Below, in pieces: positions 1 through 64,000 of a stretch of 64,000 bases of DNA. Within the stretch, counting starts at the first letter, position 1. The number at the start of each line of letters is the position of its first letter. The notes under the pieces were generated by a model. That model saw only the letters and a list, made by a program, of their open reading frames with translations, ran no database searches and had not been told where the DNA came from. This DNA is from Mycetocola miduiensis. GTDB lineage: Bacteria > Actinomycetota > Actinomycetes > Actinomycetales > Microbacteriaceae. A program made the translations under genes and the position numbers. The stretch lies in NCBI RefSeq assembly GCF_900115155.1, contig NZ_FOVM01000001.1:496001-560000 (forward strand). The letters run 5' to 3'.

Positions 1-192
1 GCCGAGGATCGCCGGGCCCCAGGAACCGACGAGGTCCACGTATTCGGTGCCGTCGGCATCCGTCACCATGGCCCCCGATGCCTTCACGAGGAAGCGGGGA
101 GTTCCGCCGACGGAACCGAAAGCGCGCACCGGCGAGTTCACACCGCCGGGGATGGAGAGCTTGGCGCGGGTGAACAGGTCGTCGTTGCTCAT
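1..192 (-). CDS. hemL: Glutamate-1-semialdehyde 2,1-aminomutase, N-terminal part
   Basis: Partial gene: the first 64 codons are present and the rest lies beyond the left edge. The readable start ([17 protein letters not shown], then VNSPVRAFG) is the typical HemL N-terminus. The family is PLP-dependent and converts glutamate-1-semialdehyde to 5-aminolevulinate in the C5 heme pathway, working with HemA (encoded at 17.6 kb). The ATG overlaps the hemB stop in an ATGA, so it is the last visible gene of the leftward hem operon and is probably translationally coupled to hemB. The PLP lysine is outside the window. Confidence 0.93.
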
Positions 193-1163
193 CGCAGCCA
201 TCCTGCCAGTTCAGTCGCCCAGTAGGTGAGGACCGCATCGGCCCCCGCCCGGCGGATGCCGACGACGGATTCCTCGATCGCACGCCTCCGGTCGATCCAG
301 CCGTTCTGCGCCGCCGCTTCGATCATCGCGTACTCCCCGGAGACCTGGTATGCCCAGACCGGAATATCGCTCATCGCGGCGACGTCGGCGAGGACGTCGA
401 GGTAGCTTCCCGCTGGCTTCACCATGACGATGTCCGCGCCTTCGGACATGTCGAGGGTTGCCTCGCGCATGCCCTCACGCCGGTTTCCCGGGTTGAGCTG
501 GTAGGTGCGCCGGTCTCCGCTGAGTTGAGAGTCGACCGCTTCACGGAACGGGCCGTAGAACGCGGAGGCGTACTTGGCAGAGTAGGCGAGGATCGCGGTG
601 TCGAGGAAGCCGGCTTCGTCGAGGGCGGTGCGGACAGCGTCCACCTGCCCGTCCATCATGCCGCTGAGACCCAATATGCTCGACCCGGCATCCGCCTGGA
701 CCAGTGCCATGTCTACGTAGCGCTCGAGGGTGGCGTCGTTGTCGACACGACCGGAGTCGTCGAGGACCCCGCAATGTCCGTGGTCGGTGAACTCGTCGAG
801 GCACAGGTCGGTCTGAACGACGAGGGCATCGCCGACCTCGGCCACCAGGGCCGCTGTCGCCACGTTGAGGATGCCGTTCGGGTCAGTCGCCTGCGATCCG
901 GTGGCATCACGTGTTTCCGGCACCCCGAACAGCATCACGCCGCCGACGCCAGCCTCTGCGGCATCCGTCGCCGCCCTTTTGAGGGAGTCGAGGGTGTGTT
1001 GCGAAACACCCGGCATCGAGCTGATCGGCACGGCCTCATTGACACCCTCGCGAACGAAGAGCGGGAGGACGAGTTCCGCCGGATGCACCCGGGTCTCGGA
1101 TACGAGGCGGCGCATGGCGGGAGTCTGGCGGAGTCTGCGGGGACGAATCACGGGTACGTTCAC
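189..1163 (-). CDS. hemB: Delta-aminolevulinic acid dehydratase (porphobilinogen synthase)
   Basis: A 324-residue cytosolic enzyme that condenses two 5-aminolevulinate molecules into porphobilinogen. Both Schiff-base lysines are visible: K197 in [17 protein letters not shown] and K249 in [11 protein letters not shown]. The metal-site segment [14 protein letters not shown] (residues 119-132) keeps two of the three cysteines of the zinc-type enzyme (C121, C131) but has Asp123 at the middle position, so it is neither the classical Cys3 zinc site nor the cysteine-free magnesium type. Length fits the family. It lies 66 nt after hemD in the leftward operon and overlaps hemL by 4 nt. Confidence 0.97.
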
Positions 1164-1229
1164 CTGTCCAGCCTACGCGTCGGCGGCTGAACCCTCTCCG
1201 AGTGCCTCGGCAGCGGCGAGGGGGTCGCC

Positions 1230-2048
1230 TCAGTCGTCGACCGCCGAGTCGACCGCGACGTTCACGGCGCGCGGGGCGTCGCCGGCTTCGACAAGTGCCA
1301 CCATCGTGTCAAGCAGCGCGGCGACCGTCTGGTGCCGGGAGACGACATGGACCGCAAGGCCGAAATCGGCGGCATCCTGTGCCGTCCTCGGCCCGATCGC
1401 TGCGACGAGCGTCGATTCAGGGAGTTCACCGAATTGCTCGACGACCTGCTGTGCGACGCTGCCACTGGTGACCAGGATGCCGTTGATACGGCCCGAGCGG
1501 ACGTCCTCGATGACCTTTTCGGACACCGGCTCGCCGATGGTGCGGTAGGCCACGACCGATTCGACGTCATGCCCGGCCGAGATGAGGCCCTCGGTCAGCA
1601 GGGGCTTTGCGATCTCGGAGCGCAGGGTGAGGAACCGTTTGGGTTGGGGCTCCAGGCGGGTGAGCTCGGAGACCATGCCCCGAGCCGAGTTGTCCTTCGC
1701 GGGCACGAGGTCGACGCGGTAGCCGACGGCCTGGAGTGCGGCGGCCGTCGTCTCACCGACGGCGGCGACTCGCGTGCGTTCCGGGATGCGCACACCCTGG
1801 GAATACATGACGTCGACCGTTGTCGCACTCGTCACGGTGAGCCAGTCGAAAGCGCCATCCGCGAGCGCACCGAGCGCTGTGGTCAGCCGCTCCGGGTCGT
1901 CGGTCGGTGCGAAGTTGATCATCGGTGCCACAACCGGGGTTGCCCCTCGGGCGCGGAGGTCCGCGGCGACGCTGTCACCCCACGGTCCACCGCGAGGCAC
2001 AAGAATGCGCCAGCCTTTCAGCGGCTTCGATGATGCGGGTGTGGACAT
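1230..2048 (-). CDS. hemD: Uroporphyrinogen-III synthase
   Basis: A 272-residue protein starting MSTPASSKPLKGWRILVPRGG. The HemD fold shows as a bilobed pattern with segments such as FDWLTVTSATTVDVM, VAAVGETTAAALQAVGYRVD and GILVTSGSVAQQVVEQ. It closes hydroxymethylbilane into uroporphyrinogen III with inversion of ring D. The ATG at 2048 was chosen because a GAAGG ribosome site lies just upstream and the gap to the hemC stop is only 11 nt. The reading frame stays open further upstream, but that part is hemC read in another frame. HemD is poorly conserved in general, so the call leans on the hemC-hemD-hemB context as well. Confidence 0.93.
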   Translation of the reverse strand: MSTPASSKPLKGWRILVPRGGPWGDSVAADLRARGATPVVAPMINFAPTDDPERLTTALGALADGAFDWLTVTSATTVDVMYSQGVRIPERTRVAAVGETTAAALQAVGYRVDLVPAKDNSARGMVSELTRLEPQPKRFLTLRSEIAKPLLTEGLISAGHDVESVVAYRTIGEPVSEKVIEDVRSGRINGILVTSGSVAQQVVEQFGELPESTLVAAIGPRTAQDAADFGLAVHVVSRHQTVAALLDTMVALVEAGDAPRAVNVAVDSAVDD

Positions 2049-2059
2049 GATGACTGCCT

Positions 2060-3019
2060 TCAGCTCTGCCTGAGGGGCGCGAGGGTGGCCGCGCCCTGGG
2101 CCAGCAAGTCGTCGGCCAGGGCACTGCCGACAGCTTCCGCCGTCCCTATGATCTCGTGTACGGCTGAGGTCGCGAAATCGGCCTGCCGGTTGAGCCTGAG
2201 CGTACCCGATCCATCCGGTGCATAAACCGCCGCCGCGAGACTGACCCGCTCTGGGGTAATGACGGCACTGGCGCCGATCGGGGCAGCGCAGCCGGCCTCG
2301 AGCCGCGAGAGCACTGCACGTTCCGCCGTTGCTGCCGCGCGGGTCTCCTGGTGTTCGATCGCCTCGAGGGCGGCCAACACGTCGGCGTTTCCGTCGCGAT
2401 CGTCGTAGATTTCCGTGCGTACTTCGATCGCGAGCGCCCCTTGGGCGGGGGCCGTCGGCCAGACGTCGAGCTCGAGATACTCGGTGACGACGTCGAGCTG
2501 GCCGAGACGGCCGAGGCCCGCCGCCGCGAGGACGACCGCGTCGAGCTCGCCCGAGGTGACGAAGCCGAGCCGGGTTCCGACGTTGCCGCGAATGTCGATC
2601 ACCTGCAGGTCGGGACGGAGCGCAGCCAGCTGCGCCGCGCGGCGGGGTGAGCCCGTGCCCACCCGGGCGCCGCTGGGCAGTGTCTCGATGGTGAGGCCGT
2701 CCCGCGCGCACAGCGTGTCGCGGGCATCTGCCCGCACTGGAACCGCGCCGACCCGGAGACCGGCGTACGCGACGGTCGGCAGGTCCTTCATCGAGTGCAC
2801 GACGAGGTCGCATTCCCCGCGAAGGAGGAACTCGCGAAGCGCTGAAGCGAACACCCCGGTGCCGCCGAGGCTCGACAGGGACTCCCGCGAAACGTCCCCG
2901 TGCGTGGTCACCGGAACGAGTTCGGTGTCCACACCGGTCGCCGCCGTGATGGCGCTGGCGATGTCTCCGGTCTGAGCCATGGCGAGGGCGCTGCCCCGTG
3001 TGCCGATCCGCAGGGTCAT
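2060..3019 (-). CDS. hemC: Hydroxymethylbilane synthase (porphobilinogen deaminase)
   Basis: A 319-residue enzyme that polymerises four porphobilinogens into hydroxymethylbilane. The start MTLRIGTRGSALAMAQTGDI is the canonical family N-terminus, and the ATG overlaps the hemH stop by 4 nt. The cysteine carrying the dipyrromethane cofactor is C244 in LEAGCAAPIGAS. Other family signatures are VVHSMKDLPT and GARVGTGSPRRAAQL. The frame is open far upstream of this ATG, but that stretch is hemH in another frame. It sits between hemH and hemD, and its product is the direct substrate of HemD. Confidence 0.97.
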   Translation of the reverse strand: MTLRIGTRGSALAMAQTGDIASAITAATGVDTELVPVTTHGDVSRESLSSLGGTGVFASALREFLLRGECDLVVHSMKDLPTVAYAGLRVGAVPVRADARDTLCARDGLTIETLPSGARVGTGSPRRAAQLAALRPDLQVIDIRGNVGTRLGFVTSGELDAVVLAAAGLGRLGQLDVVTEYLELDVWPTAPAQGALAIEVRTEIYDDRDGNADVLAALEAIEHQETRAAATAERAVLSRLEAGCAAPIGASAVITPERVSLAAAVYAPDGSGTLRLNRQADFATSAVHEIIGTAEAVGSALADDLLAQGAATLAPLRQS

Positions 3020-4197
3020 GGCTGCAGTCCGGCGAGGGCTGGCTTGAAGCCCAGGCGCACGTTTTCGCAGCATCCGGGGCGGCACACGTCGTACCAGGGA
3101 CCGAGGTCGGTCATCGCCGGGCGGTCTTTCACCTGCACACCGTCGCGGCGCTCGAGCACGAGGTCGATGAGGCCAGAGACGTAAGCGGCGTGCGTTCCTG
3201 GCGTTGGAACGCGAACGGAGTAGAGCTTGTTCTCCTCGGCCGACTCGGTGGCCTCGTTGTCGAGGTCCCAGAGCACTTCCATGTGGTCGCTCACGAAGCC
3301 AAGCGGCACGATGACGACGGCACGTTTGCCACGGGCAGGCAACTGGGCGATGACATCGTTGATGTCCGGTTCGAGCCATGGCATGCTCGGCGGGCCTGAA
3401 CGGGACTGGTAGACGAGCTGCCAGGCGAGTTCACCCTCGAGGGCCAGTTCGCGCTTCACCGACTCGATGACGACCTCGGCGACGGCATTGTGCTGTGCCG
3501 CGTACGCGCCGCCCTCGCCGAAACCGCGTTCAGCGGGGCCGGACCTGGCGGCATCCGTCGACGGAATCGAGTGGGTGGAGAAGAGGATCTCAACCTCGGA
3601 GAACAGGTCGATGCCGGGGTTGTCGCGCTGGATCTGCGTGAGACCGTCGCGCACACCGTCGATGAACGGCGTGACGAATCCGGGGTGGTCGAAGAACTGG
3701 CGCACCTTGTCGATCGCGATGTGCCCGAACAGACTGGTCTCGTCGAGCGCGATCGCGAAATCCTCGCGGTACTGGCGGCAACTCGAGTAGGACGAGTACG
3801 CGCTCGTCGCGATGGCGATGAGCTTGGTGTAGCCGCGCTGGTCGGCTTCGACGAGGGCGTCGCGGAGGTACGGGTCCCAGTTGCGGTTGCCCCAGAGCAC
3901 GGGCAGGTCGATGCCGCGCTTTGCCAGTTCGGCCTCGAGCGCAGCCTTGAGTTGACGGTTCTGGTCGTTGATCGGGCTCACACCGCCGAAGTGGCGGTAG
4001 TGGTGGGCGACCTCTTCCAGGCGCTCCTCGGGGATGCCACGGCCGCGGGTGACGTTGCGCAGGAACGGGATGACGTCGTCCTGGCCTTCAGGGCCGCCGA
4101 ATCCGGCGAGCAGAATCGCGTCGTATGCGACCGGCTCGACAATGTGCGGTTCGCCGGATGCCGCGGCATCCGTCGCGCCGAGGACGGCCTCGCTCAC
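3016..4197 (-). CDS. hemH: Coproporphyrin III ferrochelatase (actinobacterial, probable 2Fe-2S type)
   Basis: A 393-residue ferrochelatase (CpfC in the coproporphyrin-dependent pathway), which inserts Fe2+ into coproporphyrin III. The family histidine motif is LFSTHSIP (H209). The C-terminal extension ends in DVCRPGCCENVR, with C372, C376 and C377; together with C140 in SYSSCRQYRED these match the cysteine arrangement described for actinobacterial ferrochelatases carrying a 2Fe-2S cluster. The neighbours hemQ upstream (stop and start overlap by 4 nt) and hemY elsewhere in the locus support the coproporphyrin branch rather than protoporphyrin. The start MSEAVLGATD is the first ATG after hemQ. 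Confidence 0.96.
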   Translation of the reverse strand: MSEAVLGATDAAASGEPHIVEPVAYDAILLAGFGGPEGQDDVIPFLRNVTRGRGIPEERLEEVAHHYRHFGGVSPINDQNRQLKAALEAELAKRGIDLPVLWGNRNWDPYLRDALVEADQRGYTKLIAIATSAYSSYSSCRQYREDFAIALDETSLFGHIAIDKVRQFFDHPGFVTPFIDGVRDGLTQIQRDNPGIDLFSEVEILFSTHSIPSTDAARSGPAERGFGEGGAYAAQHNAVAEVVIESVKRELALEGELAWQLVYQSRSGPPSMPWLEPDINDVIAQLPARGKRAVVIVPLGFVSDHMEVLWDLDNEATESAEENKLYSVRVPTPGTHAAYVSGLIDLVLERRDGVQVKDRPAMTDLGPWYDVCRPGCCENVRLGFKPALAGLQP

Positions 4198-4925
4198 TGC
4201 AGGACCTCCGGGATCTCGGCGGTGGCGATGCGGCGGCCCGTATAGAACGGGACCTCCTCGCGGACGTGCCTGCGGGCATCCGTCGCACGGAGGTCACGCA
4301 TCAGGTCGACGAGTTCGAGGAGGTCATCGGACTCGATCGGGAGGATCCACTCGTAGTCACCGAGTGCGAATGCCGAAACAGTGTTCGCGATGGCGCCGCG
4401 GAACGCTGCACCCTTACGACCGTGGTCGGCGAGCATCTTGCTGCGTTCCTCGTCCGGGAGGAGGTACCACTCGTAGCTGCGCACGAAGGGGTAGACGGTG
4501 AGCCAGTCTTTCGGCTCGATGCCGCGGAGGAAGCCAGGCACGTGGCGCTTGTTGAACTCCGCTTCGCGGTGCACGCCCATCGCGTTCCAGGTCGGAAGAA
4601 GCGGCCTCAGGATGCTGGTGCGGCGGAGCACGCGGAGGGCCCGCTGGAGCGAATCAGCAGTGTCGCCGTGCAGCCAGATCATGAGGTCGGCATCAGAGCG
4701 GAGGCCTGAAACGTCGTAGAAGCCGCGGACGGTCACACCGTCGGCCTGGATACGGGACACGGCACCGTCGAGCTCGAAGACGGCGTGGTCGCTGAGGGGT
4801 GCTCGATGTTCGGGTTCGCGGCGAAGAACGGCCCACAGCGTGAAGCCGGTCGGGTTCTCTTCGGGTTCGGGATTGTGCAGGGGGGATGGTGCCTCGGCAG
4901 AGGCCGGGTGAGTCATACCTAACAT
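4194..4925 (-). CDS. hemQ: HemQ, coproheme decarboxylase (chlorite dismutase family)
   Basis: About 243 residues. HemQ (ChdC) oxidatively decarboxylates coproheme to heme b with H2O2, the last step of the Gram-positive pathway. Family marks are DLMIWLHG, the tyrosine-bearing TVYPFVRSYEWYLLPDEER, and the MLADHGRKG segment that carries the proximal heme histidine. Several in-frame ATGs lie close together (4928, 4925, 4916); 4925 was preferred because AGAAAGAG sits 5 nt upstream, but MTHPAS at 4916 is also possible. It is the first gene of the leftward hemQ-H-C-D-B-L operon and follows a terminator that isolates it from the genes to the right. Confidence 0.95.
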   Translation of the reverse strand: MLGMTHPASAEAPSPLHNPEPEENPTGFTLWAVLRREPEHRAPLSDHAVFELDGAVSRIQADGVTVRGFYDVSGLRSDADLMIWLHGDTADSLQRALRVLRRTSILRPLLPTWNAMGVHREAEFNKRHVPGFLRGIEPKDWLTVYPFVRSYEWYLLPDEERSKMLADHGRKGAAFRGAIANTVSAFALGDYEWILPIESDDLLELVDLMRDLRATDARRHVREEVPFYTGRRIATAEIPEVLQ

Positions 4926-4978
4926 CATCACTCTTTCTCTCGAAGACCCCAAATCTTCAGTATTCCCACGCACACAAA

Positions 4979-5045
4979 ACAGGAGATAGCGCGGTTATCA
5001 GGACGGGATCGCCACAAGCATCCTGAAAACCGTGCGATCTCCTGT
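4979..5045 (-). terminator. Rho-independent terminator before the hemQ operon
   Basis: A long interrupted hairpin: the outer arms ACAGGAGAT and ATCTCCTGT pair perfectly, and inner blocks CGGTT/AACCG and CAGGA/TCCTG extend the stem. On the minus strand it is followed directly by TTTTGTGTG. It would stop transcription coming from the three small genes at 5.06-6.10 kb, so hemQ needs its own promoter in roughly 4929-4978. Confidence 0.85.
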
Positions 5046-5058
5046 AAAACCGGTGAAC

Positions 5059-5316
5059 CTACCGAACGGCGATCGCCCGGACGATCCCCCAGACCGCGGT
5101 GCCGGCAACAGCGGCGACGGCGGCGATCCCGCCGATGAACGCCGCAGGGTTGTCCTTCTGCAATTTCGCAGCGGCCACGCGACCACGCGCAACGGCGCGG
5201 GACACTTTGCGGGGGACGTTGAGCTTGTCCTCGATGGCGTTGAGGGTGGACACAAGCTCGGCGCGCGCCTGCTCCGGCGTCGGCCGAGCAGAGTATGCGG
5301 GATTAATAGCGGTCAT
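5059..5316 (-). CDS. DUF3618-like small membrane protein
   Basis: An 85-residue protein, MTAINPAYSARPTPEQARAE onward: an acidic/amphipathic N-terminal helix, a basic middle (RKVSRAVARGRVAAAKLQ), then one hydrophobic C-terminal segment (AAFIGGIAAVAAVAGTAVWGIV). This layout resembles the DUF3618 proteins of actinobacteria. No catalytic motif is visible. The ATG at 5316 has GGGAGAGGG just upstream; a GTG at 5322 is an alternative. It overlaps the preceding gene by 14 nt and is the last gene before the strong terminator. Probable envelope or stress role by analogy only. Confidence 0.8.
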   Translation of the reverse strand: MTAINPAYSARPTPEQARAELVSTLNAIEDKLNVPRKVSRAVARGRVAAAKLQKDNPAAFIGGIAAVAAVAGTAVWGIVRAIAVR

Positions 5317-5716
5317 ATTCACCCTCTCCCTTCACGGCGCGGATGTCTTTCTTCACGCTCTCGATCGGATTCGGGTCGGAGCTGAGCTTCTTGAAGAAGT
5401 TCACTCCGATGAGCGCGAGCACGGCCGCGATCAGTACGAAGACGACGAAAACGATCAGCGCGGCGAGCCACGCAGGCATGACGAGTGACAGAGCCAGGAT
5501 TCCGACGGCGACGAGCGTGCCGATGGCGAAGAACACGAAGATCAGCGCGAGCACCATGAAGATCGCGCCCTTGCCCGCATACGAGCCGAGATGCTGCGCC
5601 TTGGTCTTGAGCTGGTCGATCTCGGCTTGGATCAGGGCGGTCACCAGGCCGGGTAGATTCCCGATCAGGGTCGCCAGTGATTCTCGGTTCTTGTCACTCA
5701 CGGTGCGGTCCGTCAT
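5303..5716 (-). CDS. Phage-holin-like membrane protein (actinobacterial holin-X / DUF1469 type)
   Basis: A 137-residue protein with a soluble amphipathic N-terminus (residues 1-45, SLATLIGNLPGLVTALIQAE) and two long adjacent membrane segments (about 50-75 GAIFMVLALIFVFFAIGTLV and 80-110 SLVMPAWLAALIVFVVFVLI), then a charged tail. This is the layout of the putative actinobacterial holin-X family, which is chromosomal and not necessarily phage-related; there is no phage context here. The ATG has GGAGAG 7 nt upstream. It is flanked by a YtxH-like gene and a DUF3618-like gene, a set of small membrane-associated proteins often found together. Confidence 0.8.
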   Translation of the reverse strand: MTDRTVSDKNRESLATLIGNLPGLVTALIQAEIDQLKTKAQHLGSYAGKGAIFMVLALIFVFFAIGTLVAVGILALSLVMPAWLAALIVFVVFVLIAAVLALIGVNFFKKLSSDPNPIESVKKDIRAVKGEGEYDRY

Positions 5717-5734
5717 GACTGGACTCTCCAGACG

Positions 5735-6100
5735 CTAATTGGTGGTGCTCGAGGTCGATGTGCTCGTCTGCCCCGGAATCGGGGGCGTGTAAGAGGATGC
5801 GTCGGTCGTCGTGGAGGTGGACGTGGTCCGTGACGGCTCGGAGCCAGTCTTACGGCCAGACGTTCCCTCGCCGTTGATGGCGCCGGTGACCTTCTTCACT
5901 CCGGCGTAGAGCGCCTTCGGAAGATCGCTCGCCCGAGACTTCGCGAAGTCCTCGACGAGCTCGACCTTCTCCTGGACGGCGTCGGTCTCCCAGACCTTGA
6001 GCCAGTTCTTCTTGATCTGCTCGTAGCGCGCACGTCCGGCACGGGATCCGAGCACGTATCCGGTGGCCAGTCCGGCTACAAAAATCAGTTTGCCCCTCAT
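5735..6100 (-). CDS. YtxH-like membrane-anchored protein
   Basis: A 121-residue protein starting MRGKLIFVAGLATGYVLGSR: one N-terminal membrane segment with glycine-rich GYVLGSRAGRARYEQI, a helical charged middle (EKVELVEDFAKSRASDL), and a low-complexity Ser/Thr-rich tail from about residue 85. The N-terminus is that of YtxH/general-stress type proteins. The ATG was chosen over an upstream in-frame GTG because GGAG lies 5 nt before it. First gene of the three-gene leftward unit. No enzyme activity is expected. Confidence 0.78.
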   Translation of the reverse strand: MRGKLIFVAGLATGYVLGSRAGRARYEQIKKNWLKVWETDAVQEKVELVEDFAKSRASDLPKALYAGVKKVTGAINGEGTSGRKTGSEPSRTTSTSTTTDASSYTPPIPGQTSTSTSSTTN

Positions 6101-6145
6101 GTTCACTCCGTTTCGTCGGCGGTTCCAGCTTCACAAGCGTAGACC

Positions 6146-7663
6146 CTAAGCGCCCGTTTCGTCCGGGCTGGTTTTGTCTATGCCGGGTCTGGTATGCCCG
6201 TCGCCGAGCGCCCCGGACTCCAGGTAGGAGGTGGCGACGAGGTGCCGGATGCGCGCGGACGCCGCGAACGCGTCAGGCACGACGGAGGCAAGGCCGGTGC
6301 CGGAGAGCCATGCACCCGTGACGTCGACGTCGCCGACCGCGATCGCAGCGGCTCGCAGCGACTCGGCGCGCTCGCGCTGGCCAACGGCTGCGCCCGGCAA
6401 CGTTCCCTGCCACACCGTCCGGGTGAACCCGGCGACGATCGGCTCATCGAGGGCCACGCCGAGAATCTCCGAGGCGTCGTGAAGGGCGATAGCGCGCACG
6501 TCGGCGTCGCCGAGACCGAGCGTCGGGTTCTCGGCACCCTGCCGGCCGTACGAGAGCCGGATCACGTGGCGGTGCGGATGCAGAACCCCGGCCTCCGTTC
6601 GCAACCACTCCCACTTGGCTGTGGAGTGGGTCAGTGCCTTTGCGAGAACCCCGGACCGCTCAGACTCGGCCACGAGCACCCCGGTGCCGCGAGGCGCCGC
6701 ATCAAGCTCCTCGGTGTCGAGTACCAAAGTGACCAGTTCGACCGTGGGCGCCTCGGTCGGTTCGGCCGCAGCGATGTCGGGAGAGAACGGCGCAAGCAGA
6801 CGGAGCGCCTCCGCTTCGGGTGTGGCCACGATCAGGTAGTCGGCGTCGAGGACCCGTTCGTCGTCGAGGGTGACCTGCCACCGGGCGGCATCGTCTGCCG
6901 AATCTCCTGAAGCCCGCGCAATCCTGTTCGCGCCGACACCGAGCAGCAGCTCGCCCTCGCGGCTGCGAAGCTCGTCGACGAGCGCACCGACGAGCGTCGA
7001 CATGCCGCCACGGAGCCCCTCCACTGCCGCCCCGGCCGGGGCATCCGAGCGAAGCAGGGCCACGGCGCCCGAAAGTGATCCCGACACTGTCAGCGCCCGG
7101 TTCAACCCGGGCGCAGCACGGGTGACGTCAAGGTCGTACGGGTCTGCGGAGTAGACGCCGCGAGTGACGGGGGCGACGAGCGACTCGAGGACCGCCCGGC
7201 CCATTCGGCGCTCCACGAGTTCACCGAGGTTGTGTACCCGCCCGATGGTGAGCACAGGAAGGAGGCGATCGAGGTACGCGCGGATCGCGCCGCGCCAGCC
7301 GATCACCCGCCGCACGTCGTCGGCGAGGGGGTTCGACGGAATGCCGAGCAGCCCGGCTTTCGGCAGCGGAACCGATCGGCCGTCGGGCAGGCGCACCCAG
7401 GCACCGGCGGCGGCGGGACGCACGACGGCGTCGGCCAGCCCGAGGCTGTCAACCAGTGCCCGGACCGTTCCACCCCGCGTGGCATAGCTTTCGGCGCCGA
7501 TATCGACCCGGATGCCCGCAATGGTTCGGGTCGCGACGTTGCCGCCCGGCGTCGACGCACGTTCGACGACCGTCACCCGGATGCCGACCCGCGCGCAGTC
7601 AAGCGCTGCGACAAGTCCGGCCGCCCCGCCGCCGATCACCACCACATGCCGCGGTTCGATCAC
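6146..7663 (-). CDS. hemY: Coproporphyrinogen III oxidase, FAD-dependent (HemY/CgoX)
   Basis: A 505-residue flavoprotein. The N-terminal FAD-binding motif is HVVVIGGGAAGLVAALDCAR, followed by an ERASTPGGN segment typical of the protoporphyrinogen oxidase/amine oxidase family. With HemQ and a CpfC-type HemH in the locus, the expected reaction is coproporphyrinogen III to coproporphyrin III. The GTG at 7663 overlaps the hemE stop (GTGA), which fixes the start and implies coupled translation. The open frame continues upstream, but that part is hemE read in another frame. Confidence 0.93.
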   Translation of the reverse strand: MIEPRHVVVIGGGAAGLVAALDCARVGIRVTVVERASTPGGNVATRTIAGIRVDIGAESYATRGGTVRALVDSLGLADAVVRPAAAGAWVRLPDGRSVPLPKAGLLGIPSNPLADDVRRVIGWRGAIRAYLDRLLPVLTIGRVHNLGELVERRMGRAVLESLVAPVTRGVYSADPYDLDVTRAAPGLNRALTVSGSLSGAVALLRSDAPAGAAVEGLRGGMSTLVGALVDELRSREGELLLGVGANRIARASGDSADDAARWQVTLDDERVLDADYLIVATPEAEALRLLAPFSPDIAAAEPTEAPTVELVTLVLDTEELDAAPRGTGVLVAESERSGVLAKALTHSTAKWEWLRTEAGVLHPHRHVIRLSYGRQGAENPTLGLGDADVRAIALHDASEILGVALDEPIVAGFTRTVWQGTLPGAAVGQRERAESLRAAAIAVGDVDVTGAWLSGTGLASVVPDAFAASARIRHLVATSYLESGALGDGHTRPGIDKTSPDETGA

Positions 7664-8775
7664 TGGGCGTGCACGAATTCCACGAGTCGGGTGAGCACCG
7701 CGGGATCGGTTTCGGGCGGGACGCCGTGCCCGAGGTTGAGGACGTGGGACGGTGCATTCGCACCACGTGCCAGCACATCGCGCACGTGCGCCTCGAGAAT
7801 CGGCCACGGCGCGGAAAGGAGCGCCGGGTCGACGTTGCCCTGCACGGGAACGACGCCCCCGAGTCGCCGGGACGCCTCGTCGAGCGGAACGCGGTAGTCG
7901 ACGCCGACCACATCCGCGCCGATGTCGTGCATTGCCTTGAGCAGTTCGCCGGTCCCGACGCCGAAGTGCACGATCGGCACGGTGTGAACCACAGCGTTTG
8001 CGCCGGGTTCGACCGGCTCGGTGGTGTAACTCAGGTCGCGTACGTGCTCGAGCGCGCGGGCGGATGCCGGGGCCACATGGCGCACGTAGTCGTCGAGTGA
8101 GAGCGCGCCGGCCCACGAGTCGAACAACTGCGCAGCCGACGCTCCTGCGAGCACCTGCGCCCGCAGGAACCGGCCGGTGACCTCGGCGACCCACTCCATC
8201 AGCCGCGACCAGGCTTCCGGTTCGGCGTGCATGAGGGTGCGGGCGTGGATGTGGTCCTTCGACGGGCCGCCTTCAACGAGGTACGCGGCGAGGGTGAACG
8301 GGGCGCCGGCGAATCCGATCAGCGGCGTTCGCCCCAGTTCGGCGACCGTGAGCCGCACTGCTTCGATGACCGGATCGAGCGACTCGTCGAGGACAGACGG
8401 GTCGAGGGCGACGAGCTCGTCGATGTCCGAGGCGGTCCGCACCGCCTTGCCGAGGACAGGTCCCTTGCCTGGCACGATTTCGACATCCACGCCCACCTGT
8501 TTGAGCGGCACGACGATGTCGCTGAAGAAGATTCCTGCGTCGACGCCGTGCCGACGGACCGGCTGCAGGGTGATCTCGCTCGCGAGCTCGGGCTTGAGGC
8601 AGGCGTCGAGCATGGCGTTCCCGACCCGTAGTTCTCGGTATTCAGGGAGCGATCGGCCAGCCTGGCGCATGAACCACACCGGCGTGACGTCCGGTCGGGT
8701 GCCGCCATAGGCGGTGATCAGCCGCGAGTCGTGGGTGAGTCCGGCTTCGAGGGGGTGGTTCTGAGAAAGCTGCAC
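7660..8775 (-). CDS. hemE: Uroporphyrinogen III decarboxylase
   Basis: A 371-residue cytosolic enzyme that removes four carboxyl groups from uroporphyrinogen III to give coproporphyrinogen III. Signatures are PVWFMRQAGRSLPEYR near residue 31 and GFAGAPFTLAAYLVEGG in the middle. The start is a GTG with no clear ribosome site; CACAAT lies exactly 6 nt upstream, fitting a leaderless mRNA. First gene of a two-gene unit with hemY, separate from the hemQ-hemL operon. Only 54 nt separate it from the end of the DeoR gene, which runs in the same direction. Confidence 0.97.
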   Translation of the reverse strand: MQLSQNHPLEAGLTHDSRLITAYGGTRPDVTPVWFMRQAGRSLPEYRELRVGNAMLDACLKPELASEITLQPVRRHGVDAGIFFSDIVVPLKQVGVDVEIVPGKGPVLGKAVRTASDIDELVALDPSVLDESLDPVIEAVRLTVAELGRTPLIGFAGAPFTLAAYLVEGGPSKDHIHARTLMHAEPEAWSRLMEWVAEVTGRFLRAQVLAGASAAQLFDSWAGALSLDDYVRHVAPASARALEHVRDLSYTTEPVEPGANAVVHTVPIVHFGVGTGELLKAMHDIGADVVGVDYRVPLDEASRRLGGVVPVQGNVDPALLSAPWPILEAHVRDVLARGANAPSHVLNLGHGVPPETDPAVLTRLVEFVHAQ

Positions 8776-8781
8776 GCTCTC

Positions 8782-8787
8782 ATTGTG
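8782..8787 (-). promoter_or_regulatory. Putative -10 box of hemE (leaderless)
   Basis: CACAAT on the minus strand ends exactly 6 nt before the GTG start of hemE. The same spacing recurs at many genes in this window. No Shine-Dalgarno sequence fits in the gap. Confidence 0.5.
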
Positions 8788-8829
8788 TCAAAACCGCCGC
8801 CGAACGTGCGCAGCGAGCGGGAACCAGGC

Positions 8830-9621
8830 TCAGCGCCCGGCAACAACGACCGAGACGCCTGCCTCGACGAGCGCTTCGGCGAGCGCCCCCTCCACCGGAG
8901 CGTCGGTGACGAGGATGTCGACCGAATCCAGCGGGCAGATCCGAGCGAACGTCGATTTGCCCATTTTCGTGCTGTCGGCCACGACGATGACTCGCCTGGC
9001 CACCTTCGCGAACTCGCGGCTCACTTCGGCTTCGCCCTCGTGCAGGGTCGTCAGTCCGAACTGCGCGCTGATCCCGTCGACCCCGAGGATCGCCACGTCG
9101 AGGGTGAGGTCAGACAGAGTATCGGAGACGAGCGAACCGACGAGTTCATACGACTGCGGCCTGGCCACTCCGCCGGTGACGACGATCTTCACGTGGGAAC
9201 GCACCGAGAGCTCGTATGCGATGTTCAGGGCGTTGGTCACGATCGTCACCGCGACGTCCCCGTCTTCGCGGACCAGGTGATCGCTGCGGCCGAGGACCCG
9301 CGCAACCTCGCTCGTGGTCGTCCCGCCGTTCAGGCCGACCGAATCCCCGACGCCGACGAAGGACGCTGCAGCCTTCGCGATGACGACCTTCGCCTCGGCC
9401 TGCCGGGCGATCTTGTACTGAAGCGGTAACTCGTATCCTGCTCCGAGGGCGGCAGCGCCGCCGTGGGTGCGGGTGACGAGTCTCTGCTCAGCGAGCGTCG
9501 TGAGGTCGCGTCTCGCGGTCGCAGACGAGATGTGAAGCGCCGCCGCGATGTCGGCGATGGACACATTGCCGCGCTCGCTCACGAGCTCAAGCAGCGCGTT
9601 CAGTCGCTGTTGCTGAGTCAC
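8830..9621 (-). CDS. DeoR/GlpR-family transcriptional regulator
   Basis: A 263-residue regulator. The N-terminal DeoR helix-turn-helix is clear (QQRLNALLELVSERGNVSI, then ADIAAALHISSATARRDL, then THGGAA). The C-terminal DeoRC sensor domain (from about residue 75) has VGLNGGTTTSEVAR and a VVADSTKMG motif, typical of binding a phosphorylated sugar. The start is a GTG; an AAGGA that could be its ribosome site lies inside a 17-bp palindrome at 9625-9641, suggesting autoregulation. No sugar-utilisation gene is adjacent (hemE on one side, an SDR gene on the other), so its target is unknown. Confidence 0.9.
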   Translation of the reverse strand: MTQQQRLNALLELVSERGNVSIADIAAALHISSATARRDLTTLAEQRLVTRTHGGAAALGAGYELPLQYKIARQAEAKVVIAKAAASFVGVGDSVGLNGGTTTSEVARVLGRSDHLVREDGDVAVTIVTNALNIAYELSVRSHVKIVVTGGVARPQSYELVGSLVSDTLSDLTLDVAILGVDGISAQFGLTTLHEGEAEVSREFAKVARRVIVVADSTKMGKSTFARICPLDSVDILVTDAPVEGALAEALVEAGVSVVVAGR

Positions 9622-9624
9622 GAT

Positions 9625-9641
9625 TCGTAAGGTCCTTACGA
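9625..9641. promoter_or_regulatory. Perfect palindrome upstream of the DeoR gene (probable operator)
   Basis: TCGTAAGG, one central base, CCTTACGA: 8-bp perfect arms, starting 4 nt upstream of the DeoR-family start codon. Position and symmetry suit an autoregulatory operator covering the ribosome-binding region. Confidence 0.65.
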
Positions 9642-9736
9642 CGGCGGCATGGACGGGGAGACCAGTCCCATCCTAGGGCGCCGCACAACCCCGGTCCCGG
9701 CCAACCTGGCCTGCGAGGGCACCCACGGCGACGATG

Positions 9737-9742
9737 TACTGT
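9737..9742 (+). promoter_or_regulatory. Putative -10 box of the SDR/DUF2867 gene (leaderless)
   Basis: TACTGT, 7 nt before the ATG at 9750, with no Shine-Dalgarno sequence between them. Confidence 0.45.
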
Positions 9743-9749
9743 TCATTCC

Positions 9750-11222
9750 ATGTCAGCGAAGCGCATCCTCGTCACCGGCTCGACGGGCTACGTGGGCGGT
9801 CGGCTCGTGCCACGCTTGCTGGCGGCCGGCCGAGAAGTGCGCGTCCTCGTCCGCACGCCCGAGAAACTGCTCGACGTTCCGTGGGCCGGCCAGGTCGAGA
9901 TCGTCCAGGGAACGCTGCAGGACCGGGATGCCATGGCGCGCGCCTGTGAAGGAATCGACGTCCTCTACTACCTGGTCCATTCGATGACCGGCCGAGGCGA
10001 CTTCGAACTCGAGGAACGCAAAGCGGCCGAGAGCGTGGCTACCGCGGCACGAGACGCCGGTGTCTCACGGATCGTCTACCTCGGCGGCCTGCACCCTGAC
10101 TCGCCCGATCTGTCCCGCCACCTGCGATCACGGGTCCTCGTCGGCACCACGCTGCTCGAATCGGGCGTGCCGACCGCCGCCTTCCAGGCCGGGGTCGTGA
10201 TCGGATCAGGGTCGACCTCGTTCGAAATGATCCGGCACCTCACCGAGGTGCTTCCGTATATGCCCGCGCCGAAGTGGGTGCGCAACCGGATCCAGCCCAT
10301 CGCCATCCGTGACGTGCTCCACTACCTCCTCGCCGCCGTGGACCTGCCGCCAGAGATCAACCGGACCTTCGACATCGGTGGCCCAGACATCCTGCGCTAC
10401 GGGCAGATGATGAACGGTTACGCGATCGAAGCGGGGCTCCCCCAACGCGCCATCGCGGCCCTGCCGGTGCTCACCCCATGGCTCGCATCACAGTGGGTGA
10501 ACCTCGTCACCCCGATCCCGCGGTCGATCGCCGTGCCGATCGTCGAGTCCCTCCAGTTCGACTGCGTCATGCGGGAGCACGACATCGACACGGTCATCGC
10601 TCCGCCGGAGGGCGGCCTCACCGGTTATCACGGCGCCGTGCGGCTCGCCCTGGCCAAGATGCGCGATGGCGACGTCGAGACGAGCTGGCAGAACGCGTCG
10701 GTCGACGGCGCGCCGAGCGACCCACTGCCGAGCGACCCGGACTGGGCCGGGCACACCGTCTTCACCGATGTCAAGGTTCGCGAGACGGATGCCTCGACGG
10801 CGCAACTCTGGACGGTCATCGAAGGCATCGGCGGCGACAACGGCTGGTACTCGTTCCCTCTGGCGTGGGCGCTCCGGGGCTGGCTCGACAAGCTCGTCGG
10901 TGGTGTCGGGCTCCGCCGGGGTCGACGGCACGCGCAGGACCTCCAGACCGGGGATGCCCTGGACTTCTGGCGGGTAGAGGCCATCGAGCACGAACGCCGG
11001 CTCCGGCTCCGAGCCGAGATGCGGGTGCCGGGCAAGGCCTGGCTAGAGATGGAGATCGAACCGCGCGAGGAGGGCGGATCCCGTTACCGCCAGCGCGCGG
11101 TGTTCTTCCCGATGGGCCTATCCGGGAGACTCTACTGGTTCGCGATCCTGCCCTTCCACGGCATCATCTTCAACGGCATGGCGAACCGGATCACCCTCGA
11201 GGCGGAGTCGCGGTCAGCCTGA
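9750..11222 (+). CDS. SDR-family NAD(P)-binding protein with C-terminal DUF2867
   Basis: A 490-residue two-domain protein. Residues 1 to about 290 form an atypical SDR Rossmann domain: ILVTGSTGYVGGRLVPRLL at the N-terminus, then LVRTPEKL and VYLGGLHPD. The C-terminal part (from about 320) has features of DUF2867 (QLWTVIEGIGGDNGWYSFP, LDFWRVEAIEHERRLRLRAE, YWFAILPFHGIIFNGMA). Such fusions are common in actinobacteria; the substrate is not known. It is monocistronic, ends 11 nt before the convergent MarR gene, and lacks a ribosome site. Confidence 0.85.
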   Translation: MSAKRILVTGSTGYVGGRLVPRLLAAGREVRVLVRTPEKLLDVPWAGQVEIVQGTLQDRDAMARACEGIDVLYYLVHSMTGRGDFELEERKAAESVATAARDAGVSRIVYLGGLHPDSPDLSRHLRSRVLVGTTLLESGVPTAAFQAGVVIGSGSTSFEMIRHLTEVLPYMPAPKWVRNRIQPIAIRDVLHYLLAAVDLPPEINRTFDIGGPDILRYGQMMNGYAIEAGLPQRAIAALPVLTPWLASQWVNLVTPIPRSIAVPIVESLQFDCVMREHDIDTVIAPPEGGLTGYHGAVRLALAKMRDGDVETSWQNASVDGAPSDPLPSDPDWAGHTVFTDVKVRETDASTAQLWTVIEGIGGDNGWYSFPLAWALRGWLDKLVGGVGLRRGRRHAQDLQTGDALDFWRVEAIEHERRLRLRAEMRVPGKAWLEMEIEPREEGGSRYRQRAVFFPMGLSGRLYWFAILPFHGIIFNGMANRITLEAESRSA

Positions 11223-11233
11223 CCTGGGTCGGG

Positions 11234-11782
11234 CTACTTCTCGGGCTCCGCGACCGCACTGAGGTCGGTGAGGAATCGGATGACAATGTCGCGCTCGTCG
11301 TGAGTCAACCGCGCGGCGGCTTCGAACCGGCGCGCGTGCACCTTGCCGACGCTTTCGCGGGCGTCGGACCGCGTCGCATCGGTCACGGTGATCATCAGGG
11401 CGCGGCGGTCGGTGGGATGCGGTGAACGGGTCACGTGGCCGGCGCGCTCGAGTCGATCGAGCAGTTTCGTCGTCGATGCCGTCGAGATCCGCAGCGTTTC
11501 GGCGAGCATTCCCGGCGTCACAACGGCGCCGGCGTTACGGGACGCCATGAGAAAGCGGAGGGCCTTCATATCGGTGGCGTTGAGCTTCATGTGCCTCTGC
11601 GAAGCCTCGCTCATCGACTGCTCCGCCTCCCGCCAGGTGCGGAGCGCTGCGAGAACGCGCACGACCGAGTCGACGTCGGCGTCGTCCATCCCAGAGCGCC
11701 CCACCAGCTCCTGGGTGGGGTCGATGACGCGCGGATCAAGTAACCAGGCCGACGAATCGGGAGGTGTTCGATCGGAGGTCAT
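11234..11782 (-). CDS. MarR-family regulator, probable CrtR-type repressor of carotenoid synthesis
   Basis: A 182-residue MarR-family protein. The winged helix is visible in TDMKALRFLMASRNAGAVVT, LAETLRISTASTTKLLDRL and the wing HVTRSPHPTDRRALM. It is transcribed divergently from idi-crtE across 67 nt, the same arrangement as crtR and the crt operon in Corynebacterium glutamicum, where the repressor senses geranylgeranyl pyrophosphate; the same role is inferred here. The -10 TAGAAT (11789-11794) ends 6 nt before the ATG, so the mRNA is probably leaderless. The ATG is preferred because the frame and -10 spacing agree. Confidence 0.88.
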   Translation of the reverse strand: MTSDRTPPDSSAWLLDPRVIDPTQELVGRSGMDDADVDSVVRVLAALRTWREAEQSMSEASQRHMKLNATDMKALRFLMASRNAGAVVTPGMLAETLRISTASTTKLLDRLERAGHVTRSPHPTDRRALMITVTDATRSDARESVGKVHARRFEAAARLTHDERDIVIRFLTDLSAVAEPEK

Positions 11783-11849
11783 TCCACTATTCTACGAGAA
11801 AGCGCCGTGCTAATCTATTTACTCGCCTAGCTAGATAAATCGGAGGATC
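11783..11849. promoter_or_regulatory. Divergent crt/MarR promoter region with operator-like dyad
   Basis: 67 nt between the regulator and idi. Leftward: TAGAAT at 11789-11794. Rightward: extended -10 TGCTAATCT at 11808-11816. Overlapping it is a dyad with arms ATCTA (11813-11817) and TAGAT (11832-11836), plus the self-complementary CTAGCTAG at 11827-11834. A GGAGG ribosome site for idi is at 11842-11846. A repressor bound to the dyad would cover the rightward start site. Confidence 0.65.
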
Positions 11850-12410
11850 ATGATCGTCCAGGAAATGACCGAGCGTGTCGTCCTTCTCGACGCCTCCGGG
11901 ACCCCGGTCGGCTCTGACCTCAAGTCGACGGTCCACACCGCGGACACCCCGCTGCACCTGGCATTCTCGTGCCATGTCGTCAACGCAGCCGGCGAGGTAC
12001 TCGTCACCCGCCGTTCGCTGGGAAAGAAGACCTGGCCAGGCGTGTGGACCAACTCATTCTGCGGGCACCCTGGGCCTGACGAAGCATCCGCCGACTCCGT
12101 CGTCCGCCGCGCCGCGCACGAGCTCGGGCTCGACCTTCATACCCTCGATCTCGTACTTCCGGACTTCCGCTATCGCGCGGTCGACGCATCCGGCATCGTC
12201 GAGAACGAGATCTGCCCGGTCTACGTCGCCCGAGTCGACACGGAGCCTGCCCCCAACCCCCACGAGGTGATGGACGTGGCCTGGGTCGACCCGCTCGCCC
12301 TGGGCGAAGCCGTCGCGCTGACGCCGTGGGCCTTCAGCCCGTGGCTCGTGCTTCAGGCGGAGCAGCTCGAGCTGCTCGGCGGAAATCCCGCACGATCGGC
12401 TCCGCGATGA
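11850..12410 (+). CDS. idi: Isopentenyl-diphosphate delta-isomerase, type 1
   Basis: A 186-residue Nudix-fold enzyme that interconverts IPP and DMAPP. The catalytic cysteine is in TNSFCGHP and the catalytic glutamate in GIVENEICPVY; the Nudix-like segment runs through SADSVVRRAAHELGLD. A good ribosome site (GGAGG) precedes the ATG. First gene of the crt operon: it supplies the DMAPP needed both to prime CrtE and for the two C5 additions made by CrtEb. Its stop overlaps the crtE start (ATGA). Confidence 0.97.
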   Translation: MIVQEMTERVVLLDASGTPVGSDLKSTVHTADTPLHLAFSCHVVNAAGEVLVTRRSLGKKTWPGVWTNSFCGHPGPDEASADSVVRRAAHELGLDLHTLDLVLPDFRYRAVDASGIVENEICPVYVARVDTEPAPNPHEVMDVAWVDPLALGEAVALTPWAFSPWLVLQAEQLELLGGNPARSAPR

Positions 12411-13477
12411 CCGGTGTGCTCACAGACTTCGCCGGGACCGGCGTGCACGAGGCGGTTCAGGACCGCCTCGACGCGTTCTTCACCGACCGCATCAGCCTGG
12501 CGACCGCCTACGGCGACAACTACCGGTTGCTCTGGGAAGCTGCCAGGTCCGCGAGCCAGGGCGGCAAAATGTTCCGCCCCGCCCTCGTCGTCGGCGTCTA
12601 CCGCGATTTCGGCGGCACCGACGACGACTCCGCCCTCCGCATCGCCACCGCGTTCGAGCTGCTGCACACGGCGTTCCTCCTGCACGACGACGTGATCGAC
12701 CGCGACCTGGTCCGTCGTGGTGTTCCCAACCTCGCCGGGTCCTTCGCCGCGGATGCCTCCGCGAGGGGTGCCACGGACGCCGCGGCACAGACCTGGGGCC
12801 AGGCATCCGCGATCCTCGCCGGCGACCTCCTCATCCAAGCCGCCCAAGGGTTCCTCGCCCGGCTCAGCGCTCCGAGCGCCGTGCGCGACGCACTGCTCGA
12901 CCTCTTCGACCGGAGCATCTTCGTCACCGCCGCCGGCGAACTGGCCGACGTGGCGTTCAGCGCCGGCGTCCGGCTGCCGTCACTCGTCGACGTCATGGCG
13001 ATGACCGAGCAGAAGACCGCGAGCTACTCATTTGAGGCACCGCTCAAGGCCGGCGCCATCCTCGCCGGGGTCGACGCCGACGTGCTCACGATCCTCGGTG
13101 AGTTCGGCCGCCTCGTCGGTGTCGCGTTCCAGCTCCGTGACGACCAGCTCGGGGTCTTCGGCGATGAGAAGGTAACGGGAAAGAGCGTGCTCAACGACCT
13201 GCGGAACCGCAAGGAGACCCCGCTCATCGCCCATGCCCGATCGACCCCGCGGTGGGCGCAGATCGAGGAGGCCCTCTACGACCTCGAGACGTTCGACGCC
13301 GACGGATCCACCGTGAGGGCCGCCCTCGAGGAATGCGGTGCACGCACCTTCGTCGACGCGCTGATCGACGACCACGTGTCGCGTGCCGAGAGCCTCCTCG
13401 ACAACTCCCATCTGCCATCCGTTCTGGTGGGGCACCTGCGCGACGTCGCCAGGCACGCCGTGGTGCGGGCGGCATGA
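12407..13477 (+). CDS. crtE: Geranylgeranyl diphosphate synthase
   Basis: A 356-residue all-alpha trans-isoprenyl diphosphate synthase. The first aspartate-rich motif is FLLHDDVIDRD (D94, D95, D98); the second is FQLRDDQLGVFGD. It builds C20 GGPP from IPP and an allylic starter, feeding CrtB. The ATG overlapping the idi stop was chosen; the open frame extends upstream into idi but without homology. The operon position between idi and crtB fits the carotenoid-specific GGPP synthase. Confidence 0.96.
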   Translation: MTGVLTDFAGTGVHEAVQDRLDAFFTDRISLATAYGDNYRLLWEAARSASQGGKMFRPALVVGVYRDFGGTDDDSALRIATAFELLHTAFLLHDDVIDRDLVRRGVPNLAGSFAADASARGATDAAAQTWGQASAILAGDLLIQAAQGFLARLSAPSAVRDALLDLFDRSIFVTAAGELADVAFSAGVRLPSLVDVMAMTEQKTASYSFEAPLKAGAILAGVDADVLTILGEFGRLVGVAFQLRDDQLGVFGDEKVTGKSVLNDLRNRKETPLIAHARSTPRWAQIEEALYDLETFDADGSTVRAALEECGARTFVDALIDDHVSRAESLLDNSHLPSVLVGHLRDVARHAVVRAA

Positions 13478-14361
13478 GGCCACGAAAGCCCGTCGCATCG
13501 AGCGACCTCTCCCTGTACACGCGAGTCGCCCACCGGAGTTCTTCACGCGTCATCCGCGATTACTCCACCTCTTTCGGCCTCGCCTCACGACTGCTGTCCG
13601 GAGACGTCCGAAAGCGCGTCGAGGACATCTACGCGCTTGTCCGGGTCGCAGACGAAGTCGTTGACGGCGCCGCCGAGCAGGCGGGGCTCGGGGTGGACCG
13701 GCAACGTGCGCTTCTCGACGCCCTCGAAGCCGAGACGGCCTCAGCCCTCGGGGACGGCTACAGCACCAACCTCGTCGTCCACGCGTTCGCGATCACCGCA
13801 CGCGAAAGCGGCTTCGGAGTCGATCTCACCGCCCCCTTCTTCGCGTCGATGCGACGGGATCTCAGCGCCGTGAACTTCACCGAGGCGGAACTCCGCGAGT
13901 ACATCTACGGCTCCGCCGAGGTCGTCGGGCTGATGTGCCTTCGCGTGTTCCTCCGCGGTCGGACCATCGAGGACGCACAGCGGCTCCGCCTGGAGGAGGG
14001 GGCGCGACGGTTGGGCGCCGCTTTCCAGAAGATCAATTTCCTTCGCGACCTGGCGACCGACTGGTCGACGCTCGGCAGAAGCTACTTTCCCGGCATCGAC
14101 CCCGGCCAGCTCACCGAGCAACAGAAGCTCGCGCTCGTCGCTGACATCGAGGCGGACCTCGACGCAGCGGGATCCGTTCTCCCCGAGCTGCCCGCGAACT
14201 GCCGCCGCGCGGTCGCCGCCGCCCATGGCATGTTCAGCATCCTGACCGAACGGCTGAAGTCGACCCCGGCCCGGGACCTGCTGGCCGCTCGGGTCCGGGT
14301 GCCCACCCGGACGAAACTTGCCGTCCTCGCCCGCACCCTGATGCCGGCGCGACCCCTGTGA
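13474..14361 (+). CDS. crtB: 15-cis-phytoene synthase
   Basis: A 295-residue squalene/phytoene synthase family protein that couples two GGPP molecules head to head. Family motifs: YSTSFGLASRLL near the N-terminus, VRVADEVVDG (first Asp-rich region), YIYGSAEVVGLMCL, and INFLRDLATDWSTLGRSYFP (second Asp-rich region). Start and stop overlap crtE and crtI by 4 nt each, as throughout this operon. The C-terminus is basic. Confidence 0.97.
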   Translation: MRPRKPVASSDLSLYTRVAHRSSSRVIRDYSTSFGLASRLLSGDVRKRVEDIYALVRVADEVVDGAAEQAGLGVDRQRALLDALEAETASALGDGYSTNLVVHAFAITARESGFGVDLTAPFFASMRRDLSAVNFTEAELREYIYGSAEVVGLMCLRVFLRGRTIEDAQRLRLEEGARRLGAAFQKINFLRDLATDWSTLGRSYFPGIDPGQLTEQQKLALVADIEADLDAAGSVLPELPANCRRAVAAAHGMFSILTERLKSTPARDLLAARVRVPTRTKLAVLARTLMPARPL

Positions 14362-15929
14362 CCGGCGTGAGAGCCCGGTCGGCCATCGTGATCGGAGGAG
14401 GCATCGCCGGTCTGGCCACTGCTGGGCTTCTGGCAAAGGACGGCTTCACGGTGACGCTGCTCGAAGCCCGCTCGGGAATCGGCGGGCGGGCGGGGAGCTG
14501 GGAAAAGGATGGCTTCCGATTCGACACCGGCCCGAGCTGGTACCTCATGCCGCAAGTCTTCGACCACTTCTTCCGCCTGATGGGCAGCTCAGCCGACCAC
14601 GAGCTCGACCTGTCGAAGCTCGACCCCGGGTACCGCGTGTTCTTCGAAAAGCACGACGAGCCGATCGACATCGCCGCCGACCGTGAAACCAACCTCGACA
14701 CCTTCGAACGGATCGAACCGGGTGGGCGCGCCGCACTCTCCCGCTACCTGGCATCCGCCCGCGACACGTATGAGATCGCGGTCCGGCGCTTTCTCTACAG
14801 CACCTTCCAGTCGTACCGCACCGCGCTCACGCGTGATGTCGTCGGCCGCAGCGGGCGTCTCGCGCGACTTCTGCTGCAGCCACTGGACACGCTCACCTCG
14901 CGGTCATTCGCCGACCCGCGCCTTCGCCAGATCCTTGGCTACCCGGCCGTCTTCCTCGGTTCGTCACCGTTCGCCGCCCCCAGCCTCTATCACCTGATGA
15001 GCCACCTCGACCTCGAAGACGGGGTCTACTACCCGCGCGGTGGTTTCTTCGAGGTGATCAGGAGCATCGAGGGCCTCGCGACGGCGGCCGGCGTCACGGT
15101 GACGACGGATGCCACGGTGACCGCCATCACGACGGACGGCGCGAAACGGGCGCGCGCGACCGGTGTCCGCTACACCGACGCCATGGGCATCGGCCAGCAC
15201 CTCGAAGCGGATGTCGTCGTGTCAGCGGCCGACCTGCACCACACCGAGACCACGCTCCTGCCGCCGGCACTGCAGAGTTACCCCGAAAGCTGGTGGGACA
15301 ACCGCGTCCCCGGTCCGGGAGCCGTGCTCCTGATGCTCGGCGTCGAGGGCGGATTGCCCGAACTCGCCCACCACAGCCTGTTCTTCACCAAGGACTGGCA
15401 CGACAACTTCGACCGGATCTTCGGCGAGACGACGTCGATACCGGATCCGGCGTCGATCTACGTCTGTCGGCCGAGCGCGACCGATGACACCGTCGCCCCC
15501 GCCGGCCACGAGAACCTCTTCGTCCTCGTTCCGGTCCCTGCCGACCCGGGAATCGGCTCCGGTGGCGAAGACCGCAGTGGTGCACCTGTCGTCGAAGAAC
15601 TCGCCGACACCGTGATCGCGCAGATTGCGACGTGGGCTGGCATCCCGGACCTTGCCGAGCGAGTGGTGGTGCGTAAGACGGTCGGACCGCAGGATTTTAG
15701 GGATGACCTCAATTCCTGGCGCGGAACATCCCTCGGCCCTGCGCACACCCTGCGGCAGAGCGCCTTCCTGCGGGGAAAGAACGCGTCGTCCAAGGTCGAC
15801 GGCCTTTACTACGCCGGGGGCACGACGGTGCCAGGGATCGGGCTGCCCATGTGCCTGATCAGCGCTGAGCTCGTGCTCAAGCGCATCCGCGGCGACCTCA
15901 GCACCGGTCCACTTCCCGAGCCGCTATGA
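14358..15929 (+). CDS. crtI: Phytoene desaturase (lycopene-forming)
   Basis: A 523-residue FAD enzyme that introduces double bonds into phytoene to reach lycopene. The dinucleotide fold is AIVIGGGIAGLATAGLLAKDG, followed by GIGGRAGSWEKDGFRFDTGPSWY. The C-terminal CrtI signature is visible in GLYYAGGTTVPGIGLPMCLISAELV. The start is a GTG in a GTGA overlap with crtB. Probably peripheral on the membrane face where its lipophilic substrate is. Confidence 0.97.
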   Translation: MTGVRARSAIVIGGGIAGLATAGLLAKDGFTVTLLEARSGIGGRAGSWEKDGFRFDTGPSWYLMPQVFDHFFRLMGSSADHELDLSKLDPGYRVFFEKHDEPIDIAADRETNLDTFERIEPGGRAALSRYLASARDTYEIAVRRFLYSTFQSYRTALTRDVVGRSGRLARLLLQPLDTLTSRSFADPRLRQILGYPAVFLGSSPFAAPSLYHLMSHLDLEDGVYYPRGGFFEVIRSIEGLATAAGVTVTTDATVTAITTDGAKRARATGVRYTDAMGIGQHLEADVVVSAADLHHTETTLLPPALQSYPESWWDNRVPGPGAVLLMLGVEGGLPELAHHSLFFTKDWHDNFDRIFGETTSIPDPASIYVCRPSATDDTVAPAGHENLFVLVPVPADPGIGSGGEDRSGAPVVEELADTVIAQIATWAGIPDLAERVVVRKTVGPQDFRDDLNSWRGTSLGPAHTLRQSAFLRGKNASSKVDGLYYAGGTTVPGIGLPMCLISAELVLKRIRGDLSTGPLPEPL

Positions 15930-16252
15930 GCGTCGTGTACTTTCTCGTGCTGCTCGCCTCGATCGGCTGTATGGTGCTGCTCGATCGGCGCTTCTCGCTG
16001 TTCTTCTGGCGCGACGCCCGCCGCGCCGCGATCGTCCTCGCGGTCGGAGTCGTCTTCTTCGTGCTCTGGGACCTGCTCGGAATCGGGCTCGGCATCTTCT
16101 ACCGGGGCGAAACCGCGTTCATGACGGGAATCGTCGTCGCGCCGGAACTTCCGCTCGAGGAACTCTTTTTCCTCGCGTTCCTCTGCTACCTGACGATGGT
16201 GCTCCTCACCGGCGCCGACGCCCTCTTCCGCGCCCGGGCGGTGAGACGATGA
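15926..16252 (+). CDS. crtYe: Lycopene cyclase subunit, CrtYe/CrtYc-like
   Basis: A 108-residue membrane protein with three hydrophobic segments. The PELPLEELFFLAFLCY sequence is the conserved E-rich motif of the heterodimeric lycopene cyclase domain. In actinobacteria two such half-size proteins together cyclise C40 or C50 ends; with CrtEb next door the likely rings are epsilon, on the C50 backbone. ATGA overlaps on both sides. The subunit name (e versus c) follows the C. glutamicum order and is by context. Confidence 0.9.
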   Translation: MSVVYFLVLLASIGCMVLLDRRFSLFFWRDARRAAIVLAVGVVFFVLWDLLGIGLGIFYRGETAFMTGIVVAPELPLEELFFLAFLCYLTMVLLTGADALFRARAVRR

Positions 16253-16587
16253 CCTATGTCACTCTCAGCCTCGTCTTCCTCGCAATCGCTGCCGCGGTGC
16301 TTACCGTCGCACTGGCCACCGCGCGCGACCGGCGGAGCCTCCTCTCCCGCTGGTGGTTGCCGGCCCTCGCCACGGCAATCGCCCTCACCGTGCTCACCGC
16401 CGTGTTCGACAACGTCATGATCGCGACGGGGCTCATGGTGTACGAACCGGTCCACCTCGCCGGTATCCTGATCGGCGCTGCGCCGCTCGAGGACTTCGCC
16501 TACCCGGCCGCCGCGCTCCTCCTGTTGCCCGCTGTCTGGCTGCTCCTCGGCCGATTGGGCGGAAAGGGCGCCGATGCCGACGAATAG
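16249..16587 (+). CDS. crtYf: Lycopene cyclase subunit, CrtYf/CrtYd-like
   Basis: A 112-residue membrane protein with three predicted helices, paired with the previous gene. The conserved lycopene-cyclase-domain stretch GAAPLEDFAYPAAALLLL parallels the PLEEL motif of its partner. Neither half is expected to work alone. It overlaps crtEb by 14 nt, whose ribosome site lies inside its last codons. Confidence 0.9.
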   Translation: MTYVTLSLVFLAIAAAVLTVALATARDRRSLLSRWWLPALATAIALTVLTAVFDNVMIATGLMVYEPVHLAGILIGAAPLEDFAYPAAALLLLPAVWLLLGRLGGKGADADE

Positions 16588-17458
16588 CCCCACCCGGGTC
16601 GCCGGGCAGCTGCTGCTGTCGTCACGGCCGCTCAGCTGGATCAATACGGCCTTCCCGTTCGCCGCGGCCTATCTGCTGACCGCCGGCGTGGTCGACCTCG
16701 CCCTCGTCGTCGGAACGGTCTTCTTCCTCGTGCCGTACAACCTGGCGATGTACGGGATCAACGACGTCTTCGACTACGAGTCGGACCTGGCCAATCCGCG
16801 CAAGGGCGGCGTCGAGGGCGCCGTGCTCGACCGCAGCCTGCACCGGTGGACCCTCCTCGCCGCCGCCACCACCTGCATCCCCTTCGTCCTCGTGCTCGTC
16901 CTGCTCGGCGGCCCCGGGTCGTGGCTCGTCTTGGCCATCAGCCTGTTCGCCGTTGTCGCCTACTCGGCGCCCGGGTTGCGGTTCAAGGAGCGGCCGTTCC
17001 TGGACTCGGTGACCTCGAGCACGCACTTCGTCAGCCCCGCCGTGTACGGGCTCGTCCTCGCCGGTGCCACTCCGACGCCTGAGCTGTACGCCTTGCTCGG
17101 CGCATTCTTCCTCTGGGGCATGGCCAGCCACGCTTTCGGCGCCGTGCAGGACATCCTCCCCGACCGCGAGGGCGGCATCGCCTCCATCGCCACGGTGCTC
17201 GGAGCGGCGAAGACCGTGCGGTTCGCGCTCGGCGCCTGGACGGCTGCCGGGTTGCTGATGCTCTTCACCGAATGGCCGGGCCCGCTCGGAGCACTCCTCC
17301 CGCTCCCGTACATCGTCGCCGCGCTGCCATACCGCTCTCTCAGCGACGCCGATTCGGAGCGTGCCAACCGCGGCTGGAAACATTTTCTCTGGCTGAACTT
17401 CCTCGTCGGCTTCCTCGTCACCATGCTGCTGATCGCGTGGTCCTTCCTCCGCTCATAA
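16574..17458 (+). CDS. crtEb: Lycopene elongase (UbiA-family prenyltransferase)
   Basis: A 294-residue polytopic UbiA-family protein. The first Asp-rich motif is NLAMYGINDVFDYESDLANPRKGG; the second is ILPDREGGIASIATVLGA. In C. glutamicum CrtEb adds DMAPP to both ends of lycopene, giving the C50 skeleton of flavuxanthin, which CrtYe/CrtYf then cyclise to decaprenoxanthin. The same product is likely here, though sarcinaxanthin-type rings cannot be excluded from sequence reading. GGAAAGGG lies 5 nt before the ATG. Last gene of the crt operon. Confidence 0.93.
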   Translation: MPTNSPTRVAGQLLLSSRPLSWINTAFPFAAAYLLTAGVVDLALVVGTVFFLVPYNLAMYGINDVFDYESDLANPRKGGVEGAVLDRSLHRWTLLAAATTCIPFVLVLVLLGGPGSWLVLAISLFAVVAYSAPGLRFKERPFLDSVTSSTHFVSPAVYGLVLAGATPTPELYALLGAFFLWGMASHAFGAVQDILPDREGGIASIATVLGAAKTVRFALGAWTAAGLLMLFTEWPGPLGALLPLPYIVAALPYRSLSDADSERANRGWKHFLWLNFLVGFLVTMLLIAWSFLRS

Positions 17459-17490
17459 CTCAGCCTGCAGCTGCGCCCGTGCTCCACTGT

Positions 17491-17507
17491 GCCGCCGATC
17501 CGGCGGC
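17491..17507 (+). terminator. GC-rich hairpin after the crt operon
   Basis: GCCGCCG and CGGCGGC arms around a 3-nt loop, 32 nt after crtEb. There is no T-tract, so it may be a weak terminator or an mRNA 3-prime end structure. Confidence 0.45.
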
Positions 17508-17584
17508 CAGCCAACGTTCCAGGCTGAATTGTGCGCCCTGAGCGGACGGAACCCGTGCTGCTCAGAGCACCTGGATTCAGAATG

Positions 17585-17590
17585 TATCCT
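17585..17590 (+). promoter_or_regulatory. Putative -10 box of hemA (leaderless)
   Basis: TATCCT, 6 nt before the GTG start at 17597. No Shine-Dalgarno sequence is present. Confidence 0.6.
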
Positions 17591-17596
17591 TGACTG

Positions 17597-18937
17597 GTGC
17601 TCATGTGTCTGACGGCGAGTCACAAAAACGCCTCCTTCGACCTCCTCGAGCGTCTCTCCGGGGGCGCCGAGTTCGTTGCCGAACGCATCACCGGCCATTC
17701 CGAATGCGTCAGCGGAGCCGTCGTCATCTCGACCTGCAACCGTTTCGAGGCGTACATCGACCTCGACGAGCCGGTCACGGCAGGCCACCAGGTGGGCGTC
17801 GAAGCCGCAACCGCCGCGGTCAGCGCCGCCTCAGGCATCCCGGCCGAAGAGCTGCGCGCGACCTGGAGCGTCCACACCGACGAGGACGCGGCCAGGCACC
17901 TCTTCGCCGTGTCATCCGGCCTCGAATCCGTCATCGTCGGCGAGGGTGAGATCGCGGGTCAGGTGCGTCGGTCGCTTGAGACCGCCCGGAAAGCCGGCAC
18001 CACCACCAGCGACCTGGAACGACTGTTCCAGCGCGCGTCGCAGACCTCCCGCGGCGTGAAGAACAACACCCCGCTGGGACGAGCCGGCCGTTCGATCGTG
18101 CGCCTCGCCCTCGACCTGGCTGAGAGCCGCATCGTCGACTGGTCGGCCGTCCGCGTGCTGCTCATCGGCACCGGCGCCTATGCGGGCGCAAGCCTCGCCG
18201 CGCTCCGCGACCGCGGCGTCACCGATGTCCGGGTGTACTCCCCTTCCGGCCGCGCTGCCGGTTTCGCCGCGAGCCACGCGATCCGGGCGGTTGAAGCGGA
18301 TGCTTTCCCGCGTGAAGCCGCGGAGGCGACCATCGTCGTCACCTGCACGACGGCATCCGGCTTCGTCCTCGACGCCGCCCTGCTGACCGCCGGCCGCCGC
18401 GCGTCTCAGGAGTCCCTCCCGATCTTCGAACACGACGGCACCCCCGGTTGCCCGGTTCACTCGGACGCCGGCCAGCTGGTCATCGACCTCGGACTGCCCC
18501 GCAACGTCGACCCCGACGTCGCCGGTGTGCACGGGGTGGACCTTCTCGACCTCGAGACGATCCGCATCCACGCACCGCTCGAGGAGCTGCAGGCGACGGA
18601 CCATGCGCACGACATCGTCGACCGCGCCGCCCGCAAGTTCGCCGCCGTCACCGACGAGCAGAGCCTCGCTCCCGCCGTCGTCGCCCTGCGCCGGCATGCC
18701 CAGGAGCTGCTGGAGTCAGAGATCGAACGGGTTGCCCCTCGCGACCCGGACGGTGTTGCCCAGCAGGCACTGCGGCACATGATGGGCCGGCTTCTGCACA
18801 CTCCGACCGTGCGTGCCCGTGACTTCGCTCGCGCCGGAGACGCCCAGCGCTACATCGATGCCCTCGATGCACTGTTCGGTCTCGCCGTGCAGTCGGAAGC
18901 GGTCGTCGACCTTGAGGAAGACGAAGTGGCATCCTGA
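17597..18937 (+). CDS. hemA: Glutamyl-tRNA reductase
   Basis: A 446-residue NADPH enzyme that reduces glutamyl-tRNA to glutamate-1-semialdehyde, committing glutamate to heme. N-terminal CLTASHKNASFDLLERLS and the catalytic cysteine C47 in ISTCNRFEAY are diagnostic; GEGEIAGQVRRSLE and RLLHTPTVRARDFA are further family blocks. The GTG at 17597 is chosen because it follows the -10 box by 6 nt. The gene lies about 9 kb from hemE and on the other strand, with the carotenoid genes in between. Its product is the substrate of HemL at the left end. Confidence 0.97.
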   Translation: MLMCLTASHKNASFDLLERLSGGAEFVAERITGHSECVSGAVVISTCNRFEAYIDLDEPVTAGHQVGVEAATAAVSAASGIPAEELRATWSVHTDEDAARHLFAVSSGLESVIVGEGEIAGQVRRSLETARKAGTTTSDLERLFQRASQTSRGVKNNTPLGRAGRSIVRLALDLAESRIVDWSAVRVLLIGTGAYAGASLAALRDRGVTDVRVYSPSGRAAGFAASHAIRAVEADAFPREAAEATIVVTCTTASGFVLDAALLTAGRRASQESLPIFEHDGTPGCPVHSDAGQLVIDLGLPRNVDPDVAGVHGVDLLDLETIRIHAPLEELQATDHAHDIVDRAARKFAAVTDEQSLAPAVVALRRHAQELLESEIERVAPRDPDGVAQQALRHMMGRLLHTPTVRARDFARAGDAQRYIDALDALFGLAVQSEAVVDLEEDEVAS

Positions 18938-19001
18938 GCTGACGCTCGTCCCGGCTCGCGCCGGAGTTCCCCTCGCCCGTCACGCACGGCAGCAAACGGA
19001 A

Positions 19002-19035
19002 AACGCCCGCACCACGAAAGCGTGGCGCGGGCGTT
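19002..19035. terminator. Bidirectional hairpin between convergent genes
   Basis: AACGCCCGC and GCGGGCGTT arms with an inner CCACG/CGTGG stem and an AAAG loop, between the ends of hemA (+) and the small membrane protein gene (-). Read leftward, the stem runs into GTTTTCC; read rightward there is only a short TT. Confidence 0.85.
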
Positions 19036-19049
19036 CTGGAAAAGACGAT

Positions 19050-19448
19050 CTAGTAGGTCTCGAAGCCTGTCGATCCCGCAGAGCCGAGGATTGCGAAAAA
19101 GGCGATGATCGCGATGATGTAGCCGATCGTGGAGAGAGCACCGATCACGATACCGATGATGGCGAGAACCTTGCCCTGCTCACCGGTGCGCTTGATCTGG
19201 TTGAGCGAGATGATACCGAGGACGATGGAGATGAGAGCGAAACCGAGGATCGAGCTCACCAGGGTGATGATCGCGAGTACGTTCCACTTCTGCGACTGCT
19301 GGCCGTAGCCCTGGCCACCGTACTGGGGAGCGCCGTACTGCGGTGCGTTGTACTGCGGTGCGCCGTACTGCGGAGCCTGCTGCGGGTTCTGACCGTAGGG
19401 CTGATTCGAGCCGGCCGGGGGTACTGGCGGAATGTTGTTGTCAGTCAT
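19050..19448 (-). CDS. Small membrane protein with PQYGAPQY repeats (DUF4190-like)
   Basis: 132 residues from MTDNNIPPVPPAGSN. Residues 1-60 are a Pro/Gln/Tyr/Gly-rich low-complexity tail with repeated APQYGAPQY units; residues 65-130 hold two long membrane segments separated by NQIKRTGEQGK, the layout of DUF4190 proteins. Function unknown; proteins of this kind are common in actinobacteria. AAAGGAG sits 4-5 nt before the ATG. A terminator shared with hemA follows. Confidence 0.82.
   Translation of the reverse strand: MTDNNIPPVPPAGSNQPYGQNPQQAPQYGAPQYNAPQYGAPQYGGQGYGQQSQKWNVLAIITLVSSILGFALISIVLGIISLNQIKRTGEQGKVLAIIGIVIGALSTIGYIIAIIAFFAILGSAGSTGFETY
19317..19379 (-). repeat. Short coding repeats (PQYGA/PQYNA units)
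   Basis: Imperfect 15-nt units of the type TACTGCGGTGCG(C/T)CG repeat within the tail of the small membrane protein gene. Unit number could vary by replication slippage without breaking the frame. Confidence 0.6.
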
Positions 19449-19625
19449 AGTGCTCCTTTGTAAGCCGGCTTCCATGCTGGCAGTCGGCGTAGGTGAGTGT
19501 CAATTGCGGTGACGGCGCATGGGATGGGCAGAACTGCCCTCTTCGCGGGGGTGATGACCGCGGCCGTTGCTCACCCTTTCGTTGCCGCCCACCTTATGCC
19601 TCTAATGGAAGGAGGGGAAGAGCAA

Positions 19626-19651
19626 AGGCCGCCCCGGATCCGGGACGGCCT
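19626..19651 (-). terminator. glyS terminator
   Basis: AGGCCG-CCCGG type arms pairing across a short loop, 23 nt past the glyS stop; read leftward the stem ends in CCTTTGCTCTTCC. Position and stability suit an intrinsic terminator, with a weak T-tract. Confidence 0.75.
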
Positions 19652-19674
19652 GTGCTCTGCTGCGGTTCGGACGC

Positions 19675-21060
19675 TTACGCGCCCTTCAGCCGCTCGGCGA
19701 GGTACAGGTAGAGCTTGTCGACAGGAACACGTTCCTGGGCCATCGTGTCGCGGTCACGCACGGTGACGGCGTGGTCCTCGAGCGAATCGAAGTCCACGGT
19801 GACGCAGTACGGAGTGCCGACCTCGTCCTGACGGCGGTAGCGGCGGCCGATGGCGCCGGCGTCATCGAAGTCGATGTTCCACGACTCACGCAGCTCGGCC
19901 GCGATCTTCTTCGCGATCGGCGACAAGGCCTCATTGCGGCTGAGCGGAAGAACAGCAGCCTTCACGGGTGCAAGGCGCGGGTCGAGCTTCAGCACCGTGC
20001 GCTTGTCTGTGCCGCCCTTCGCATTCGGTACTTCCTCTTCGTGGTACGCGTCGACCAGGAACGCCATGAGCGAGCGGGTCAGTCCGGCCGCCGGCTCGAT
20101 GACGTACGGAACCCAGCGTTCGTTCTTGCCCTGGTCGAAGAACGAGAGGTCCTTGCCCGAGTGCTCGGCGTGGGTGGTGAGGTCGAAGTCGGTGCGGTTC
20201 GCGACACCTTCGAGCTCGCCCCAGTCCCCACCGACGAAGCCGAACTTGTACTCGATATCGACGGTGCGTTTCGAATAGTGCGAGAGCTTCTCCTGCGGGT
20301 GTTCGAACAGACGCAGGTTCTCGGGGTCGATACCGAGGTCGGTGTACCAGTTGTACCGGTAGTCGATCCAGTACTGGTGCCACTCTTCATCGGAGCCGGG
20401 CTCGACGAAGAACTCGAGTTCCATCTGCTCGAACTCGCGGGTGCGGAAGATGAAGTTTCCGGGCGTGATCTCGTTGCGGAAGCTCTTGCCGATCTGGCCG
20501 ACACCGAACGGCGGCTTGATGCGGGCGGCCTGTAGCACGTTGGCGAAGTTCACGAAGATGCCCTGAGCCGTCTCGGGGCGCAGGTAATGCATACCCGACT
20601 CGTCCTCAACAGGGCCGAGGTAGGTCTTGAGCATCATGTTGAAGTCGCGGGGAGGCGTCCACTCGCCACGGGTTCCGCAGTTCGGGCAGGCGATGTCGAG
20701 CATCCCGTTCTCCGGGGGGCGGCCCTTCTTCTCCTCGAATGCTTCGAGCAGGTGGTCCTCGCGGAACCGCTTGTGGCAGCTGAGGCATTCGACGAGCGGG
20801 TCGGTGAAGACTCCGACGTGGCCGGATGCTTCCCACACCTTCTTGGGGAGGATCACGCTGGAGTCCAGGCCGACCACATCGTCACGACGGGTGACCATGT
20901 GCTTCCACCACTGGCGCTTGATGTTCTCCTTCAGCTCCACTCCGAGGGGCCCGTAATCCCAGGCGGATCTCGAACCTCCGTAGATCTCACCGGCCTGGAA
21001 GACGAAGCCGCGGTGGCGGGCGAGGGCGATGACTGAGTCGAGACGGCTGGATGCGGCCAC
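19675..21060 (-). CDS. glyS: Glycyl-tRNA synthetase (dimeric class II type)
   Basis: A 461-residue class II synthetase of the alpha2 type, about the length of the mycobacterial enzyme. It starts [21 protein letters not shown]; visible blocks include [33 protein letters not shown] (motif 2 region) and [21 protein letters not shown] four-cysteine zinc-like group is present (ECLSCHKRF and [12 protein letters not shown]). The GTG at 21060 has AGGAG 6 nt upstream. The leader upstream holds a hairpin followed by six Ts, a possible attenuator. Confidence 0.96.
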
Positions 21061-21074
21061 TATGGCTCCTGATG

Positions 21075-21105
21075 CAAAAAAGAGGCCCGTGCCGGCTGCA
21101 CGGAC
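21075..21105 (-). promoter_or_regulatory. Hairpin plus T-run in the glyS leader (possible attenuator)
   Basis: On the minus strand CCGTGC and GCACGG pair around a 5-nt loop (21087-21103), followed by GCCTC and TTTTTT (21076-21081), all between a candidate -10 (TAAGCT near 21115-21120) and the AGGAG of glyS. No T-box core was recognised. Confidence 0.5.
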
Positions 21106-21240
21106 GCTCCTCCAGCTTAGCCGCGCCTCCTGAGCGCGGTCGCCGCCGAGAGATTCGGGCCGCCACGTCGCCCCGGCTGTCATCCGCGCCGGCATCCGCA
21201 ACCACCGAATCCGCTCAGCCCGCACCCCGGCAGGCGAACG

Positions 21241-21246
21241 TAGACT
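21241..21246 (+). promoter_or_regulatory. Putative -10 box of the alpha/beta hydrolase gene (leaderless)
   Basis: TAGACT, exactly 6 nt before the ATG at 21253; no ribosome site between. Confidence 0.6.
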
Positions 21247-21252
21247 GACGGA

Positions 21253-22002
21253 ATGCCTGCGCCGCACACGTCCGAGTTCCGATCTCGTGAGCGTGTCACG
21301 GTCGTTGCGGAGAGCGGCATCCGTACAGCGCAGAGCTTCATCCTTCTCCACGGGATCGGCATGGGCCGGCGCTACTGGGGCGCGCTCACCGACACTCTTG
21401 GGCAGCACGGGCGGGTGTACGCACTCGATCTGCCTGGCTTCGGCGACGCCCCGGAGCCCGAGTCACCACTCGACATGCACGAGTTGGGCGACCTCATCGC
21501 GGAGCTCGTTGAACGCCTCCACATCGCGAACCCGGTTCTCGTCGGGCACTCGATGGGAGCCCAGGTGGCTGTCGAAGCGGCCGCGCGGCATCCGGAGCTC
21601 TTCGACCGCGTCGTTCTGATCAGCCCCACCGTGAACCCGGAGGAGCGTGTCGCCCGGATACAGGCACTGCGACTCGTGCAGGACCTCTGGGGCACACAGC
21701 TTCGGGTGATCGGGTACGGGCTGGTCTACTACCTCAAAGCCGGGCCGCGCTGGTACTTCAAGACCCTCCGCATGATGATGGACCACCGCGTGGAGGAGAC
21801 AATGCCGCAGGTGACAGCCGACACGCTCGTCGTGAGGGGCACCGAGGATTTTCTCTGCACGAAGGAGTGGGTCGACCGGATCGTCGCGACGATCCCGAGC
21901 GCCCGGCTCGTGCAGGTTCCTGGAACCGGACACGAGGTGATGATGACCAACGGGAAGACGGTTGGCGGCCTCATCGCCGACCATACGGAGGGAAAACGGT
22001 GA
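21253..22002 (+). CDS. Alpha/beta-fold hydrolase
   Basis: A 249-residue alpha/beta hydrolase. The oxyanion motif is LLHGIGMG, the nucleophile elbow GHSMGAQ, the acid probably the Asp of [11 protein letters not shown], and the histidine is in GTGHEVMM. No signal peptide, so cytosolic. It overlaps a second hydrolase-fold gene (GTGA), so the two probably act in one process, perhaps on a lipid or ester, but nothing in the sequence fixes the substrate. Confidence 0.88.
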
Positions 22003-22733
22003 GCACGCTGCTGCACAAGGTCAGGGTTTGGGCCGTCGACTATGTTGATGCCGGCGTCGTTCACGCCCGGTCGACGCTGGCCTGGACCGTCCCGCCCTCG
22101 TTCAGCGTTGGTGAGCCCGGCAAGCCGACGATCGTGCTGATTCCTGGCGTGTACGAGCGGTGGAACTTCCTGCGGCCGATTGCCGAGCGGCTCAACGCCG
22201 CCGGATATCCGGTCAGCGTCGTGCACGGCCTGGGCTACAACCGCCGCCCGATCGTGGAAACGTCTGAGCGGCTCGCGCGCGCACTGTCGCGGGTGTCGGC
22301 GAACCCGGCCGGCCGGCTGATCGTCGCCCACAGTAAGGGCGGACTCGTCGGAAAGCACATGCTGGTCTCGTCTTCGGACGAGCTGCATCTGCTGGGCCTC
22401 GTCGCCATCTGCACACCGTTTGCCGGCTCGCGGTACGCCCGCTACGTGCTCGGCCAGACCCTGAGGGCGTTCATCCCGACGCACGAGACGATCGTCAGCC
22501 TCGGCAAGAACTCAAGCGTTAATGCCAGGATCGTCTCCATCTTCGGCGGGTTCGACCCGCACGTGCCCGACGGCAGTGTGCTTGTCGGCGCCACCAACGT
22601 GAAGCTCCCCGTCGACGGACACTTCGCCATCCTTCACCAGCCGCAGACGCTGGACGCGGTGACGGATGCCGTCGACCTCCTGGTGCGTTCGTCGGAGGCG
22701 TCAGCAGTGCTGCGTGCCGCCCCGGTGGCGTAG
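21999..22733 (+). CDS. Alpha/beta-fold hydrolase/lipase-like protein
   Basis: A 244-residue protein of the same superfamily. The strand leading to the elbow is LIVAHSKGGLVGKHML, so the nucleophile motif is AHSKG rather than GHSMG; the histidine is likely in VDGHFAILHQP. PTIVLIPGVYERWNF is the oxyanion region. It resembles lipase/esterase families that act on acyl chains. The GTG start in the GTGA overlap with the preceding gene was chosen. Confidence 0.83.
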   Translation: MSTLLHKVRVWAVDYVDAGVVHARSTLAWTVPPSFSVGEPGKPTIVLIPGVYERWNFLRPIAERLNAAGYPVSVVHGLGYNRRPIVETSERLARALSRVSANPAGRLIVAHSKGGLVGKHMLVSSSDELHLLGLVAICTPFAGSRYARYVLGQTLRAFIPTHETIVSLGKNSSVNARIVSIFGGFDPHVPDGSVLVGATNVKLPVDGHFAILHQPQTLDAVTDAVDLLVRSSEASAVLRAAPVA

Positions 22734-22822
22734 TAGGGAGCCACCGGCGGGGCAGTACCGAGCGCCGCACCCACAGTGAGTGTTGCTGGGCGCTTCTGGT
22801 CGAATTTCCGCGCCGAAGTCCG

Positions 22823-22870
22823 GCCAAAAGCGACCGAGCAACGAATCCATGCAGCCAAAAGCGACCGAGC
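22823..22870. repeat. Two 17-bp direct repeats, 31-bp period
   Basis: GCCAAAAGCGACCGAGC occurs at 22823-22839 and again at 22854-22870, the second copy touching the stop codon of the leftward serine hydrolase gene. They lie in the 136-nt convergent gap; function unknown. Confidence 0.7.
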
Positions 22871-23793
22871 TAGTGAATGTACTCCACGAGGTCGAGGCCC
22901 AGGGTGTGGAGGGAGTCGTACACAGCGAGCCTCGTCGAGAGGTCGGTGTCGGCGAAGGACACGGCGACCGCATAGGCGACCCCCGCCCGCGGCCCACGGA
23001 CCACGCCGGCGTCGGCACGCACACCGGGGTCGACGCCGGTCTTGTTGAACATCTGGATGCCGTGGTCCCCCGAGCGGTGCGACAGCGGGTCCATGCCAAA
23101 GGCGGATGCCACCATCGACAGGTCGGCGTTGAGCGAGAGCCAGCCGGCCACCCGCTGGCTTGTAGCCGCGTCGACGATTTCGCCCCTGGCGAGAGCGGAG
23201 AACAGCCAGGCGACTTCTTTCATCGAGCCGACCGACAGGTGCGGGGCGTCGTCAGGGCCGCGCTGGTCACGGACCCGGTCGAGGAGGGCGGTTCGCTTCA
23301 GCCCGATCGACTCGGCCCGCCTGCGCACCGAGTCGAGTCCGATCAGCCGCAGCAGCACATTGGTCGCGAGGTTGTCGCTCGTTGCGCCGATCAGCGCAGC
23401 GAGGTCAGCCACGGGGAGCGAAGGCGCCTGAAGGTGCTGCCAGATTCCGGAATCACCGACCGAATCGTTGGACTCCCGGTCCATGATGGTGAGCGCCGCG
23501 AACTCCGTGTCGGACAACCGGGCGGCAACCTCGATTAGCAGGAGCACTTTGCCGATCGAGGCGGTCGGCATGACGACGTAGTCATCGACGCTCAACAACT
23601 CCGCGCCCGTCGACAGGTCCGTGACGCGTGCCGAGACCTGCACGCCGTTCCGGGCGAGGAATCCGAGCGCCTTCAGGCTCCGCGCGAACGTTTCAGCGGG
23701 CTCGGCCGACCGGTGCCTGGCGCGTCGACGCTCCCGTTGCCGCGTACGGCTGTACGACTGCGGTGCAGCTGGATGTTGCGTCGACGGTACCAC
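22870..23793 (-). CDS. Class A beta-lactamase-fold serine hydrolase
   Basis: A 307-residue protein with three active-site motifs of the penicillin-recognising serine hydrolases: S79-I-G-K82, S139-D-N141 and K251-T-G253. The Omega-loop ExxLN of true class A beta-lactamases, which carries the deacylating glutamate, is not visible where it should be (around DRVRDQRGPDDAPH). It may therefore be a slow-turnover or non-lactamase member. The N-terminus is Arg-rich without a clear signal peptide. The GTG start has GGAG 10 nt upstream. Confidence 0.82.
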   Translation of the reverse strand: MVPSTQHPAAPQSYSRTRQRERRRARHRSAEPAETFARSLKALGFLARNGVQVSARVTDLSTGAELLSVDDYVVMPTASIGKVLLLIEVAARLSDTEFAALTIMDRESNDSVGDSGIWQHLQAPSLPVADLAALIGATSDNLATNVLLRLIGLDSVRRRAESIGLKRTALLDRVRDQRGPDDAPHLSVGSMKEVAWLFSALARGEIVDAATSQRVAGWLSLNADLSMVASAFGMDPLSHRSGDHGIQMFNKTGVDPGVRADAGVVRGPRAGVAYAVAVSFADTDLSTRLAVYDSLHTLGLDLVEYIH

Positions 23794-23869
23794 TGGATTT
23801 GATCTCCGTAGAGTGAGCGGTTCGATCGCGGAAGCTCGCGCCGATCACAGATTGCCTTGGTCCGGCCGG

Positions 23870-23895
23870 AAAAATGGATGCCCGCCCCTCGCGGG
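23870..23895 (-). terminator. Candidate terminator of the M13 peptidase gene
   Basis: On the minus strand CCCGC and GCGGG pair around 5 nt and are followed, after 6 nt, by TTTTT. It lies 66 nt past the peptidase stop. Confidence 0.5.
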
Positions 23896-23961
23896 AAGCA
23901 CGGACGATCGCCGTGGCCGTAACTCCAAGTATCGCAGACCTGCCGCGGTCGGAGGAGGCGG

Positions 23962-25977
23962 CTACCAGATGGTGACCCGCTGCGACGGGTCCAGCCAGAG
24001 GGCATCCGCCGGGGTGACGTCGAAGGTCTGGTAGAACTCGTCGATATTCCGCACGATCTGGTTGCAGCGGAACTCGTTCGGCGAGTGGGGGTCGATCGCG
24101 AGGAGCCGGATGACCTCGGCGTCGCGGGCTTTCTGCTGCCAGGCCTGCGCCCAGGAGAGGAAGAACCGCTCGGCGCCGGTGAGCCCGTCGATCACCGGCG
24201 GCTCCTCACCGGCGAGCGAGATCAGGTAGGCCTTCCACGCGATCGACAGGCCACCGAGGTCGCCGATGTTCTCACCGATGGTGAGTGCTCCGTTGACGTG
24301 GTGGTCGGCGACCTGGGCCGGTGCAAGGGCATTGAACTGGGCGATCAGCGACGCTGTTCGCTTCTCGAACGCCTTGCGGTCCTTCGCGGTCCACCAGTCG
24401 GTGAGCTTTCCATTGCCGTCGTACTTGGAGCCCTGGTCGTCGAATCCGTGCCCGATCTCGTGCCCGATGACCGCACCGATCGCGCCGTAGTTCGCGGCGG
24501 CATCCCGGCCCTGCTCGAAGAAAGGGAACTGCAGGATGGCGGCGGGGAACACGATCTCGTTGAAGCCGGGGTTGTAGTAGGCGTTGATCGTCTGCGGAGT
24601 CATGAACCACTCTTCGCGGTCGAGCGGCTTGCCGATCTTGCCGAGCTCGCGGTTGAACTCGAACAGACTGGCGCGGCGGACGTTGCCGAGAAGATCGGTG
24701 CGTTGCACGTCGAGGCTCTCGTAGTCGCGCCACTTCGAGGGGAAACCGATTTTCGGCGTGAACTTCTCGAGCTTCTCGAGTGCCCGTTTGCGGGTGTCGT
24801 TACCCATCCAGGTCAGCGTGCTGATCGACCCGCGGTACGCCTCGACCAGGTTGTCGACGAGCACATCCATCGAGGCTTTCGCCTCGGCAGGGAAGTGTCG
24901 GTCGACGTAGATCTTGCCGACCGCTTCACCGAGCACGCTCTCGACGAGCGAGACACCCCGCTTCCAGCGGTCGCGAATCTCAGGCGTCCCCGAGAGGGTG
25001 CGGCCGTAGAAACCGAAATTGGCCGCCACGAAGTCGCGCGAGAGGTACGGTGCCGCACCATGGATGACCTTCCACGCGAGCCAGTCCTTCCACGCCTCAA
25101 GCTTCGACGACACCAGCAGCGGAGCGAGCCCGGCGAAGAAGCTCGGCTGACGGACGACGACCTCGTCGAATGCCCCCTCTGGCGCACCGAGGGCCTGCAG
25201 CCAGGCGTCGATCAGCGCACGATCCCCGTCACGGCCGGAGAACAGCGCGGCGGCCTCGTCCCAGGTGTGCAGGTTGTAGGTCGCTTCGCTGTCGCGGGAA
25301 CGCACGTTGTCCCAGTGCACGGCAGCGATCGCGGTCTCGATGTCGAAAACGTGCTGCGCACGGGCGGCGGCACTCCGGAACTGCGAGCCCCCTGGCACGC
25401 CTTCTGCCACGAGCTCGAACATCTGCTCAATGTGGGAGACGTACGCCGTGCGGATCGAGGCGAACTTGTCGTCGCGGTAGTAGCTCTCGTCTGGCAGCGA
25501 GATCCCGCCCTGCTCGAGGAGCACGAGGTAGCGCTCCGGGTTGCCGGGGTCGTTGTCGACGTAGAGCTGGAAGAACCCGCTCACCCCCGCGCGGTCCAGT
25601 TGGGCCGTTGTACGCACGAGCTGCTGGATCGAGCCGATGTTCTCGATGGCGGCTAGCTGTCCGGCAATCGGCGTCGCACCGAGCGCTTCGACCAGGCCTT
25701 CGTCCATGAAGCTGGCGTAGAGGTCGCCGACCTTGCGCTGCTCCGGATCGGCGTTCGCGTCGACCGCGGCGTCCTGCGCCTCGAGGATGATCGCCTGGAC
25801 TGCCTTTTCGGCCTCCTCGGCGAGCATGTGGAAGGAGCCCCAGCGGGCTTTGTCCGCCGGGATCTCGGTCCGGGCTAGCCACTTGCCGTTGACGTGCCGG
25901 TACAGGTCGTCCTGCGGCCGCACCGCTGGGTCGAGTTCGTCGAGGGAGATTCCGGAGGGAAGAGCCGCGTTCGTCAT
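23962..25977 (-). CDS. M13-family metallopeptidase (neprilysin-like)
   Basis: A 671-residue zinc endopeptidase of the neprilysin/PepO family. The zinc motif HEIGH is at residues 506-510, the third ligand motif ENIGD (followed by LGG) at 569-573, and the family C-terminal sequence with a terminal W is present. NAYYNP, just N-terminal of the zinc site, is the substrate-binding motif. Unlike mammalian neprilysin it has no membrane anchor or signal peptide, so it is probably cytosolic. The ATG follows TAGGGT by exactly 6 nt (leaderless). Confidence 0.95.
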   Translation of the reverse strand: MTNAALPSGISLDELDPAVRPQDDLYRHVNGKWLARTEIPADKARWGSFHMLAEEAEKAVQAIILEAQDAAVDANADPEQRKVGDLYASFMDEGLVEALGATPIAGQLAAIENIGSIQQLVRTTAQLDRAGVSGFFQLYVDNDPGNPERYLVLLEQGGISLPDESYYRDDKFASIRTAYVSHIEQMFELVAEGVPGGSQFRSAAARAQHVFDIETAIAAVHWDNVRSRDSEATYNLHTWDEAAALFSGRDGDRALIDAWLQALGAPEGAFDEVVVRQPSFFAGLAPLLVSSKLEAWKDWLAWKVIHGAAPYLSRDFVAANFGFYGRTLSGTPEIRDRWKRGVSLVESVLGEAVGKIYVDRHFPAEAKASMDVLVDNLVEAYRGSISTLTWMGNDTRKRALEKLEKFTPKIGFPSKWRDYESLDVQRTDLLGNVRRASLFEFNRELGKIGKPLDREEWFMTPQTINAYYNPGFNEIVFPAAILQFPFFEQGRDAAANYGAIGAVIGHEIGHGFDDQGSKYDGNGKLTDWWTAKDRKAFEKRTASLIAQFNALAPAQVADHHVNGALTIGENIGDLGGLSIAWKAYLISLAGEEPPVIDGLTGAERFFLSWAQAWQQKARDAEVIRLLAIDPHSPNEFRCNQIVRNIDEFYQTFDVTPADALWLDPSQRVTIW

Positions 25978-25983
25978 AGGTCC

Positions 25984-25989
25984 ACCCTA
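25984..25989 (-). promoter_or_regulatory. Putative -10 box of the M13 peptidase gene (leaderless)
   Basis: TAGGGT on the minus strand, 6 nt before the ATG. No Shine-Dalgarno sequence. Confidence 0.6.
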
Positions 25990-26047
25990 GGAGACTGATG
26001 CACGTTACGGGCGGACGATTTCCGACTGCGGTCACCCCCGTCACGGA

Positions 26048-27667
26048 TCATCCGACGGCGACATCCCGCCGCCGGAAGAAGATGAGCGCGGCGGCACCGG
26101 CAATGATCGCCAGCCCTGCCATCACGAATCCCCCCGCCCAGTCCGTGTCTGCGCCGGACGGCACCGGTGTGTGGCTGAATGGTGACAGATCCGCCGTCCA
26201 GTCGGGCAGCCCCACGAGGGCACCGAACATGCCGAGGAATGCCGACAGCGCCAGCAACCCCCAGCCGAGCCCCGCCGTGAGCCGCGGCACGACCGACCAG
26301 ACGAGGGCCACGCCGGTGAGGAACAGCAGAGCCGCAGGCAACTGGGCGACCGCTGCCGCGACCGAGTCCTCAATGCTCTCCTCCGGGGCACCCACCGCGA
26401 GTGCGGCGAGAACGGATGCCGTCCCGCCGGCCGCGAGGACCAGTACGACCGCGATCGCCCCGATCCCCATGTACGCGCCGGCCCAGGAGTACCGCGACAC
26501 CGGCGTCGAGAGCACAAGTTCACCGTCGACGTGTGACTCCTCCTGGCGCAGCCGCACGATGGCCTGGATGGCGCACCCGGCGGCAACGACGCCGATGAGG
26601 GTGAAGATGACCGAGATGAACGCCTCGGTGAGGGTGTTCCCGCCCCGGGAGATCCGGGCGAGTTGGTCTGCGACGGGGCTGTCCGCGAGGTCGGATGTCG
26701 CGACGGCCGTCCCGAGGGATCCCCCGAAGACTCCGAACGCAGCCGCCCCGACGCACCAGGCCACGATCGACGGCCACTGCAGCCGCCAGGCCAGGCCGAC
26801 AGAGTTGGCGAGAGATGGACGGGCCGTCGTCCTGCCGGTGTTGGTCGCCAGCACGCTCGCCCCGGTGTCCCTGTGCCTCGTGAGGAGTACGGCGACTCCG
26901 ACGAGCAGAGCGGCGGTCGCGAGGCTCAGCAACAGCGGTGTCAGATCGTTCTCGGTGAACGGGCGCGTCTTTTGCGCCCAGCCGATCGGTGACAGCCAAG
27001 CCGGCCAGGCGCTGTCGACGCTCAGCCCGTCTGCTGACACCGTCCCGAAAGCGTCGGCGATCCCCCGCAACAGGTAGGTGAGGAGGACGACACCGACGGC
27101 GAGGCCGTTCGCGGCGCGCGAACTCGGCATCAGCTCGGATGTCACGCCGCCAACCGTCAGGAAGACGACGCCGACGGCAGCGAGCGCGAGGCCGCTGACG
27201 ATTGAGCCGGATGCGTCCTGCCCGGCGACGATCAGGCACCCGGCCACCACGATCGCGAGCACCGCGTTCACCAGGAGGCCGTAGATGAGGGTCGCCAGCG
27301 CCGGGAACGTCCGGGCGGCGGGGGTCGATGCGACGAGGTCGGCGCGGCCGCTCTCCTCCTCCGCCCGCAGGTGGCGGACGGCGAGGAAGGTGTTCATCAG
27401 ACCGACCAGCACACCGGTGAACGCCAGAACCGTGAAGATGAGCACCGCAGCAGCACCCGTGCCCTGCGGCACGCCACGGATGAACATGATGGCCGGATTC
27501 GCTGAGGCAAGCCGGACGAGTACCGTTCGCTCATCGACATCCCCGAACGTGTCCTCCAGGGCAAGCGCCGAGAACAGGATGAGAGCCCCGATCGACACCA
27601 GCCAGACCGGTGTCTGGATTCGGTCACGCCTCATCCGGTGCCGGACGAGGATCGCCAGGGTGCTCAT
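26048..27667 (-). CDS. ABC exporter permease (large, two-half type)
   Basis: A 539-residue integral membrane protein with about twelve hydrophobic segments in two repeated halves, the layout of the actinobacterial exporter permeases annotated as polyketide-antibiotic transporters. It starts MSTLAILVRHRMRRDRIQTPV and ends in a basic FFRRRD tail. The ATG overlaps the stop of the ATPase gene by 4 nt, so the two form one exporter. Substrate unknown. Confidence 0.88.
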   Translation of the reverse strand: MSTLAILVRHRMRRDRIQTPVWLVSIGALILFSALALEDTFGDVDERTVLVRLASANPAIMFIRGVPQGTGAAAVLIFTVLAFTGVLVGLMNTFLAVRHLRAEEESGRADLVASTPAARTFPALATLIYGLLVNAVLAIVVAGCLIVAGQDASGSIVSGLALAAVGVVFLTVGGVTSELMPSSRAANGLAVGVVLLTYLLRGIADAFGTVSADGLSVDSAWPAWLSPIGWAQKTRPFTENDLTPLLLSLATAALLVGVAVLLTRHRDTGASVLATNTGRTTARPSLANSVGLAWRLQWPSIVAWCVGAAAFGVFGGSLGTAVATSDLADSPVADQLARISRGGNTLTEAFISVIFTLIGVVAAGCAIQAIVRLRQEESHVDGELVLSTPVSRYSWAGAYMGIGAIAVVLVLAAGGTASVLAALAVGAPEESIEDSVAAAVAQLPAALLFLTGVALVWSVVPRLTAGLGWGLLALSAFLGMFGALVGLPDWTADLSPFSHTPVPSGADTDWAGGFVMAGLAIIAGAAALIFFRRRDVAVG

Positions 27668-28620
27668 CGGCTGACCCGGGTGTGGCGGGCGGCGCGCCGG
27701 GTCTGGCGGGCGGTATCGGTCGACGGGTCGCCGTAGTGGCTGAGGAACAGTTCCTCGAGCGAGGGCGGGGTCACGGTGAGGCCACGGACGTGGAGCTGCG
27801 CGAGCGTCGGCAGCACGTCGACGAGCTCGTCGCTGTCGGCGGTGAACCGTGCCCGCTGCCCGTCGATCACGAGGTCGTGGCTGCCGGGGATGTCGCGCAG
27901 TTCCGCTTCGGCGAGCCCCTCGGCCACGAAGGCGACCTCCGTGCGGGTGAGGTGCCGCAGGTCGGCCAGCGTGCCAGACTCGACGATCCGGCCGGCCCGG
28001 ATGATGCTGACCCGGTCGCAGAGTTGCTCGACCTCGCTGAGGATGTGGCTCGAGAGGAGTACGGTGGCGCCGTCAGCCACCACAGCGGCGAGTTCCCGGC
28101 GGAACACGGCTTCCATGAGCGGGTCAAGCCCTGCGGTGGGCTCGTCGAGCAGGTAGATGCTGGCCCGGGTGGAGAGCGCGGCAATGAGTGCGACCTTCTG
28201 CCGGTTGCCGGTCGAATAGGTGTGGCCCTTGCGGCTCGGGTCGAACTGGAAGACCTCGGTGAGGTGCTCCCGCCGGGCATGGTATTCGGCCGGATCGTCG
28301 ATGCCCCGCAGCCTGCTGAGCAGGTCGATCGCCTCACCGCCGGTGAGGGTTGGCCAGAGCGCGACCCCGCCGGGGACGTAGGCCATTTTGCGGTGGAGCG
28401 CGACGGCATCCGTCCAGGGGTTCCTGCCGAGAACGGACACACTGCCGGATGTCGCCCTGGCCAGGCCGAGGAGAATACGGATCGTCGTGGACTTGCCGGC
28501 GCCGTTCGGGCCGAGGAAGCCGTGGATTTCGCCCGTCGTCACGCTGAGATCGAGGCCGTCGAGGGCCCGGGTCTTGCCGTAGTACTTCCGCAGTTGCTGC
28601 GCTGAGATCACGGTGCTCAT
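27664..28620 (-). CDS. ABC exporter ATP-binding protein
   Basis: A 318-residue ATPase: Walker A GPNGAGKSTT, a signature-region variant STGNRQKVALIAAL in place of LSGGQ, Walker B IYLLDEPTAGLDP, and a switch histidine in LLSSHILSEVEQL. The missing LSGGQ is typical of this exporter subfamily. The start MSTVISAQQL follows TATTGT (28628-28633) by 7 nt with no ribosome site, so the mRNA looks leaderless. Partner of the permease immediately downstream. Confidence 0.92.
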   Translation of the reverse strand: MSTVISAQQLRKYYGKTRALDGLDLSVTTGEIHGFLGPNGAGKSTTIRILLGLARATSGSVSVLGRNPWTDAVALHRKMAYVPGGVALWPTLTGGEAIDLLSRLRGIDDPAEYHARREHLTEVFQFDPSRKGHTYSTGNRQKVALIAALSTRASIYLLDEPTAGLDPLMEAVFRRELAAVVADGATVLLSSHILSEVEQLCDRVSIIRAGRIVESGTLADLRHLTRTEVAFVAEGLAEAELRDIPGSHDLVIDGQRARFTADSDELVDVLPTLAQLHVRGLTVTPPSLEELFLSHYGDPSTDTARQTRRAARHTRVSR

Positions 28621-28627
28621 GCTGCGG

Positions 28628-28633
28628 ACAATA
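28628..28633 (-). promoter_or_regulatory. Putative -10 box of the ABC exporter operon (leaderless)
   Basis: TATTGT on the minus strand, 7 nt before the ATG. Confidence 0.55.
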
Positions 28634-28688
28634 CGCTCGATCAGAAGTGTTGTTAAGCGGGTCAGGCGCCGTGTCGCAAAGGCGCTCG

Positions 28689-29048
28689 TCAGTCGTCGAC
28701 GCAGAGGCAGAACGGATGCCCCGCCGGGTCGAGATAGACCCGGAAATCGTCTTCGCGGTAGCCGGCATCCGTGGCTCCGAGCGCCAGCACTTTCTGCTCC
28801 GCTGCATCGAGATCGACGACGGTGACATCGAGATGCGACTGCTGCGGCACGACCTGGCCAGGCCACTGGGGCGGGTTGTACCCGTCGACCAACTGAAAGG
28901 CGACACGGGGGCCGCCGTCCGCGCTCTTCAGCGCCACCCAGTCGGGTTCGTCGATGATGCGGCCCATACCGAGCAGCTCCTCGTAGAACGAGGCGAGCTC
29001 GTCGGGGTTAGGGCAGTCGAGGACCACACTTCGCAATTCTCCGATCAC
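28689..29048 (-). CDS. VOC-family (glyoxalase/bleomycin-resistance fold) protein
   Basis: A 119-residue protein with two beta-alpha-beta-beta-beta units: LRSVVLDCPNPDELASFYEE at the N-terminus and SHLDVTVVDLDAAEQKVLAL in the middle, ending with FRVYLDPAGHPFCLC. The His of SHLDV and a Glu/Asp near the end are possible metal ligands. Substrate unknown. The GTG start is 6 nt after TAGTCT, and the promoter faces that of the MATE gene. Confidence 0.88.
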   Translation of the reverse strand: MIGELRSVVLDCPNPDELASFYEELLGMGRIIDEPDWVALKSADGGPRVAFQLVDGYNPPQWPGQVVPQQSHLDVTVVDLDAAEQKVLALGATDAGYREDDFRVYLDPAGHPFCLCVDD

Positions 29049-29054
29049 GATGCG

Positions 29055-29121
29055 AGACTACGGGCGTCGCCGCTCGCTGCGGAAGCCCTCGGAAGATCTC
29101 GACCGGCCGCGCAGATAGGCT
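29055..29121. promoter_or_regulatory. Divergent pair of leaderless -10 boxes (VOC and MATE genes)
   Basis: TAGTCT on the minus strand at 29055-29060 and TAGGCT on the plus strand at 29116-29121, each exactly 6 nt from a GTG start. No -35 element is convincing for either. Confidence 0.6.
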
Positions 29122-29127
29122 CGATCA

Positions 29128-30441
29128 GTGACCACAGTGAACCGTGACATCCTTCGACTCGCGGTCCCCACCCTCGGCGCACTCGTCGCCGAACCACTGT
29201 TCCTCCTGGCCGATTCGGCCATGGTCGGACACCTCGGCGTCACCCCGCTCGCCGGACTCGGCATCGCCGGAGTGATCATCCAGACGATCATCGGCCTCAT
29301 GGTCTTTCTGGCATACGCGACCACACCGGCGGTTGCCCGGCGGCTGGGTGCCGGCGATGAGCCGGGCGCGGTCTCCGTCGGCATTGACGGGTTGTGGCTC
29401 GCGCTCGGCCTCGGCGCGGTGCTTGCGGTCTCCGGCTGGTTCGCGACGCCGGTCCTCGTCGCACCGTTCGGTGCGTCGCCGGATGTGACGGAGCAGGCAT
29501 CCGTCTACCTCTCGATTTCGATGGCCGGGCTGCCGGCGATGCTGCTCGTTTTCGCGGCGACCGGCCTGCTGCGCGGGCTGCAGGACACACGAACGCCGCT
29601 TTTTGTCGCGACCGCCGGCTTCGCGGTGAACATCGCGCTCAACTTCGTGTTCATTTATCTGCTGGAGTTCGGCATCGCGGGCGCTGCCATCGGGACGGTC
29701 CTCGCGCAATGGGGCATGGCCATGGCCTACCTGGCTGTGGTGATGCACCACGCCCGCCGAACCGGCGCGTCACTCCGGCCGCATCGGGAAGGCATCTCCG
29801 GGTCGGCGCTCTCGGGCGGCTGGCTGTTCGTGCGCACGGTGAGCCTGCGGGTTGCGATCCTCCTGGCCGCGTTCGTCGCAACGGGACTCGGCACGACCGA
29901 ACTCGCCGGGTTCCAGATCGTGATGACCATCTTCACGTTCACCGCGTTCGCGCTCGACGCCCTCGCCATCGCCGCGCAGGCCCTCATCGGCAAGAGCCTC
30001 GGGGCCGCAGACACCACCCTGGTGCGCTCGATCCTCGCCCGATGTCTGCAGTGGGGAGTCGGCGCCGGCCTGGTCCTCGGGCTCATCGTGATCGCTACGT
30101 CCGGGGTCGCCGGGCTGCTGTTCACCGGCGACCCCGAACTGGCCCGATTCCTCATGCCGAGCCTCGTCGTGCTGGGCATCAGCACCCCGCTGGCCGGCTT
30201 CGTGTTCGTTCTCGACGGCGTGTTGATCGGCGCCGGTGACGCGCGGTATCTCGCACTCACCGGCATCCTGAACGTCGCGGTCTTCGTGCCCCTGGCCCTC
30301 TGGGTGCTCGTCGCCGCGCCGTCGGATGCCACGGGGCTCGCCCTGCTCACCGCCGCGTTCACACTGGGGTATCTGGCCGCCCGCGCCACGACGCTCGGGC
30401 TTCGAGCCCGCACGACGGCGTGGATGCGAACCGGAGCGTAA
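29128..30441 (+). CDS. MATE-family efflux transporter
   Basis: A 437-residue polytopic protein with about twelve membrane segments. Family sequences: LFLLADSAMVGHLGVTPLAGLG near the N-terminus, LLRGLQDTRTPLFVATAGF in the middle and the parallel FVLDGVLIGAGDARYL in the second half. MATE proteins export cationic drugs or metabolites in exchange for H+ or Na+. DinF-like by general pattern. The GTG start has no ribosome site but follows a -10 box by 6 nt. Confidence 0.92.
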   Translation: MTTVNRDILRLAVPTLGALVAEPLFLLADSAMVGHLGVTPLAGLGIAGVIIQTIIGLMVFLAYATTPAVARRLGAGDEPGAVSVGIDGLWLALGLGAVLAVSGWFATPVLVAPFGASPDVTEQASVYLSISMAGLPAMLLVFAATGLLRGLQDTRTPLFVATAGFAVNIALNFVFIYLLEFGIAGAAIGTVLAQWGMAMAYLAVVMHHARRTGASLRPHREGISGSALSGGWLFVRTVSLRVAILLAAFVATGLGTTELAGFQIVMTIFTFTAFALDALAIAAQALIGKSLGAADTTLVRSILARCLQWGVGAGLVLGLIVIATSGVAGLLFTGDPELARFLMPSLVVLGISTPLAGFVFVLDGVLIGAGDARYLALTGILNVAVFVPLALWVLVAAPSDATGLALLTAAFTLGYLAARATTLGLRARTTAWMRTGA

Positions 30442-30541
30442 CCCGCACGCGCTCGCCCTGAGCGGTCGCCGTCAACACACACTCAACAGGAAAAGAGGGC
30501 TCGTTTCGCCCCTGGCACCCTATTGAGGGCGCACCGGCTGG

Positions 30542-30547
30542 CAGACT
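30542..30547 (+). promoter_or_regulatory. Putative -10 box of the RBBP9-like hydrolase gene
   Basis: CAGACT, 6 nt before the ATG at 30554; GGAG within the spacer is only 2 nt from the ATG, too close for a usual ribosome site. Confidence 0.4.
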
Positions 30548-30553
30548 CGGAGA

Positions 30554-31129
30554 ATGTCGCCCCGGATCGTCGTCGCGCACGGCTACCTCGCCTCGCCGAA
30601 AAAGCACTGGTTCCCATGGCTCGTCGACCAGTACGCCCCTGGCGTCGTCCAGATACCGGCGCTGCCGAACTCGACGCGCCCGCAACCAGGTCAGTGGCTC
30701 GATACCATGCGGGATGCCGTCGGCGAGGTGAACGACGACACCATCCTCATCGGGCACAGCCTGGGCTCGATCACCACGCTCCGGATGCTCGCCCAGTGGC
30801 CGCGACCGTGGACGCTTCGCGGCCTCATCCTGGTGGCAGGCTTTGCGCAGCCGCTGCCGAACCTTCCGAAGCTCGACCCGTTCACCACGGCACCGCTGGA
30901 TGTGGAGGTGATTCTCGACGGCGCCCGGCAGAGGCACGTGCTCGGGTCAGACAATGACACCACCGTCGCGCCGCCCATCACCGCTGCCCTGGCTCAGGGC
31001 CTGGAGGCGCCGCTGACGGTCATCCCGGGTGGCGGGCACTTCGTCGAACGACAGGGTTGCCGGTCACTTCCGGAGCTATTACCGGTTCTCGACCGGATGC
31101 TATCGGCCGACCTTCACACCGGGCGCTAA
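30554..31129 (+). CDS. RBBP9/YdeN-family serine hydrolase
   Basis: A 191-residue alpha/beta hydrolase of the small RBBP9/YdeN type. N-terminal RIVVAHGYLASPKKHWFPWL, nucleophile elbow ILIGHSLGSI, and the histidine in IPGGGHFVERQG. These proteins are cytosolic serine hydrolases with mostly unknown substrates. It is followed after 44 nt by the iron-regulated siderophore reductase gene but appears to be a separate unit. Confidence 0.88.
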   Translation: MSPRIVVAHGYLASPKKHWFPWLVDQYAPGVVQIPALPNSTRPQPGQWLDTMRDAVGEVNDDTILIGHSLGSITTLRMLAQWPRPWTLRGLILVAGFAQPLPNLPKLDPFTTAPLDVEVILDGARQRHVLGSDNDTTVAPPITAALAQGLEAPLTVIPGGGHFVERQGCRSLPELLPVLDRMLSADLHTGR

Positions 31130-31146
31130 AAAAGTCCTCGCGAAAG

Positions 31147-31185
31147 TGAGGTTAGGCATGCCATACTTAGGCAATGCTAACTACG
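31147..31185. promoter_or_regulatory. Two IdeR/DtxR-like iron boxes
   Basis: TGAGGTTAGGCATGCCATA (31147-31165) matches the IdeR consensus TTAGGTTAGGCTAACCTAA at 13 of 19 positions; a second 19-mer starting TTAGGCAATGCTAAC (31167-31185) matches 12 of 19. Their starts are 20 bp apart, about two helical turns. They cover the -10 CATACT (31162-31167) and the ATG at 31174, so iron-loaded repressor would block both transcription and start. Confidence 0.72.
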
Positions 31186-32085
31186 ACGGAAGCTCGTCCG
31201 CGGACGATCCCGAACTTCCGGCCATACGCCGTGTCTGTTGCCGGAGTGCAACGACTCAGCCCCACGTTCGTGCGGGTCACGTTCACCGGCGCTGAGCTGT
31301 CCCACTTCGGCACGCACGGCCTCGACCAGCGCATCAAGATCGTTCTGCCTCTTCCTGGCGTCGGCATCACTCCGCTCGACGAAACCGACTGGTTCGGCGG
31401 CTGGCGCGCTCTGCCGGACGAACTCCGCAACCCGATCCGCACGTACACGGTCCGCGCCGTGCGCCCCGGGCGCAGCGAGGTCGACGTCGATTTCGTGCTT
31501 CACGGTGACGGTGGGCCCGCCTCACGCTGGGTGCAAAACGCCCGCATCGGCGACGAGCTCTGCGTCGTCGGGCCGGACTCCCGCGGCGAAGACCCCAGCG
31601 TCGGCATCGAGTGGAAGCCCGGCGCGGCGAAACGCATCCTGCTCGCCGGCGACGAAACCGCCACCCCCGCCATCTGCTCCATCCTCGCTTCCCTGCCGCG
31701 GAGCGCACGAGGCTGCGCCTTCCTCGAGGTTCCACACGAAGCGGATGCCGTCGCCACGGGCGCGCCGGACGGCGTCGAGGTCACCTGGCTGGCCCGCGGC
31801 GATCAACCCCACGGCTCGGCGCTCGAACCCGCCGTCCGTTCCTGGACCGCAAGTTACATCACCGACGCCCACCACGGCGCCGACGTTTCTGACGTGGACA
31901 TCGACCACGAGATTCTCTGGGAGGTTCCGGAGCCGTCGACACGCGGCAGCGAGCTGTACGCCTGGCTTGCCGGTGAGGCAAGCGTGATCAAGACCCTCCG
32001 CCGATTCCTCGTCTCAGAAACCGGACTCGACCGCCACCAGGTCGCCTTCATGGGCTACTGGCGCACCGGCCGGGCCGAGAACTAA
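31174..32085 (+). CDS. Siderophore-interacting protein (FAD-dependent ferric-siderophore reductase)
   Basis: A 303-residue protein of the SIP/ViuB family. The FAD-binding domain has RTYTVRAVRPGRSEVDVDFVLH and GPASRWVQNARIGDELCVVGP; the C-terminal NAD(P)H part has LLAGDETATPAICSIL and LYAWLAGEASVIKTLRRFL. It reduces ferric siderophores in the cytoplasm to release iron. The ATG follows CATACT by 6 nt (leaderless) and lies within an iron box. Heads the uptake operon. Confidence 0.94.
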   Translation: MLTTTEARPRTIPNFRPYAVSVAGVQRLSPTFVRVTFTGAELSHFGTHGLDQRIKIVLPLPGVGITPLDETDWFGGWRALPDELRNPIRTYTVRAVRPGRSEVDVDFVLHGDGGPASRWVQNARIGDELCVVGPDSRGEDPSVGIEWKPGAAKRILLAGDETATPAICSILASLPRSARGCAFLEVPHEADAVATGAPDGVEVTWLARGDQPHGSALEPAVRSWTASYITDAHHGADVSDVDIDHEILWEVPEPSTRGSELYAWLAGEASVIKTLRRFLVSETGLDRHQVAFMGYWRTGRAEN

Positions 32086-32195
32086 ACCCCGCCGCCCGAC
32101 TTCCCTCGCGAGCACCCGAACATTCCGATTACCTCTACCCGCCCGAACCAGCCGCGCCCCGCGGCATCCGCTGCATCCACCGAAGGGATTCCCAG

Positions 32196-33275
32196 ATGCA
32201 CACTCCTCCCTCTTTGCGACGTCGCGCCACCTCACTCCGCCGCGGCGCCACCTCACTCCGCCGCGGCGCCACCATGCTGGCCGTCGTGGCGACGAGCGCC
32301 GTGCTGCTGTCAGGCTGCGCCACCACGGCATCGAGCGAGACGGACGCCACCGCAACCGACAGCGGAGCGTTCCCTGTGACGATCGAAAGCGCCCTCGGCG
32401 ACGCCGTGATTCCCAGTGAACCGAAGAGCGTCGTGACGATCGGCTGGGGTTCGGCAGACACTGCGATCGCCCTCGGCACCACACCGGTCGGCGTCGAGGC
32501 CGCAACGTGGGGCGGCGACGAGGACCAGTACTTCCCGTGGGTCCGCGATGCCATCGAGAAGAAGGGCGACGACCTCCCGACGACGTTCAACGTGTACCCG
32601 GAGATCGACGTGGAAGCGGTGCTCGAGCTCGCCCCAGACCTGATCCTCGCGCCCCAGTCGGGAATCTCGGAGGACGAGTTTGCGACCCTCAGCGAGATCG
32701 CTCCCGTCGTCGCCTACCCCGACTCCGCCTGGCGGACCACCTGGGACGACCAGATCGAGATCATCGGCAAGGCGCTCGGCAAGAGCGACGAGGCAGCCGA
32801 GCTCATCACCGGTATCGACGAGGACATCGCCGCCGCAGCAGCGGAGCATCCCGAATTCGCCGGCCTGAGCTTCGCCTACGTCTACGCCGCAGAGCCGGGC
32901 GCCCTCGCGCTGTACCAGGCCGGCGACCCCCGCGTCGACCTGATCACGGGCCTCGGCATGACGATCGACGAGAGCGTCGGCGAGGTTCCGCTCACCGACG
33001 GCAGCTTCAGTTCGACGGTCGGGCTGGAACGCGCCGACCTGCTCGATGACGTCGACGTGCTCTTCACCTGGTTCAACGACGAAGAGAACCAGAAGCTCAT
33101 CGAGGCGCAGCCGCTGTTCGCGCAGATCCCCGCTGTTGAGCGTGGGTCGTACGTGCCGAGCGTCGACAACCAGTTGGGCATGGCGTCGAGCATGATCACG
33201 CCGCTCAGCGTTCCGTGGGCTCTCGACAAGTACATTCCGTTCATCGAGGATGCCGTCACCAAGGCTGCGAAGTAA
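32196..33275 (+). CDS. Iron-siderophore ABC transporter substrate-binding lipoprotein
   Basis: 359 residues. A lipoprotein signal: hydrophobic MLAVVATSAVLLSGC with the lipobox cysteine at residue 41, preceded by an unusually long Arg-rich n-region made of three R-R-x-A-T repeats. The mature part is a class III (FhuD/FepB type) binding protein: FPVTIESALGDAVIPSEPK, VEAVLELAPDLILAP and the C-terminal SVPWALDKYIPFIEDAV. Anchored outside the membrane, it hands a ferric siderophore to the FecCD permeases downstream. AAGGGA lies 7 nt before the ATG. Confidence 0.94.
   Translation: MHTPPSLRRRATSLRRGATSLRRGATMLAVVATSAVLLSGCATTASSETDATATDSGAFPVTIESALGDAVIPSEPKSVVTIGWGSADTAIALGTTPVGVEAATWGGDEDQYFPWVRDAIEKKGDDLPTTFNVYPEIDVEAVLELAPDLILAPQSGISEDEFATLSEIAPVVAYPDSAWRTTWDDQIEIIGKALGKSDEAAELITGIDEDIAAAAAEHPEFAGLSFAYVYAAEPGALALYQAGDPRVDLITGLGMTIDESVGEVPLTDGSFSSTVGLERADLLDDVDVLFTWFNDEENQKLIEAQPLFAQIPAVERGSYVPSVDNQLGMASSMITPLSVPWALDKYIPFIEDAVTKAAK
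32226..32273 (+). repeat. 21-bp tandem repeat in a signal peptide
   Basis: Unit GCCACCTCACTCCGCCGCGGC repeats exactly at 32226-32246 and 32247-32267, followed by a partial copy. It encodes ATSLRRG units in the n-region of the lipoprotein signal; copy number can change in frame. Confidence 0.85.
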
Positions 33276-33305
33276 CGGCGGCTCCGTTCGCCGCCATACG
33301 CAGAG

Positions 33306-34340
33306 ATGACCGCAACGGCCCTGTCGACGGGCGCCGGGTTCACCCCCGGCGCTCGTCGGCGTACGCCCAGGCTTCTGGTCGGCTTGGGGATCACGACGCT
33401 GCTGCTCGTCGTTCTTATCCTGCTCAGCCTCGCGGTCGGCAACAAATACATCCCCCTGCCAGACGTCTGGAACGCCCTCTTCGAGCCCGGTGACAGCTAT
33501 GCGGATGCCGTGATCGCGAGCCGGGTTCCCCGCACCGTGCTCGGGCTGCTCGTCGGTGCGGCGCTGGCCGTCGCCGGAGGCGTTATGCAGGGACTCACCC
33601 GTAATCCGCTCGCCGACCCGGGGCTCTTCGGCGTCAACACCGGAGCGGCCGCCGCGATCGTCACCGCCACGGCGCTCGGCGTGAGCGGCGCCACGAGTGT
33701 GTGGGTCGCCCTGCCCGGTGCGTTTCTCGCGGTGATCGTCGTGTACCTGCTCGGCTCCGGTCGCGGCAGGGCCACCCCCGTGCGGCTCGTCCTCGCGGGC
33801 GTGGTCGTGTCGTCGGTGCTTGCCGCCTATATCCAGGCGGTGTCGCTGAGTTTGCCGAAGGTCTTCGACGCTTACCGGTTCTGGGTGATCGGCTCGCTCG
33901 CCGGGCGGGATCCGCAGCTGATCTTCGAGGTCCTTCCCTTCATCCTCGTCGGCTTGCTGCTCGCCCTCGCCCTGTGCGGTTTGCTCAACGCCCTCGCCCT
34001 CGGCGACGACACGGCCCGGGCCCTCGGTGCCCACGTCGGCCGCACCCGCATCCTTGGCGCCGTCGCCACGACCCTGCTCTGCGCGGCGGCCACCGCTGCG
34101 GTCGGGCCGATTCTCTTCGTCGGGCTCGCCGTGCCGCACATCGTCCGCACTCTCACCGGCGCCGACCACCGCTGGCTGCTCCCGTACTGCCTCGTCGCCG
34201 GCCCAGCGCTTATCCTCGCCGCAGACATCCTCGGTCGCATTCTCGTCAGTCCGGCGGAACTCATGGTCGGCGTGGTCACCGCCTTCGTGGGCGGACCCAT
34301 CCTCATCCTCGCCGTTCGCCGGATGAAGGCGACCGCGTGA
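33306..34340 (+). CDS. FecCD-family iron-siderophore ABC permease, subunit 1
   Basis: A 344-residue polytopic permease with about nine to ten helices. The family motif GGVMQGLTRNPLADPGLFGVNTGAA is clear (residues about 92-116), as is the coupling region ALGDDTARALGAHVGRTR. Its GTG-starting partner overlaps it by 4 nt. Together with the second permease it forms the transmembrane channel of the siderophore importer. Confidence 0.95.
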   Translation: MTATALSTGAGFTPGARRRTPRLLVGLGITTLLLVVLILLSLAVGNKYIPLPDVWNALFEPGDSYADAVIASRVPRTVLGLLVGAALAVAGGVMQGLTRNPLADPGLFGVNTGAAAAIVTATALGVSGATSVWVALPGAFLAVIVVYLLGSGRGRATPVRLVLAGVVVSSVLAAYIQAVSLSLPKVFDAYRFWVIGSLAGRDPQLIFEVLPFILVGLLLALALCGLLNALALGDDTARALGAHVGRTRILGAVATTLLCAAATAAVGPILFVGLAVPHIVRTLTGADHRWLLPYCLVAGPALILAADILGRILVSPAELMVGVVTAFVGGPILILAVRRMKATA

Positions 34341-35398
34341 CGGGGAGCGTGGCGACTGCCGTCCGCCCACACCCGCCGACCCTGCGGATCGGTGGCTGGC
34401 TGAGTCTGCCGCTGCGGGCGCGTTCGCTCGTGGTCGGCGGCAGCCTGCTCGTGGTAATTCTCGTCGTCGCTGTGCTCACGCTCACCCTCGGCGAACTTGG
34501 GATCGCCCTCGGGAACATCGTGCCCACCGTGCAGGGCGCCGGTACGAGGCGCGACGAGATCGTGCTCCTGGCCTTCCGCGGGCCGCGGCTCGTCGTCGGA
34601 CTCGCCGCGGGCGCTGCCCTCGCCGTTTCGGGCGCCCTCTTCCAAACCGTGACCCGTAACCCGCTCGGCAGCCCGGACGTCATCGGCATCACGTCCGGCG
34701 CCTCGGCCGGTGCCGCCGCGTTCGGGCTGCTCTGGCCTGGCATCCTCCCGCTGCCCGCCGGCGCCCTGGTCGGTGCGTTCGTCGCCATGGCGCTCGTCTT
34801 CATCGGCACCGGCAGCGGCTTCTCCTCCCCGGCACGGATGCTCCTGGTCGGCATCGGCGTGTCGGCCATGTCGCTCGCGTTCGTGCAGTGGGTACTCGTC
34901 CGGGCCGGGCGCGAGCAGGCGACCGTGCTCGCGTCGTATCTCAACGGAAGCCTTGCGGCGCGTGACTGGGACCACGCGACCACTATCGTGACCGCGGTCG
35001 TCGTGCTCGTGCCGTGCGCGCTGCTCCTCAGCCGTCGGCTGCAGCTGATCGAGATGGGTGACGAGCAAGCGGATGCCCTCGGCGCCCGAAGCGCGACCAC
35101 CAGGACGCTCACCATCCTGGTGGCGATCGGACTTGCCACAGCGGCGGTGAGCGTGGCAGGACCGATCGCGTTCATCGCCCTCGTCGCACCCCAGATCGCC
35201 CGACGGGTCACCCGCAGTGCCGGACCGAACATTCTCGCGAGTGCACTCATGGGTGCTTTCCTGCTCGGCCTGGCCGACCTCGTCACCCAACAACTGCCGA
35301 TCGACGTGACCCTGCCGGTCGGCGTGGTGACCGCGCTGCTCGGTGGAATCTACCTCGGCTTTTTGCTCATCGCCCAGTGGAATAAGGGGAGTCTCTGA
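34337..35398 (+). CDS. FecCD-family iron-siderophore ABC permease, subunit 2
   Basis: A 353-residue permease of the same family: AVSGALFQTVTRNPLGSPDV then IGITSGAS, and the coupling stretch EMGDEQADALGARSATTR. The GTG at 34337 in GTGA overlap with subunit 1 is the likely start. It ends in TGATG shared with the ATPase gene. Confidence 0.95.
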   Translation: MTGSVATAVRPHPPTLRIGGWLSLPLRARSLVVGGSLLVVILVVAVLTLTLGELGIALGNIVPTVQGAGTRRDEIVLLAFRGPRLVVGLAAGAALAVSGALFQTVTRNPLGSPDVIGITSGASAGAAAFGLLWPGILPLPAGALVGAFVAMALVFIGTGSGFSSPARMLLVGIGVSAMSLAFVQWVLVRAGREQATVLASYLNGSLAARDWDHATTIVTAVVVLVPCALLLSRRLQLIEMGDEQADALGARSATTRTLTILVAIGLATAAVSVAGPIAFIALVAPQIARRVTRSAGPNILASALMGAFLLGLADLVTQQLPIDVTLPVGVVTALLGGIYLGFLLIAQWNKGSL

Positions 35399-36237
35399 TG
35401 GCCCGAACAGGAACCAGCCCGATGGCATCCGACGCCCCCCACGCAGGCGCCAGCCGCCTTGCCGCGCGCAACCTGCGCCTCGCGTACGACAAGCGCGTCG
35501 TCGTCGACGACCTCTCGATCGACCTGCCTGACGGCGGGTTCACGATCATCGTCGGGCCGAATGCCTGCGGAAAGTCGACACTGCTCAAGGCGCTCAGCCG
35601 CACACTCAAGCCGGAGTCCGGGACCGTCCTGCTCGGCGGACAACCGATCGACTCGTACCGCAGCAAGGCCGTGGCACGGCAACTGGCGATGCTGCCGCAG
35701 AGCCCGATCGCACCCGAGGCGATCGCCGTGCGGGACCTCGTGGCCCGTGGGCGGTACCCGCACCAGGGATTGTTCCAGCAGTGGTCGCACGAGGACGAGC
35801 TCGCGGTGACGGATGCCCTCTCGTCGACCGGGTGCGCCGACCTGTCTGAGCGATTCGTCTCGGAACTCTCCGGGGGTCAGCGGCAGCGCGTCTGGATCGC
35901 GATGATCCTCGCCCAGCAGACCGACCTGGTTCTGCTCGACGAGCCGACCACCTTCCTCGACATCGCCCACCAGTATGAGGTCCTCGAGTTGTGCGCGCGG
36001 CTGCACGCCGAGGGTCGCACGCTCGTCGCCGTCCTGCACGACCTCAACCAGGCCGCACGGTACGCCACTCACCTCGTGGTGATGAAGGACGGCCGCGTCG
36101 TGGCATCCGGGATGCCGGGTGACATCCTCACCGCCGACCTCGTCGAGAGCGTCTTCGGGCTGCCCTGCGTGATCATCCCGGACCCGGTGACCGGTACGCC
36201 GATGGTCGTGCCGCGGGCCGCGCCGCTCGCGGGGTAG
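35398..36237 (+). CDS. Iron-siderophore ABC transporter ATP-binding protein
   Basis: A 279-residue ATPase of the FecE/FepC type: Walker A GPNACGKSTLLKAL, signature ELSGGQRQRVWIAMIL, Walker B DLVLLDEPTTFLDIAHQ, switch histidine in VAVLHDLNQAARYATH. Cytoplasmic motor of the importer encoded by the three preceding genes. The start codon shares one base with the preceding stop (TGATG). Confidence 0.96.
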   Translation: MARTGTSPMASDAPHAGASRLAARNLRLAYDKRVVVDDLSIDLPDGGFTIIVGPNACGKSTLLKALSRTLKPESGTVLLGGQPIDSYRSKAVARQLAMLPQSPIAPEAIAVRDLVARGRYPHQGLFQQWSHEDELAVTDALSSTGCADLSERFVSELSGGQRQRVWIAMILAQQTDLVLLDEPTTFLDIAHQYEVLELCARLHAEGRTLVAVLHDLNQAARYATHLVVMKDGRVVASGMPGDILTADLVESVFGLPCVIIPDPVTGTPMVVPRAAPLAG

Positions 36238-36419
36238 CCCACCCGCGCCGAGTTCACCTGTTCCGGACTGGCACACGCGGTGCACCGGATGCTTCCGTCC
36301 GGAGCGCATGAAGTAGCGGGCGGCGCGGGGCCGGGTGTGCGGCATCCACCGATCGGTTGATGGCCGATTCAGCCGGATCACCGCTACCGGGCCCTGCACG
36401 ATGGCGGCACGCTGGAACC

Positions 36420-37331
36420 ATGAACCAGCACGCCCCATCCTCCGACACCATCGTCGAGGTCGAAAACCTCGGCAAACGCTACGGCAGCCTCGTCGCTGTC
36501 GACGACGTGAGCTTCAACATCTGCCGTGGCGAAACTTTTGCCCTCCTCGGCCCGAACGGCGCAGGCAAGTCCACAACCATCGAAATCCTCGAAGGCTACC
36601 GCGACCGCACCAGCGGGACCGTGCGCGTGCTCGGCGTCGATCCGCAGAAGGGCGGCGTCGCATGGAAGGCACAGCTCGGCATCGTGCTGCAGTCCAGCGC
36701 AGAGGCAGCGCAGGTCACCGTCCGCGAGCAGGTGGAGCAGTTCGCCGCCTACTACGACCACCCCAGGGACGTGGAGGAGGTGATTGCCGCCGTCGGCCTC
36801 ACCGAGAAGGCGAAAACCCGCATCGGCAAACTGTCCGGCGGCCAGCGCCGTCGCGTCGACGTCGCCCTCGGTGTCATCGGGCGACCACAGTTGTTGTTCC
36901 TCGACGAGCCGACCACGGGGTTCGACCCCGAGGCACGTCGCCATTTCTGGGAGCTCATCCGCTCGCTCAAGGCAGACGGAACCACCATCCTCCTCACGAC
37001 CCACTACCTCGACGAAGCCGCCCAACTGGCCGACCGGGTCGCTGTCATCGCCGCCGGCAAGCTTGTCGAGATCGGGCCGGTCGACACCATCGGAGGAGCC
37101 GAGGCTCGGGTCCCGATCGTCCGCTGGCGCGATCACGCCGGTCTCCATGAGGAACGCACCCTCGAACCCGCCGCCCTCGCCGCCCGGCTGCTCGACGCGG
37201 CCGCGGGCGAGCCCCGCGACCTGGAAATCGTCCGACCTAGCCTCGAAGACGTCTACCTCGGCCTTGTCGGGGCCGCAGACCGCAACCCAGCCTCCGCCAG
37301 AACAACAACAGGAGAACCAGCACATGTCTGA
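36420..37331 (+). CDS. ABC exporter ATP-binding protein (DrrA-like)
   Basis: A 303-residue ATPase: Walker A GPNGAGKSTTIEIL, signature KLSGGQRRRVDVALGV, Walker B LLFLDEPTTGFDP, switch histidine in LTTHYLDEAAQL; a C-terminal DrrA-like extension follows. The start MNQHAPSSD is favoured over upstream in-frame ATGs (36357 and 36360) because it lies closest to the conserved region; CACGCT 6 nt upstream may be a -10. Overlaps its permease gene by 8 nt and is followed by a two-component system, the usual set-up for a drug or peptide resistance pump. Confidence 0.93.
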   Translation: MNQHAPSSDTIVEVENLGKRYGSLVAVDDVSFNICRGETFALLGPNGAGKSTTIEILEGYRDRTSGTVRVLGVDPQKGGVAWKAQLGIVLQSSAEAAQVTVREQVEQFAAYYDHPRDVEEVIAAVGLTEKAKTRIGKLSGGQRRRVDVALGVIGRPQLLFLDEPTTGFDPEARRHFWELIRSLKADGTTILLTTHYLDEAAQLADRVAVIAAGKLVEIGPVDTIGGAEARVPIVRWRDHAGLHEERTLEPAALAARLLDAAAGEPRDLEIVRPSLEDVYLGLVGAADRNPASARTTTGEPAHV

Positions 37332-38196
37332 GCAGACCCTTAACCGGCCGACCGTTCCGACGGGCGTCCCCGCCCTCTCGCGCGGGCGCGGCATCCGCCT
37401 GGGCCTCAAGCGCATCGGCTACGAGGTGCGCGTGTACTTCCGGCTCGGCGACCAGGTGTTCTTCACGTTCCTCTTTCCCGTCGTCATGCTCTCGATCTTC
37501 AGCGCGGCATTCAGCGCGAGCGGCAACGTCGGCACCAACGCAGACGGCAGCGGCGGAATCAGCCAGGGCGCATACTTCCTTCCCGGGATGATCGCTGCAG
37601 GCATCCTGCTCTCCGGTGTACAGAACCTCGCCACCGATATCGCCAACGAGAAGAGCGACGGCACCCTCAAACGCCTGGGCGGCTCCCCGCTACCGGTGAT
37701 CAGCTACTTCACCGGCAAGATGGGCCAGGTCTTCGTGACCTCGATCGCGCAAGTGGCGCTGTTGCTCGTCGTCGCGCGCGTGGTGTTCTCGATCGAACTC
37801 CCGACGGAGCCCGAGAAGTGGGTGACCTTCGCGTGGCTCTACCTGCTCGGCATCGTCACCTCGGCCGTGCTCGGCATCGCGCTATCCGCCGTACCGCGGT
37901 CGGGCAAGAGCGCGACAGCGGTGGTCATTCCGATCGTGCTGGTGCTGCAGTTCATCTCGGGCGTCTACCTGATGTTCACGATGTTGCCTGAGTGGCTCCA
38001 GAACATCGCCAGCCTTTTCCCGCTCAAGTGGCTGGCGCAGGGAATGCGATCGGTGTTCCTGCCTGAGAGCTTCGCTGCCCTCGAGCAGAACGGCGCGTGG
38101 GAACTCGGCGCGGTCGCGATCAACCTCCTCATCTGGTGCGTCCTCGGACTGGTGCTCTCCCGCCTCAGCTTCCGCTGGATCCGGAAGGACGGCTGA
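37324..38196 (+). CDS. ABC-2 type exporter permease (DrrB-like)
   Basis: A 290-residue protein with six membrane segments of the ABC-2 type. The soluble N-terminus is MSEQTLNRPTVPTGVPALS; conserved NEKSDGTLKRLGGSPLPVISY and a later GVYLMFTMLPEWLQNIASLFPLK match the DrrB/daunorubicin-resistance family. The start was taken from the ATG overlapping the ATPase end. Probable export of an amphipathic drug or lipid; substrate not known. Confidence 0.92.
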   Translation: MSEQTLNRPTVPTGVPALSRGRGIRLGLKRIGYEVRVYFRLGDQVFFTFLFPVVMLSIFSAAFSASGNVGTNADGSGGISQGAYFLPGMIAAGILLSGVQNLATDIANEKSDGTLKRLGGSPLPVISYFTGKMGQVFVTSIAQVALLLVVARVVFSIELPTEPEKWVTFAWLYLLGIVTSAVLGIALSAVPRSGKSATAVVIPIVLVLQFISGVYLMFTMLPEWLQNIASLFPLKWLAQGMRSVFLPESFAALEQNGAWELGAVAINLLIWCVLGLVLSRLSFRWIRKDG

Positions 38197-38221
38197 GGGA
38201 AGCGCCGCGGTTTCACCCGCT

Positions 38222-38274
38222 GCGGGCAAGAACACCCGGCACACCGGATGGTCTTGTCCGCAACGGGTGTTTTC
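38222..38274 (+). terminator. Terminator after the DrrAB-like operon
   Basis: Two competing stems: GCGGGCAAGA with TCTTGTCCGC, and AACACCCG with CGGGTGTT, the latter followed by TTCG. The shared sequence suggests a terminator between the exporter and the two-component genes, leaving the latter with their own promoter. Confidence 0.6.
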
Positions 38275-38342
38275 GCCTCGTGAGCACGTGAACCCAAAGC
38301 CCCTGAATAGGCCGAAGATTCGAAATAGGAGAGAGTAGTCCC

Positions 38343-39518
38343 GTGACCAGTCCGAAGTGGTGGGATGTCGCGGTGGCGGCGACGATCCTCATTGTCGCCA
38401 CGACCGTGGGGATCGCCGGCGACGGCCCCGAGCGGTGGGGCGCCTGGGTCGCCCTGGCACTGCTCGGCGTCACCTACTACGGCTTCGGTCGCCGGCTCGT
38501 CGGCGCAGCGGACCGGAACCCGCCGCCCCGCTCGATGGCACCGAGCATCGTCCTGCAGGTGGCCCTCAGCCTCATCCTCGCCGTCGGCGCCGCATTCCAG
38601 CCGAACATGCTCACCGCGCAGGTCATTGTCTTCCCTCTTCTCTGGGTGACTTCGCTGAGCACGAAGCAAGCGGTGCTCGCCAACATCGGGGCGGCATCGG
38701 TCATCACGGTCGGTTTCATCGTCGGCATCGGCGGAGGCATCGATGGAATCATCCAGGGCCTCTTCGTCGGCGGGCTGTCGCTCGCGTTCAGTGTCGCCTT
38801 CGGCCTGTGGATCACGAACATCGCCGAGTACGGCGAAGAGCGCCAGCGCCTGCTCGACGAACTGAAGGCGGCTCAAGGCGAACTGGACCTGCTGAGCCGG
38901 GATGCCGGAGCGACCGCCGAACGGGAACGCATCGCCCGCGACATCCACGACACGATCGCGCAGAGCCTGACGAGCATCGTGATGCTCGCGCAGCGCGCCA
39001 GGCTGGAGCAGCCCACCACGGACGCCGCCCTTGAGCTGATCGAGACAACCGCCCGTGAAGCGCTCAGTGAAGCCCGCTCCCTCGTTGCCGTGAACGCCGG
39101 GCTTCCGCACCGGGACGGTTCCCTCGCCGACACTCTCGCCAGACTCGGCGAGCGCTTCACCCGTGAGACAGGCGTCACTGTCACGACGGATGCCGCGCAC
39201 ACCGAACTGCCCCGTGACCTCGAGGTCGTGCTCCTGAGGTGCGCCCAGGAGGGGCTCGCGAACGTGCGGAAACACGCCGACGCGCGCGCGGCATCCGTCA
39301 CCGTCGCCCAGACACCGGGCAGCGTCAGCCTCCGCATCACCGACGACGGGCGCGGGCTCGGCGGCTTCCAGCCCAGCGATGAATACGGCTTCGGGCTGAG
39401 CGGCATGCGCGACCGGGTCGGGCTGGTCGGCGGAACGCTCACCGTGACGGATGCCTCGACCGGCTCAGGAACCGAACTCACCATCACCATCCCCCTCGTG
39501 AAGGACGCAGCACCGTGA
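38343..39518 (+). CDS. Sensor histidine kinase (NarL-type HisKA_3 family)
   Basis: A 391-residue membrane kinase. Residues 8-160 hold about five to six membrane segments with little outside loop; then a coiled linker (YGEERQRLLDELKAAQGEL), the HisKA_3 dimerisation helix RERIARDIHDTIAQSLT with phospho-acceptor H202, and a HATPase_c domain with ITDDGRGLGG and EYGFGLSGMRDRV. A GTG start with AGGAGAGAG upstream. It resembles the membrane-stress kinases that govern DrrAB-type pumps, which fits the genes just upstream. It overlaps the regulator gene (GTGA). Confidence 0.93.
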   Translation: MTSPKWWDVAVAATILIVATTVGIAGDGPERWGAWVALALLGVTYYGFGRRLVGAADRNPPPRSMAPSIVLQVALSLILAVGAAFQPNMLTAQVIVFPLLWVTSLSTKQAVLANIGAASVITVGFIVGIGGGIDGIIQGLFVGGLSLAFSVAFGLWITNIAEYGEERQRLLDELKAAQGELDLLSRDAGATAERERIARDIHDTIAQSLTSIVMLAQRARLEQPTTDAALELIETTAREALSEARSLVAVNAGLPHRDGSLADTLARLGERFTRETGVTVTTDAAHTELPRDLEVVLLRCAQEGLANVRKHADARAASVTVAQTPGSVSLRITDDGRGLGGFQPSDEYGFGLSGMRDRVGLVGGTLTVTDASTGSGTELTITIPLVKDAAP

Positions 39519-40183
39519 CCGCACTCCCCATCCGGGTGATCGTTGCCGACGATCACCCGATCGTCCGCTCCGGGATTGCGTCCCTGCTCTCCCTCGCCGA
39601 CGACATCGAGGTCGTCGCCGAGGCAGCGAACGGGGCGGAAGCCGTGGCTCTTGCCCAGGAACACCGGCCGGACATCGTGCTCATGGACCTCCGGATGCCC
39701 GTCGCCGGCGGTGCTGAATTGGACGGCGCTGAGTTGGACGGCGCTGCGGCGACCGCGCGCATCATCGAGACCGTGCCGGGCACTCGCGTACTCATCCTCA
39801 CCACCTACGAGACCGATGACCACATCCTCGGCGCGATCGAAGCAGGGGCGAGCGGTTACCTGCTCAAGGCCGCGCCACAGGAGGAGATCCTCGCCGGGGT
39901 GCGGAGTGTTGTCGGCGGCCAGACAGTGCTCGCCCCGGCCATCGCGGCGAAACTCGTGGCGCGGATGCGGCAGGATAAGCTTCCCGCCCGCCCGAAGCTC
40001 AGCACGCGAGAACTCGAAGTGCTGCGGCTCGTCGCGGCGGGCGACAGCAACCCGGTCATCGCTAAACGCCTGTTCATCAGCGAGGCCACCGTGAAGACGC
40101 ACCTGCTGCACGTGTTCGAGAAGCTCGGCGTCTCTGACCGCACACGTGCCGTCACCCTCGCGCTCGAGCTCGGCGTGCTCTAG
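39515..40183 (+). CDS. Response regulator, NarL/FixJ family
   Basis: A 222-residue regulator: receiver with phospho-acceptor D58 in DIVLMDLRMP, acidic pair DD12-13, and K in YLLKAAPQEE; LuxR-type HTH at the C-terminus (LSTRELEVLRLVAAGDSN, then IAKRLFISEATVKTHLLHVF). The loop after D58 carries a tandem ELDGA-ELDGA insert from a 15-bp duplication, not usual in the family. It is coupled to the kinase gene and probably controls the DrrAB-like exporter. Confidence 0.94.
   Translation: MTALPIRVIVADDHPIVRSGIASLLSLADDIEVVAEAANGAEAVALAQEHRPDIVLMDLRMPVAGGAELDGAELDGAAATARIIETVPGTRVLILTTYETDDHILGAIEAGASGYLLKAAPQEEILAGVRSVVGGQTVLAPAIAAKLVARMRQDKLPARPKLSTRELEVLRLVAAGDSNPVIAKRLFISEATVKTHLLHVFEKLGVSDRTRAVTLALELGVL
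39713..39742 (+). repeat. 15-bp tandem duplication in the receiver domain
   Basis: GCTGAATTGGACGGC followed by GCTGAGTTGGACGGC, one mismatch. It adds five residues next to the phosphorylation site. Confidence 0.85.
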
Positions 40184-40285
40184 CTCGGATCAAGGACGCG
40201 CGAGGGCAAAAGGGTCGCAAAATCCGCGCGTTCGGGCTGTTCTCGGTGCTTAAATGGCTTTTCGCGCAATCCGGGGTGCGCTGGT

Positions 40286-40291
40286 TAGCAT
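40286..40291 (+). promoter_or_regulatory. Putative -10 box of the GNAT gene (leaderless)
   Basis: TAGCAT, 6 nt before the ATG at 40298; the purine-rich GAGGG in the spacer is too close to serve as a normal ribosome site. Confidence 0.55.
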
Positions 40292-40297
40292 GAGGGC

Positions 40298-40867
40298 ATG
40301 CGCGCCCTCCAGTTCCGCGAGCCGATCGACACCGAGCGGCTGGCCCTGCGCCTTCAGACGGATGCCGACATCGACGCGGTCTACTCGTGGCAGTCGCGGG
40401 CGGATGTCTGCCGGTACCTCCTCTACGAGCCTCGCGATCGCAAGACGGTCGCCGCGAGGCTGGCCGAGGATTCTCGGCGCACGCGGCTCGAGGCGAACGG
40501 CGATTACCTGCAACTCGCGGTGGAACGCCGGGCGGACGGCCGGGTGATCGGTCAGATGTATTTCACCGTCGACAACGCCGAGTACTCGACACTCGAGATC
40601 GGCTGGGTCTTCCATCCTGACGTGGCCGGGCAGGGTTACGCGGCCGAAGCGGCCCGGGCGCTCCTCGCCCTCGGCTTCGAAACGATGGGGGCGCACCGCA
40701 TCCTGGCGTCGCTCACGCCCGAGAACACGGCATCCGTCCGGCTCTGCCTGCGCCTCGGCATGCGTGAAGAGGCGCACTTCGTCGAGGACATGTTCATCAA
40801 GGGTCGCTGGGAAGACACCGGCGTCTACGCCATCCTCGACCGGGAATGGTCAGCGAACCGCGGCTGA
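40298..40867 (+). CDS. GNAT-family N-acetyltransferase (RimJ-like)
   Basis: A 189-residue GNAT protein: IDTERLALRLQTDADIDAVY at the start, acetyl-CoA-binding loop region VFHPDVAGQGYAAEAARALL, and the family ending SVRLCLRLGMREEAHFVED. The layout matches RimJ/RimL-like acetyltransferases that modify protein N-termini or small amines. Single gene; its 3-prime end overlaps the convergent membrane-protein gene by 18 nt. Confidence 0.92.
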   Translation: MRALQFREPIDTERLALRLQTDADIDAVYSWQSRADVCRYLLYEPRDRKTVAARLAEDSRRTRLEANGDYLQLAVERRADGRVIGQMYFTVDNAEYSTLEIGWVFHPDVAGQGYAAEAARALLALGFETMGAHRILASLTPENTASVRLCLRLGMREEAHFVEDMFIKGRWEDTGVYAILDREWSANRG

Positions 40868-41470
40868 GGCCGCCGGTGCCCGCAGGCTGGCCAGGACCAG
40901 GGCGGCGCCGACGGCCAGCGCGGCGGGGACGGTGCCGAACACCAGGGTGGGCTCGAACACGGTGGTGATGACGAGGACCGCCAGCGCTCCGCCCAGTGCG
41001 ATGCGGGCGCCGGATACCGGCAAGAACATCGACACGACCAGCAGAGCGGATGCCGCGGCCAGCAGCGCGGACGGCCCGGCCATCACGTCAGCCCAGGCGC
41101 CTGCGGGCGGCTGACCGTCGCCGGGCCGCGGCGCTCCAGCCACGAGCGAAGCGACGACCACGAACGCAGTGCCGGCTATGCCGATCCCCGCGAGCAGTCG
41201 CCGTTCCAGGAACATCAGGAGAATCAGCGCCGCAGCGAAAAGGATCAGCCCGGTGAAGAAGCCGAGGACCAGGCCAGGCACGAGGTAGCCGATGCCGTCG
41301 GCGCAGTAGTACGCGCCAGGGTCGTCATCCCCCATCGCCAGAAAGCTGCAGTAGAGATGCATGCGGTCCCGCAGAAAGGCGATCGCCGCCATGGACAGCG
41401 GGATGACGAGGACCATGCCGGTAAGGACTGTCACGCCCATCGCCAGCCAGGCCCGCGCACCGTTGCTCAT
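40850..41470 (-). CDS. Unknown membrane protein
   Basis: 206 residues with about five hydrophobic segments (about 10-32, 64-88, 92-112, 135-156, 158-200). After the first segment a cysteine-containing outside loop, HLYCSFLAMGDDDPGAYYCADG, could hold a disulfide. No family recognised. Its ATG is the last of four ATGs, 8 bp apart, in the octanucleotide repeat at 41465-41500. The other three ATGs each open a three-codon reading frame that ends on the next ATG. Confidence 0.75.
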   Translation of the reverse strand: MSNGARAWLAMGVTVLTGMVLVIPLSMAAIAFLRDRMHLYCSFLAMGDDDPGAYYCADGIGYLVPGLVLGFFTGLILFAAALILLMFLERRLLAGIGIAGTAFVVVASLVAGAPRPGDGQPPAGAWADVMAGPSALLAAASALLVVSMFLPVSGARIALGGALAVLVITTVFEPTLVFGTVPAALAVGAALVLASLRAPAASAAVR

Positions 41471-41500
41471 GAGCTCATGAGCTCATGAGCTCATGAGCTC
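41465..41500. repeat. Octanucleotide repeat (GAGCTCAT)n at a start codon
   Basis: Four and a half copies of GAGCTCAT. The repeated ATGAGCTCAT is its own reverse complement. On the minus strand it gives ATGs at 41494, 41486, 41478 and 41470; the first three each read ATG AGC TCA TGA, with the TGA overlapping the next ATG. The fourth opens the membrane protein gene. Confidence 0.9.
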
Positions 41501-41605
41501 AATCTAGCCGGATGTTGTAGGCCGAAGCAGAAGGGATCGACGTCGAAGGCGCCCGAATGCCGGGGTCAACGCGCAGGGGGTCACACCGTTCACAGCCGGG
41601 GTTGA

Positions 41606-41611
41606 GATGAT
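41606..41611 (+). promoter_or_regulatory. Putative -10 box of the FUSC-like gene
   Basis: GATGAT, 6 nt before the ATG at 41618, no ribosome site. Weak match, included for its spacing. Confidence 0.35.
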
Positions 41612-41617
41612 GAAGCC

Positions 41618-42718
41618 ATGGGTACAGCTCCTCGCACGGCCGTGATCGGCGCCGGCACCCGACTCAAGAGCTGGCTTGCTAACCCCCGGCTCCTTCTCGC
41701 CATCAAGACCTCCATCGCCGTGGGCCTCGCCTGGGTGATCGCCCATCTGGTCCCCGGCGTCGCCGATGAGTATCCGTACTACGCACCGCTGGGGGCGCTG
41801 ATCAGCGTGTCCCCGACGCTCATGAGCTCGGTTCGACGGGGTGCCCAGACACTCGCGGCACTCGCCATCGGCATCCTGCTGGCCGGTGCGATCATCATCT
41901 TCTGGGAACCGAACGTGTTCACGATCTCGGTGGCCGTCGGGGCCGGCGTGCTCATCGCCGGAAGCCGCTGGCTCACCGCGGGTGGCGAATATGTGGCGGT
42001 GGCCGCGCTCTTCGTACTCATCATCGGCGGGCAGAACGCTGACGCTTACTCGATCGGCTACCTCGTGCAGATGAGCGTCGGCATCGCCGTAGGCCTCATC
42101 GTGAACGTGACCATCCTCCCCCCGTTGAACTTCAGCGGCGCGGCGATCCAGCTCATCGAGTTCCGGTCGCAGCTGTCGTCACACCTGCACGACATCGGCA
42201 AGGCGCTCGTCGAGAGCTGGCCGCCCGAACACGAAGACTGGGCCAGCCGCAGCGGAACCCTCGTCGACACCGCAGACCGAGTGCGCGAGGCGGTCGCGGA
42301 GGCCGACGAAAGCCGCAAGCTCAACCCACGGGCGAAGCTGCATCGCCGGAACCTCGAGAAGGACTACGAGGACCTTTCTTCCCTCGAAACGATCACGTTC
42401 CACGTGCGGGACCTCACCCAGGTCCTCGCCGCGGCGATCTGGGAGAGCCCGTTCCCCGCCGAGCTTCCGCAGAAGCTCCGGGAGCCACTGAGCGACACGA
42501 TTCACGCGGTCGCCGATGCGCTGACCCTGCGCAACGCCGATGAAGACGTCGGCGAAGCGGTCGAGGTGGCCGAGGAGGCGCTCCGGATCCTGCTCGAGCG
42601 CCTGGACCAGCAACGCGACGTCGACCCGTCCGCACTCAGCCCGGCGGCGACCGCCGCGATGGACCTCCGCCGCATCCTCGCCACGCTGCAGGAGGCAACC
42701 GCTACCGCCCACGCGTGA
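41618..42718 (+). CDS. FUSC/aromatic-acid-exporter-like membrane protein
   Basis: A 366-residue protein: an N-terminal membrane half with about six short hydrophobic segments (residues 20-165; ISVSPTLMSSVRRGAQTLAA and GLIVNVTILPPLNFSGAAIQ) and a soluble, charged, helical C-terminal half. This is the layout of the FUSC/DUF939/ArAE group, which includes aromatic acid exporters. Its stop abuts the stop of the convergent LacI gene, together making TGATCA, so no terminator separates them. Confidence 0.83.
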   Translation: MGTAPRTAVIGAGTRLKSWLANPRLLLAIKTSIAVGLAWVIAHLVPGVADEYPYYAPLGALISVSPTLMSSVRRGAQTLAALAIGILLAGAIIIFWEPNVFTISVAVGAGVLIAGSRWLTAGGEYVAVAALFVLIIGGQNADAYSIGYLVQMSVGIAVGLIVNVTILPPLNFSGAAIQLIEFRSQLSSHLHDIGKALVESWPPEHEDWASRSGTLVDTADRVREAVAEADESRKLNPRAKLHRRNLEKDYEDLSSLETITFHVRDLTQVLAAAIWESPFPAELPQKLREPLSDTIHAVADALTLRNADEDVGEAVEVAEEALRILLERLDQQRDVDPSALSPAATAAMDLRRILATLQEATATAHA

Positions 42719-43804
42719 TCAGGCGGGTGCGGGCCCCGTCGTGCTTCCCCGCCGAAAGCGCACGTCGAAGCTGACGGGGTCTGGTGTACGCCCGGCGAGC
42801 AACTCGACGATGGCCCGACCTGCCGCTGCCCCTTTGTCCTGCGATGGCTGCCACACCGTGGTCAGCGAGCGCTCGAGACCGTCGACGCGGATGCCATCGA
42901 ACCCGACGACGCTCAGGTCCTCCGGCACGCGGATGCCGAGTTCCTCGGCCGCAGCGAGCACTCCAGCAGCGAGAAGGTCGCTCTGGGCGAGGATCGCGGT
43001 CGGACGATCCGCCGCCGGCACGTCCAGCAGCGCCAGTGCCGCCTCACGGCCCGCATCGCTCCTGCTCGCCCCAGCGATCCAGCCGCCGACCCCCGGATAG
43101 ACATCCCGAGCGCCGGCGATTCGCTCAAGGGCTGTGGTCACTGTGCCACCCGCTTCGCGCTCGGCCGTGAGGGGACCGACCCTGCGATCCCGGCCGAGGG
43201 CGAGCGTGACGAGCGCGACCCGCGTGTGACCTAACTCCCTGACGTGCTCGGCAAGCAGCCTGGCACCCCCGCGGTTGTCGACGCTGATCGTGTGCACGTC
43301 CGCGTCCGGCGGTCCCTCGATCTGGACAATCGGGATGTTGCGGCGCCGCATCCCCTCGAGCGTGCCGAGCGCGTCGGCATTGCACCCCACCAGGACGACC
43401 GCGTCGACCGGCGCATCGGTGACGTTGACGTATCCGCTGCCCGGATCGTGGTCAGGCAGCAGCAGGAGCCCGGCTCCGATCGCGCTGATCTCCTCGGCCA
43501 GCCCGTCGAGGGTCTGGATGAGCACCGGGTCGCGGAACGAGACCCCGATCCGGGCGGGAATCAAAGCGCCGATGATGCCACTGCGCCCGCGGCGGAGCGA
43601 CTGGGCGAGCGGATCGGGCCCGCCGTAGCCCAGCTCGGCGGCGGCCGCGAGAACTCTCGCGCGGGTGTCGTCAGACACCGGCCCGTGGCCGCTGAAGGCG
43701 AGTGAGGCCGTCGAAGCAGACACCCCGGCACGCGCCGCGACAGCGGCCAACGTCGGGCGGCCTTCAGCGCGGTTTCCCGCGGATGCCCCCTTATCGCGCT
43801 TCAT
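42719..43804 (-). CDS. LacI-family transcriptional regulator
   Basis: A 361-residue regulator. HTH and hinge: PTLAAVAARAGVSASTASLAFS, then ARVLAAAAELGYGGPDPLAQSL; the periplasmic-binding-fold sensor domain follows (GIIGALIPARIGVSFRDPVL, SVVGFDGIRVDGLERSLTTV). AGGGAG precedes the ATG. It is divergent from an MFS gene with a 14-bp perfect palindrome between them, so it probably represses that transporter. Inducer unknown, likely a sugar or nucleoside. Confidence 0.94.
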   Translation of the reverse strand: MKRDKGASAGNRAEGRPTLAAVAARAGVSASTASLAFSGHGPVSDDTRARVLAAAAELGYGGPDPLAQSLRRGRSGIIGALIPARIGVSFRDPVLIQTLDGLAEEISAIGAGLLLLPDHDPGSGYVNVTDAPVDAVVLVGCNADALGTLEGMRRRNIPIVQIEGPPDADVHTISVDNRGGARLLAEHVRELGHTRVALVTLALGRDRRVGPLTAEREAGGTVTTALERIAGARDVYPGVGGWIAGASRSDAGREAALALLDVPAADRPTAILAQSDLLAAGVLAAAEELGIRVPEDLSVVGFDGIRVDGLERSLTTVWQPSQDKGAAAGRAIVELLAGRTPDPVSFDVRFRRGSTTGPAPA

Positions 43805-43873
43805 ACGCTCCCTCGGTGATCGGCACCGTTCTTGACCGGTGCTGGCGTCTCGGCTAGCTTAGGCGAGAACGAC

Positions 43874-43887
43874 TCGAATCGATTCGA
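43874..43887. promoter_or_regulatory. LacI-type operator
   Basis: TCGAATCGATTCGA, a perfect 14-bp palindrome with the central CG typical of LacI-family sites, in the 118-nt gap between the divergent LacI and MFS genes. Confidence 0.8.
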
Positions 43888-43922
43888 TCCCTCGTTTCTC
43901 CTCCAACAAACCACGAATTGAT

Positions 43923-45155
43923 ATGGCTTCCTCCGTGCACATCGAATCCGCGCTTCGCCCCCGTCGGGAACTCGTCGCCTGGCGGAACGCCATCTTCGTC
44001 ATCTTCACGCTCTCGGGCTTGAGCATCGCCACCTGGGCGGCCCGGCTCCCCGAGATAAAAGCCAACCTCGACGTCTCGACCGGGTCGATCGGCATCCTGA
44101 TCCTCGGCATGAGCGCCGGGTCGATCCTCGGCCTGATGGCATCGGCGTGGCTGATGGTGCGACTGGGAGCCCGGTCGGGCATGGTGTTGTCGCTCGGCTT
44201 CGTCGCCGTCGGCCTCGTCCTCATCGGCATCGGTGCCGGCGTCGTGTTCTCACCCGCCGTCGTCTTTGTCGGGCTCGCGCTGTTCGGATTCGGCAACGGC
44301 AGCGTCGACGTCATGATGAACGTCGAGGGGGCCGCTGCCGAGACCGAACTGGGCAAGACCGTCCTGCCGCTGATGCACGCGTGCTTCAGCCTCGGAACGG
44401 TGATCGGCGCTGGGATCGGCGCCGCAGCATCCGCCTTGGCAATCGGTATCGTCTGGCACGCAGGGGGCATAGCCGTCCTCATCGCCGTCGCCGTGATAAC
44501 CGCTGTGCGCTTCGTTCCGGTCCGCGAGGAGCTCGGCGATGACACCCCAACCCATTCGCACAAGGCGGATTGGGTGACCCGGCTGCGTGCCAACCTTTCT
44601 GTCTGGGCGGATCTGCGCCTCATCCTCATCGGCGTCATCATGCTCGGCATGGCGTTCGCCGAGGGCAGCGCCAACGACTGGCTCGCGCTCGCGGTCGTCG
44701 AGGGTCACGGGCAGTCGGCGGCGACCGGCGCCATCGTCTTCGGTGTGTTCGTCTCGGCGATGACCGTCGGTCGGGTGGCCGGGGGCCCGCTCATCGACCG
44801 CTTCGGCCGGGTGCGCGTGCTCCAGGTGTCTGCGGTGTCTGCCGCGCTCGGGCTCGTCGTCTTCATCCTCGGGCCGAACCTGTGGATTATCATCGTCGGG
44901 ACCGTGTTCTGGGGGCTCGGCAGTGCACTCGGCTTCCCGCTCGGCATGTCGGCGGCCGCAGAGGGCAAGAATGCGGCCGCACGGGTGAGCGCTGTCGCGA
45001 TGATCGGCTACCTGGCGTTCCTCGTCGGCCCGCCACTCATCGGGCTGCTCGGTGATGCGATCGGGCTACTCAATGCCCTTTTCTTTGTGCTCATCCTCGT
45101 GGTCTTCTCCGGGCTGGCCTCACCCGCTGCGCGAGAGCAAAGAGCGAAGCCGTAG
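43923..45155 (+). CDS. MFS transporter
   Basis: A 410-residue major facilitator with twelve predicted helices. N-terminal half: [20 protein letters not shown] and [17 protein letters not shown] (loop 2-3 motif region); second half: [19 protein letters not shown]. Closest in feel to the YbjJ/fucose-permease-like MFS proteins. The ATG has no ribosome site nearby, so the start is uncertain. Control by the divergent LacI regulator suggests import or export of a sugar-like compound. Confidence 0.9.
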
Positions 45156-45246
45156 CCGTTCATCCGGCGCAGATGTCGAGAAAGATTGTCCAAAACCGGC
45201 ATCCGTGACGGACGAACCCAATGACGGACCGCTCATGATCCCGGGC

Positions 45247-45252
45247 TACACT
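45247..45252 (+). promoter_or_regulatory. Putative -10 box of nucS (leaderless)
   Basis: TACACT, exactly 6 nt before the GTG start of nucS. Confidence 0.6.
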
Positions 45253-45258
45253 CGTCGA

Positions 45259-45954
45259 GTGCGTTTGGTGATTGCGAAGTGTTCCGTTGACTATGCCGGT
45301 CGGCTCTCGGCGCACCTTCCCCTCGCGACGCGGCTGCTCATGCTCAAGAACGACGGCAGCCTGCTGGTGCACTCCGACGGCGGCAGCTACAAGCCTCTCA
45401 ACTGGATGAGCCCTCCCTGCACGCTGAGTCTGGTCGAGCCGGACGAGGACCAGGCGGATGCCGGCATCACTCAGCTCTGGAAGGTCACCCACGCAAAGAC
45501 CGGCGACCAGCTGATCGTGTCGGTTTACGAAGTCTTCTCCGACACCGCACACGAATTCGGCGTCGACCCCGGCCTGCAGAAGGATGGCGTCGAAGCGCAC
45601 CTGCAGAAGCTCCTCGCGGAGCAGATCGACCTGCTCGGAGACGGCCACACCCTTGTCCGCCGCGAATACATGACCGCCATTGGACCGGTAGATATCCTCG
45701 CGCGGGACTCGTCGGGGGCCTCGGTGGCGGTCGAGTTGAAGCGCCGCGGCGACATCGACGGCGTTGAGCAGCTGACCCGCTACCTGGAGCTCATGAACCG
45801 CGACCCGCACCTTGCCCCAGTCCGGGGAGTTTTCGCGGCCCAGGAGATCAAACCACAGGCCCGAACGCTCGCGGAAGACCGCGGAATCCGCTGTTTAGTG
45901 CTGGATTATGACTCGATGCGAGGCCTTGACAACGCCGACGGCCGACTGTTCTGA
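45259..45954 (+). CDS. nucS: Mismatch-specific endonuclease NucS/EndoMS
   Basis: A 231-residue protein matching the mycobacterial NucS along its length. N-terminal domain: [19 protein letters not shown] and [11 protein letters not shown]; the catalytic PD-(D/E)xK nuclease has D145 (GPVDIL), E159 and K161 (VAVELKRR). The C-terminus GRLF resembles the clamp-binding tail reported for actinobacterial NucS. It cuts mismatched DNA and replaces MutSL in most actinobacteria. The GTG start fits the -10 spacing and the known N-terminus; the frame is open upstream over the MFS end but without homology. Confidence 0.96.
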
Positions 45955-46015
45955 TGTATCTCCCGCTCGCGGGAAATGTCGTTTCGACCGCGGAACTGCT
46001 TACTATGGAGTCCTC

Positions 46016-46720
46016 ATGTCTATTTCATCTCCCGAACTCGCGGGCACAGGCTCTCTAGCCGTCATTCGCACCTGGTCAACCATCCTCTTCGACCTCGATG
46101 GCACCATTACCGATTCGGCACCTGGAATCATGGCGCGACTGGGTAAGATGTTCGCTTCTCTCGGGCGCCCCGTTCCGTCCGACGATGAGCTCGTGCACTG
46201 GGTCGGCCCGCCGATGCTCGAGTCCCTTGAACTCCGCGCAGGCATGACCCCGACCGAGGCGCTTGAGGCGCTCATGGTCTACCGGGGCATCTCTGAAGAA
46301 GACGGGCCGTGGAGCGGCTCGGCCGTTTACCCGGGCATGGCCGGGCTGATCAAGCAGGTCGCGGCGACAGGCATCCCCACGGCTATCGCGAGCAGCAAGC
46401 CTGAGTCCCAGATCCACGCCGTTCTCGGCCACTTCGGCCTGAGCGACTACTTCACGGTGATCTGCGGGGCATCTGAGGACGAGACGCGGAGCGCCAAAGC
46501 GGATGTCGTCGAGGAGGCACTCGTACGGTTCAACGCCGAGGGGATCGACACCACGCACGTCGTACTCGTCGGCGACCGTCACCACGACGTCGAGGGCGCT
46601 GCCGTTCACGGCATCCCGACCATCATGGTCGAGTGGGGCTACGGCTCACCCGCTGAGGCAACCCACGCGATGGCGGTCGTGCACTCGACCGACCAGCTCG
46701 CCAAGCTGCTCCTGGGCTAA
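46016..46720 (+). CDS. HAD-family hydrolase (phosphoglycolate-phosphatase-like)
   Basis: A 234-residue HAD phosphatase: motif I ILFDLDGTITDS, a C1-type alpha-helical cap, motif II IASSKP, and motif IV VGDRHHDVEGAAVHG. The pattern is that of Gph/PgmB-like enzymes; the substrate is unproved. GGAG sits 5 nt before the ATG. Single gene just after nucS, with its own spacing of 61 nt. Confidence 0.92.
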   Translation: MSISSPELAGTGSLAVIRTWSTILFDLDGTITDSAPGIMARLGKMFASLGRPVPSDDELVHWVGPPMLESLELRAGMTPTEALEALMVYRGISEEDGPWSGSAVYPGMAGLIKQVAATGIPTAIASSKPESQIHAVLGHFGLSDYFTVICGASEDETRSAKADVVEEALVRFNAEGIDTTHVVLVGDRHHDVEGAAVHGIPTIMVEWGYGSPAEATHAMAVVHSTDQLAKLLLG

Positions 46721-46767
46721 GAACCCGCGCCGGCAAACCCTCTCGGCATCCTCCCACCGCCGCCACC

Positions 46768-46773
46768 TAGGCT
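46768..46773 (+). promoter_or_regulatory. Putative -10 box of the coiled-coil protein gene (leaderless)
   Basis: TAGGCT, 6 nt before the ATG at 46780. Confidence 0.6.
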
Positions 46774-46779
46774 CGCATC

Positions 46780-48063
46780 ATGACAGACGGACTGTGGTGG
46801 GTGCCGTCCCTCATCGTCTTCGGCACCGCTGGCATCGCCGTAGCGGTTGGCATCCGGCTCGGCGCAGCCCGGCGCCGACGATTGGGCGCTGCCCGCCAGG
46901 ACGCCCTTGCCGCTCTCCAGCAGCAGGCAGGCATCACACTGGTGCGCACGGACGACCTCGTGCATTCCGCCGAGGACGAGGTGGCCTTCGCGGCCGCCGA
47001 ATTCGGGGATGCCGCCGTGAAGGACTTCGCACGCACCGTGGCATCCGCGCGCGAACAGTTGCGCGAGGCGTTCCACCTGCACCAGAAGCTCGGTGACGAA
47101 ACCCCCGACAGCGAGTCGCAACGACGCCGATGGAGCGAGCGGATCGTCGAGCTGTGTACCGAGATCGACCATCGCATCGGCGAGCACACCGCGAACCTTG
47201 ACGCGCGGCGGTCGCTAGAACGCAACGCTCCAGACCGGCTCAGCGAACTCCGTGAGGCGATCACAGCGACCGAAGGCCAGGTCCCCGAGATCGAGTCGAC
47301 GCTCGGACGCCTCGCCTCCACCTACGCCCCATCGACTTTCGCTTCGGTGGCGGATGCTCCGACGCGCGCTCGCGACGCCCTCGCCGAGGCGCGTGCGGCC
47401 CTCGCGCAGGCAGAGTTGCGCGTGTCGGCCAGGGCGGCATCCTCGGAGTATCTGGATGACGCGTCACAGCACCTGCTCACTGCACGGCACGCGCTCGACG
47501 GGGTGACACGGACCGCATCCGGGCTGGACTCCGCAAGCGTCGAGCTGACCGCGTCGATCGGTCGCATCCAAAGCTCCGTCGAGGACGCATGGAGCCAGCG
47601 CGACACCGCGGATGTCCCCGACGCGGTCAACGCGATCTCGGCTGGCATCGCCATCGCGTCCGGGGCGCTCACCCGCGTGAGCGACCACTCGACCCTGCCT
47701 GACCCGCTTGCCAGGCTCGACCTGCTCAGTGAGGCTGAGTTCCGCCTCGACTCCGCGCTGTCGACCGCACGAAGTCGCAAGCAGCGCATCGATTCTGCCC
47801 GCGAAGCGCTTCGCGGTGCGTTGTTCTCGGCTCGCAGTCATCTCGGCGTCGCATCGACCTTCATCGCCGCGAACCGCTCACGGGTGGGGCCGGATGCCCG
47901 CACCCGGCTCGCCGAGGCGGAGCGCCAGCTCGCCCTGGCGGAAGCAGCGGACGACCCCGTCGACGCGCTCGACATCGCGCGCCGGGTGTCACGCCTCGCT
48001 CAGGATGCCGATGCCCTCGCCCGCTATGACGCCGGGCCACGTAACGCCCCGCCCAAACACTGA
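46780..48063 (+). CDS. Unknown single-pass membrane protein with long coiled coil
   Basis: 427 residues: one N-terminal membrane segment (WWVPSLIVFGTAGIAVAVGI, residues 6-25), then an Arg-rich stretch and about 390 residues of Ala/Glu/Arg-rich helix with heptad-like spacing (VASAREQLREAFHLHQKLG, ARAALAQAELRVSARAASSE, RLAEAERQLALAEAADDPV). It resembles the C-terminal part of actinobacterial TPM-domain proteins, but the TPM domain itself is not present. No catalytic motif. Function unknown. Confidence 0.78.
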   Translation: MTDGLWWVPSLIVFGTAGIAVAVGIRLGAARRRRLGAARQDALAALQQQAGITLVRTDDLVHSAEDEVAFAAAEFGDAAVKDFARTVASAREQLREAFHLHQKLGDETPDSESQRRRWSERIVELCTEIDHRIGEHTANLDARRSLERNAPDRLSELREAITATEGQVPEIESTLGRLASTYAPSTFASVADAPTRARDALAEARAALAQAELRVSARAASSEYLDDASQHLLTARHALDGVTRTASGLDSASVELTASIGRIQSSVEDAWSQRDTADVPDAVNAISAGIAIASGALTRVSDHSTLPDPLARLDLLSEAEFRLDSALSTARSRKQRIDSAREALRGALFSARSHLGVASTFIAANRSRVGPDARTRLAEAERQLALAEAADDPVDALDIARRVSRLAQDADALARYDAGPRNAPPKH

Positions 48064-48489
48064 CGCGGCATCCGGCTCACGCATGAATGCGGCGTGATTT
48101 CGCCCTCGGACGAGGGTAAACAGGTGAGAACATCTCATTAAATAGCGGTTTCACGCATTTTTTCACCCCCAATTCGGGATTCGCTTCACGCTCGATTTTT
48201 GCGCGCGACTTTTCGCTGTTCCCAAACGGGGTACGTGGGCCCGGACTCTCGCGGCCGGGCGTACTGGGGAAAAACCGCGAGTTTCCGGCTTCTAACCGAG
48301 CGTAACATCGCGTCGCCCCTCCGACGACACGCCCGGGATTCAGGAGTCGGTCCCCCGTTCGACGGACCGGCGTGCTCAGAAACGCCGCTCCATTAGCCCG
48401 TTGATACGCATGGTTATAGTTCGAATCGTACGTTGAACGACGACCCGAAAGACGTTGAACGGACATCGTGACCATATCCATGGTCGAAG
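48064..48489 (+). promoter_or_regulatory. 426-nt region upstream of the flagellar sigma gene
   Basis: No convincing gene. It is less GC-rich than its flanks. It contains a CCCTC/GAGGG hairpin (48103-48116), a strong -10 TATAGT (48415-48420), two ACGTTGAACG direct repeats (48430-48439, 48452-48461; 22 bp apart) with a degenerate third copy AAGTTGAATG at 48487, and a perfect inverted repeat GACCAT-N4-ATGGTC (48470-48485) just ahead of the sigma gene. It is probably the master promoter region of the flagellar locus. Confidence 0.6.
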
Positions 48490-48513
48490 TTGAATGATGA
48501 CCGGGGTCCAGCC

Positions 48514-49311
48514 TTGAATCGTGTAGAACGCAATCGACTCGTCGTCGACAATTTGCCCCTCGTGGGCTACCTCGTCTCCGAGGTGTGTGCTGCAGCCAGC
48601 CATCTCTCTCGCGACGATCTCGCCTCTGCAGGCGCCATCGCGCTGATCACCTCGGCGGACTCCTTCAACCCGGACCTCGGCGTGCCGTTCGGTGCGTTCG
48701 CACGCAAGCGCATCCTCGGTGCGTTCGCCGATGACATGCGCTCAAGCGACTGGGCGACCCGCGGGGCGCGTCGTCGCATCAAAGAGACTACGGCCGTTCA
48801 GGACTCCCTCACCGCCGCCCTCGGGCGCAAACCCAGCGTCGACGAGATGGCTTCAGCACTCGGCGTCGATCGCGAAAGCGTTCTCGCCGGCCTTGCCGAT
48901 GCTGCGCGCACGGTGACAACGCTCGACGGCCTCACCACCGAGTACCTCGCCGCCGACATCCCGCTCCCCGAGGAGTCTCTTCTCGTCGCCGAACGCCTGA
49001 CTTACCTGCGAGCAGCGGTCGCCGCACTGCCGGCGAGCATGCGGTACATCATCGAGCAGATCTACTTCGAAGACCGAGCGGTCAAGGACCTCGCCGCCGA
49101 GCTCGGCATCACCCACTCTGCTGTGTCGCAGCAGCGGGCAGAAGCTGTCCGCCTGATGCGCGACGGCATGGCGACGCATTACTCCGATGTGCCGAGTCCT
49201 GAGATCGTTCCCGAATCCCGCATCTCCCCGGTGCGGCGGATGGCGTATCTTTCCGGAGTTTCCGAGCAGATCCTGCAGGCGACCCGCCCGCCTGCCGTCG
49301 TGCTCGGCTGA
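48514..49311 (+). CDS. FliA-like flagellar sigma factor
   Basis: A sigma-70-family protein of about 265 residues. Region 2 is visible in GVPFGAFARKRILGAFADDM, an RxxR-rich linker follows, and region 4 is RAVKDLAAELGITHSAVSQQ. Region 1.1 is absent, as in group 3 sigma factors. Two TTG starts are possible: 48514 (MNRVERNRLVVDNLPLVGY, the more family-like N-terminus) and 48490; neither has a strong ribosome site. It heads the flagellar locus and probably reads the TTAC-N15-GCCGATAG promoters downstream. Confidence 0.88.
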   Translation: MNRVERNRLVVDNLPLVGYLVSEVCAAASHLSRDDLASAGAIALITSADSFNPDLGVPFGAFARKRILGAFADDMRSSDWATRGARRRIKETTAVQDSLTAALGRKPSVDEMASALGVDRESVLAGLADAARTVTTLDGLTTEYLAADIPLPEESLLVAERLTYLRAAVAALPASMRYIIEQIYFEDRAVKDLAAELGITHSAVSQQRAEAVRLMRDGMATHYSDVPSPEIVPESRISPVRRMAYLSGVSEQILQATRPPAVVLG

Positions 49312-49345
49312 GGGAGCATCCCTCCAAATTTCTTCTAACGGATGC

Positions 49346-49372
49346 TTACGCCCGTGACGTCGCGGCCGATAG
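49346..49372 (+). promoter_or_regulatory. Sigma-28-like promoter of fliC
   Basis: TTAC, 15 nt, GCCGATAG. The -10 octamer matches the FliA consensus GCCGATAA at 7 of 8 positions and the spacing is the FliA spacing. The same TTAC-N15-GCCGATAGCT recurs before flgB. Confidence 0.82.
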
Positions 49373-49436
49373 CTGTTGGTGAACACACCGGACCATGGAT
49401 GGGCCGGGTCACCACCCAATCACGGAGGAAAACACC

Positions 49437-50615
49437 ATGGGTATGCAGATCAACACCAACGTTTCGGCACTTAACTCGTACCGGAACCTCTCCAACACGC
49501 AGAACGACCTCTCGAAGTCACTGGAGAAGCTCTCCAGCGGCCTCCGCATCAACCGCGCAGCGGATGACGCAGCCGGCCTCGCGATCTCCGAGGGCCTGCG
49601 CTCGCAGGTCGGCGGGCTCAAGATGGCTGCCCGCAACGCCCAGGACGGCATCTCGGTCATCCAGACCGCTGAAGGCGCACTGACTGAAACGCACTCCATC
49701 CTGCAGCGTCTTCGCGACCTTGCAGTCCAGGCTGGTAACGACTCGAACAACACTGAGTCGCGCGAGGCGATCTCGACGGAAGCCGACCAGCTCGTGTCTG
49801 AGCTGGACCGTCTGTCCACGTCAACGAACTTCAACGGCATCCAGCTGCTCGATGGCACCAAGTCGTCGCTGAGCTTCCAGATCGGTGCAGACGGAGGAGA
49901 CGACAACCAGATCGCTGTCGACCTCACCTCGGCAAACGTCAGCTCCATCGCAGCGGAACTGAAGAACGGTACGCTGGCCGCCGTTGGCACGTCGTTCGCC
50001 TTCGATGACACCACTTCAGGTGCTATTGACGGCATGGCTGCCTTCTCCTTCGCTTCAGGTGTTGGTACACCAGTTGAGAAGACTGTGACGGTTGACCTCA
50101 GCGCTGCGACGATCACGAGTGGCGACGAGCTCGTGGCCGCGCTCAACGCGGACACGAACTTCTCCACGAACTTCACCGCTACCGTGGTCAAGGACGCCAA
50201 CGGCGTCGCGACCGGCTTCAACGTTCGTGCAAACGACGGTTCCACCGTGGACGCAGCGACCTCGACTGCCGACAACGTGACCACCATCACGGCAGGTGCA
50301 GCTGTTACGGGTGGACTCGACTTCAGCTCCGCAGCATCCGCGAAGCTGTCGATCGAGAAGCTTGACGAGAAGATCGAGGCAGTCTCGACCGCTCGCGCCA
50401 ACCTCGGTGCTGTGCAGAACCGATTCGAGTCGACCATCAACAGCCTCAACGTGTCGAGCGAGAACCTGACCGCCGCTGAGTCCCGCATCCGCGACACCGA
50501 CATGGCGTCCGAGATGGTCAACTACACCCGTGCGAACATCCTGTCGCAGGCCGGTACCGCCATGCTCGCGCAGGCGAACCAGTCCAACCAGGGCGTTCTG
50601 CAGCTCCTCGGCTAA
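49437..50615 (+). CDS. fliC: Flagellin
   Basis: 392 residues. The N-terminal D0/D1 helices (MGMQINTNVSALNSYRNLSN, RINRAADDAAGLAISEGLRS) and the C-terminal partner (ESTINSLNVSSENLTAAESR, SQAGTAMLAQANQSNQGVLQ) are canonical; the middle 200 residues are a short, variable surface domain. It is exported through the flagellar channel and polymerises into the filament. GGAGG lies 8 nt before the chosen ATG. Wobble bases are richer in T (GCT, GGT, GTT) than in neighbours, as usual for very highly expressed genes. A sigma-28-like promoter and a strong terminator bracket it. Confidence 0.97.
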   Translation: MGMQINTNVSALNSYRNLSNTQNDLSKSLEKLSSGLRINRAADDAAGLAISEGLRSQVGGLKMAARNAQDGISVIQTAEGALTETHSILQRLRDLAVQAGNDSNNTESREAISTEADQLVSELDRLSTSTNFNGIQLLDGTKSSLSFQIGADGGDDNQIAVDLTSANVSSIAAELKNGTLAAVGTSFAFDDTTSGAIDGMAAFSFASGVGTPVEKTVTVDLSAATITSGDELVAALNADTNFSTNFTATVVKDANGVATGFNVRANDGSTVDAATSTADNVTTITAGAAVTGGLDFSSAASAKLSIEKLDEKIEAVSTARANLGAVQNRFESTINSLNVSSENLTAAESRIRDTDMASEMVNYTRANILSQAGTAMLAQANQSNQGVLQLLG

Positions 50616-50629
50616 ACCGGGTCCTAAAC

Positions 50630-50690
50630 AACGCCCGGCGGCAGCCGAGCAGAAACTGGACCTTCTGCATCGGCCGCCGCCGGGCGTTTC
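50630..50690 (+). terminator. Terminator between fliC and fliD
   Basis: Perfect 13-bp arms AACGCCCGGCGGC (50630-50642) and GCCGCCGGGCGTT (50676-50688), followed by TTC, with a smaller CAGAA/TTCTG hairpin in the loop. No promoter is obvious before fliD, so partial read-through probably sets the ratio of flagellin to cap protein. Confidence 0.85.
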
Positions 50691-50720
50691 CGGCACCCAA
50701 CATCAACGACGGGATCACGA

Positions 50721-52055
50721 ATGGGACTCGCACTCGACGGGCTCGCGAGCGGCCTCGACACCACCGCCCTCATCAACTCGCTCATGCAACTCGAGGCGAT
50801 CCCCCAGTCGCTCCTCAAGACCAAGGTCGCGGGCACCCAGTCCGTCATCACTGCCCTGCAGTCCCTCAACTCAAAGATCGCGGCGCTCGGCACCCTCGCC
50901 ACAACTGCATCAAAGCCCGATGCTCTCGCGGTGTTCTCGGCGACCAGCACGTCGGACAAAGTCTCTGTAACCGTGGCGAAGGGCGCGACCGCTGGCAATA
51001 TCGACGTTGTCGTCGACAAGCTCGCGCAACCCCAGACCACCGTGTCTGCGGCCCTGACGGCTTGGCCGGAGAATACCCTGACTCTCACCAACACTGACGG
51101 CGTCGACACCGTCATCACCGCCGCATCGACCTCGCTCGATGACATGGTCAAGGCCGTCAACGCCGCCAATGCCGGCGTCACGGCCACGAAGGTCGCCTCC
51201 GGCAAGGATGCCGTCACCGGCGAACCGCAATACCGGCTGCAGTTCTCGGCGTCTGAGACAGGAGCCGCCAACGCGTTCACTCTTTCAGGTACCAGCGCCG
51301 CGATGAGCACAATCTCCTCCGCGCAGGACGCTGAAGTGACCCTGTGGAAGGGCACTCCCGCCGAGCAGGTCGTCACCTCGTCCACCAATACGTTCACGGA
51401 CATCCTTTCCGGCGTCTCGATCACGGCCAAGGCCGCATCAAGCGACGCGGCAAGCATTTCCGTCACTCGTGACGCTGGAGCCGCGACGAAGACAGCCAGG
51501 GACTTCGTCGGTTCGCTCAACGAAGTGTTCGCCCTCATCTCCACCAAATCGGTCGTCACCACAACGACGACAAACGGCGTCACATCGGTCAACGGGGGTG
51601 TCTTCACCGGCGACAGCACCGTGCGGAGCGCCAAACAGTCACTCCTGAGCGCAGCCTCAGCACCGGTCAATGGATTGTCCCCTTCCGAGATCGGCATCAG
51701 CATCACGAAGACCGGGGTGATCGAGTTCGACGCTGACGTATTCGCGAAGGCACTTTCGGACGACCCGACCAAGGTCGAATCGATGATGCAGGCCCTCGCA
51801 ACCCGTGTCGCCGAAGCAGCCACGCAAGCCTCCGACAAGTACGACGGCACCCTCACGTCGAAGATAACCGGCCAGGAGTCCCTCACGAAAAACCTAAGCG
51901 GTCAAATCGAGGAGTGGGACACCCGTCTCGAGAACCGCCGGGCCACCCTCTCGCGCATCTACTCTGCCATGGAAGTCAGGCTCAGCGCGCTCAACGCGCA
52001 GTCGTCGTACCTCACCTCACAACTCGCATCACTGAGCACAGGAACCATGAAATGA
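50721..52055 (+). CDS. fliD: Flagellar filament cap protein
   Basis: 444 residues. N-terminal GLALDGLASGLDTTALINSL is the FliD signature; the C-terminal coiled domain (KNLSGQIEEWDTRLENRRAT, AQSSYLTSQLASLSTGTMK) matches the family. The middle is repetitive Ala/Thr/Val-rich beta sequence. It caps the growing filament and guides flagellin assembly. Its stop overlaps the fliS start. Confidence 0.95.
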   Translation: MGLALDGLASGLDTTALINSLMQLEAIPQSLLKTKVAGTQSVITALQSLNSKIAALGTLATTASKPDALAVFSATSTSDKVSVTVAKGATAGNIDVVVDKLAQPQTTVSAALTAWPENTLTLTNTDGVDTVITAASTSLDDMVKAVNAANAGVTATKVASGKDAVTGEPQYRLQFSASETGAANAFTLSGTSAAMSTISSAQDAEVTLWKGTPAEQVVTSSTNTFTDILSGVSITAKAASSDAASISVTRDAGAATKTARDFVGSLNEVFALISTKSVVTTTTTNGVTSVNGGVFTGDSTVRSAKQSLLSAASAPVNGLSPSEIGISITKTGVIEFDADVFAKALSDDPTKVESMMQALATRVAEAATQASDKYDGTLTSKITGQESLTKNLSGQIEEWDTRLENRRATLSRIYSAMEVRLSALNAQSSYLTSQLASLSTGTMK

Positions 52056-52483
52056 CATTGACCAACGACTTTGCAGCCCAGCGCGCGAAGTACAACCGCG
52101 ACGCCATTCTGTCCGCCACTCCCGGAACGCTCCTCACCATGCTCTACGACCGCCTGCTCCTCGATCTCGGCCGTGCCGAGGCTGCACAGGAGCGCGAGGA
52201 CTGGGACGTCGCCCGCGAGAACCTGCTGCACGCCCAGGACATCGTCGCTGAGTTGTCGTCGTCGCTGAAAGTTGACGCCTGGGACGGTGCCTCCGCCCTG
52301 TTCGGCCTGTACACCTACGTCTCAGGGCTACTGGTCACGGCCAACATCCACCGCAACATCACCCATACCCGCGAGTGCATCAGCGTTCTCGAGCCACTTC
52401 GCGAGGTCTGGTACGTGGCCGCCGCCGACGTACCAGCTGAGCGCCCGAGAATGGCATCGAGCGGGATGCTCGGCATTGGCTGA
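52052..52483 (+). CDS. fliS: Flagellin export chaperone FliS
   Basis: 143 residues, mostly helical: KYNRDAILSATPGTLLTMLYDRLLLDL is the FliS core that binds the flagellin C-terminus and stops premature polymerisation in the cytoplasm. Start ATG overlaps the fliD stop (ATGA). A small TTG-initiated gene overlaps its end by 8 nt. Confidence 0.94.
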   Translation: MTLTNDFAAQRAKYNRDAILSATPGTLLTMLYDRLLLDLGRAEAAQEREDWDVARENLLHAQDIVAELSSSLKVDAWDGASALFGLYTYVSGLLVTANIHRNITHTRECISVLEPLREVWYVAAADVPAERPRMASSGMLGIG

Positions 52484-52766
52484 CCAGCCCGACTCGGCCT
52501 GGCCCGCCCTCCTCGACGAGATGGAGGCCGACCTCCACAGGAGTTTCGACCCGGAGGAGTCGCTCCCCTGGACGCCGCCCGCCGATGCAGGCCCACTTCC
52601 CGAGCACCTGTTCGACCGCGCCCGTCGCGTTTACGACGCCCAACAGCGCGCCATCGCCGCACTGACCGACGAGCAGGCATCCGTCGCCAGGCACCTCTCC
52701 GCACTTCGGACCGTCCCATCCACGGCGGCCTCCGGTCGATCCGTTTACCTCGACGTCGTCGGTTAG
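52476..52766 (+). CDS. Small putative flagellar chaperone (FliT-like position)
   Basis: About 96 residues beginning at a TTG (LADQPDSAWPALLDEMEADL), which overlaps the fliS stop by 8 nt; no ATG or GTG start is available in this frame between the fliS core and here. Acidic, helical, with no membrane segment (FDRARRVYDAQQRAIAALTD). Its position right after fliS and its size and helical character fit FliT, the chaperone of FliD, but the sequence is too divergent to be sure. Confidence 0.7.
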   Translation: MADQPDSAWPALLDEMEADLHRSFDPEESLPWTPPADAGPLPEHLFDRARRVYDAQQRAIAALTDEQASVARHLSALRTVPSTAASGRSVYLDVVG

Positions 52767-52791
52767 ACATCAACTCACCGGCATCCGCTTC

Positions 52792-52818
52792 TTACCAAAA
52801 CGGATATCGCGCCGATAG
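52792..52818 (+). promoter_or_regulatory. Sigma-28-like promoter of the flgB operon
   Basis: TTAC, 15 nt, GCCGATAGCT, identical in -35, spacing and -10 decamer to the site before fliC. It would drive flgB-flgC-fliE-fliF and the coupled genes downstream. Confidence 0.82.
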
Positions 52819-52822
52819 CTAA

Positions 52823-52845
52823 GGGTGAGCACGGATTGCTCACCC
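52823..52845 (+). other. Hairpin at the 5-prime end of the flgB mRNA
   Basis: GGGTGAGC and GCTCACCC pair perfectly around a 7-nt loop, starting only 4 nt after the sigma-28 -10 box. It would form at the very 5-prime end of the transcript, 50 nt before flgB, and may stabilise it. Confidence 0.7.
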
Positions 52846-52895
52846 CTCAGGCCACGGATCGGCCGCGCTGTTTCTTCTTCACGAATCGGGTAATC

Positions 52896-53237
52896 GTGTT
52901 CGAATCCGTGTCCTCCGCTGCGCTCTCCAGCGCCCTCGACGGGCTCTCCATGCGCCAGCGCGCCATCGCCAACAACATCGCCAACGTGAACACACCCGGC
53001 TACACCGCCCAGCGGGTGTCATTCGAGGATGCCCTCGCCGCGTCCGTGCGCAACGGGAGCGGCGCCACGACCGCGGTTGTCCAGCGATCGCTTGAACCCA
53101 CAGATCTCCAGGGCAACAACGTGAACCTCGACACGGAAACGCTGTCGAACATCGACACCGTGCTGCGCTACCAGTTCGCGGCGCGTGCCGTCGAGGGAAC
53201 CTTCACGAGCGTCCGCTCCGCAATGAGGACCAGCTGA
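52896..53237 (+). CDS. flgB: Flagellar basal-body rod protein FlgB
   Basis: 113 residues: MRQRAIANNIANVNTPGYTA near the N-terminus is the rod-protein signature, and the C-terminus LRYQFAARAVEGTFTSVRSA is the matching helix. It is a proximal rod subunit. The GTG at 52896 gives the family-like start (VFESVSSAALSSALDG); its ribosome site is weak. It ends in TGATG with flgC. Confidence 0.93.
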   Translation: MFESVSSAALSSALDGLSMRQRAIANNIANVNTPGYTAQRVSFEDALAASVRNGSGATTAVVQRSLEPTDLQGNNVNLDTETLSNIDTVLRYQFAARAVEGTFTSVRSAMRTS

Positions 53238-53629
53238 TGACATTCGACGCAATCGGCATCGCCGGCTCGGCGCTTACCGTGCACCGCAAGTGGCTCGACG
53301 CCGTCTCCGACAACCTCGCCAACGCCAACACCGTGACCGGCACAGACGGCGACGCCTTCCAGGCCCGATACGTTCTCGCGCAGGCGGGCGAGGGAACATC
53401 CGGCGTGTATGTCGCCGGTGCCGCATATGGCGACCCCGAGGGCAGGATGGTGCACCAGCCGGACCACCCGCTGGCGGACGCCGACGGCTACGTGCGCTAC
53501 CCGGATATCGACATGGCGTCCCAGATGGGACAGCTCATCATGGCGCAGCGCGGCTACCAGGCCAATGCTGCCGTCGTCGACCGGGCCAAGGAAACCTACC
53601 AAGCTGCAATTCAGATCGGACGTTCCTGA
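53237..53629 (+). CDS. flgC: Flagellar basal-body rod protein FlgC
   Basis: 130 residues. HRKWLDAVSDNLANANTVTG is the N-terminal rod motif and MASQMGQLIMAQRGYQANAA the C-terminal one. Rod subunit next to FlgB. Shares one base with both neighbours (TGATG). Confidence 0.95.
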   Translation: MTFDAIGIAGSALTVHRKWLDAVSDNLANANTVTGTDGDAFQARYVLAQAGEGTSGVYVAGAAYGDPEGRMVHQPDHPLADADGYVRYPDIDMASQMGQLIMAQRGYQANAAVVDRAKETYQAAIQIGRS

Positions 53630-53931
53630 TGCCCATCGACTCCCTCTCAGCACTCCAGGGTGTTGCAGGATCCGGCTACCTCGCGAACACGAAGCCTGCC
53701 ACGACCGACGGCTCCGCCTTCGCCTCCGTCCTCGGCGGCGCCATCGACAACGTCCAGGGCCTCCAGTCGGCGTCGAGCGAACTCGCCGTGAAGGCCGTTA
53801 CCGGCGACCTCAACGACATCCACACGGCCACCATCGCCTCCACGCGCGCACAGGTGACCCTCGAGCTCGTCGCCGCCGTGCGCAACAAGGGCGTTGACGC
53901 GTTCAACGAGATCATGAGGATGCAGGCTTAA
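53629..53931 (+). CDS. fliE: Flagellar hook-basal body protein FliE
   Basis: 100 residues with the FliE C-terminal core: DIHTATIASTRAQVTLELVA and AFNEIMRMQA. FliE joins the MS-ring/export gate to the rod. ATG start overlaps the flgC stop; stop overlaps the fliF start. Confidence 0.93.
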   Translation: MPIDSLSALQGVAGSGYLANTKPATTDGSAFASVLGGAIDNVQGLQSASSELAVKAVTGDLNDIHTATIASTRAQVTLELVAAVRNKGVDAFNEIMRMQA

Positions 53932-55508
53932 TGCCCCAGCAGATCACCTCCGCTTTCGGCCGGCTCATGGCAGCCGTCCGGAGCTTCAGCCTTGCCCAGC
54001 GGACCATCGCCATTCTCGGTGTCGCCGTGCTCGCGCTCGGCATTTTCGCGTTGTCGGCGTGGCTCATGAAGCCCGCGTACACCCCGCTCTTCTCCGGCCT
54101 CAGCGCATCGGATGCCTCGACCATCGTCGAGCAGCTCCAGACCAACGGCGTCGACTACGAGCTCGCCAACGGCGGCGCCACGATTCTCGTGCCCGAGCAG
54201 AATGTCTACGCCGAGCGCCTCACTGCCGCTGCAGCCGGGCTGCCGTCGTCGAGCACCGGCGGTTACTCGCTGCTCGACGAGATGGGCGTCACGTCCTCTG
54301 AGTTCCAGCAGTCTGTCACCTACAAGCGCGCGCTCGAAGGCGAACTGGCGTCGACCATTTCGGCGCTCGAGGGCGTCACGACGGCGTCCGTCCGGCTGGC
54401 CATCCCCGAGGAAACCGTCTTCGTCTCTGAGAAGAGCAACCCGACGGCATCCGTTTTCGTGGAGACGAAGAACGGCGTCACACTGTCTGCCGAGCAGGTC
54501 CAGGCGATCACCCACCTGACCTCGGCGTCGGTGGACGGCATGAACGCGGTGGATGTCGCTGTCATCGACGCCAAGGGCACCGTGCTCTCGGCCGTTGGCG
54601 TCGGTGCCACAGGGACCGCGGCGCAGCAGACGACGGACTACGAACAGCGGGTGCGCTCATCGGTGCAGGCCATGCTCGACCGGATCGTCGGCCCGGGCAA
54701 CTCGACCGTCATCGTTGCCGCCGGGGTCAATCTCGAGTCCGCTGAACGAGTCGAGGAGTCATTCACGACCCCAGAGAACGCACCGATTCTCACCGAGTCG
54801 TCATCGACCGAGAACTACACCGGCGGAGCGGGCGGAGCGGCTGGAGTGCTCGGCCCTGACAACATCGCCGTGCCAGGCGGCGCGACCGGCAACGGAAACT
54901 ACACCTCCGAATCGGCGACGAAGAACCACGCGATCGACAAGGTGACCGAGTCCCGCGTCATCCCGGCCGGTTCCATCGAGCGCCAGACCGTCTCGGTTGC
55001 ACTCAGCGCCGACGTGGCCAAGGGCATCAACGTCAATGACATCTCGGCGCTCGTCTCCTCCGCAGCCGGCATCGACACAGTCCGCGGCGACGAAGTGACG
55101 GTCGAAGTCGTCAACTTCACGACCTCCGCGGCGGACGAGGCCGCCGCGGCAATCGCTGCCACCGAGAAGGCCGCTGCCGACGAGCGAACCAACGAGCTGA
55201 TCCGCACCGGCATCATCGCGGCCGCCCTTCTCATCGCGACGGCGATCGTCCTCCTCATCATCCGCGCTCGGCGCATCCGGGAAGAAGCCGAGTCGGCCCT
55301 TTCCTCACTGGAGGCCGGAGAGTTCAGGGACCTTGTGATGACAGATGCAACAGAGGTGCTGACCCCCCTCCCCGACTCACTTTCGGTATCCGCTGGGCCC
55401 ACGCCAATCGACCGCACTCGCGCCGAGATCGGCTCGCTCGCCGAACGGAACCCCGAGAAGACCGCAGCCTTCCTCCGAGGCCTCATGGATGAGAAGCAGC
55501 CCGTATGA
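53931..55508 (+). CDS. fliF: Flagellar MS-ring protein FliF
   Basis: 525 residues: a first membrane segment near residues 24-42 (TIAILGVAVLALGIFALSAW), a large outside region with ring-building domains (YTPLFSGLSASDASTIVEQL, SVRLAIPEETVFV), a second membrane segment near residues 425-443 (IIAAALLIATAIVLLIIRAR) and a cytoplasmic tail that binds FliG. Length fits the family. Start and stop overlap fliE and fliG. Confidence 0.96.
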   Translation: MPQQITSAFGRLMAAVRSFSLAQRTIAILGVAVLALGIFALSAWLMKPAYTPLFSGLSASDASTIVEQLQTNGVDYELANGGATILVPEQNVYAERLTAAAAGLPSSSTGGYSLLDEMGVTSSEFQQSVTYKRALEGELASTISALEGVTTASVRLAIPEETVFVSEKSNPTASVFVETKNGVTLSAEQVQAITHLTSASVDGMNAVDVAVIDAKGTVLSAVGVGATGTAAQQTTDYEQRVRSSVQAMLDRIVGPGNSTVIVAAGVNLESAERVEESFTTPENAPILTESSSTENYTGGAGGAAGVLGPDNIAVPGGATGNGNYTSESATKNHAIDKVTESRVIPAGSIERQTVSVALSADVAKGINVNDISALVSSAAGIDTVRGDEVTVEVVNFTTSAADEAAAAIAATEKAAADERTNELIRTGIIAAALLIATAIVLLIIRARRIREEAESALSSLEAGEFRDLVMTDATEVLTPLPDSLSVSAGPTPIDRTRAEIGSLAERNPEKTAAFLRGLMDEKQPV

Positions 55509-56524
55509 CGCCCGCAACCACCGAACTGACCGGCACCCAGAAGGTCGCCGTTGTGCTCATGAACATGGAGCAGCAACAGGCCGTCCTCGTGATGAAGCAG
55601 TTCTCTGACGCCGAGGCCGAAGAGATCACCGCCGAGATCGTGCGGATGAAACGGGTGGAGTCCTCGGTCGCAGAACAGACGCTGGCCGAATTCCACGAGC
55701 TCACCGTCCTGGACCGGGTCAACGCACGCGGCGGGAGCGACGTGGCCACTGGCCTTCTCGAGGCGTCCTTCGGATCCGAGCGCGCAGCCGGGGTCATGAA
55801 CCGGGTAACGGCATCCATGGCTGGGCGTTCTTTCGAGTTCCTCAACACCGCAGAGCCGTCTCAGATCGTCAGCCTGCTCGAGGGCGAGCTCCCCCAGACC
55901 ATCGCCCTGGTCCTCGCCCACCTCAGTCCAGGGCTCGCGTCGGCCACGATGGGCGGACTCTCCGATTCGCTCCGCACCGATGTCGCCGAGTGCATCGCCG
56001 CTATGGGTCCCGCTGCACCCGAGGCCGTCCGGATTGTCGCCGGAGCGCTCCGGGTGCGCTCGAGCGGTGTCGTTGCCACCCGCGCCTCGGCCGACATCGT
56101 CGGCGGCGTCCGGCCCCTCCTCGACATCATCAACCAAAGCGACGTCGCGACGGAGCGTGCCTTGCTTGCCGGGCTCGAGGAACGCGACCCCGAACTCGCG
56201 GAGGAGATCCGCGCCCTCATGCTGACCTTCGCCGACATCGTGAAGCTTGAGCAACGCGACGTCCAGATGGTGCTCCGAGGCACCGATCCGACCAGCCTCG
56301 CCCTCGCCATGAAGGGAGCACCAGCTGCCGTCATCGAGACGATCCGCGCCAACCTGTCGGAGCGTAACCGCGAGTTGCTCGATGACGAGACCGCGAACAT
56401 GGGGCCCGTACGTGTTTCGCAGGTGGACGAGGCACGTGCCGACATCGTTCGTGCGATCCGTGACATGGAAGCGGACGGCCGGATCGTGCTGTCTCGGGCG
56501 GACGACGACCTGTATGTTGACTGA
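55505..56524 (+). CDS. fliG: Flagellar motor switch protein FliG
   Basis: 339 residues in three helical domains. N-terminal FliF-binding part LTGTQKVAVVLMNMEQQQAV; middle armadillo repeat HLSPGLASATMGGLS; C-terminal charged torque helix with DPTSLALAMKGAPAAVIETI then SERNRELLDDETANMGPV. It sits on the MS-ring and meets MotA. Family length and order between fliF and fliH are as expected. Confidence 0.96.
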   Translation: MTPATTELTGTQKVAVVLMNMEQQQAVLVMKQFSDAEAEEITAEIVRMKRVESSVAEQTLAEFHELTVLDRVNARGGSDVATGLLEASFGSERAAGVMNRVTASMAGRSFEFLNTAEPSQIVSLLEGELPQTIALVLAHLSPGLASATMGGLSDSLRTDVAECIAAMGPAAPEAVRIVAGALRVRSSGVVATRASADIVGGVRPLLDIINQSDVATERALLAGLEERDPELAEEIRALMLTFADIVKLEQRDVQMVLRGTDPTSLALAMKGAPAAVIETIRANLSERNRELLDDETANMGPVRVSQVDEARADIVRAIRDMEADGRIVLSRADDDLYVD

Positions 56525-57122
56525 ACTCGCCTTTTCAGCAGTCTCGCTCCCGAGCCTCAGCCACCCGGATGCCGAGCGAACCGAGAGGCAGGCACGCACA
56601 CGCGGCCATGCCGCCGGGTACGCCGCCGGCTTGCGGGCTGCTGAGAAAGAGCTGCGCGAAAGGCAAACCGTTCTCGAGGCAGAACATGCAGAGCTGCTGC
56701 GTGCCGGACGCGTCCGTATCGAGCGGGCGCTCGAAGCTCTCGCCGCGGCGACGCGAGCCGCCGATGCCCGGGCGCTGCCGGTTCTGCGGGAGTCGGAGGC
56801 GACCCTCGCGGCCGCCGCCATCGACCTTGCCGAGGCGATTATCGGCCACGAACTCTCCGATGGCGACCGGGCGGCCCGGGCGGCTCTCGGCCGCGCCCTC
56901 GGCGCTGTCCCGTCCACCGACCTGACGAGCATCCGGATGAACCCGAGCGACCTTGCGCTAATCGATCCGGACCTTCGGGACGGGGCCGGGGTCGACCTCG
57001 TCGCGGATGCCACCCTTCACCCAGGCGACGCGCTCGCGCTCCTGCCAGACGGCTACGTCGACGCCCGAATTGGTACCGCACTCGACCGTGCGCGCGCCGC
57101 GCTCCTCGGAAGTTCCTCGTGA
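56514..57122 (+). CDS. fliH: Flagellar export apparatus stalk protein FliH
   Basis: 202 residues: a charged, coiled-coil N-terminal half (ERTERQARTRGHAAGYAAGL with the G-A-A-G-Y spacing of FliH, RERQTVLEAEHAELLRAGRV) and a globular C-terminal part (ADATLHPGDALALLPDGYVD). FliH controls the FliI ATPase. The start could be the ATG at 56514 or the adjacent TTG at 56517; both overlap the fliG end. Stop overlaps the fliI start. Confidence 0.88.
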   Translation: MLTELAFSAVSLPSLSHPDAERTERQARTRGHAAGYAAGLRAAEKELRERQTVLEAEHAELLRAGRVRIERALEALAAATRAADARALPVLRESEATLAAAAIDLAEAIIGHELSDGDRAARAALGRALGAVPSTDLTSIRMNPSDLALIDPDLRDGAGVDLVADATLHPGDALALLPDGYVDARIGTALDRARAALLGSSS

Positions 57123-58441
57123 GCGAGCCGTGGCGCCCGCGCGCCGAGCACTTCGGGTCAGCGTTGCTCGCCGCCCGTCCTGAACGCGTCGGCACCGTCA
57201 CATCCGTCGTCGGGCTCGCTGTCGAACTCCGCGGGCTCGACAGCGCCGTCGGCGATCTGGTCACGCTCGGCGACGACGTGAACGCGGAAGTCGTCGCAAC
57301 CAGCCGGGACGGCATCCGATGCATGCCGCTCGGCCGGATGACAGGCATCAAGGTCGGCGCTCCTGCCCGGTCGCACGGTCGCCCTCTCCTCGTGCCGACG
57401 GGATCCGGTTTGCTCGGCCGGGTGCTCGACGGGCTCGGTCGCCCGATCGACGGCAAAGGTTTGTTGCAGGTGGAGCGGAGAGTGTCGCTCGACCGAGAAG
57501 CGCCGTCGTCCATGGAACGCGCCCGCATCGACACGCCGCTGCAACTCGGCGTGCGGGTGCTCGATGCCCTCACCACCGTCGGCAAGGGCCAGCGCATGGG
57601 CCTCTTCGCCGGGTCCGGTGTCGGAAAGTCGTCGCTTCTGTCGATGATCGCCCGCGGAACCGACGCAGCCGTCTCCGTAATCGCCCTGGTCGGCGAGCGC
57701 GGCCGCGAGGTGCGCGAATTCCTCGAGGACGACCTCGGCCAGGAGGGCCTGGCGCGCTCAGTCGTCGTCGTCTCCACCTCGGACGACCCCGCCCTCCTGC
57801 GCCTCCGCGCCGCATTCACCGCCACACGCATCGCCGAATCCTTCCGTGAACGGGGCGAAGACGTGATGCTGATGATGGACTCACTCACCCGCGTCGCCAT
57901 GGCGCAGCGCGAGATCGGCCTCTCGGCCGGCGAACCTCCGGCCACCCGCGGCTACCCGCCATCAACCTTCTCGGTACTGGCACGACTCCTCGAACGCGCC
58001 GGAACGGATGCCGTCGGCTCGGTGACTGGGATGTACACGGTCCTCGTCGACGGTGACGACCACAACGAACCGATCGCGGATGCCGCCAGGTCGATCCTCG
58101 ACGGGCACGTAGTTCTGGATCGAAAACTAGCCGTGACCGGTCACTTTCCTTCGGTGCAGGCCCTCGAGTCGATCTCCCGCGTCGCATCTCGGGTCAACCC
58201 GCCGGAGCACACCAGGCAGGCGGCGTTCTTCCGCCGGGTGCTCGCGGCCCGCAAGGGTGCGCAGGACCTCATCGACGTCGGCGCCTACCAGCGGGGCACC
58301 AACCCGCTCGTCGACGCCGCTCTCGACAACGACGGGGCGATCCAGTCCTTCCTGCAGCAGCGGATGGACGAACAGACTCCCGCGCACGACACCTGGGACC
58401 ACCTGATCAGGCTCAACCGACTTCTTGGAGGATCAGCATGA
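57119..58441 (+). CDS. fliI: Flagellar protein export ATPase FliI
   Basis: A 440-residue F1-beta-like ATPase: Walker A GSGVGKSS (165-172), Walker B region VMLMMDSLTRVAMAQREIG, and the family segment GLSAGEPPATRGYPPSTFSV. It powers the flagellar type III export gate together with FliH and FliJ. GTG start in a GTGA overlap with fliH; stop overlaps fliJ. Confidence 0.97.
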   Translation: MSEPWRPRAEHFGSALLAARPERVGTVTSVVGLAVELRGLDSAVGDLVTLGDDVNAEVVATSRDGIRCMPLGRMTGIKVGAPARSHGRPLLVPTGSGLLGRVLDGLGRPIDGKGLLQVERRVSLDREAPSSMERARIDTPLQLGVRVLDALTTVGKGQRMGLFAGSGVGKSSLLSMIARGTDAAVSVIALVGERGREVREFLEDDLGQEGLARSVVVVSTSDDPALLRLRAAFTATRIAESFRERGEDVMLMMDSLTRVAMAQREIGLSAGEPPATRGYPPSTFSVLARLLERAGTDAVGSVTGMYTVLVDGDDHNEPIADAARSILDGHVVLDRKLAVTGHFPSVQALESISRVASRVNPPEHTRQAAFFRRVLAARKGAQDLIDVGAYQRGTNPLVDAALDNDGAIQSFLQQRMDEQTPAHDTWDHLIRLNRLLGGSA

Positions 58442-58872
58442 CTCGAACGTTTTCACTGGCCGGCTTGCTGCGACTGCGCCGGATTCGCGAAGACCAGGCT
58501 GCGGGCAGCCTCGCCGCGGCCAACGCGCGTGTTCGCGAGAACGCCGAGCGGACCGCCCGGGTGCGCAGCTCGCTCGACGAGAACGGAACCGTCGTCTCGA
58601 ACACGGCCGCGCTCCACGCGGTGAGCACGGCGCGCGCCTCCTCGCGCAGCATGCTCGCCGAGTTGAACGCCCTCGCCGTGCTCCGGCAATCCGCAGCCGA
58701 CGAGTCCGCTGCCGAATTCGCGGCGGCCCGCTCACAGTCCGTCCGCATTGAGAAGCTCGAGCTGCGGCACGGCGAACGCGTGGCACAGCAGGACCTGCAC
58801 GCCGAACAGATCGTGCTCGACGAGATCGCATCCCGCTCCTGGTTCCAGGCGAAGGGTGAAGCGACAGCATGA
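58438..58872 (+). CDS. fliJ: Flagellar export protein FliJ
   Basis: 144 residues, almost entirely a predicted antiparallel coiled coil (RIREDQAAGSLAAANARVRE, EKLELRHGERVAQQDLHAEQ), the FliJ form. It plugs the centre of the FliI ring. FliJ has low sequence identity between phyla, so the call rests on length, coiled coil and position between fliI and the NlpC/P60 gene. ATGA overlaps on both sides. Confidence 0.88.
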   Translation: MTRTFSLAGLLRLRRIREDQAAGSLAAANARVRENAERTARVRSSLDENGTVVSNTAALHAVSTARASSRSMLAELNALAVLRQSAADESAAEFAAARSQSVRIEKLELRHGERVAQQDLHAEQIVLDEIASRSWFQAKGEATA

Positions 58873-59513
58873 GCATTCTCGAAGCGACCGGCCGCATTGC
58901 CGAAATCCAGTCCACCCTCGTCGGGCTGACGCCGGGCGCCAGGGCGAGCAACGCCAAACCCACCGCCCCCACTCCGGCCTCCACCGACTTCGCAAAAGCC
59001 CTCTCGACCATCACCGGAACGACCAAAGCGGATGCTGTCAGCACCCCGCTCCCGACGGGCGACGCCACCGGTACCGATGTCGTCGCAACGGCAAAGAAGT
59101 ACCTCGGCGTGCCGTACGTCTTCGGCGGCGAGGATTCCACCGGCATGGACTGCTCCGGCCTCGTGCAGCGGGTATACGCCGACCTCGGCATCGACCTGCC
59201 CCGGGTCGTTCCCGACCAGGCCAAGGTCGGCACCGAAGTCGGCTCACTCGCCAATGCCCAGCCGGGCGACCTCATCGTCGCCAAAGGCAGCGGTCACATC
59301 CTCATCTACGCCGGGAACAACCAAGTGATCCACGCGCCGCGACCGGGCACCAGCGTGACGCTCACCGAGAACTGGCGGAAGGACTCCGACATCGAGACGA
59401 TCCGCCGCCTCGTTCCGTCTACGGCGGCCGCTCCGGCCGCGGCATCCGCCGGAAACATCGACTCGTTTCTCGCTGCCACACAGCGGGCTGCATTGACCGG
59501 AGGCTCCTGGTGA
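58869..59513 (+). CDS. NlpC/P60 (C40) peptidase in the flagellar operon
   Basis: 214 residues. The N-terminal 60 are helical (MSILEATGRIAEIQSTLVGL) and then Pro/Thr-rich, without a signal peptide; the NlpC/P60 domain follows, with catalytic C95 (GMDCSGLVQR), H143 (SGHILIYAG) and H155 (VIHAPRPG). Such enzymes cut cell-wall peptide bonds. Its coupling to fliJ and fliK suggests it is sent through the flagellar channel or rod to open the peptidoglycan, the job FlgJ does in proteobacteria; no FlgJ is present in this window. Export route is inference. Confidence 0.9.
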   Translation: MSILEATGRIAEIQSTLVGLTPGARASNAKPTAPTPASTDFAKALSTITGTTKADAVSTPLPTGDATGTDVVATAKKYLGVPYVFGGEDSTGMDCSGLVQRVYADLGIDLPRVVPDQAKVGTEVGSLANAQPGDLIVAKGSGHILIYAGNNQVIHAPRPGTSVTLTENWRKDSDIETIRRLVPSTAAAPAAASAGNIDSFLAATQRAALTGGSW

Positions 59514-60901
59514 CCCTCATCTCGGCTCCATCGTCAGCTCGGACGGCGTCGACCGGGCTACCCGCGGCGGGTAACCCGGCAGAAGCGGGAGCCTTCGCTT
59601 CGGTTCTCAAAGGCGTTCTCCAGGCGGATGCATCCGCCGATGCACCGGTGAACCCCGACGCGGCCACCGGTGACCAGGGCCCCTCGGCGAGCGCGCCGGC
59701 CCTGGCGCTCATGGCCTTGCCCGCCGGCGAGTCCGTTCCGAATGCCGAAAGTGGTTCGGCGGGGACCGGGGTTGCCGGAACAACGGATGCCGACCCGTCG
59801 GTGAACGCTTCCGTCGTTGTCGCGGGCACGGCAACCGCGCCGACAATGGCACCGGAGTTGGCAGCACCCGCCGCCCACGCGTGGCCTGCCACTGGGATAA
59901 CACCCCCGGCAGTTCAGGATGCTCAGGCGGCGAGTCCCGCTCTCACCGCCGCGCAGCCCGCGTCGCCGGGCGCTGACGACCCAGCACTCGCGGACAACCC
60001 GGCGGGAGAGGGCGTTCCGCTCGACCCGGCGCTTGCGGCGACAACGCCATCCGAACCGATTGCGAGCGCAGCACCGGCTGCGCTGTCCCCCTCCGCGCAG
60101 CCGATGTCCGTGCAGAACCCATCGGCACCCGAAACGGCGGCGGCCACGCCCGACGCCGGCTCCCCGGCACCGCAACGGACTACAGCATCGGGACCAATAG
60201 CGGGAACACCGGCTCCGAACGGCACGCGTGGAGATGCCCCCGGCGCGACGTCTGCGCCGGCGTCGGCCGCGAACGGTCAGGACGGCCTCCCGACAGCGAC
60301 CCCATCCAGTCCTGTGGCGTCCCACCCAGGCGAAGCGCCGGCATCCCTACGTGCGCCAGCTCTCGCCGGAAGCCAGCCAGCCGCCGCCGAACCGGTAGCG
60401 CAGGCACCAGCGCCCGTCGTCTCAGCGCCAACGGCCACCGCTCCGGCCGCTCCAACAGCTGCGCCGTCTGCGCCAGCACCCGCAGCGCCTCCTGCTCCCG
60501 CTCAGCCGTTGAACACCCAGTTGGCGCAGCCGCTGTTCAGCCTCGCCGGCGCCCGGCCCGGCGAGCACGTGATGACCGTGCAGGTGACCCCGGAGAACCT
60601 TGGCCCGGTCACCGTCCGCGCCGTCATCAGCGCGGACGACATCCGAATCGAGCTGTTCTCGCCGTCCGACGGCGGCAGGGATGCCCTCCGACAGATCCTG
60701 ACCGACCTGCGCCGTGACCTCGCCGGTGGCGGCTTCTCGGCCTCACTCGACCTGTCGTCGAAGGACGCGCAGGACAGCAGGGACGAGCGGGCACCGGTCC
60801 GCGAACCCCTGAGGGACGACGCCGCGGTTCCCGCCCCGGTTCCCGAGCTGCGCTCCACGCACTCGGCGACCGCAACGTCCACCCTCGACATCACCGTCTA
60901 A
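59510..60901 (+). CDS. fliK: Flagellar hook-length control protein FliK
   Basis: 463 residues. Residues 60 to about 335 are an Ala/Pro/Thr-rich, disordered ruler region (many APA, PAA, TAP runs); the C-terminal FliK domain is clear in LFSLAGARPGEHVMTVQVTP and ENLGPVTVRAVISADDIRIE. It measures hook length and switches export to filament proteins. The GTG at 59510 overlaps the peptidase stop. Alternative frames through this low-complexity region stay open but lack the C-terminal domain. Confidence 0.92.
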   Translation: MTLISAPSSARTASTGLPAAGNPAEAGAFASVLKGVLQADASADAPVNPDAATGDQGPSASAPALALMALPAGESVPNAESGSAGTGVAGTTDADPSVNASVVVAGTATAPTMAPELAAPAAHAWPATGITPPAVQDAQAASPALTAAQPASPGADDPALADNPAGEGVPLDPALAATTPSEPIASAAPAALSPSAQPMSVQNPSAPETAAATPDAGSPAPQRTTASGPIAGTPAPNGTRGDAPGATSAPASAANGQDGLPTATPSSPVASHPGEAPASLRAPALAGSQPAAAEPVAQAPAPVVSAPTATAPAAPTAAPSAPAPAAPPAPAQPLNTQLAQPLFSLAGARPGEHVMTVQVTPENLGPVTVRAVISADDIRIELFSPSDGGRDALRQILTDLRRDLAGGGFSASLDLSSKDAQDSRDERAPVREPLRDDAAVPAPVPELRSTHSATATSTLDITV

Positions 60902-60918
60902 AGAGAAGGAGAACGCCT

Positions 60919-61347
60919 GTGCCCATCGACGCGATAGCGCCAACCGATACCGCCGGCCTGTATGCGACCAGGGCCACGTCGGCTCCGAAGCAGGAGATGG
61001 ACGGTGAATTGTTCCTCTCGCTGCTGGTCACCCAGCTGCAGAACCAGGACCCGAGCTCACCCATGGATACCAACCAGATGATCTCCCAGACGACCCAGCT
61101 GGCGATGATGGAGCAGGTCACCGCCCAGACCAAGACCGGCACCGAGAATTTCTCCCTTCAGATGCGCATGGCCGCCGCGGCGCTCATCGGTCAGGACGTC
61201 AGTTACACCGATGCTGACGGAACGACCGTCACCGGTGTCGCATCCGCCGTGTCCTACTCGGGGCCCGTCCCCCAGGTGACCATCGACGGTGTGACCGTCG
61301 CGCTTGACGCCATCGCCGGCGTGACCACACGCCCAACCGCCTCTTAA
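60919..61347 (+). CDS. flgD: Flagellar hook assembly (cap) protein FlgD
   Basis: 142 residues. FLSLLVTQLQNQDPSSPMDT and NQMISQTTQLAMMEQ are the conserved FlgD N-terminal signature; the C-terminal part is short. It caps the growing hook. GTG start with AAGGAG 6-7 nt upstream. Length is at the short end of the family. Confidence 0.94.
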   Translation: MPIDAIAPTDTAGLYATRATSAPKQEMDGELFLSLLVTQLQNQDPSSPMDTNQMISQTTQLAMMEQVTAQTKTGTENFSLQMRMAAAALIGQDVSYTDADGTTVTGVASAVSYSGPVPQVTIDGVTVALDAIAGVTTRPTAS

Positions 61348-61368
61348 CCACGACCAAAGGACTTTCTC

Positions 61369-62535
61369 ATGCTCCGCTCTCTCTACTCCGGCATCTCCGG
61401 CCTCCGCTCACACCAGACCATGCTCGACGTCACCGGCAACAACATCGCCAATGTCAACACGGCGGGCTTCAAGGGCTCATCCGTGCAGTTCCAGGACACC
61501 CTCTCGCAGCTCGCGCAGGGTGCTGGCGGACCGCAGGCAGACGTCGGCGGAACGAACCCCGCTCAGGTCGGGCTCGGAGTCCAGGTCGCCGGCATCTCAA
61601 CCAACTTCGCCCAGGGCTCGGCGCAGAGCACCGGCCGGGCCACCGACCTGATGATCTCGGGCGACGGCTTCTTCGTCACCAAACTCGGTGGCGAAACCCT
61701 CTACACGCGCGCGGGAGCGTTCGATTTCGACCCGCAGGGCAGGCTCGTCGACCCGAGCGGTGCCCTCGTCCAGGGCTGGGGCGCCGTCAACGGCCAGATC
61801 CAGGACGGCGGGGCCGTCGGTACCGTCACGCTGCCGCTCGGTGCGATCTCACCTGCGATCCCCACGACATCCGCGACCATGGGCGGCAACCTGCCCGACG
61901 ACGCTGCCCTCGGCGCCGAACTGGTGCGTGACCTGCAGGTCTTCGACCAAACCGGCGAATCCCAGAACCTGTCGCTCGCCTTCACCCGCACCGCGACCGG
62001 CTGGGACGTCAACGACGGCACCGGGGTTGCCGGCACGATCACCTTCGCGAACGGAGCGCTCACCAGCGCCACGACGATCGGTGTCAACGGCGGAGGCGTG
62101 ACCCTCGACGTCAGCAAGCTCACCGGATTCGCTGCGTTGAGCACTGCGGCGATCTCCGGGCAGGACGGCCGCAAGGCAGGCACGCTCGAGTCGTTCACGA
62201 TGTCGAAGGACGGCACCCTCGTCGGGTCGTTCAGCAACGGCGCATCGCAGGCGGTCGGCCGCGTCTCGCTCGCCACGTTCGTCAACCCCGGCGGTCTTGA
62301 GAAGGCTGGATCCTCCAGCTACCGCGCCACGTTCAACTCGGGCACCGCTGAGCTCGGCACACCGGGCACCGCAGGGTTCGGCGCCATCGTGGCTGGTGCC
62401 CTGGAGATGTCGAACGTCGACCTCTCGCAGGAATTCACCAACCTCATCGTGGCCCAGCGCGGCTTCCAGGCGAACGCCCGCATCATCACCACCTCAGACG
62501 AGGTCCTCCAGGAGCTGACCAACCTCAAGAGGTAG
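61369..62535 (+). CDS. flgE: Flagellar hook protein FlgE
   Basis: 388 residues. N-terminus MLRSLYSGISGLRSHQTMLD with NNIANVNTAGFKGSSVQFQD, and C-terminus LSQEFTNLIVAQRGFQANAR, are the rod/hook family signatures; GDGFFVTKLGGETLYTRAGA is the hook-type motif. Follows flgD, the usual order. AAAGGAC precedes the ATG. Confidence 0.95.
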   Translation: MLRSLYSGISGLRSHQTMLDVTGNNIANVNTAGFKGSSVQFQDTLSQLAQGAGGPQADVGGTNPAQVGLGVQVAGISTNFAQGSAQSTGRATDLMISGDGFFVTKLGGETLYTRAGAFDFDPQGRLVDPSGALVQGWGAVNGQIQDGGAVGTVTLPLGAISPAIPTTSATMGGNLPDDAALGAELVRDLQVFDQTGESQNLSLAFTRTATGWDVNDGTGVAGTITFANGALTSATTIGVNGGGVTLDVSKLTGFAALSTAAISGQDGRKAGTLESFTMSKDGTLVGSFSNGASQAVGRVSLATFVNPGGLEKAGSSSYRATFNSGTAELGTPGTAGFGAIVAGALEMSNVDLSQEFTNLIVAQRGFQANARIITTSDEVLQELTNLKR

Positions 62536-62623
62536 CTCGTTCGGACGGATGGTGCGACATGCCGGTTCGGGCGAAGCCTGGACGGTGTCGCCCAAAGGAT
62601 CCGCTTGGGTTGCGAGGCGATGC

Positions 62624-62657
62624 GGTGGGACGGGCATGTGGAATTGGCCGTCCCACC
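62624..62657 (+). terminator. Hairpin after flgE
   Basis: GGTGGGACGG and CCGTCCCACC arms pair perfectly around a 14-nt loop, 89 nt after flgE; no T-run. It lies just ahead of a sigma-28-like promoter and probably separates the hook unit from flbD-motAB. Confidence 0.6.
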
Positions 62658-62669
62658 CGCCGCAACCGC

Positions 62670-62696
62670 TAACTCCACGGGCATTGTGGCCGACAG
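62670..62696 (+). promoter_or_regulatory. Sigma-28-like promoter of flbD-motAB
   Basis: TAAC, 15 nt, GCCGACAG. Same spacing as the fliC and flgB sites, with two mismatches to GCCGATAA in the -10 box. Confidence 0.65.
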
Positions 62697-62739
62697 TATC
62701 CCCTGGAGGCTCATCCGAGCCCGCAAGCAGGGAAAGCCG

Positions 62740-62985
62740 ATGATCGTAGTAACACGCCTGAACAACACTCAGTTCGCGATCAACCCCGACCTCATCGAGC
62801 GCATCCACGAGAACCCGGATACGACCCTGGTCACCGTGGACGGCGCCAAGTACATCGTCACCGAGTCGATGGCCGAAGTGATCGACATGATCGCGTCGTT
62901 CCGCGCCCGCGTGCTCATCCTGGCAAGTGAACCCCGCCGTGACGAACCAGCAAGGCCTGTCCGCATCCACCCAAGGGACAACTGA
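62740..62985 (+). CDS. flbD: FlbD-family flagellar protein
   Basis: 81 residues: MIVVTRLNNTQFAINPDLIE and ENPDTTLVTVDGAKYIVTES match the small FlbD family found ahead of motA or fliL in Gram-positive flagellar operons. Role not well defined, linked to motility. ATG chosen from the family start, with GGGAAA upstream. It ends in TGATG with motA. Confidence 0.92.
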   Translation: MIVVTRLNNTQFAINPDLIERIHENPDTTLVTVDGAKYIVTESMAEVIDMIASFRARVLILASEPRRDEPARPVRIHPRDN

Positions 62986-63749
62986 TGGATCCAGCAACAC
63001 TGATCGGGCTCGTCGTCGCGTTCGCCGCCCTTTATGCGATGCTCACGCTAGAGGGCGTCCACGTAGAGGCGATTCTCCTCCCGGCACCCATGATCCTCGT
63101 ATTCGGGGCGACCATCGCCGTCGGAATCGCGGGTGGCACCCTCAAGGACTTCCTGCGGGCCGTCAAGGCGCTGCCCCGCGCGTTCAAGGGCAAGACCACT
63201 CCTCCACGGGATGTCATCGAGCAGGTAGTCGGCTTCGCGGAACGGGCGCGCAAAGATGGGCTGCTCGCGCTCGACCAGGAAGCAGAAAACGTCGACGACG
63301 ACTTCCTCCGCCGCGCCCTGCAGAACATCGCCGACGGAACCGACGGCGAAGAGCTCAGGACCCTGCTCGAGGACGAAATTCACACGCGTGCGAAGGCAGA
63401 CCGCGCCGCCGCCAGGTTCTTCACGAGCCTCGGCGGGTACGCCCCGACCATCGGCATCATCGGAACCGTCGTCTCGCTCGTTCACGTTCTCGAGAACCTC
63501 TCCAGTCCGGACAAACTCGGACCGATGATCGCCGCCGCTTTCGTCGCGACGCTCTGGGGCCTGCTCTCCGCCAACTTCATCTGGCTGCCGATCGGCTCGA
63601 GGCTCGCCAGGCTGTGCGATCTTGAGGTCGAGCGGATGACGCTGCTGATGGAAGGCGTTCTCGCCGTGCAGGCGGGCAGCCAGCCGCGGCTGCTCGGAGA
63701 GCGACTTCGGGCGATGGCCCCGGCGTACACCGTCCCGGAAGCGGCATGA
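62985..63749 (+). CDS. motA: Flagellar motor stator protein MotA
   Basis: 254 residues with four membrane segments (about 3-20, 30-50, 140-165, 180-200). The cytoplasmic loop carries conserved charged residues between RAVKALPRAFKGK and RTLLEDEIHTRAKADR; TIGIIGTVVSLVHVLENLSS and the following helix are the C-terminal pore part. It forms the proton or sodium stator with MotB. Start shares a base with the flbD stop; stop overlaps the motB start. Confidence 0.95.
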   Translation: MDPATLIGLVVAFAALYAMLTLEGVHVEAILLPAPMILVFGATIAVGIAGGTLKDFLRAVKALPRAFKGKTTPPRDVIEQVVGFAERARKDGLLALDQEAENVDDDFLRRALQNIADGTDGEELRTLLEDEIHTRAKADRAAARFFTSLGGYAPTIGIIGTVVSLVHVLENLSSPDKLGPMIAAAFVATLWGLLSANFIWLPIGSRLARLCDLEVERMTLLMEGVLAVQAGSQPRLLGERLRAMAPAYTVPEAA

Positions 63750-64000
63750 GGTCGAGGGGTTCCCGCCGGAGCTTCGAGCCGGAGGAAGCCCACCACGTGG
63801 ACGAACGCTGGATGGCGTCGTACATGGACATGGTGACGGTACTCATGTGCATGTTCATCGTGCTGTTCGCCATGTCAACAGTGGACCAGCAAAAGTTCGA
63901 AGAGCTCCGCAATTCACTGGCAGCAGGTTTCGGCGCGACCAAGAGCGAGTTCGCTGATACGGCGGATGGCGTCGTCGTCCCCCCGGAGCAGGTCGATGAG
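63746..64000 (+). CDS. motB: Flagellar motor stator protein MotB, N-terminal part
   Basis: Partial: the first 85 codons are in the window. A basic N-terminus, then the single membrane helix WMASYMDMVTVLMCMFIVLF with the ion-carrying aspartate D28, then a plug/linker region. The OmpA-like peptidoglycan-binding domain lies beyond the right edge. Overlaps motA by 4 nt. Confidence 0.93.
   Translation, partial: MRSRGSRRSFEPEEAHHVDERWMASYMDMVTVLMCMFIVLFAMSTVDQQKFEELRNSLAAGFGATKSEFADTADGVVVPPEQVDE

Follow-up and report, generated by a model that had tools for sequence, protein, structure and literature searches.

In mycobacteria, leaderless transcripts with small ORFs coupled to the following gene by an RTGA overlap are overrepresented (Shell et al., 2015; PMC4633059), and reinitiation at such an AUGA overlap was shown for the uPPE2-PPE2 pair of Mycobacterium tuberculosis (PMC11260477). 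In Escherichia coli, alteration of the 5'-terminal AUG of the 26-nt ptrB leader reduced expression to less than 8%, and a start-stop variant restored it to 40% (PMC4965119). According to a review of the field, it is unsettled whether reinitiation proceeds with 30S or with 70S ribosomes, or whether coupling acts through unfolding (PMC12548453). Tandem repeats have also been described at similar positions. Near leaderless promoters of M. tuberculosis they differ in copy number from isolate to isolate as well as within populations (PMC12817950), and in Beggiatoaceae TAACTGA tandem repeats are located directly before start codons, mostly of genes without canonical ribosome binding sites (PMC4679880). 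The locus described here, in which an octanucleotide repeat forms a chain of mini-ORFs directly before a membrane protein gene, is situated in the window, which is the whole stretch of 64,000 nucleotides that was analysed.

The repeat array and its promoter geometry

The sequence-only reading had pointed to a cascade of overlapping three-codon ORFs, and direct reading of the sequence confirmed this layout. The minus strand carries four ATGs spaced by 8 nt in a perfect 8-bp tandem array. Mini-ORFs 1 to 3 each read ATG-AGC-TCA-TGA (Met-Ser-Ser-stop) and are linked by ATGA stop/start overlaps, the third of which involves the ATG of the gene. Between 41506 and 41460 the minus strand reads, 5' to 3', TAGATT GAGCTC ATGAGCTC ATGAGCTC ATGAGCTC ATGAGCAACGG, with the first bases of ATG1 to ATG4 at 41494, 41486, 41478 and 41470. 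The features of the upstream region are as follows.

41501..41506, minus strand: -10-like box TAGATT, ending 6 nt before ATG1 (sequence; TANNNT-N6-RTG geometry)
41465..41501, minus strand: perfect 8-bp tandem array, 4.6 copies of GCTCATGA (ATGAGCTC) (sequence, TRF, shuffles, array survey)
41483..41494, minus strand: mini-ORF 1, ATG AGC TCA TGA, its ATG at the predicted transcription start (sequence, promoter geometry)
41475..41486, minus strand: mini-ORF 2, in ATGA overlap with mini-ORF 1 (sequence)
41467..41478, minus strand: mini-ORF 3, its TGA overlapping the gene ATG (sequence)
42719-43804: LacI-type regulator ORF (assigned by eye)

TRF described the array with a period of 8 and 100% matches, and base 41501 is common to the array and the -10-like box. 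Since 8 leaves a remainder of 2 when divided by 3 and the unit opens with ATGA, every added unit puts a TGA in frame with the previous ATG and automatically becomes a closed three-codon ORF. Three units amount to 24 nt, and therefore ATG1 and ATG4 share one frame, with a single TGA between them. The array 16-mer, with up to 2 mismatches, had 7 matches in the window, as compared with a mean of 0.07 (largest 2) in 100 shuffles. When the window and 400 kb of the same contig (464 kb together) were surveyed for perfect arrays of 4-12-bp units, no other array combined a unit of at least 7 bp with at least 3 copies. Elsewhere in the window, a perfect 21-bp direct repeat of 2.4 copies (32224-32273) would encode repeated HLTPPRR in one frame.

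The array 22-mer is unique to this locus in the genome, and the 10-mer ATGAGCTCAT occurs in the array and at two other single sites. The palindromic nature of the unit was noticed from the beginning and holds for both GAGCTC and ATGAGCTCAT. These palindromes abut the -10-like box and a LacI-type regulator ORF is present, so the units could be imagined as a tandem operator that binds a transcription regulator. This explanation is very improbable, as the 10-mer is so rare in the genome, the repeat was not seen in homologues, and a period of 8 bp does not correspond to helical phasing.

The geometry of the promoter, missed in the sequence-only reading, is the new point of this follow-up. TAGATT is separated from ATG1 by exactly 6 nt and from ATG4 by 30 nt. 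Among 250 crude gene calls in the 464 kb, 34 had an in-frame ATG or GTG with a TANNNT box exactly 6 nt upstream and 10 had the box 7 nt upstream, with 0 to 7 cases at each of the other spacings between 0 and 29. TANNNT-N6-(A/G)TG thus looks like a leaderless signature of the host genome. TAnnnT has been described as a leaderless signal in high-GC Actinobacteria, where about 20% of genes are leaderless (Zheng et al.; PMC3160421), and from the GC content of 65.7% over 400 kb we infer that the host genome belongs with this group. When all RTG codons were considered, 85 of 27131 had TANNNT at N6, as against 19-46 for each other spacing from 0 to 15; this background is large, as about 34 of the 85 would be expected from the other spacings, which leaves roughly six in ten above it before gene context is taken into account. 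A weight matrix built from the 34 promoters, used without cross-validation and with ATG1 outside the training set, gave ATG1 a score of 10.3 and ATG2-4 scores of -4.9, -11.5 and -4.4. In all, 26 of 27128 RTGs reached at least the value of ATG1; by the printed scores, these include 23 training sites and ATG1 itself. A scan of 40800-41700 for the sigma-70 consensus returned no promoter-like site. Since TAGATT-N6-ATG1 equals the putative leaderless geometry of the genome, the message probably starts at AUG1. Coupling of the RTGA type between a leaderless short ORF and a gene is rare in the 464 kb (one of five out-of-frame cases).

Gene start, predicted hairpin and proposed route of initiation

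Within the array, downstream of it and at its 5' side, the following features are relevant.

40850..41470, minus strand: 206-aa membrane protein gene, start ATG4, with no match of the protein in Pfam or NCBIfam (ORF, AlphaFold2, orthologue N-terminus)
41465..41490, minus strand: predicted RNA hairpin near the 5' end, 11-bp stem and 4-nt loop (RNA folding)
41618..42718, plus strand: divergent neighbour, FUSC/ArAE-type membrane protein, given for context (PF06081, PF13515)

The AlphaFold2 model of the 206-aa protein has six helices (mean pLDDT 81), and the gene has an intact reading frame. Its syntenic orthologue L006, located between similar GNAT and FUSC-like ORFs (read by eye), is 50% identical. 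A true start further downstream, named in the sequence-only reading as an outcome that would speak against the cascade, was examined and is unlikely, because the first residue of L006 aligns with ATG4 and the similarity begins within the first residues (RA-WLA vs RV-WLA). ATG4 is therefore the likely gene start. In L006 this aligned start belongs to a TACAGT-N5-ATG arrangement without a repeat. As the repeat-free orthologue has its box 5 nt before a start aligned to ATG4, insertion of the three extra units probably shifted a leaderless start downstream by 24 nt.

The suggestion that the palindromic repeat could form a hairpin agrees with the folding predictions. The first 35 nt of the RNA gave -19.3 kcal/mol (z -4.24), and a 15-bp hairpin was predicted for the DNA strand. 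In the predicted RNA hairpin AUG1 is unpaired, AUG2 and AUG4 lie within the stem and AUG3 in the loop. The predicted probability that the gene AUG is unpaired was 0.96 without extra units, 0.89 with one and 0.01 with 2 to 5, and the first AUG was predicted to be open throughout the series of 0-5 extra units (0.90-0.96). None of the tetramers GGAG, GAGG, AGGA and AAGG occurs in the 20 nt before ATG4, where the best Shine-Dalgarno-like hexamer is the weak ATGAGC, situated 8 nt upstream and matching AGGAGG at 4 of 6 positions. Rfam returned 0 matches at the gathering score for window positions 41300-41800. With AUG4 predicted to be paired and AUG1 free, direct initiation by 30S subunits at AUG4 should be poor, and the predicted burial of AUG4 together with the lack of a clear Shine-Dalgarno tetramer makes entry at AUG1 a plausible route to AUG4.

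The proposal that ribosomes step by termination-reinitiation down to the gene start is thus partly supported, with the promoter geometry, the absence of a clear Shine-Dalgarno tetramer upstream of ATG4 and the published AUGA/RTGA coupling in mycobacteria on its side; stepwise termination-reinitiation is the most likely reading. From the observed sequence, the promoter geometry and the repeat-free orthologue we infer a history, a transcription start, a reinitiation route and an effect on expression which together form one scheme: a leaderless start expanded by replication slippage, followed by serial reinitiation from AUG1 to AUG4. Its probability is put at about one half (0.52). Before the expansion the start would have read TAGATT-GAGCTC-ATGAGC, with a message beginning at the A of the ATG; in this stretch TGAGC would occur twice, 8 nt apart, and might have acted as the seed of slippage. 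The three added 8-bp units would have moved the gene ATG from +1 to +25, while AUG1 would have stayed at the 5' end. Most likely a 70S ribosome would bind AUG1, as on any leaderless message, make Met-Ser-Ser, stop on the overlapping codon and reinitiate, and three such rounds would bring it to AUG4. Direct 30S initiation at AUG4 would be poor, and expression would depend on entry at AUG1. Several points speak against this scheme. They include the negative sigma-70 scan, the large background of the TANNNT-N6 signature, the weak hexamer before ATG4, the rarity of RTGA-coupled leaderless short ORFs in the 464 kb and the finding, given below, that a leaderless box with one ATGA link is no commoner in the family than its control. 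Moreover, the stable 5' hairpin may hinder leaderless initiation as well, and three successive reinitiations could result in very low expression.

An improbable alternative to serial reinitiation is that AUG1 serves as a landing pad without translation of the mini-ORFs, so that binding there melts the hairpin and the ribosome slides or is handed over to AUG4, a route that has been proposed for ptrB of E. coli. The dependence of ptrB on its 5'-AUG, in a leader of 26 nt (PMC4965119), resembles the spacing of 24 nt found here. However, the downstream start of ptrB has a Shine-Dalgarno sequence, for which there is only the 4-of-6 match before ATG4, and the perfect stop/start overlaps would be superfluous. 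An extension of the preferred scheme of serial reinitiation, in which the copy number acts as a rheostat, is improbable. Through slippage the gene would here alternate between leaderless initiation, with 0 extra units, and a mini-ORF ladder of 1, 2, 3 or more steps. On the folding predictions, the step would come when a second extra unit is added to the first, as the gene AUG would then become buried and entry at the 5'-AUG with serial reinitiation would be needed. If the rheostat existed, it would represent phase variation in which the gene always keeps its reading frame.

Homologues and recurrence of similar arrays

The gene was detected in two of the six genomes of the genus (own included), four of the five other genus genomes having no detected homologue, and in 13 of 398 genomes of the family (own included); no relative was found in the wider genome-contig collection. 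The comparison across related genomes, proposed as a check in the sequence-only reading, comprised 11 homologues, i.e. the 13 loci minus the own locus, which served as the query, and minus one partial homologue with an internal stop (L017). The repeat was absent from the stretch read in all 11, and it therefore appears to be lineage-specific. In two homologues, L006 and L015 (TAGGGT-N6-GTG), a TANNNT box is followed at 5 or 6 nt by an in-frame start. In two others, L007 and L008, the codon that follows the box at this distance is a GTG or ATG outside the gene frame and opens a short ORF. In L008 this short ORF, GTG-ACA-TGA, overlaps the gene ATG. L007 has an ORF of ten codons that overlaps ATGAGC...; the stop of the latter in turn overlaps a TTG, a possible gene start but an uncertain one in view of in-frame GTGs further upstream. 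The start features of L009 to L014 were read by eye: ATGCCATGA at the start and no box in L009, a start overlapping the stop of an upstream ORF in L010 and L013, a box 9-11 nt before the start in L012 and L014, and a Shine-Dalgarno-like GGAG in L011. No clear pattern was seen in L016. The window gene and L006-L016 form an unnamed, sparse family of membrane proteins (alignment A1), in which a pair of Cys residues is conserved almost throughout and a DGI motif after the first helix throughout.

Four-link chains of the type ATGANNNN were found in 8 of 398 family genomes (own included; one of them, G021, imperfect), as compared with 7 of 398 for the reversed control (row count). Nine arrays were read, G369 contributing two; a long ORF begins at the last ATG of three of them, namely the window gene, uvrC of G073 and the imperfect case in G021. 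The array of G073 (L032) is built from another octamer, ATGAGCAG, and contains four ATGs, the last of which is the uvrC start (identified with Pfam); a uvrA-like ORF (by reading) ends four bases upstream. No octamer array was found in 75 nt at 30 other uvrC starts (31 genomes searched, 30 matched, G073 not among them). At the uvrC start of G025 (L108) a 17-nt partial duplication of the start (ATGAGCGAC...) was observed, in which the TGA of the upstream copy lies on the real ATG.

The window octamer with three ATGs occurs in six contigs of the wider genome-contig collection, four of them without a gene start at that place. In one of the six, a Proteobacteria MAG (L019), it precedes the plausible start of a likely NAD-binding protein, and in L020 the array opens 78 codons. 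The arrays of G073 and L019 also bear on the possibility that the single TGA is suppressed and that a protein with an 8-residue extension is made in the ATG1 frame, which reads MSS*AHELMSNGARAW. For uPPE2 of M. tuberculosis, suppression of the stop codon in an AUGA overlap has been reported (PMC11260477), and the uvrC array of G073 likewise has exactly three extra units. Nevertheless, such read-through is hardly probable, as the in-frame register arises by chance in one of three copy numbers and the L019 array has two extra units.

A leaderless box followed by a single 8-nt ATGA link was present in 10 of 398 family genomes, the same number as for the reversed control. The second ATG opens at least 100 codons in two of the ten loci read (own included; 11 were fetched, L102 not being scored). 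The idea of a frame filter was considered as well, by which chains of 8 and 11 nt (remainder 2) but not of 7 nt would be found at gene starts, and was rejected, as 7-nt chains are equally frequent there. ATGA chains stood at gene starts in 15 of 32 scored loci for 8 nt (14 of 29 without three added loci), in 4 of 9 for 7 nt and in 5 of 18 for 11 nt, against a base rate of 91 among the 835 ATGAs of these loci. The 8-nt set consisted of 30 loci among the matches listed plus L031, L032 and L039, with L048 not scored, and the 11-nt set of 19 loci, with L155 not scored. As 7-nt chains fare equally well, the frame-filter idea is unsupported, and the counts reflect a general enrichment of ATGA chains at gene starts. 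When perfect repeats were counted, gene starts were involved in 3 of 10 cases for 8 nt (one, L070, doubtful), 3 of 3 for 7 nt and 0 of 1 for 11 nt. The perfect 7-nt ATGANNN arrays of L136, L139 and L143 end on ATGs of ORFs of at least 100 codons, that of L139 (G084) counting six ATGAs; they are unexpected under frame-closing selection.

Two further chains were observed. An identical 20-nt stop/start chain, ATGACATGATGATTGCATGA, occurs at ~1500 in L045, L046 and L047 (G143, G312 and G239, three genomes of one genus) and precedes a polyphosphate-kinase-like ORF (by eye), the flanks of L047 differing from those of L045 and L046. In L151, L152, L153 and L164 (G174, G120, G050 and G087) four-codon mini-ORFs of the form M-x-x-L-stop are chained at a spacing of 11 nt with a CTATGA overlap, and in L151, L152 and L164 the chain is followed by an ORF of similar N-terminus (YqaJ-like by eye).

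The recurrence indicates that this topology can form more than once; as there was no excess over the controls and the frame filter failed, it does not demonstrate selection. This is the context of the strongest rival to serial reinitiation, according to which the array is a neutral or mildly harmful product of slippage, a young microsatellite before a weakly expressed gene, without regulation and with chance initiation within the array. This is possible but clearly less likely than the preferred reading. The absence of the repeat from the 11 homologues, the near equality of the reversed-motif octamer arrays (7/398 vs 8/398) and the position of 7 of the 10 scored perfect ATGA octamer arrays away from gene starts (under a common scoring rule) are in its favour. 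On the other hand, the gene frame is intact and its N-terminus is similar in L006, every upstream ATG terminates on the next start so that access to the gene is preserved, and the four-ATG topology arose independently before uvrC in G073.

Comparison with described systems

As in the mycobacterial small ORFs of Shell et al. (2015), the array has a short ORF at the 5' end, predicted here, whose TGA overlaps the next RTG, and the TGA/RTG overlap typical of leaderless coupled small ORFs is present three times in succession, the last time with the gene start. It differs in having three identical three-codon ORFs in series, derived from an 8-bp tandem repeat. PPE2, as described in PMC11260477, is reached without a Shine-Dalgarno motif, via an out-of-frame upstream ORF and an AUGA overlap, as is proposed for the array gene, whereas uPPE2-PPE2 has a riboswitch and a Shine-Dalgarno-led upstream ORF and the array has leaderless geometry and a repeat. 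The likeness to ptrB consists in a 5'-AUG about 25 nt before the gene start. Unlike the array, ptrB has a downstream start led by a Shine-Dalgarno sequence, of which there is at best a 4-of-6 match before ATG4, and no repeat is reported in the part of that publication used here (PMC4965119).

Among repeats, the phase-variation repeats of Haemophilus influenzae (PMC2651432) and the promoter repeats of M. tuberculosis (PMC12817950) are, like the array, short tandem repeats at a promoter or start, and as in phase-variable simple sequence repeats, the perfect repeat sits between the -10-like box and the gene. Copy-number variation was shown in both species, whereas the array is known here from one genome. 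Moreover, in contrast to those repeats, a change of one unit alters the number of start codons and not the frame of the gene. The TAACTGA repeats of Beggiatoaceae also adjoin start codons; however, they are ATG-less heptamers occurring in 169 sets in one genome (PMC4679880), while the array is a single locus with chained start codons, and one repeat standing before many genes was not observed here, where the 22-mer is confined to one locus and the 10-mer adds two single sites.

No description of a mini-ORF ladder built from repeats at a leaderless start was found among the open-licence PubMed Central papers searched. A duplication of 8 bp beginning with ATGA keeps the gene readable, because each extra unit closes on the next start. 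With its identical mini-ORFs in series from a predicted leaderless 5' end, the locus offers a clean natural test of reinitiation, in which the efficiency per step could be read from a series of 0 to 5 units with the gene unchanged. Any regulatory or phase-variable role would be hypothetical; the repeat-built ladder looks like a variant of the known RTGA coupling.
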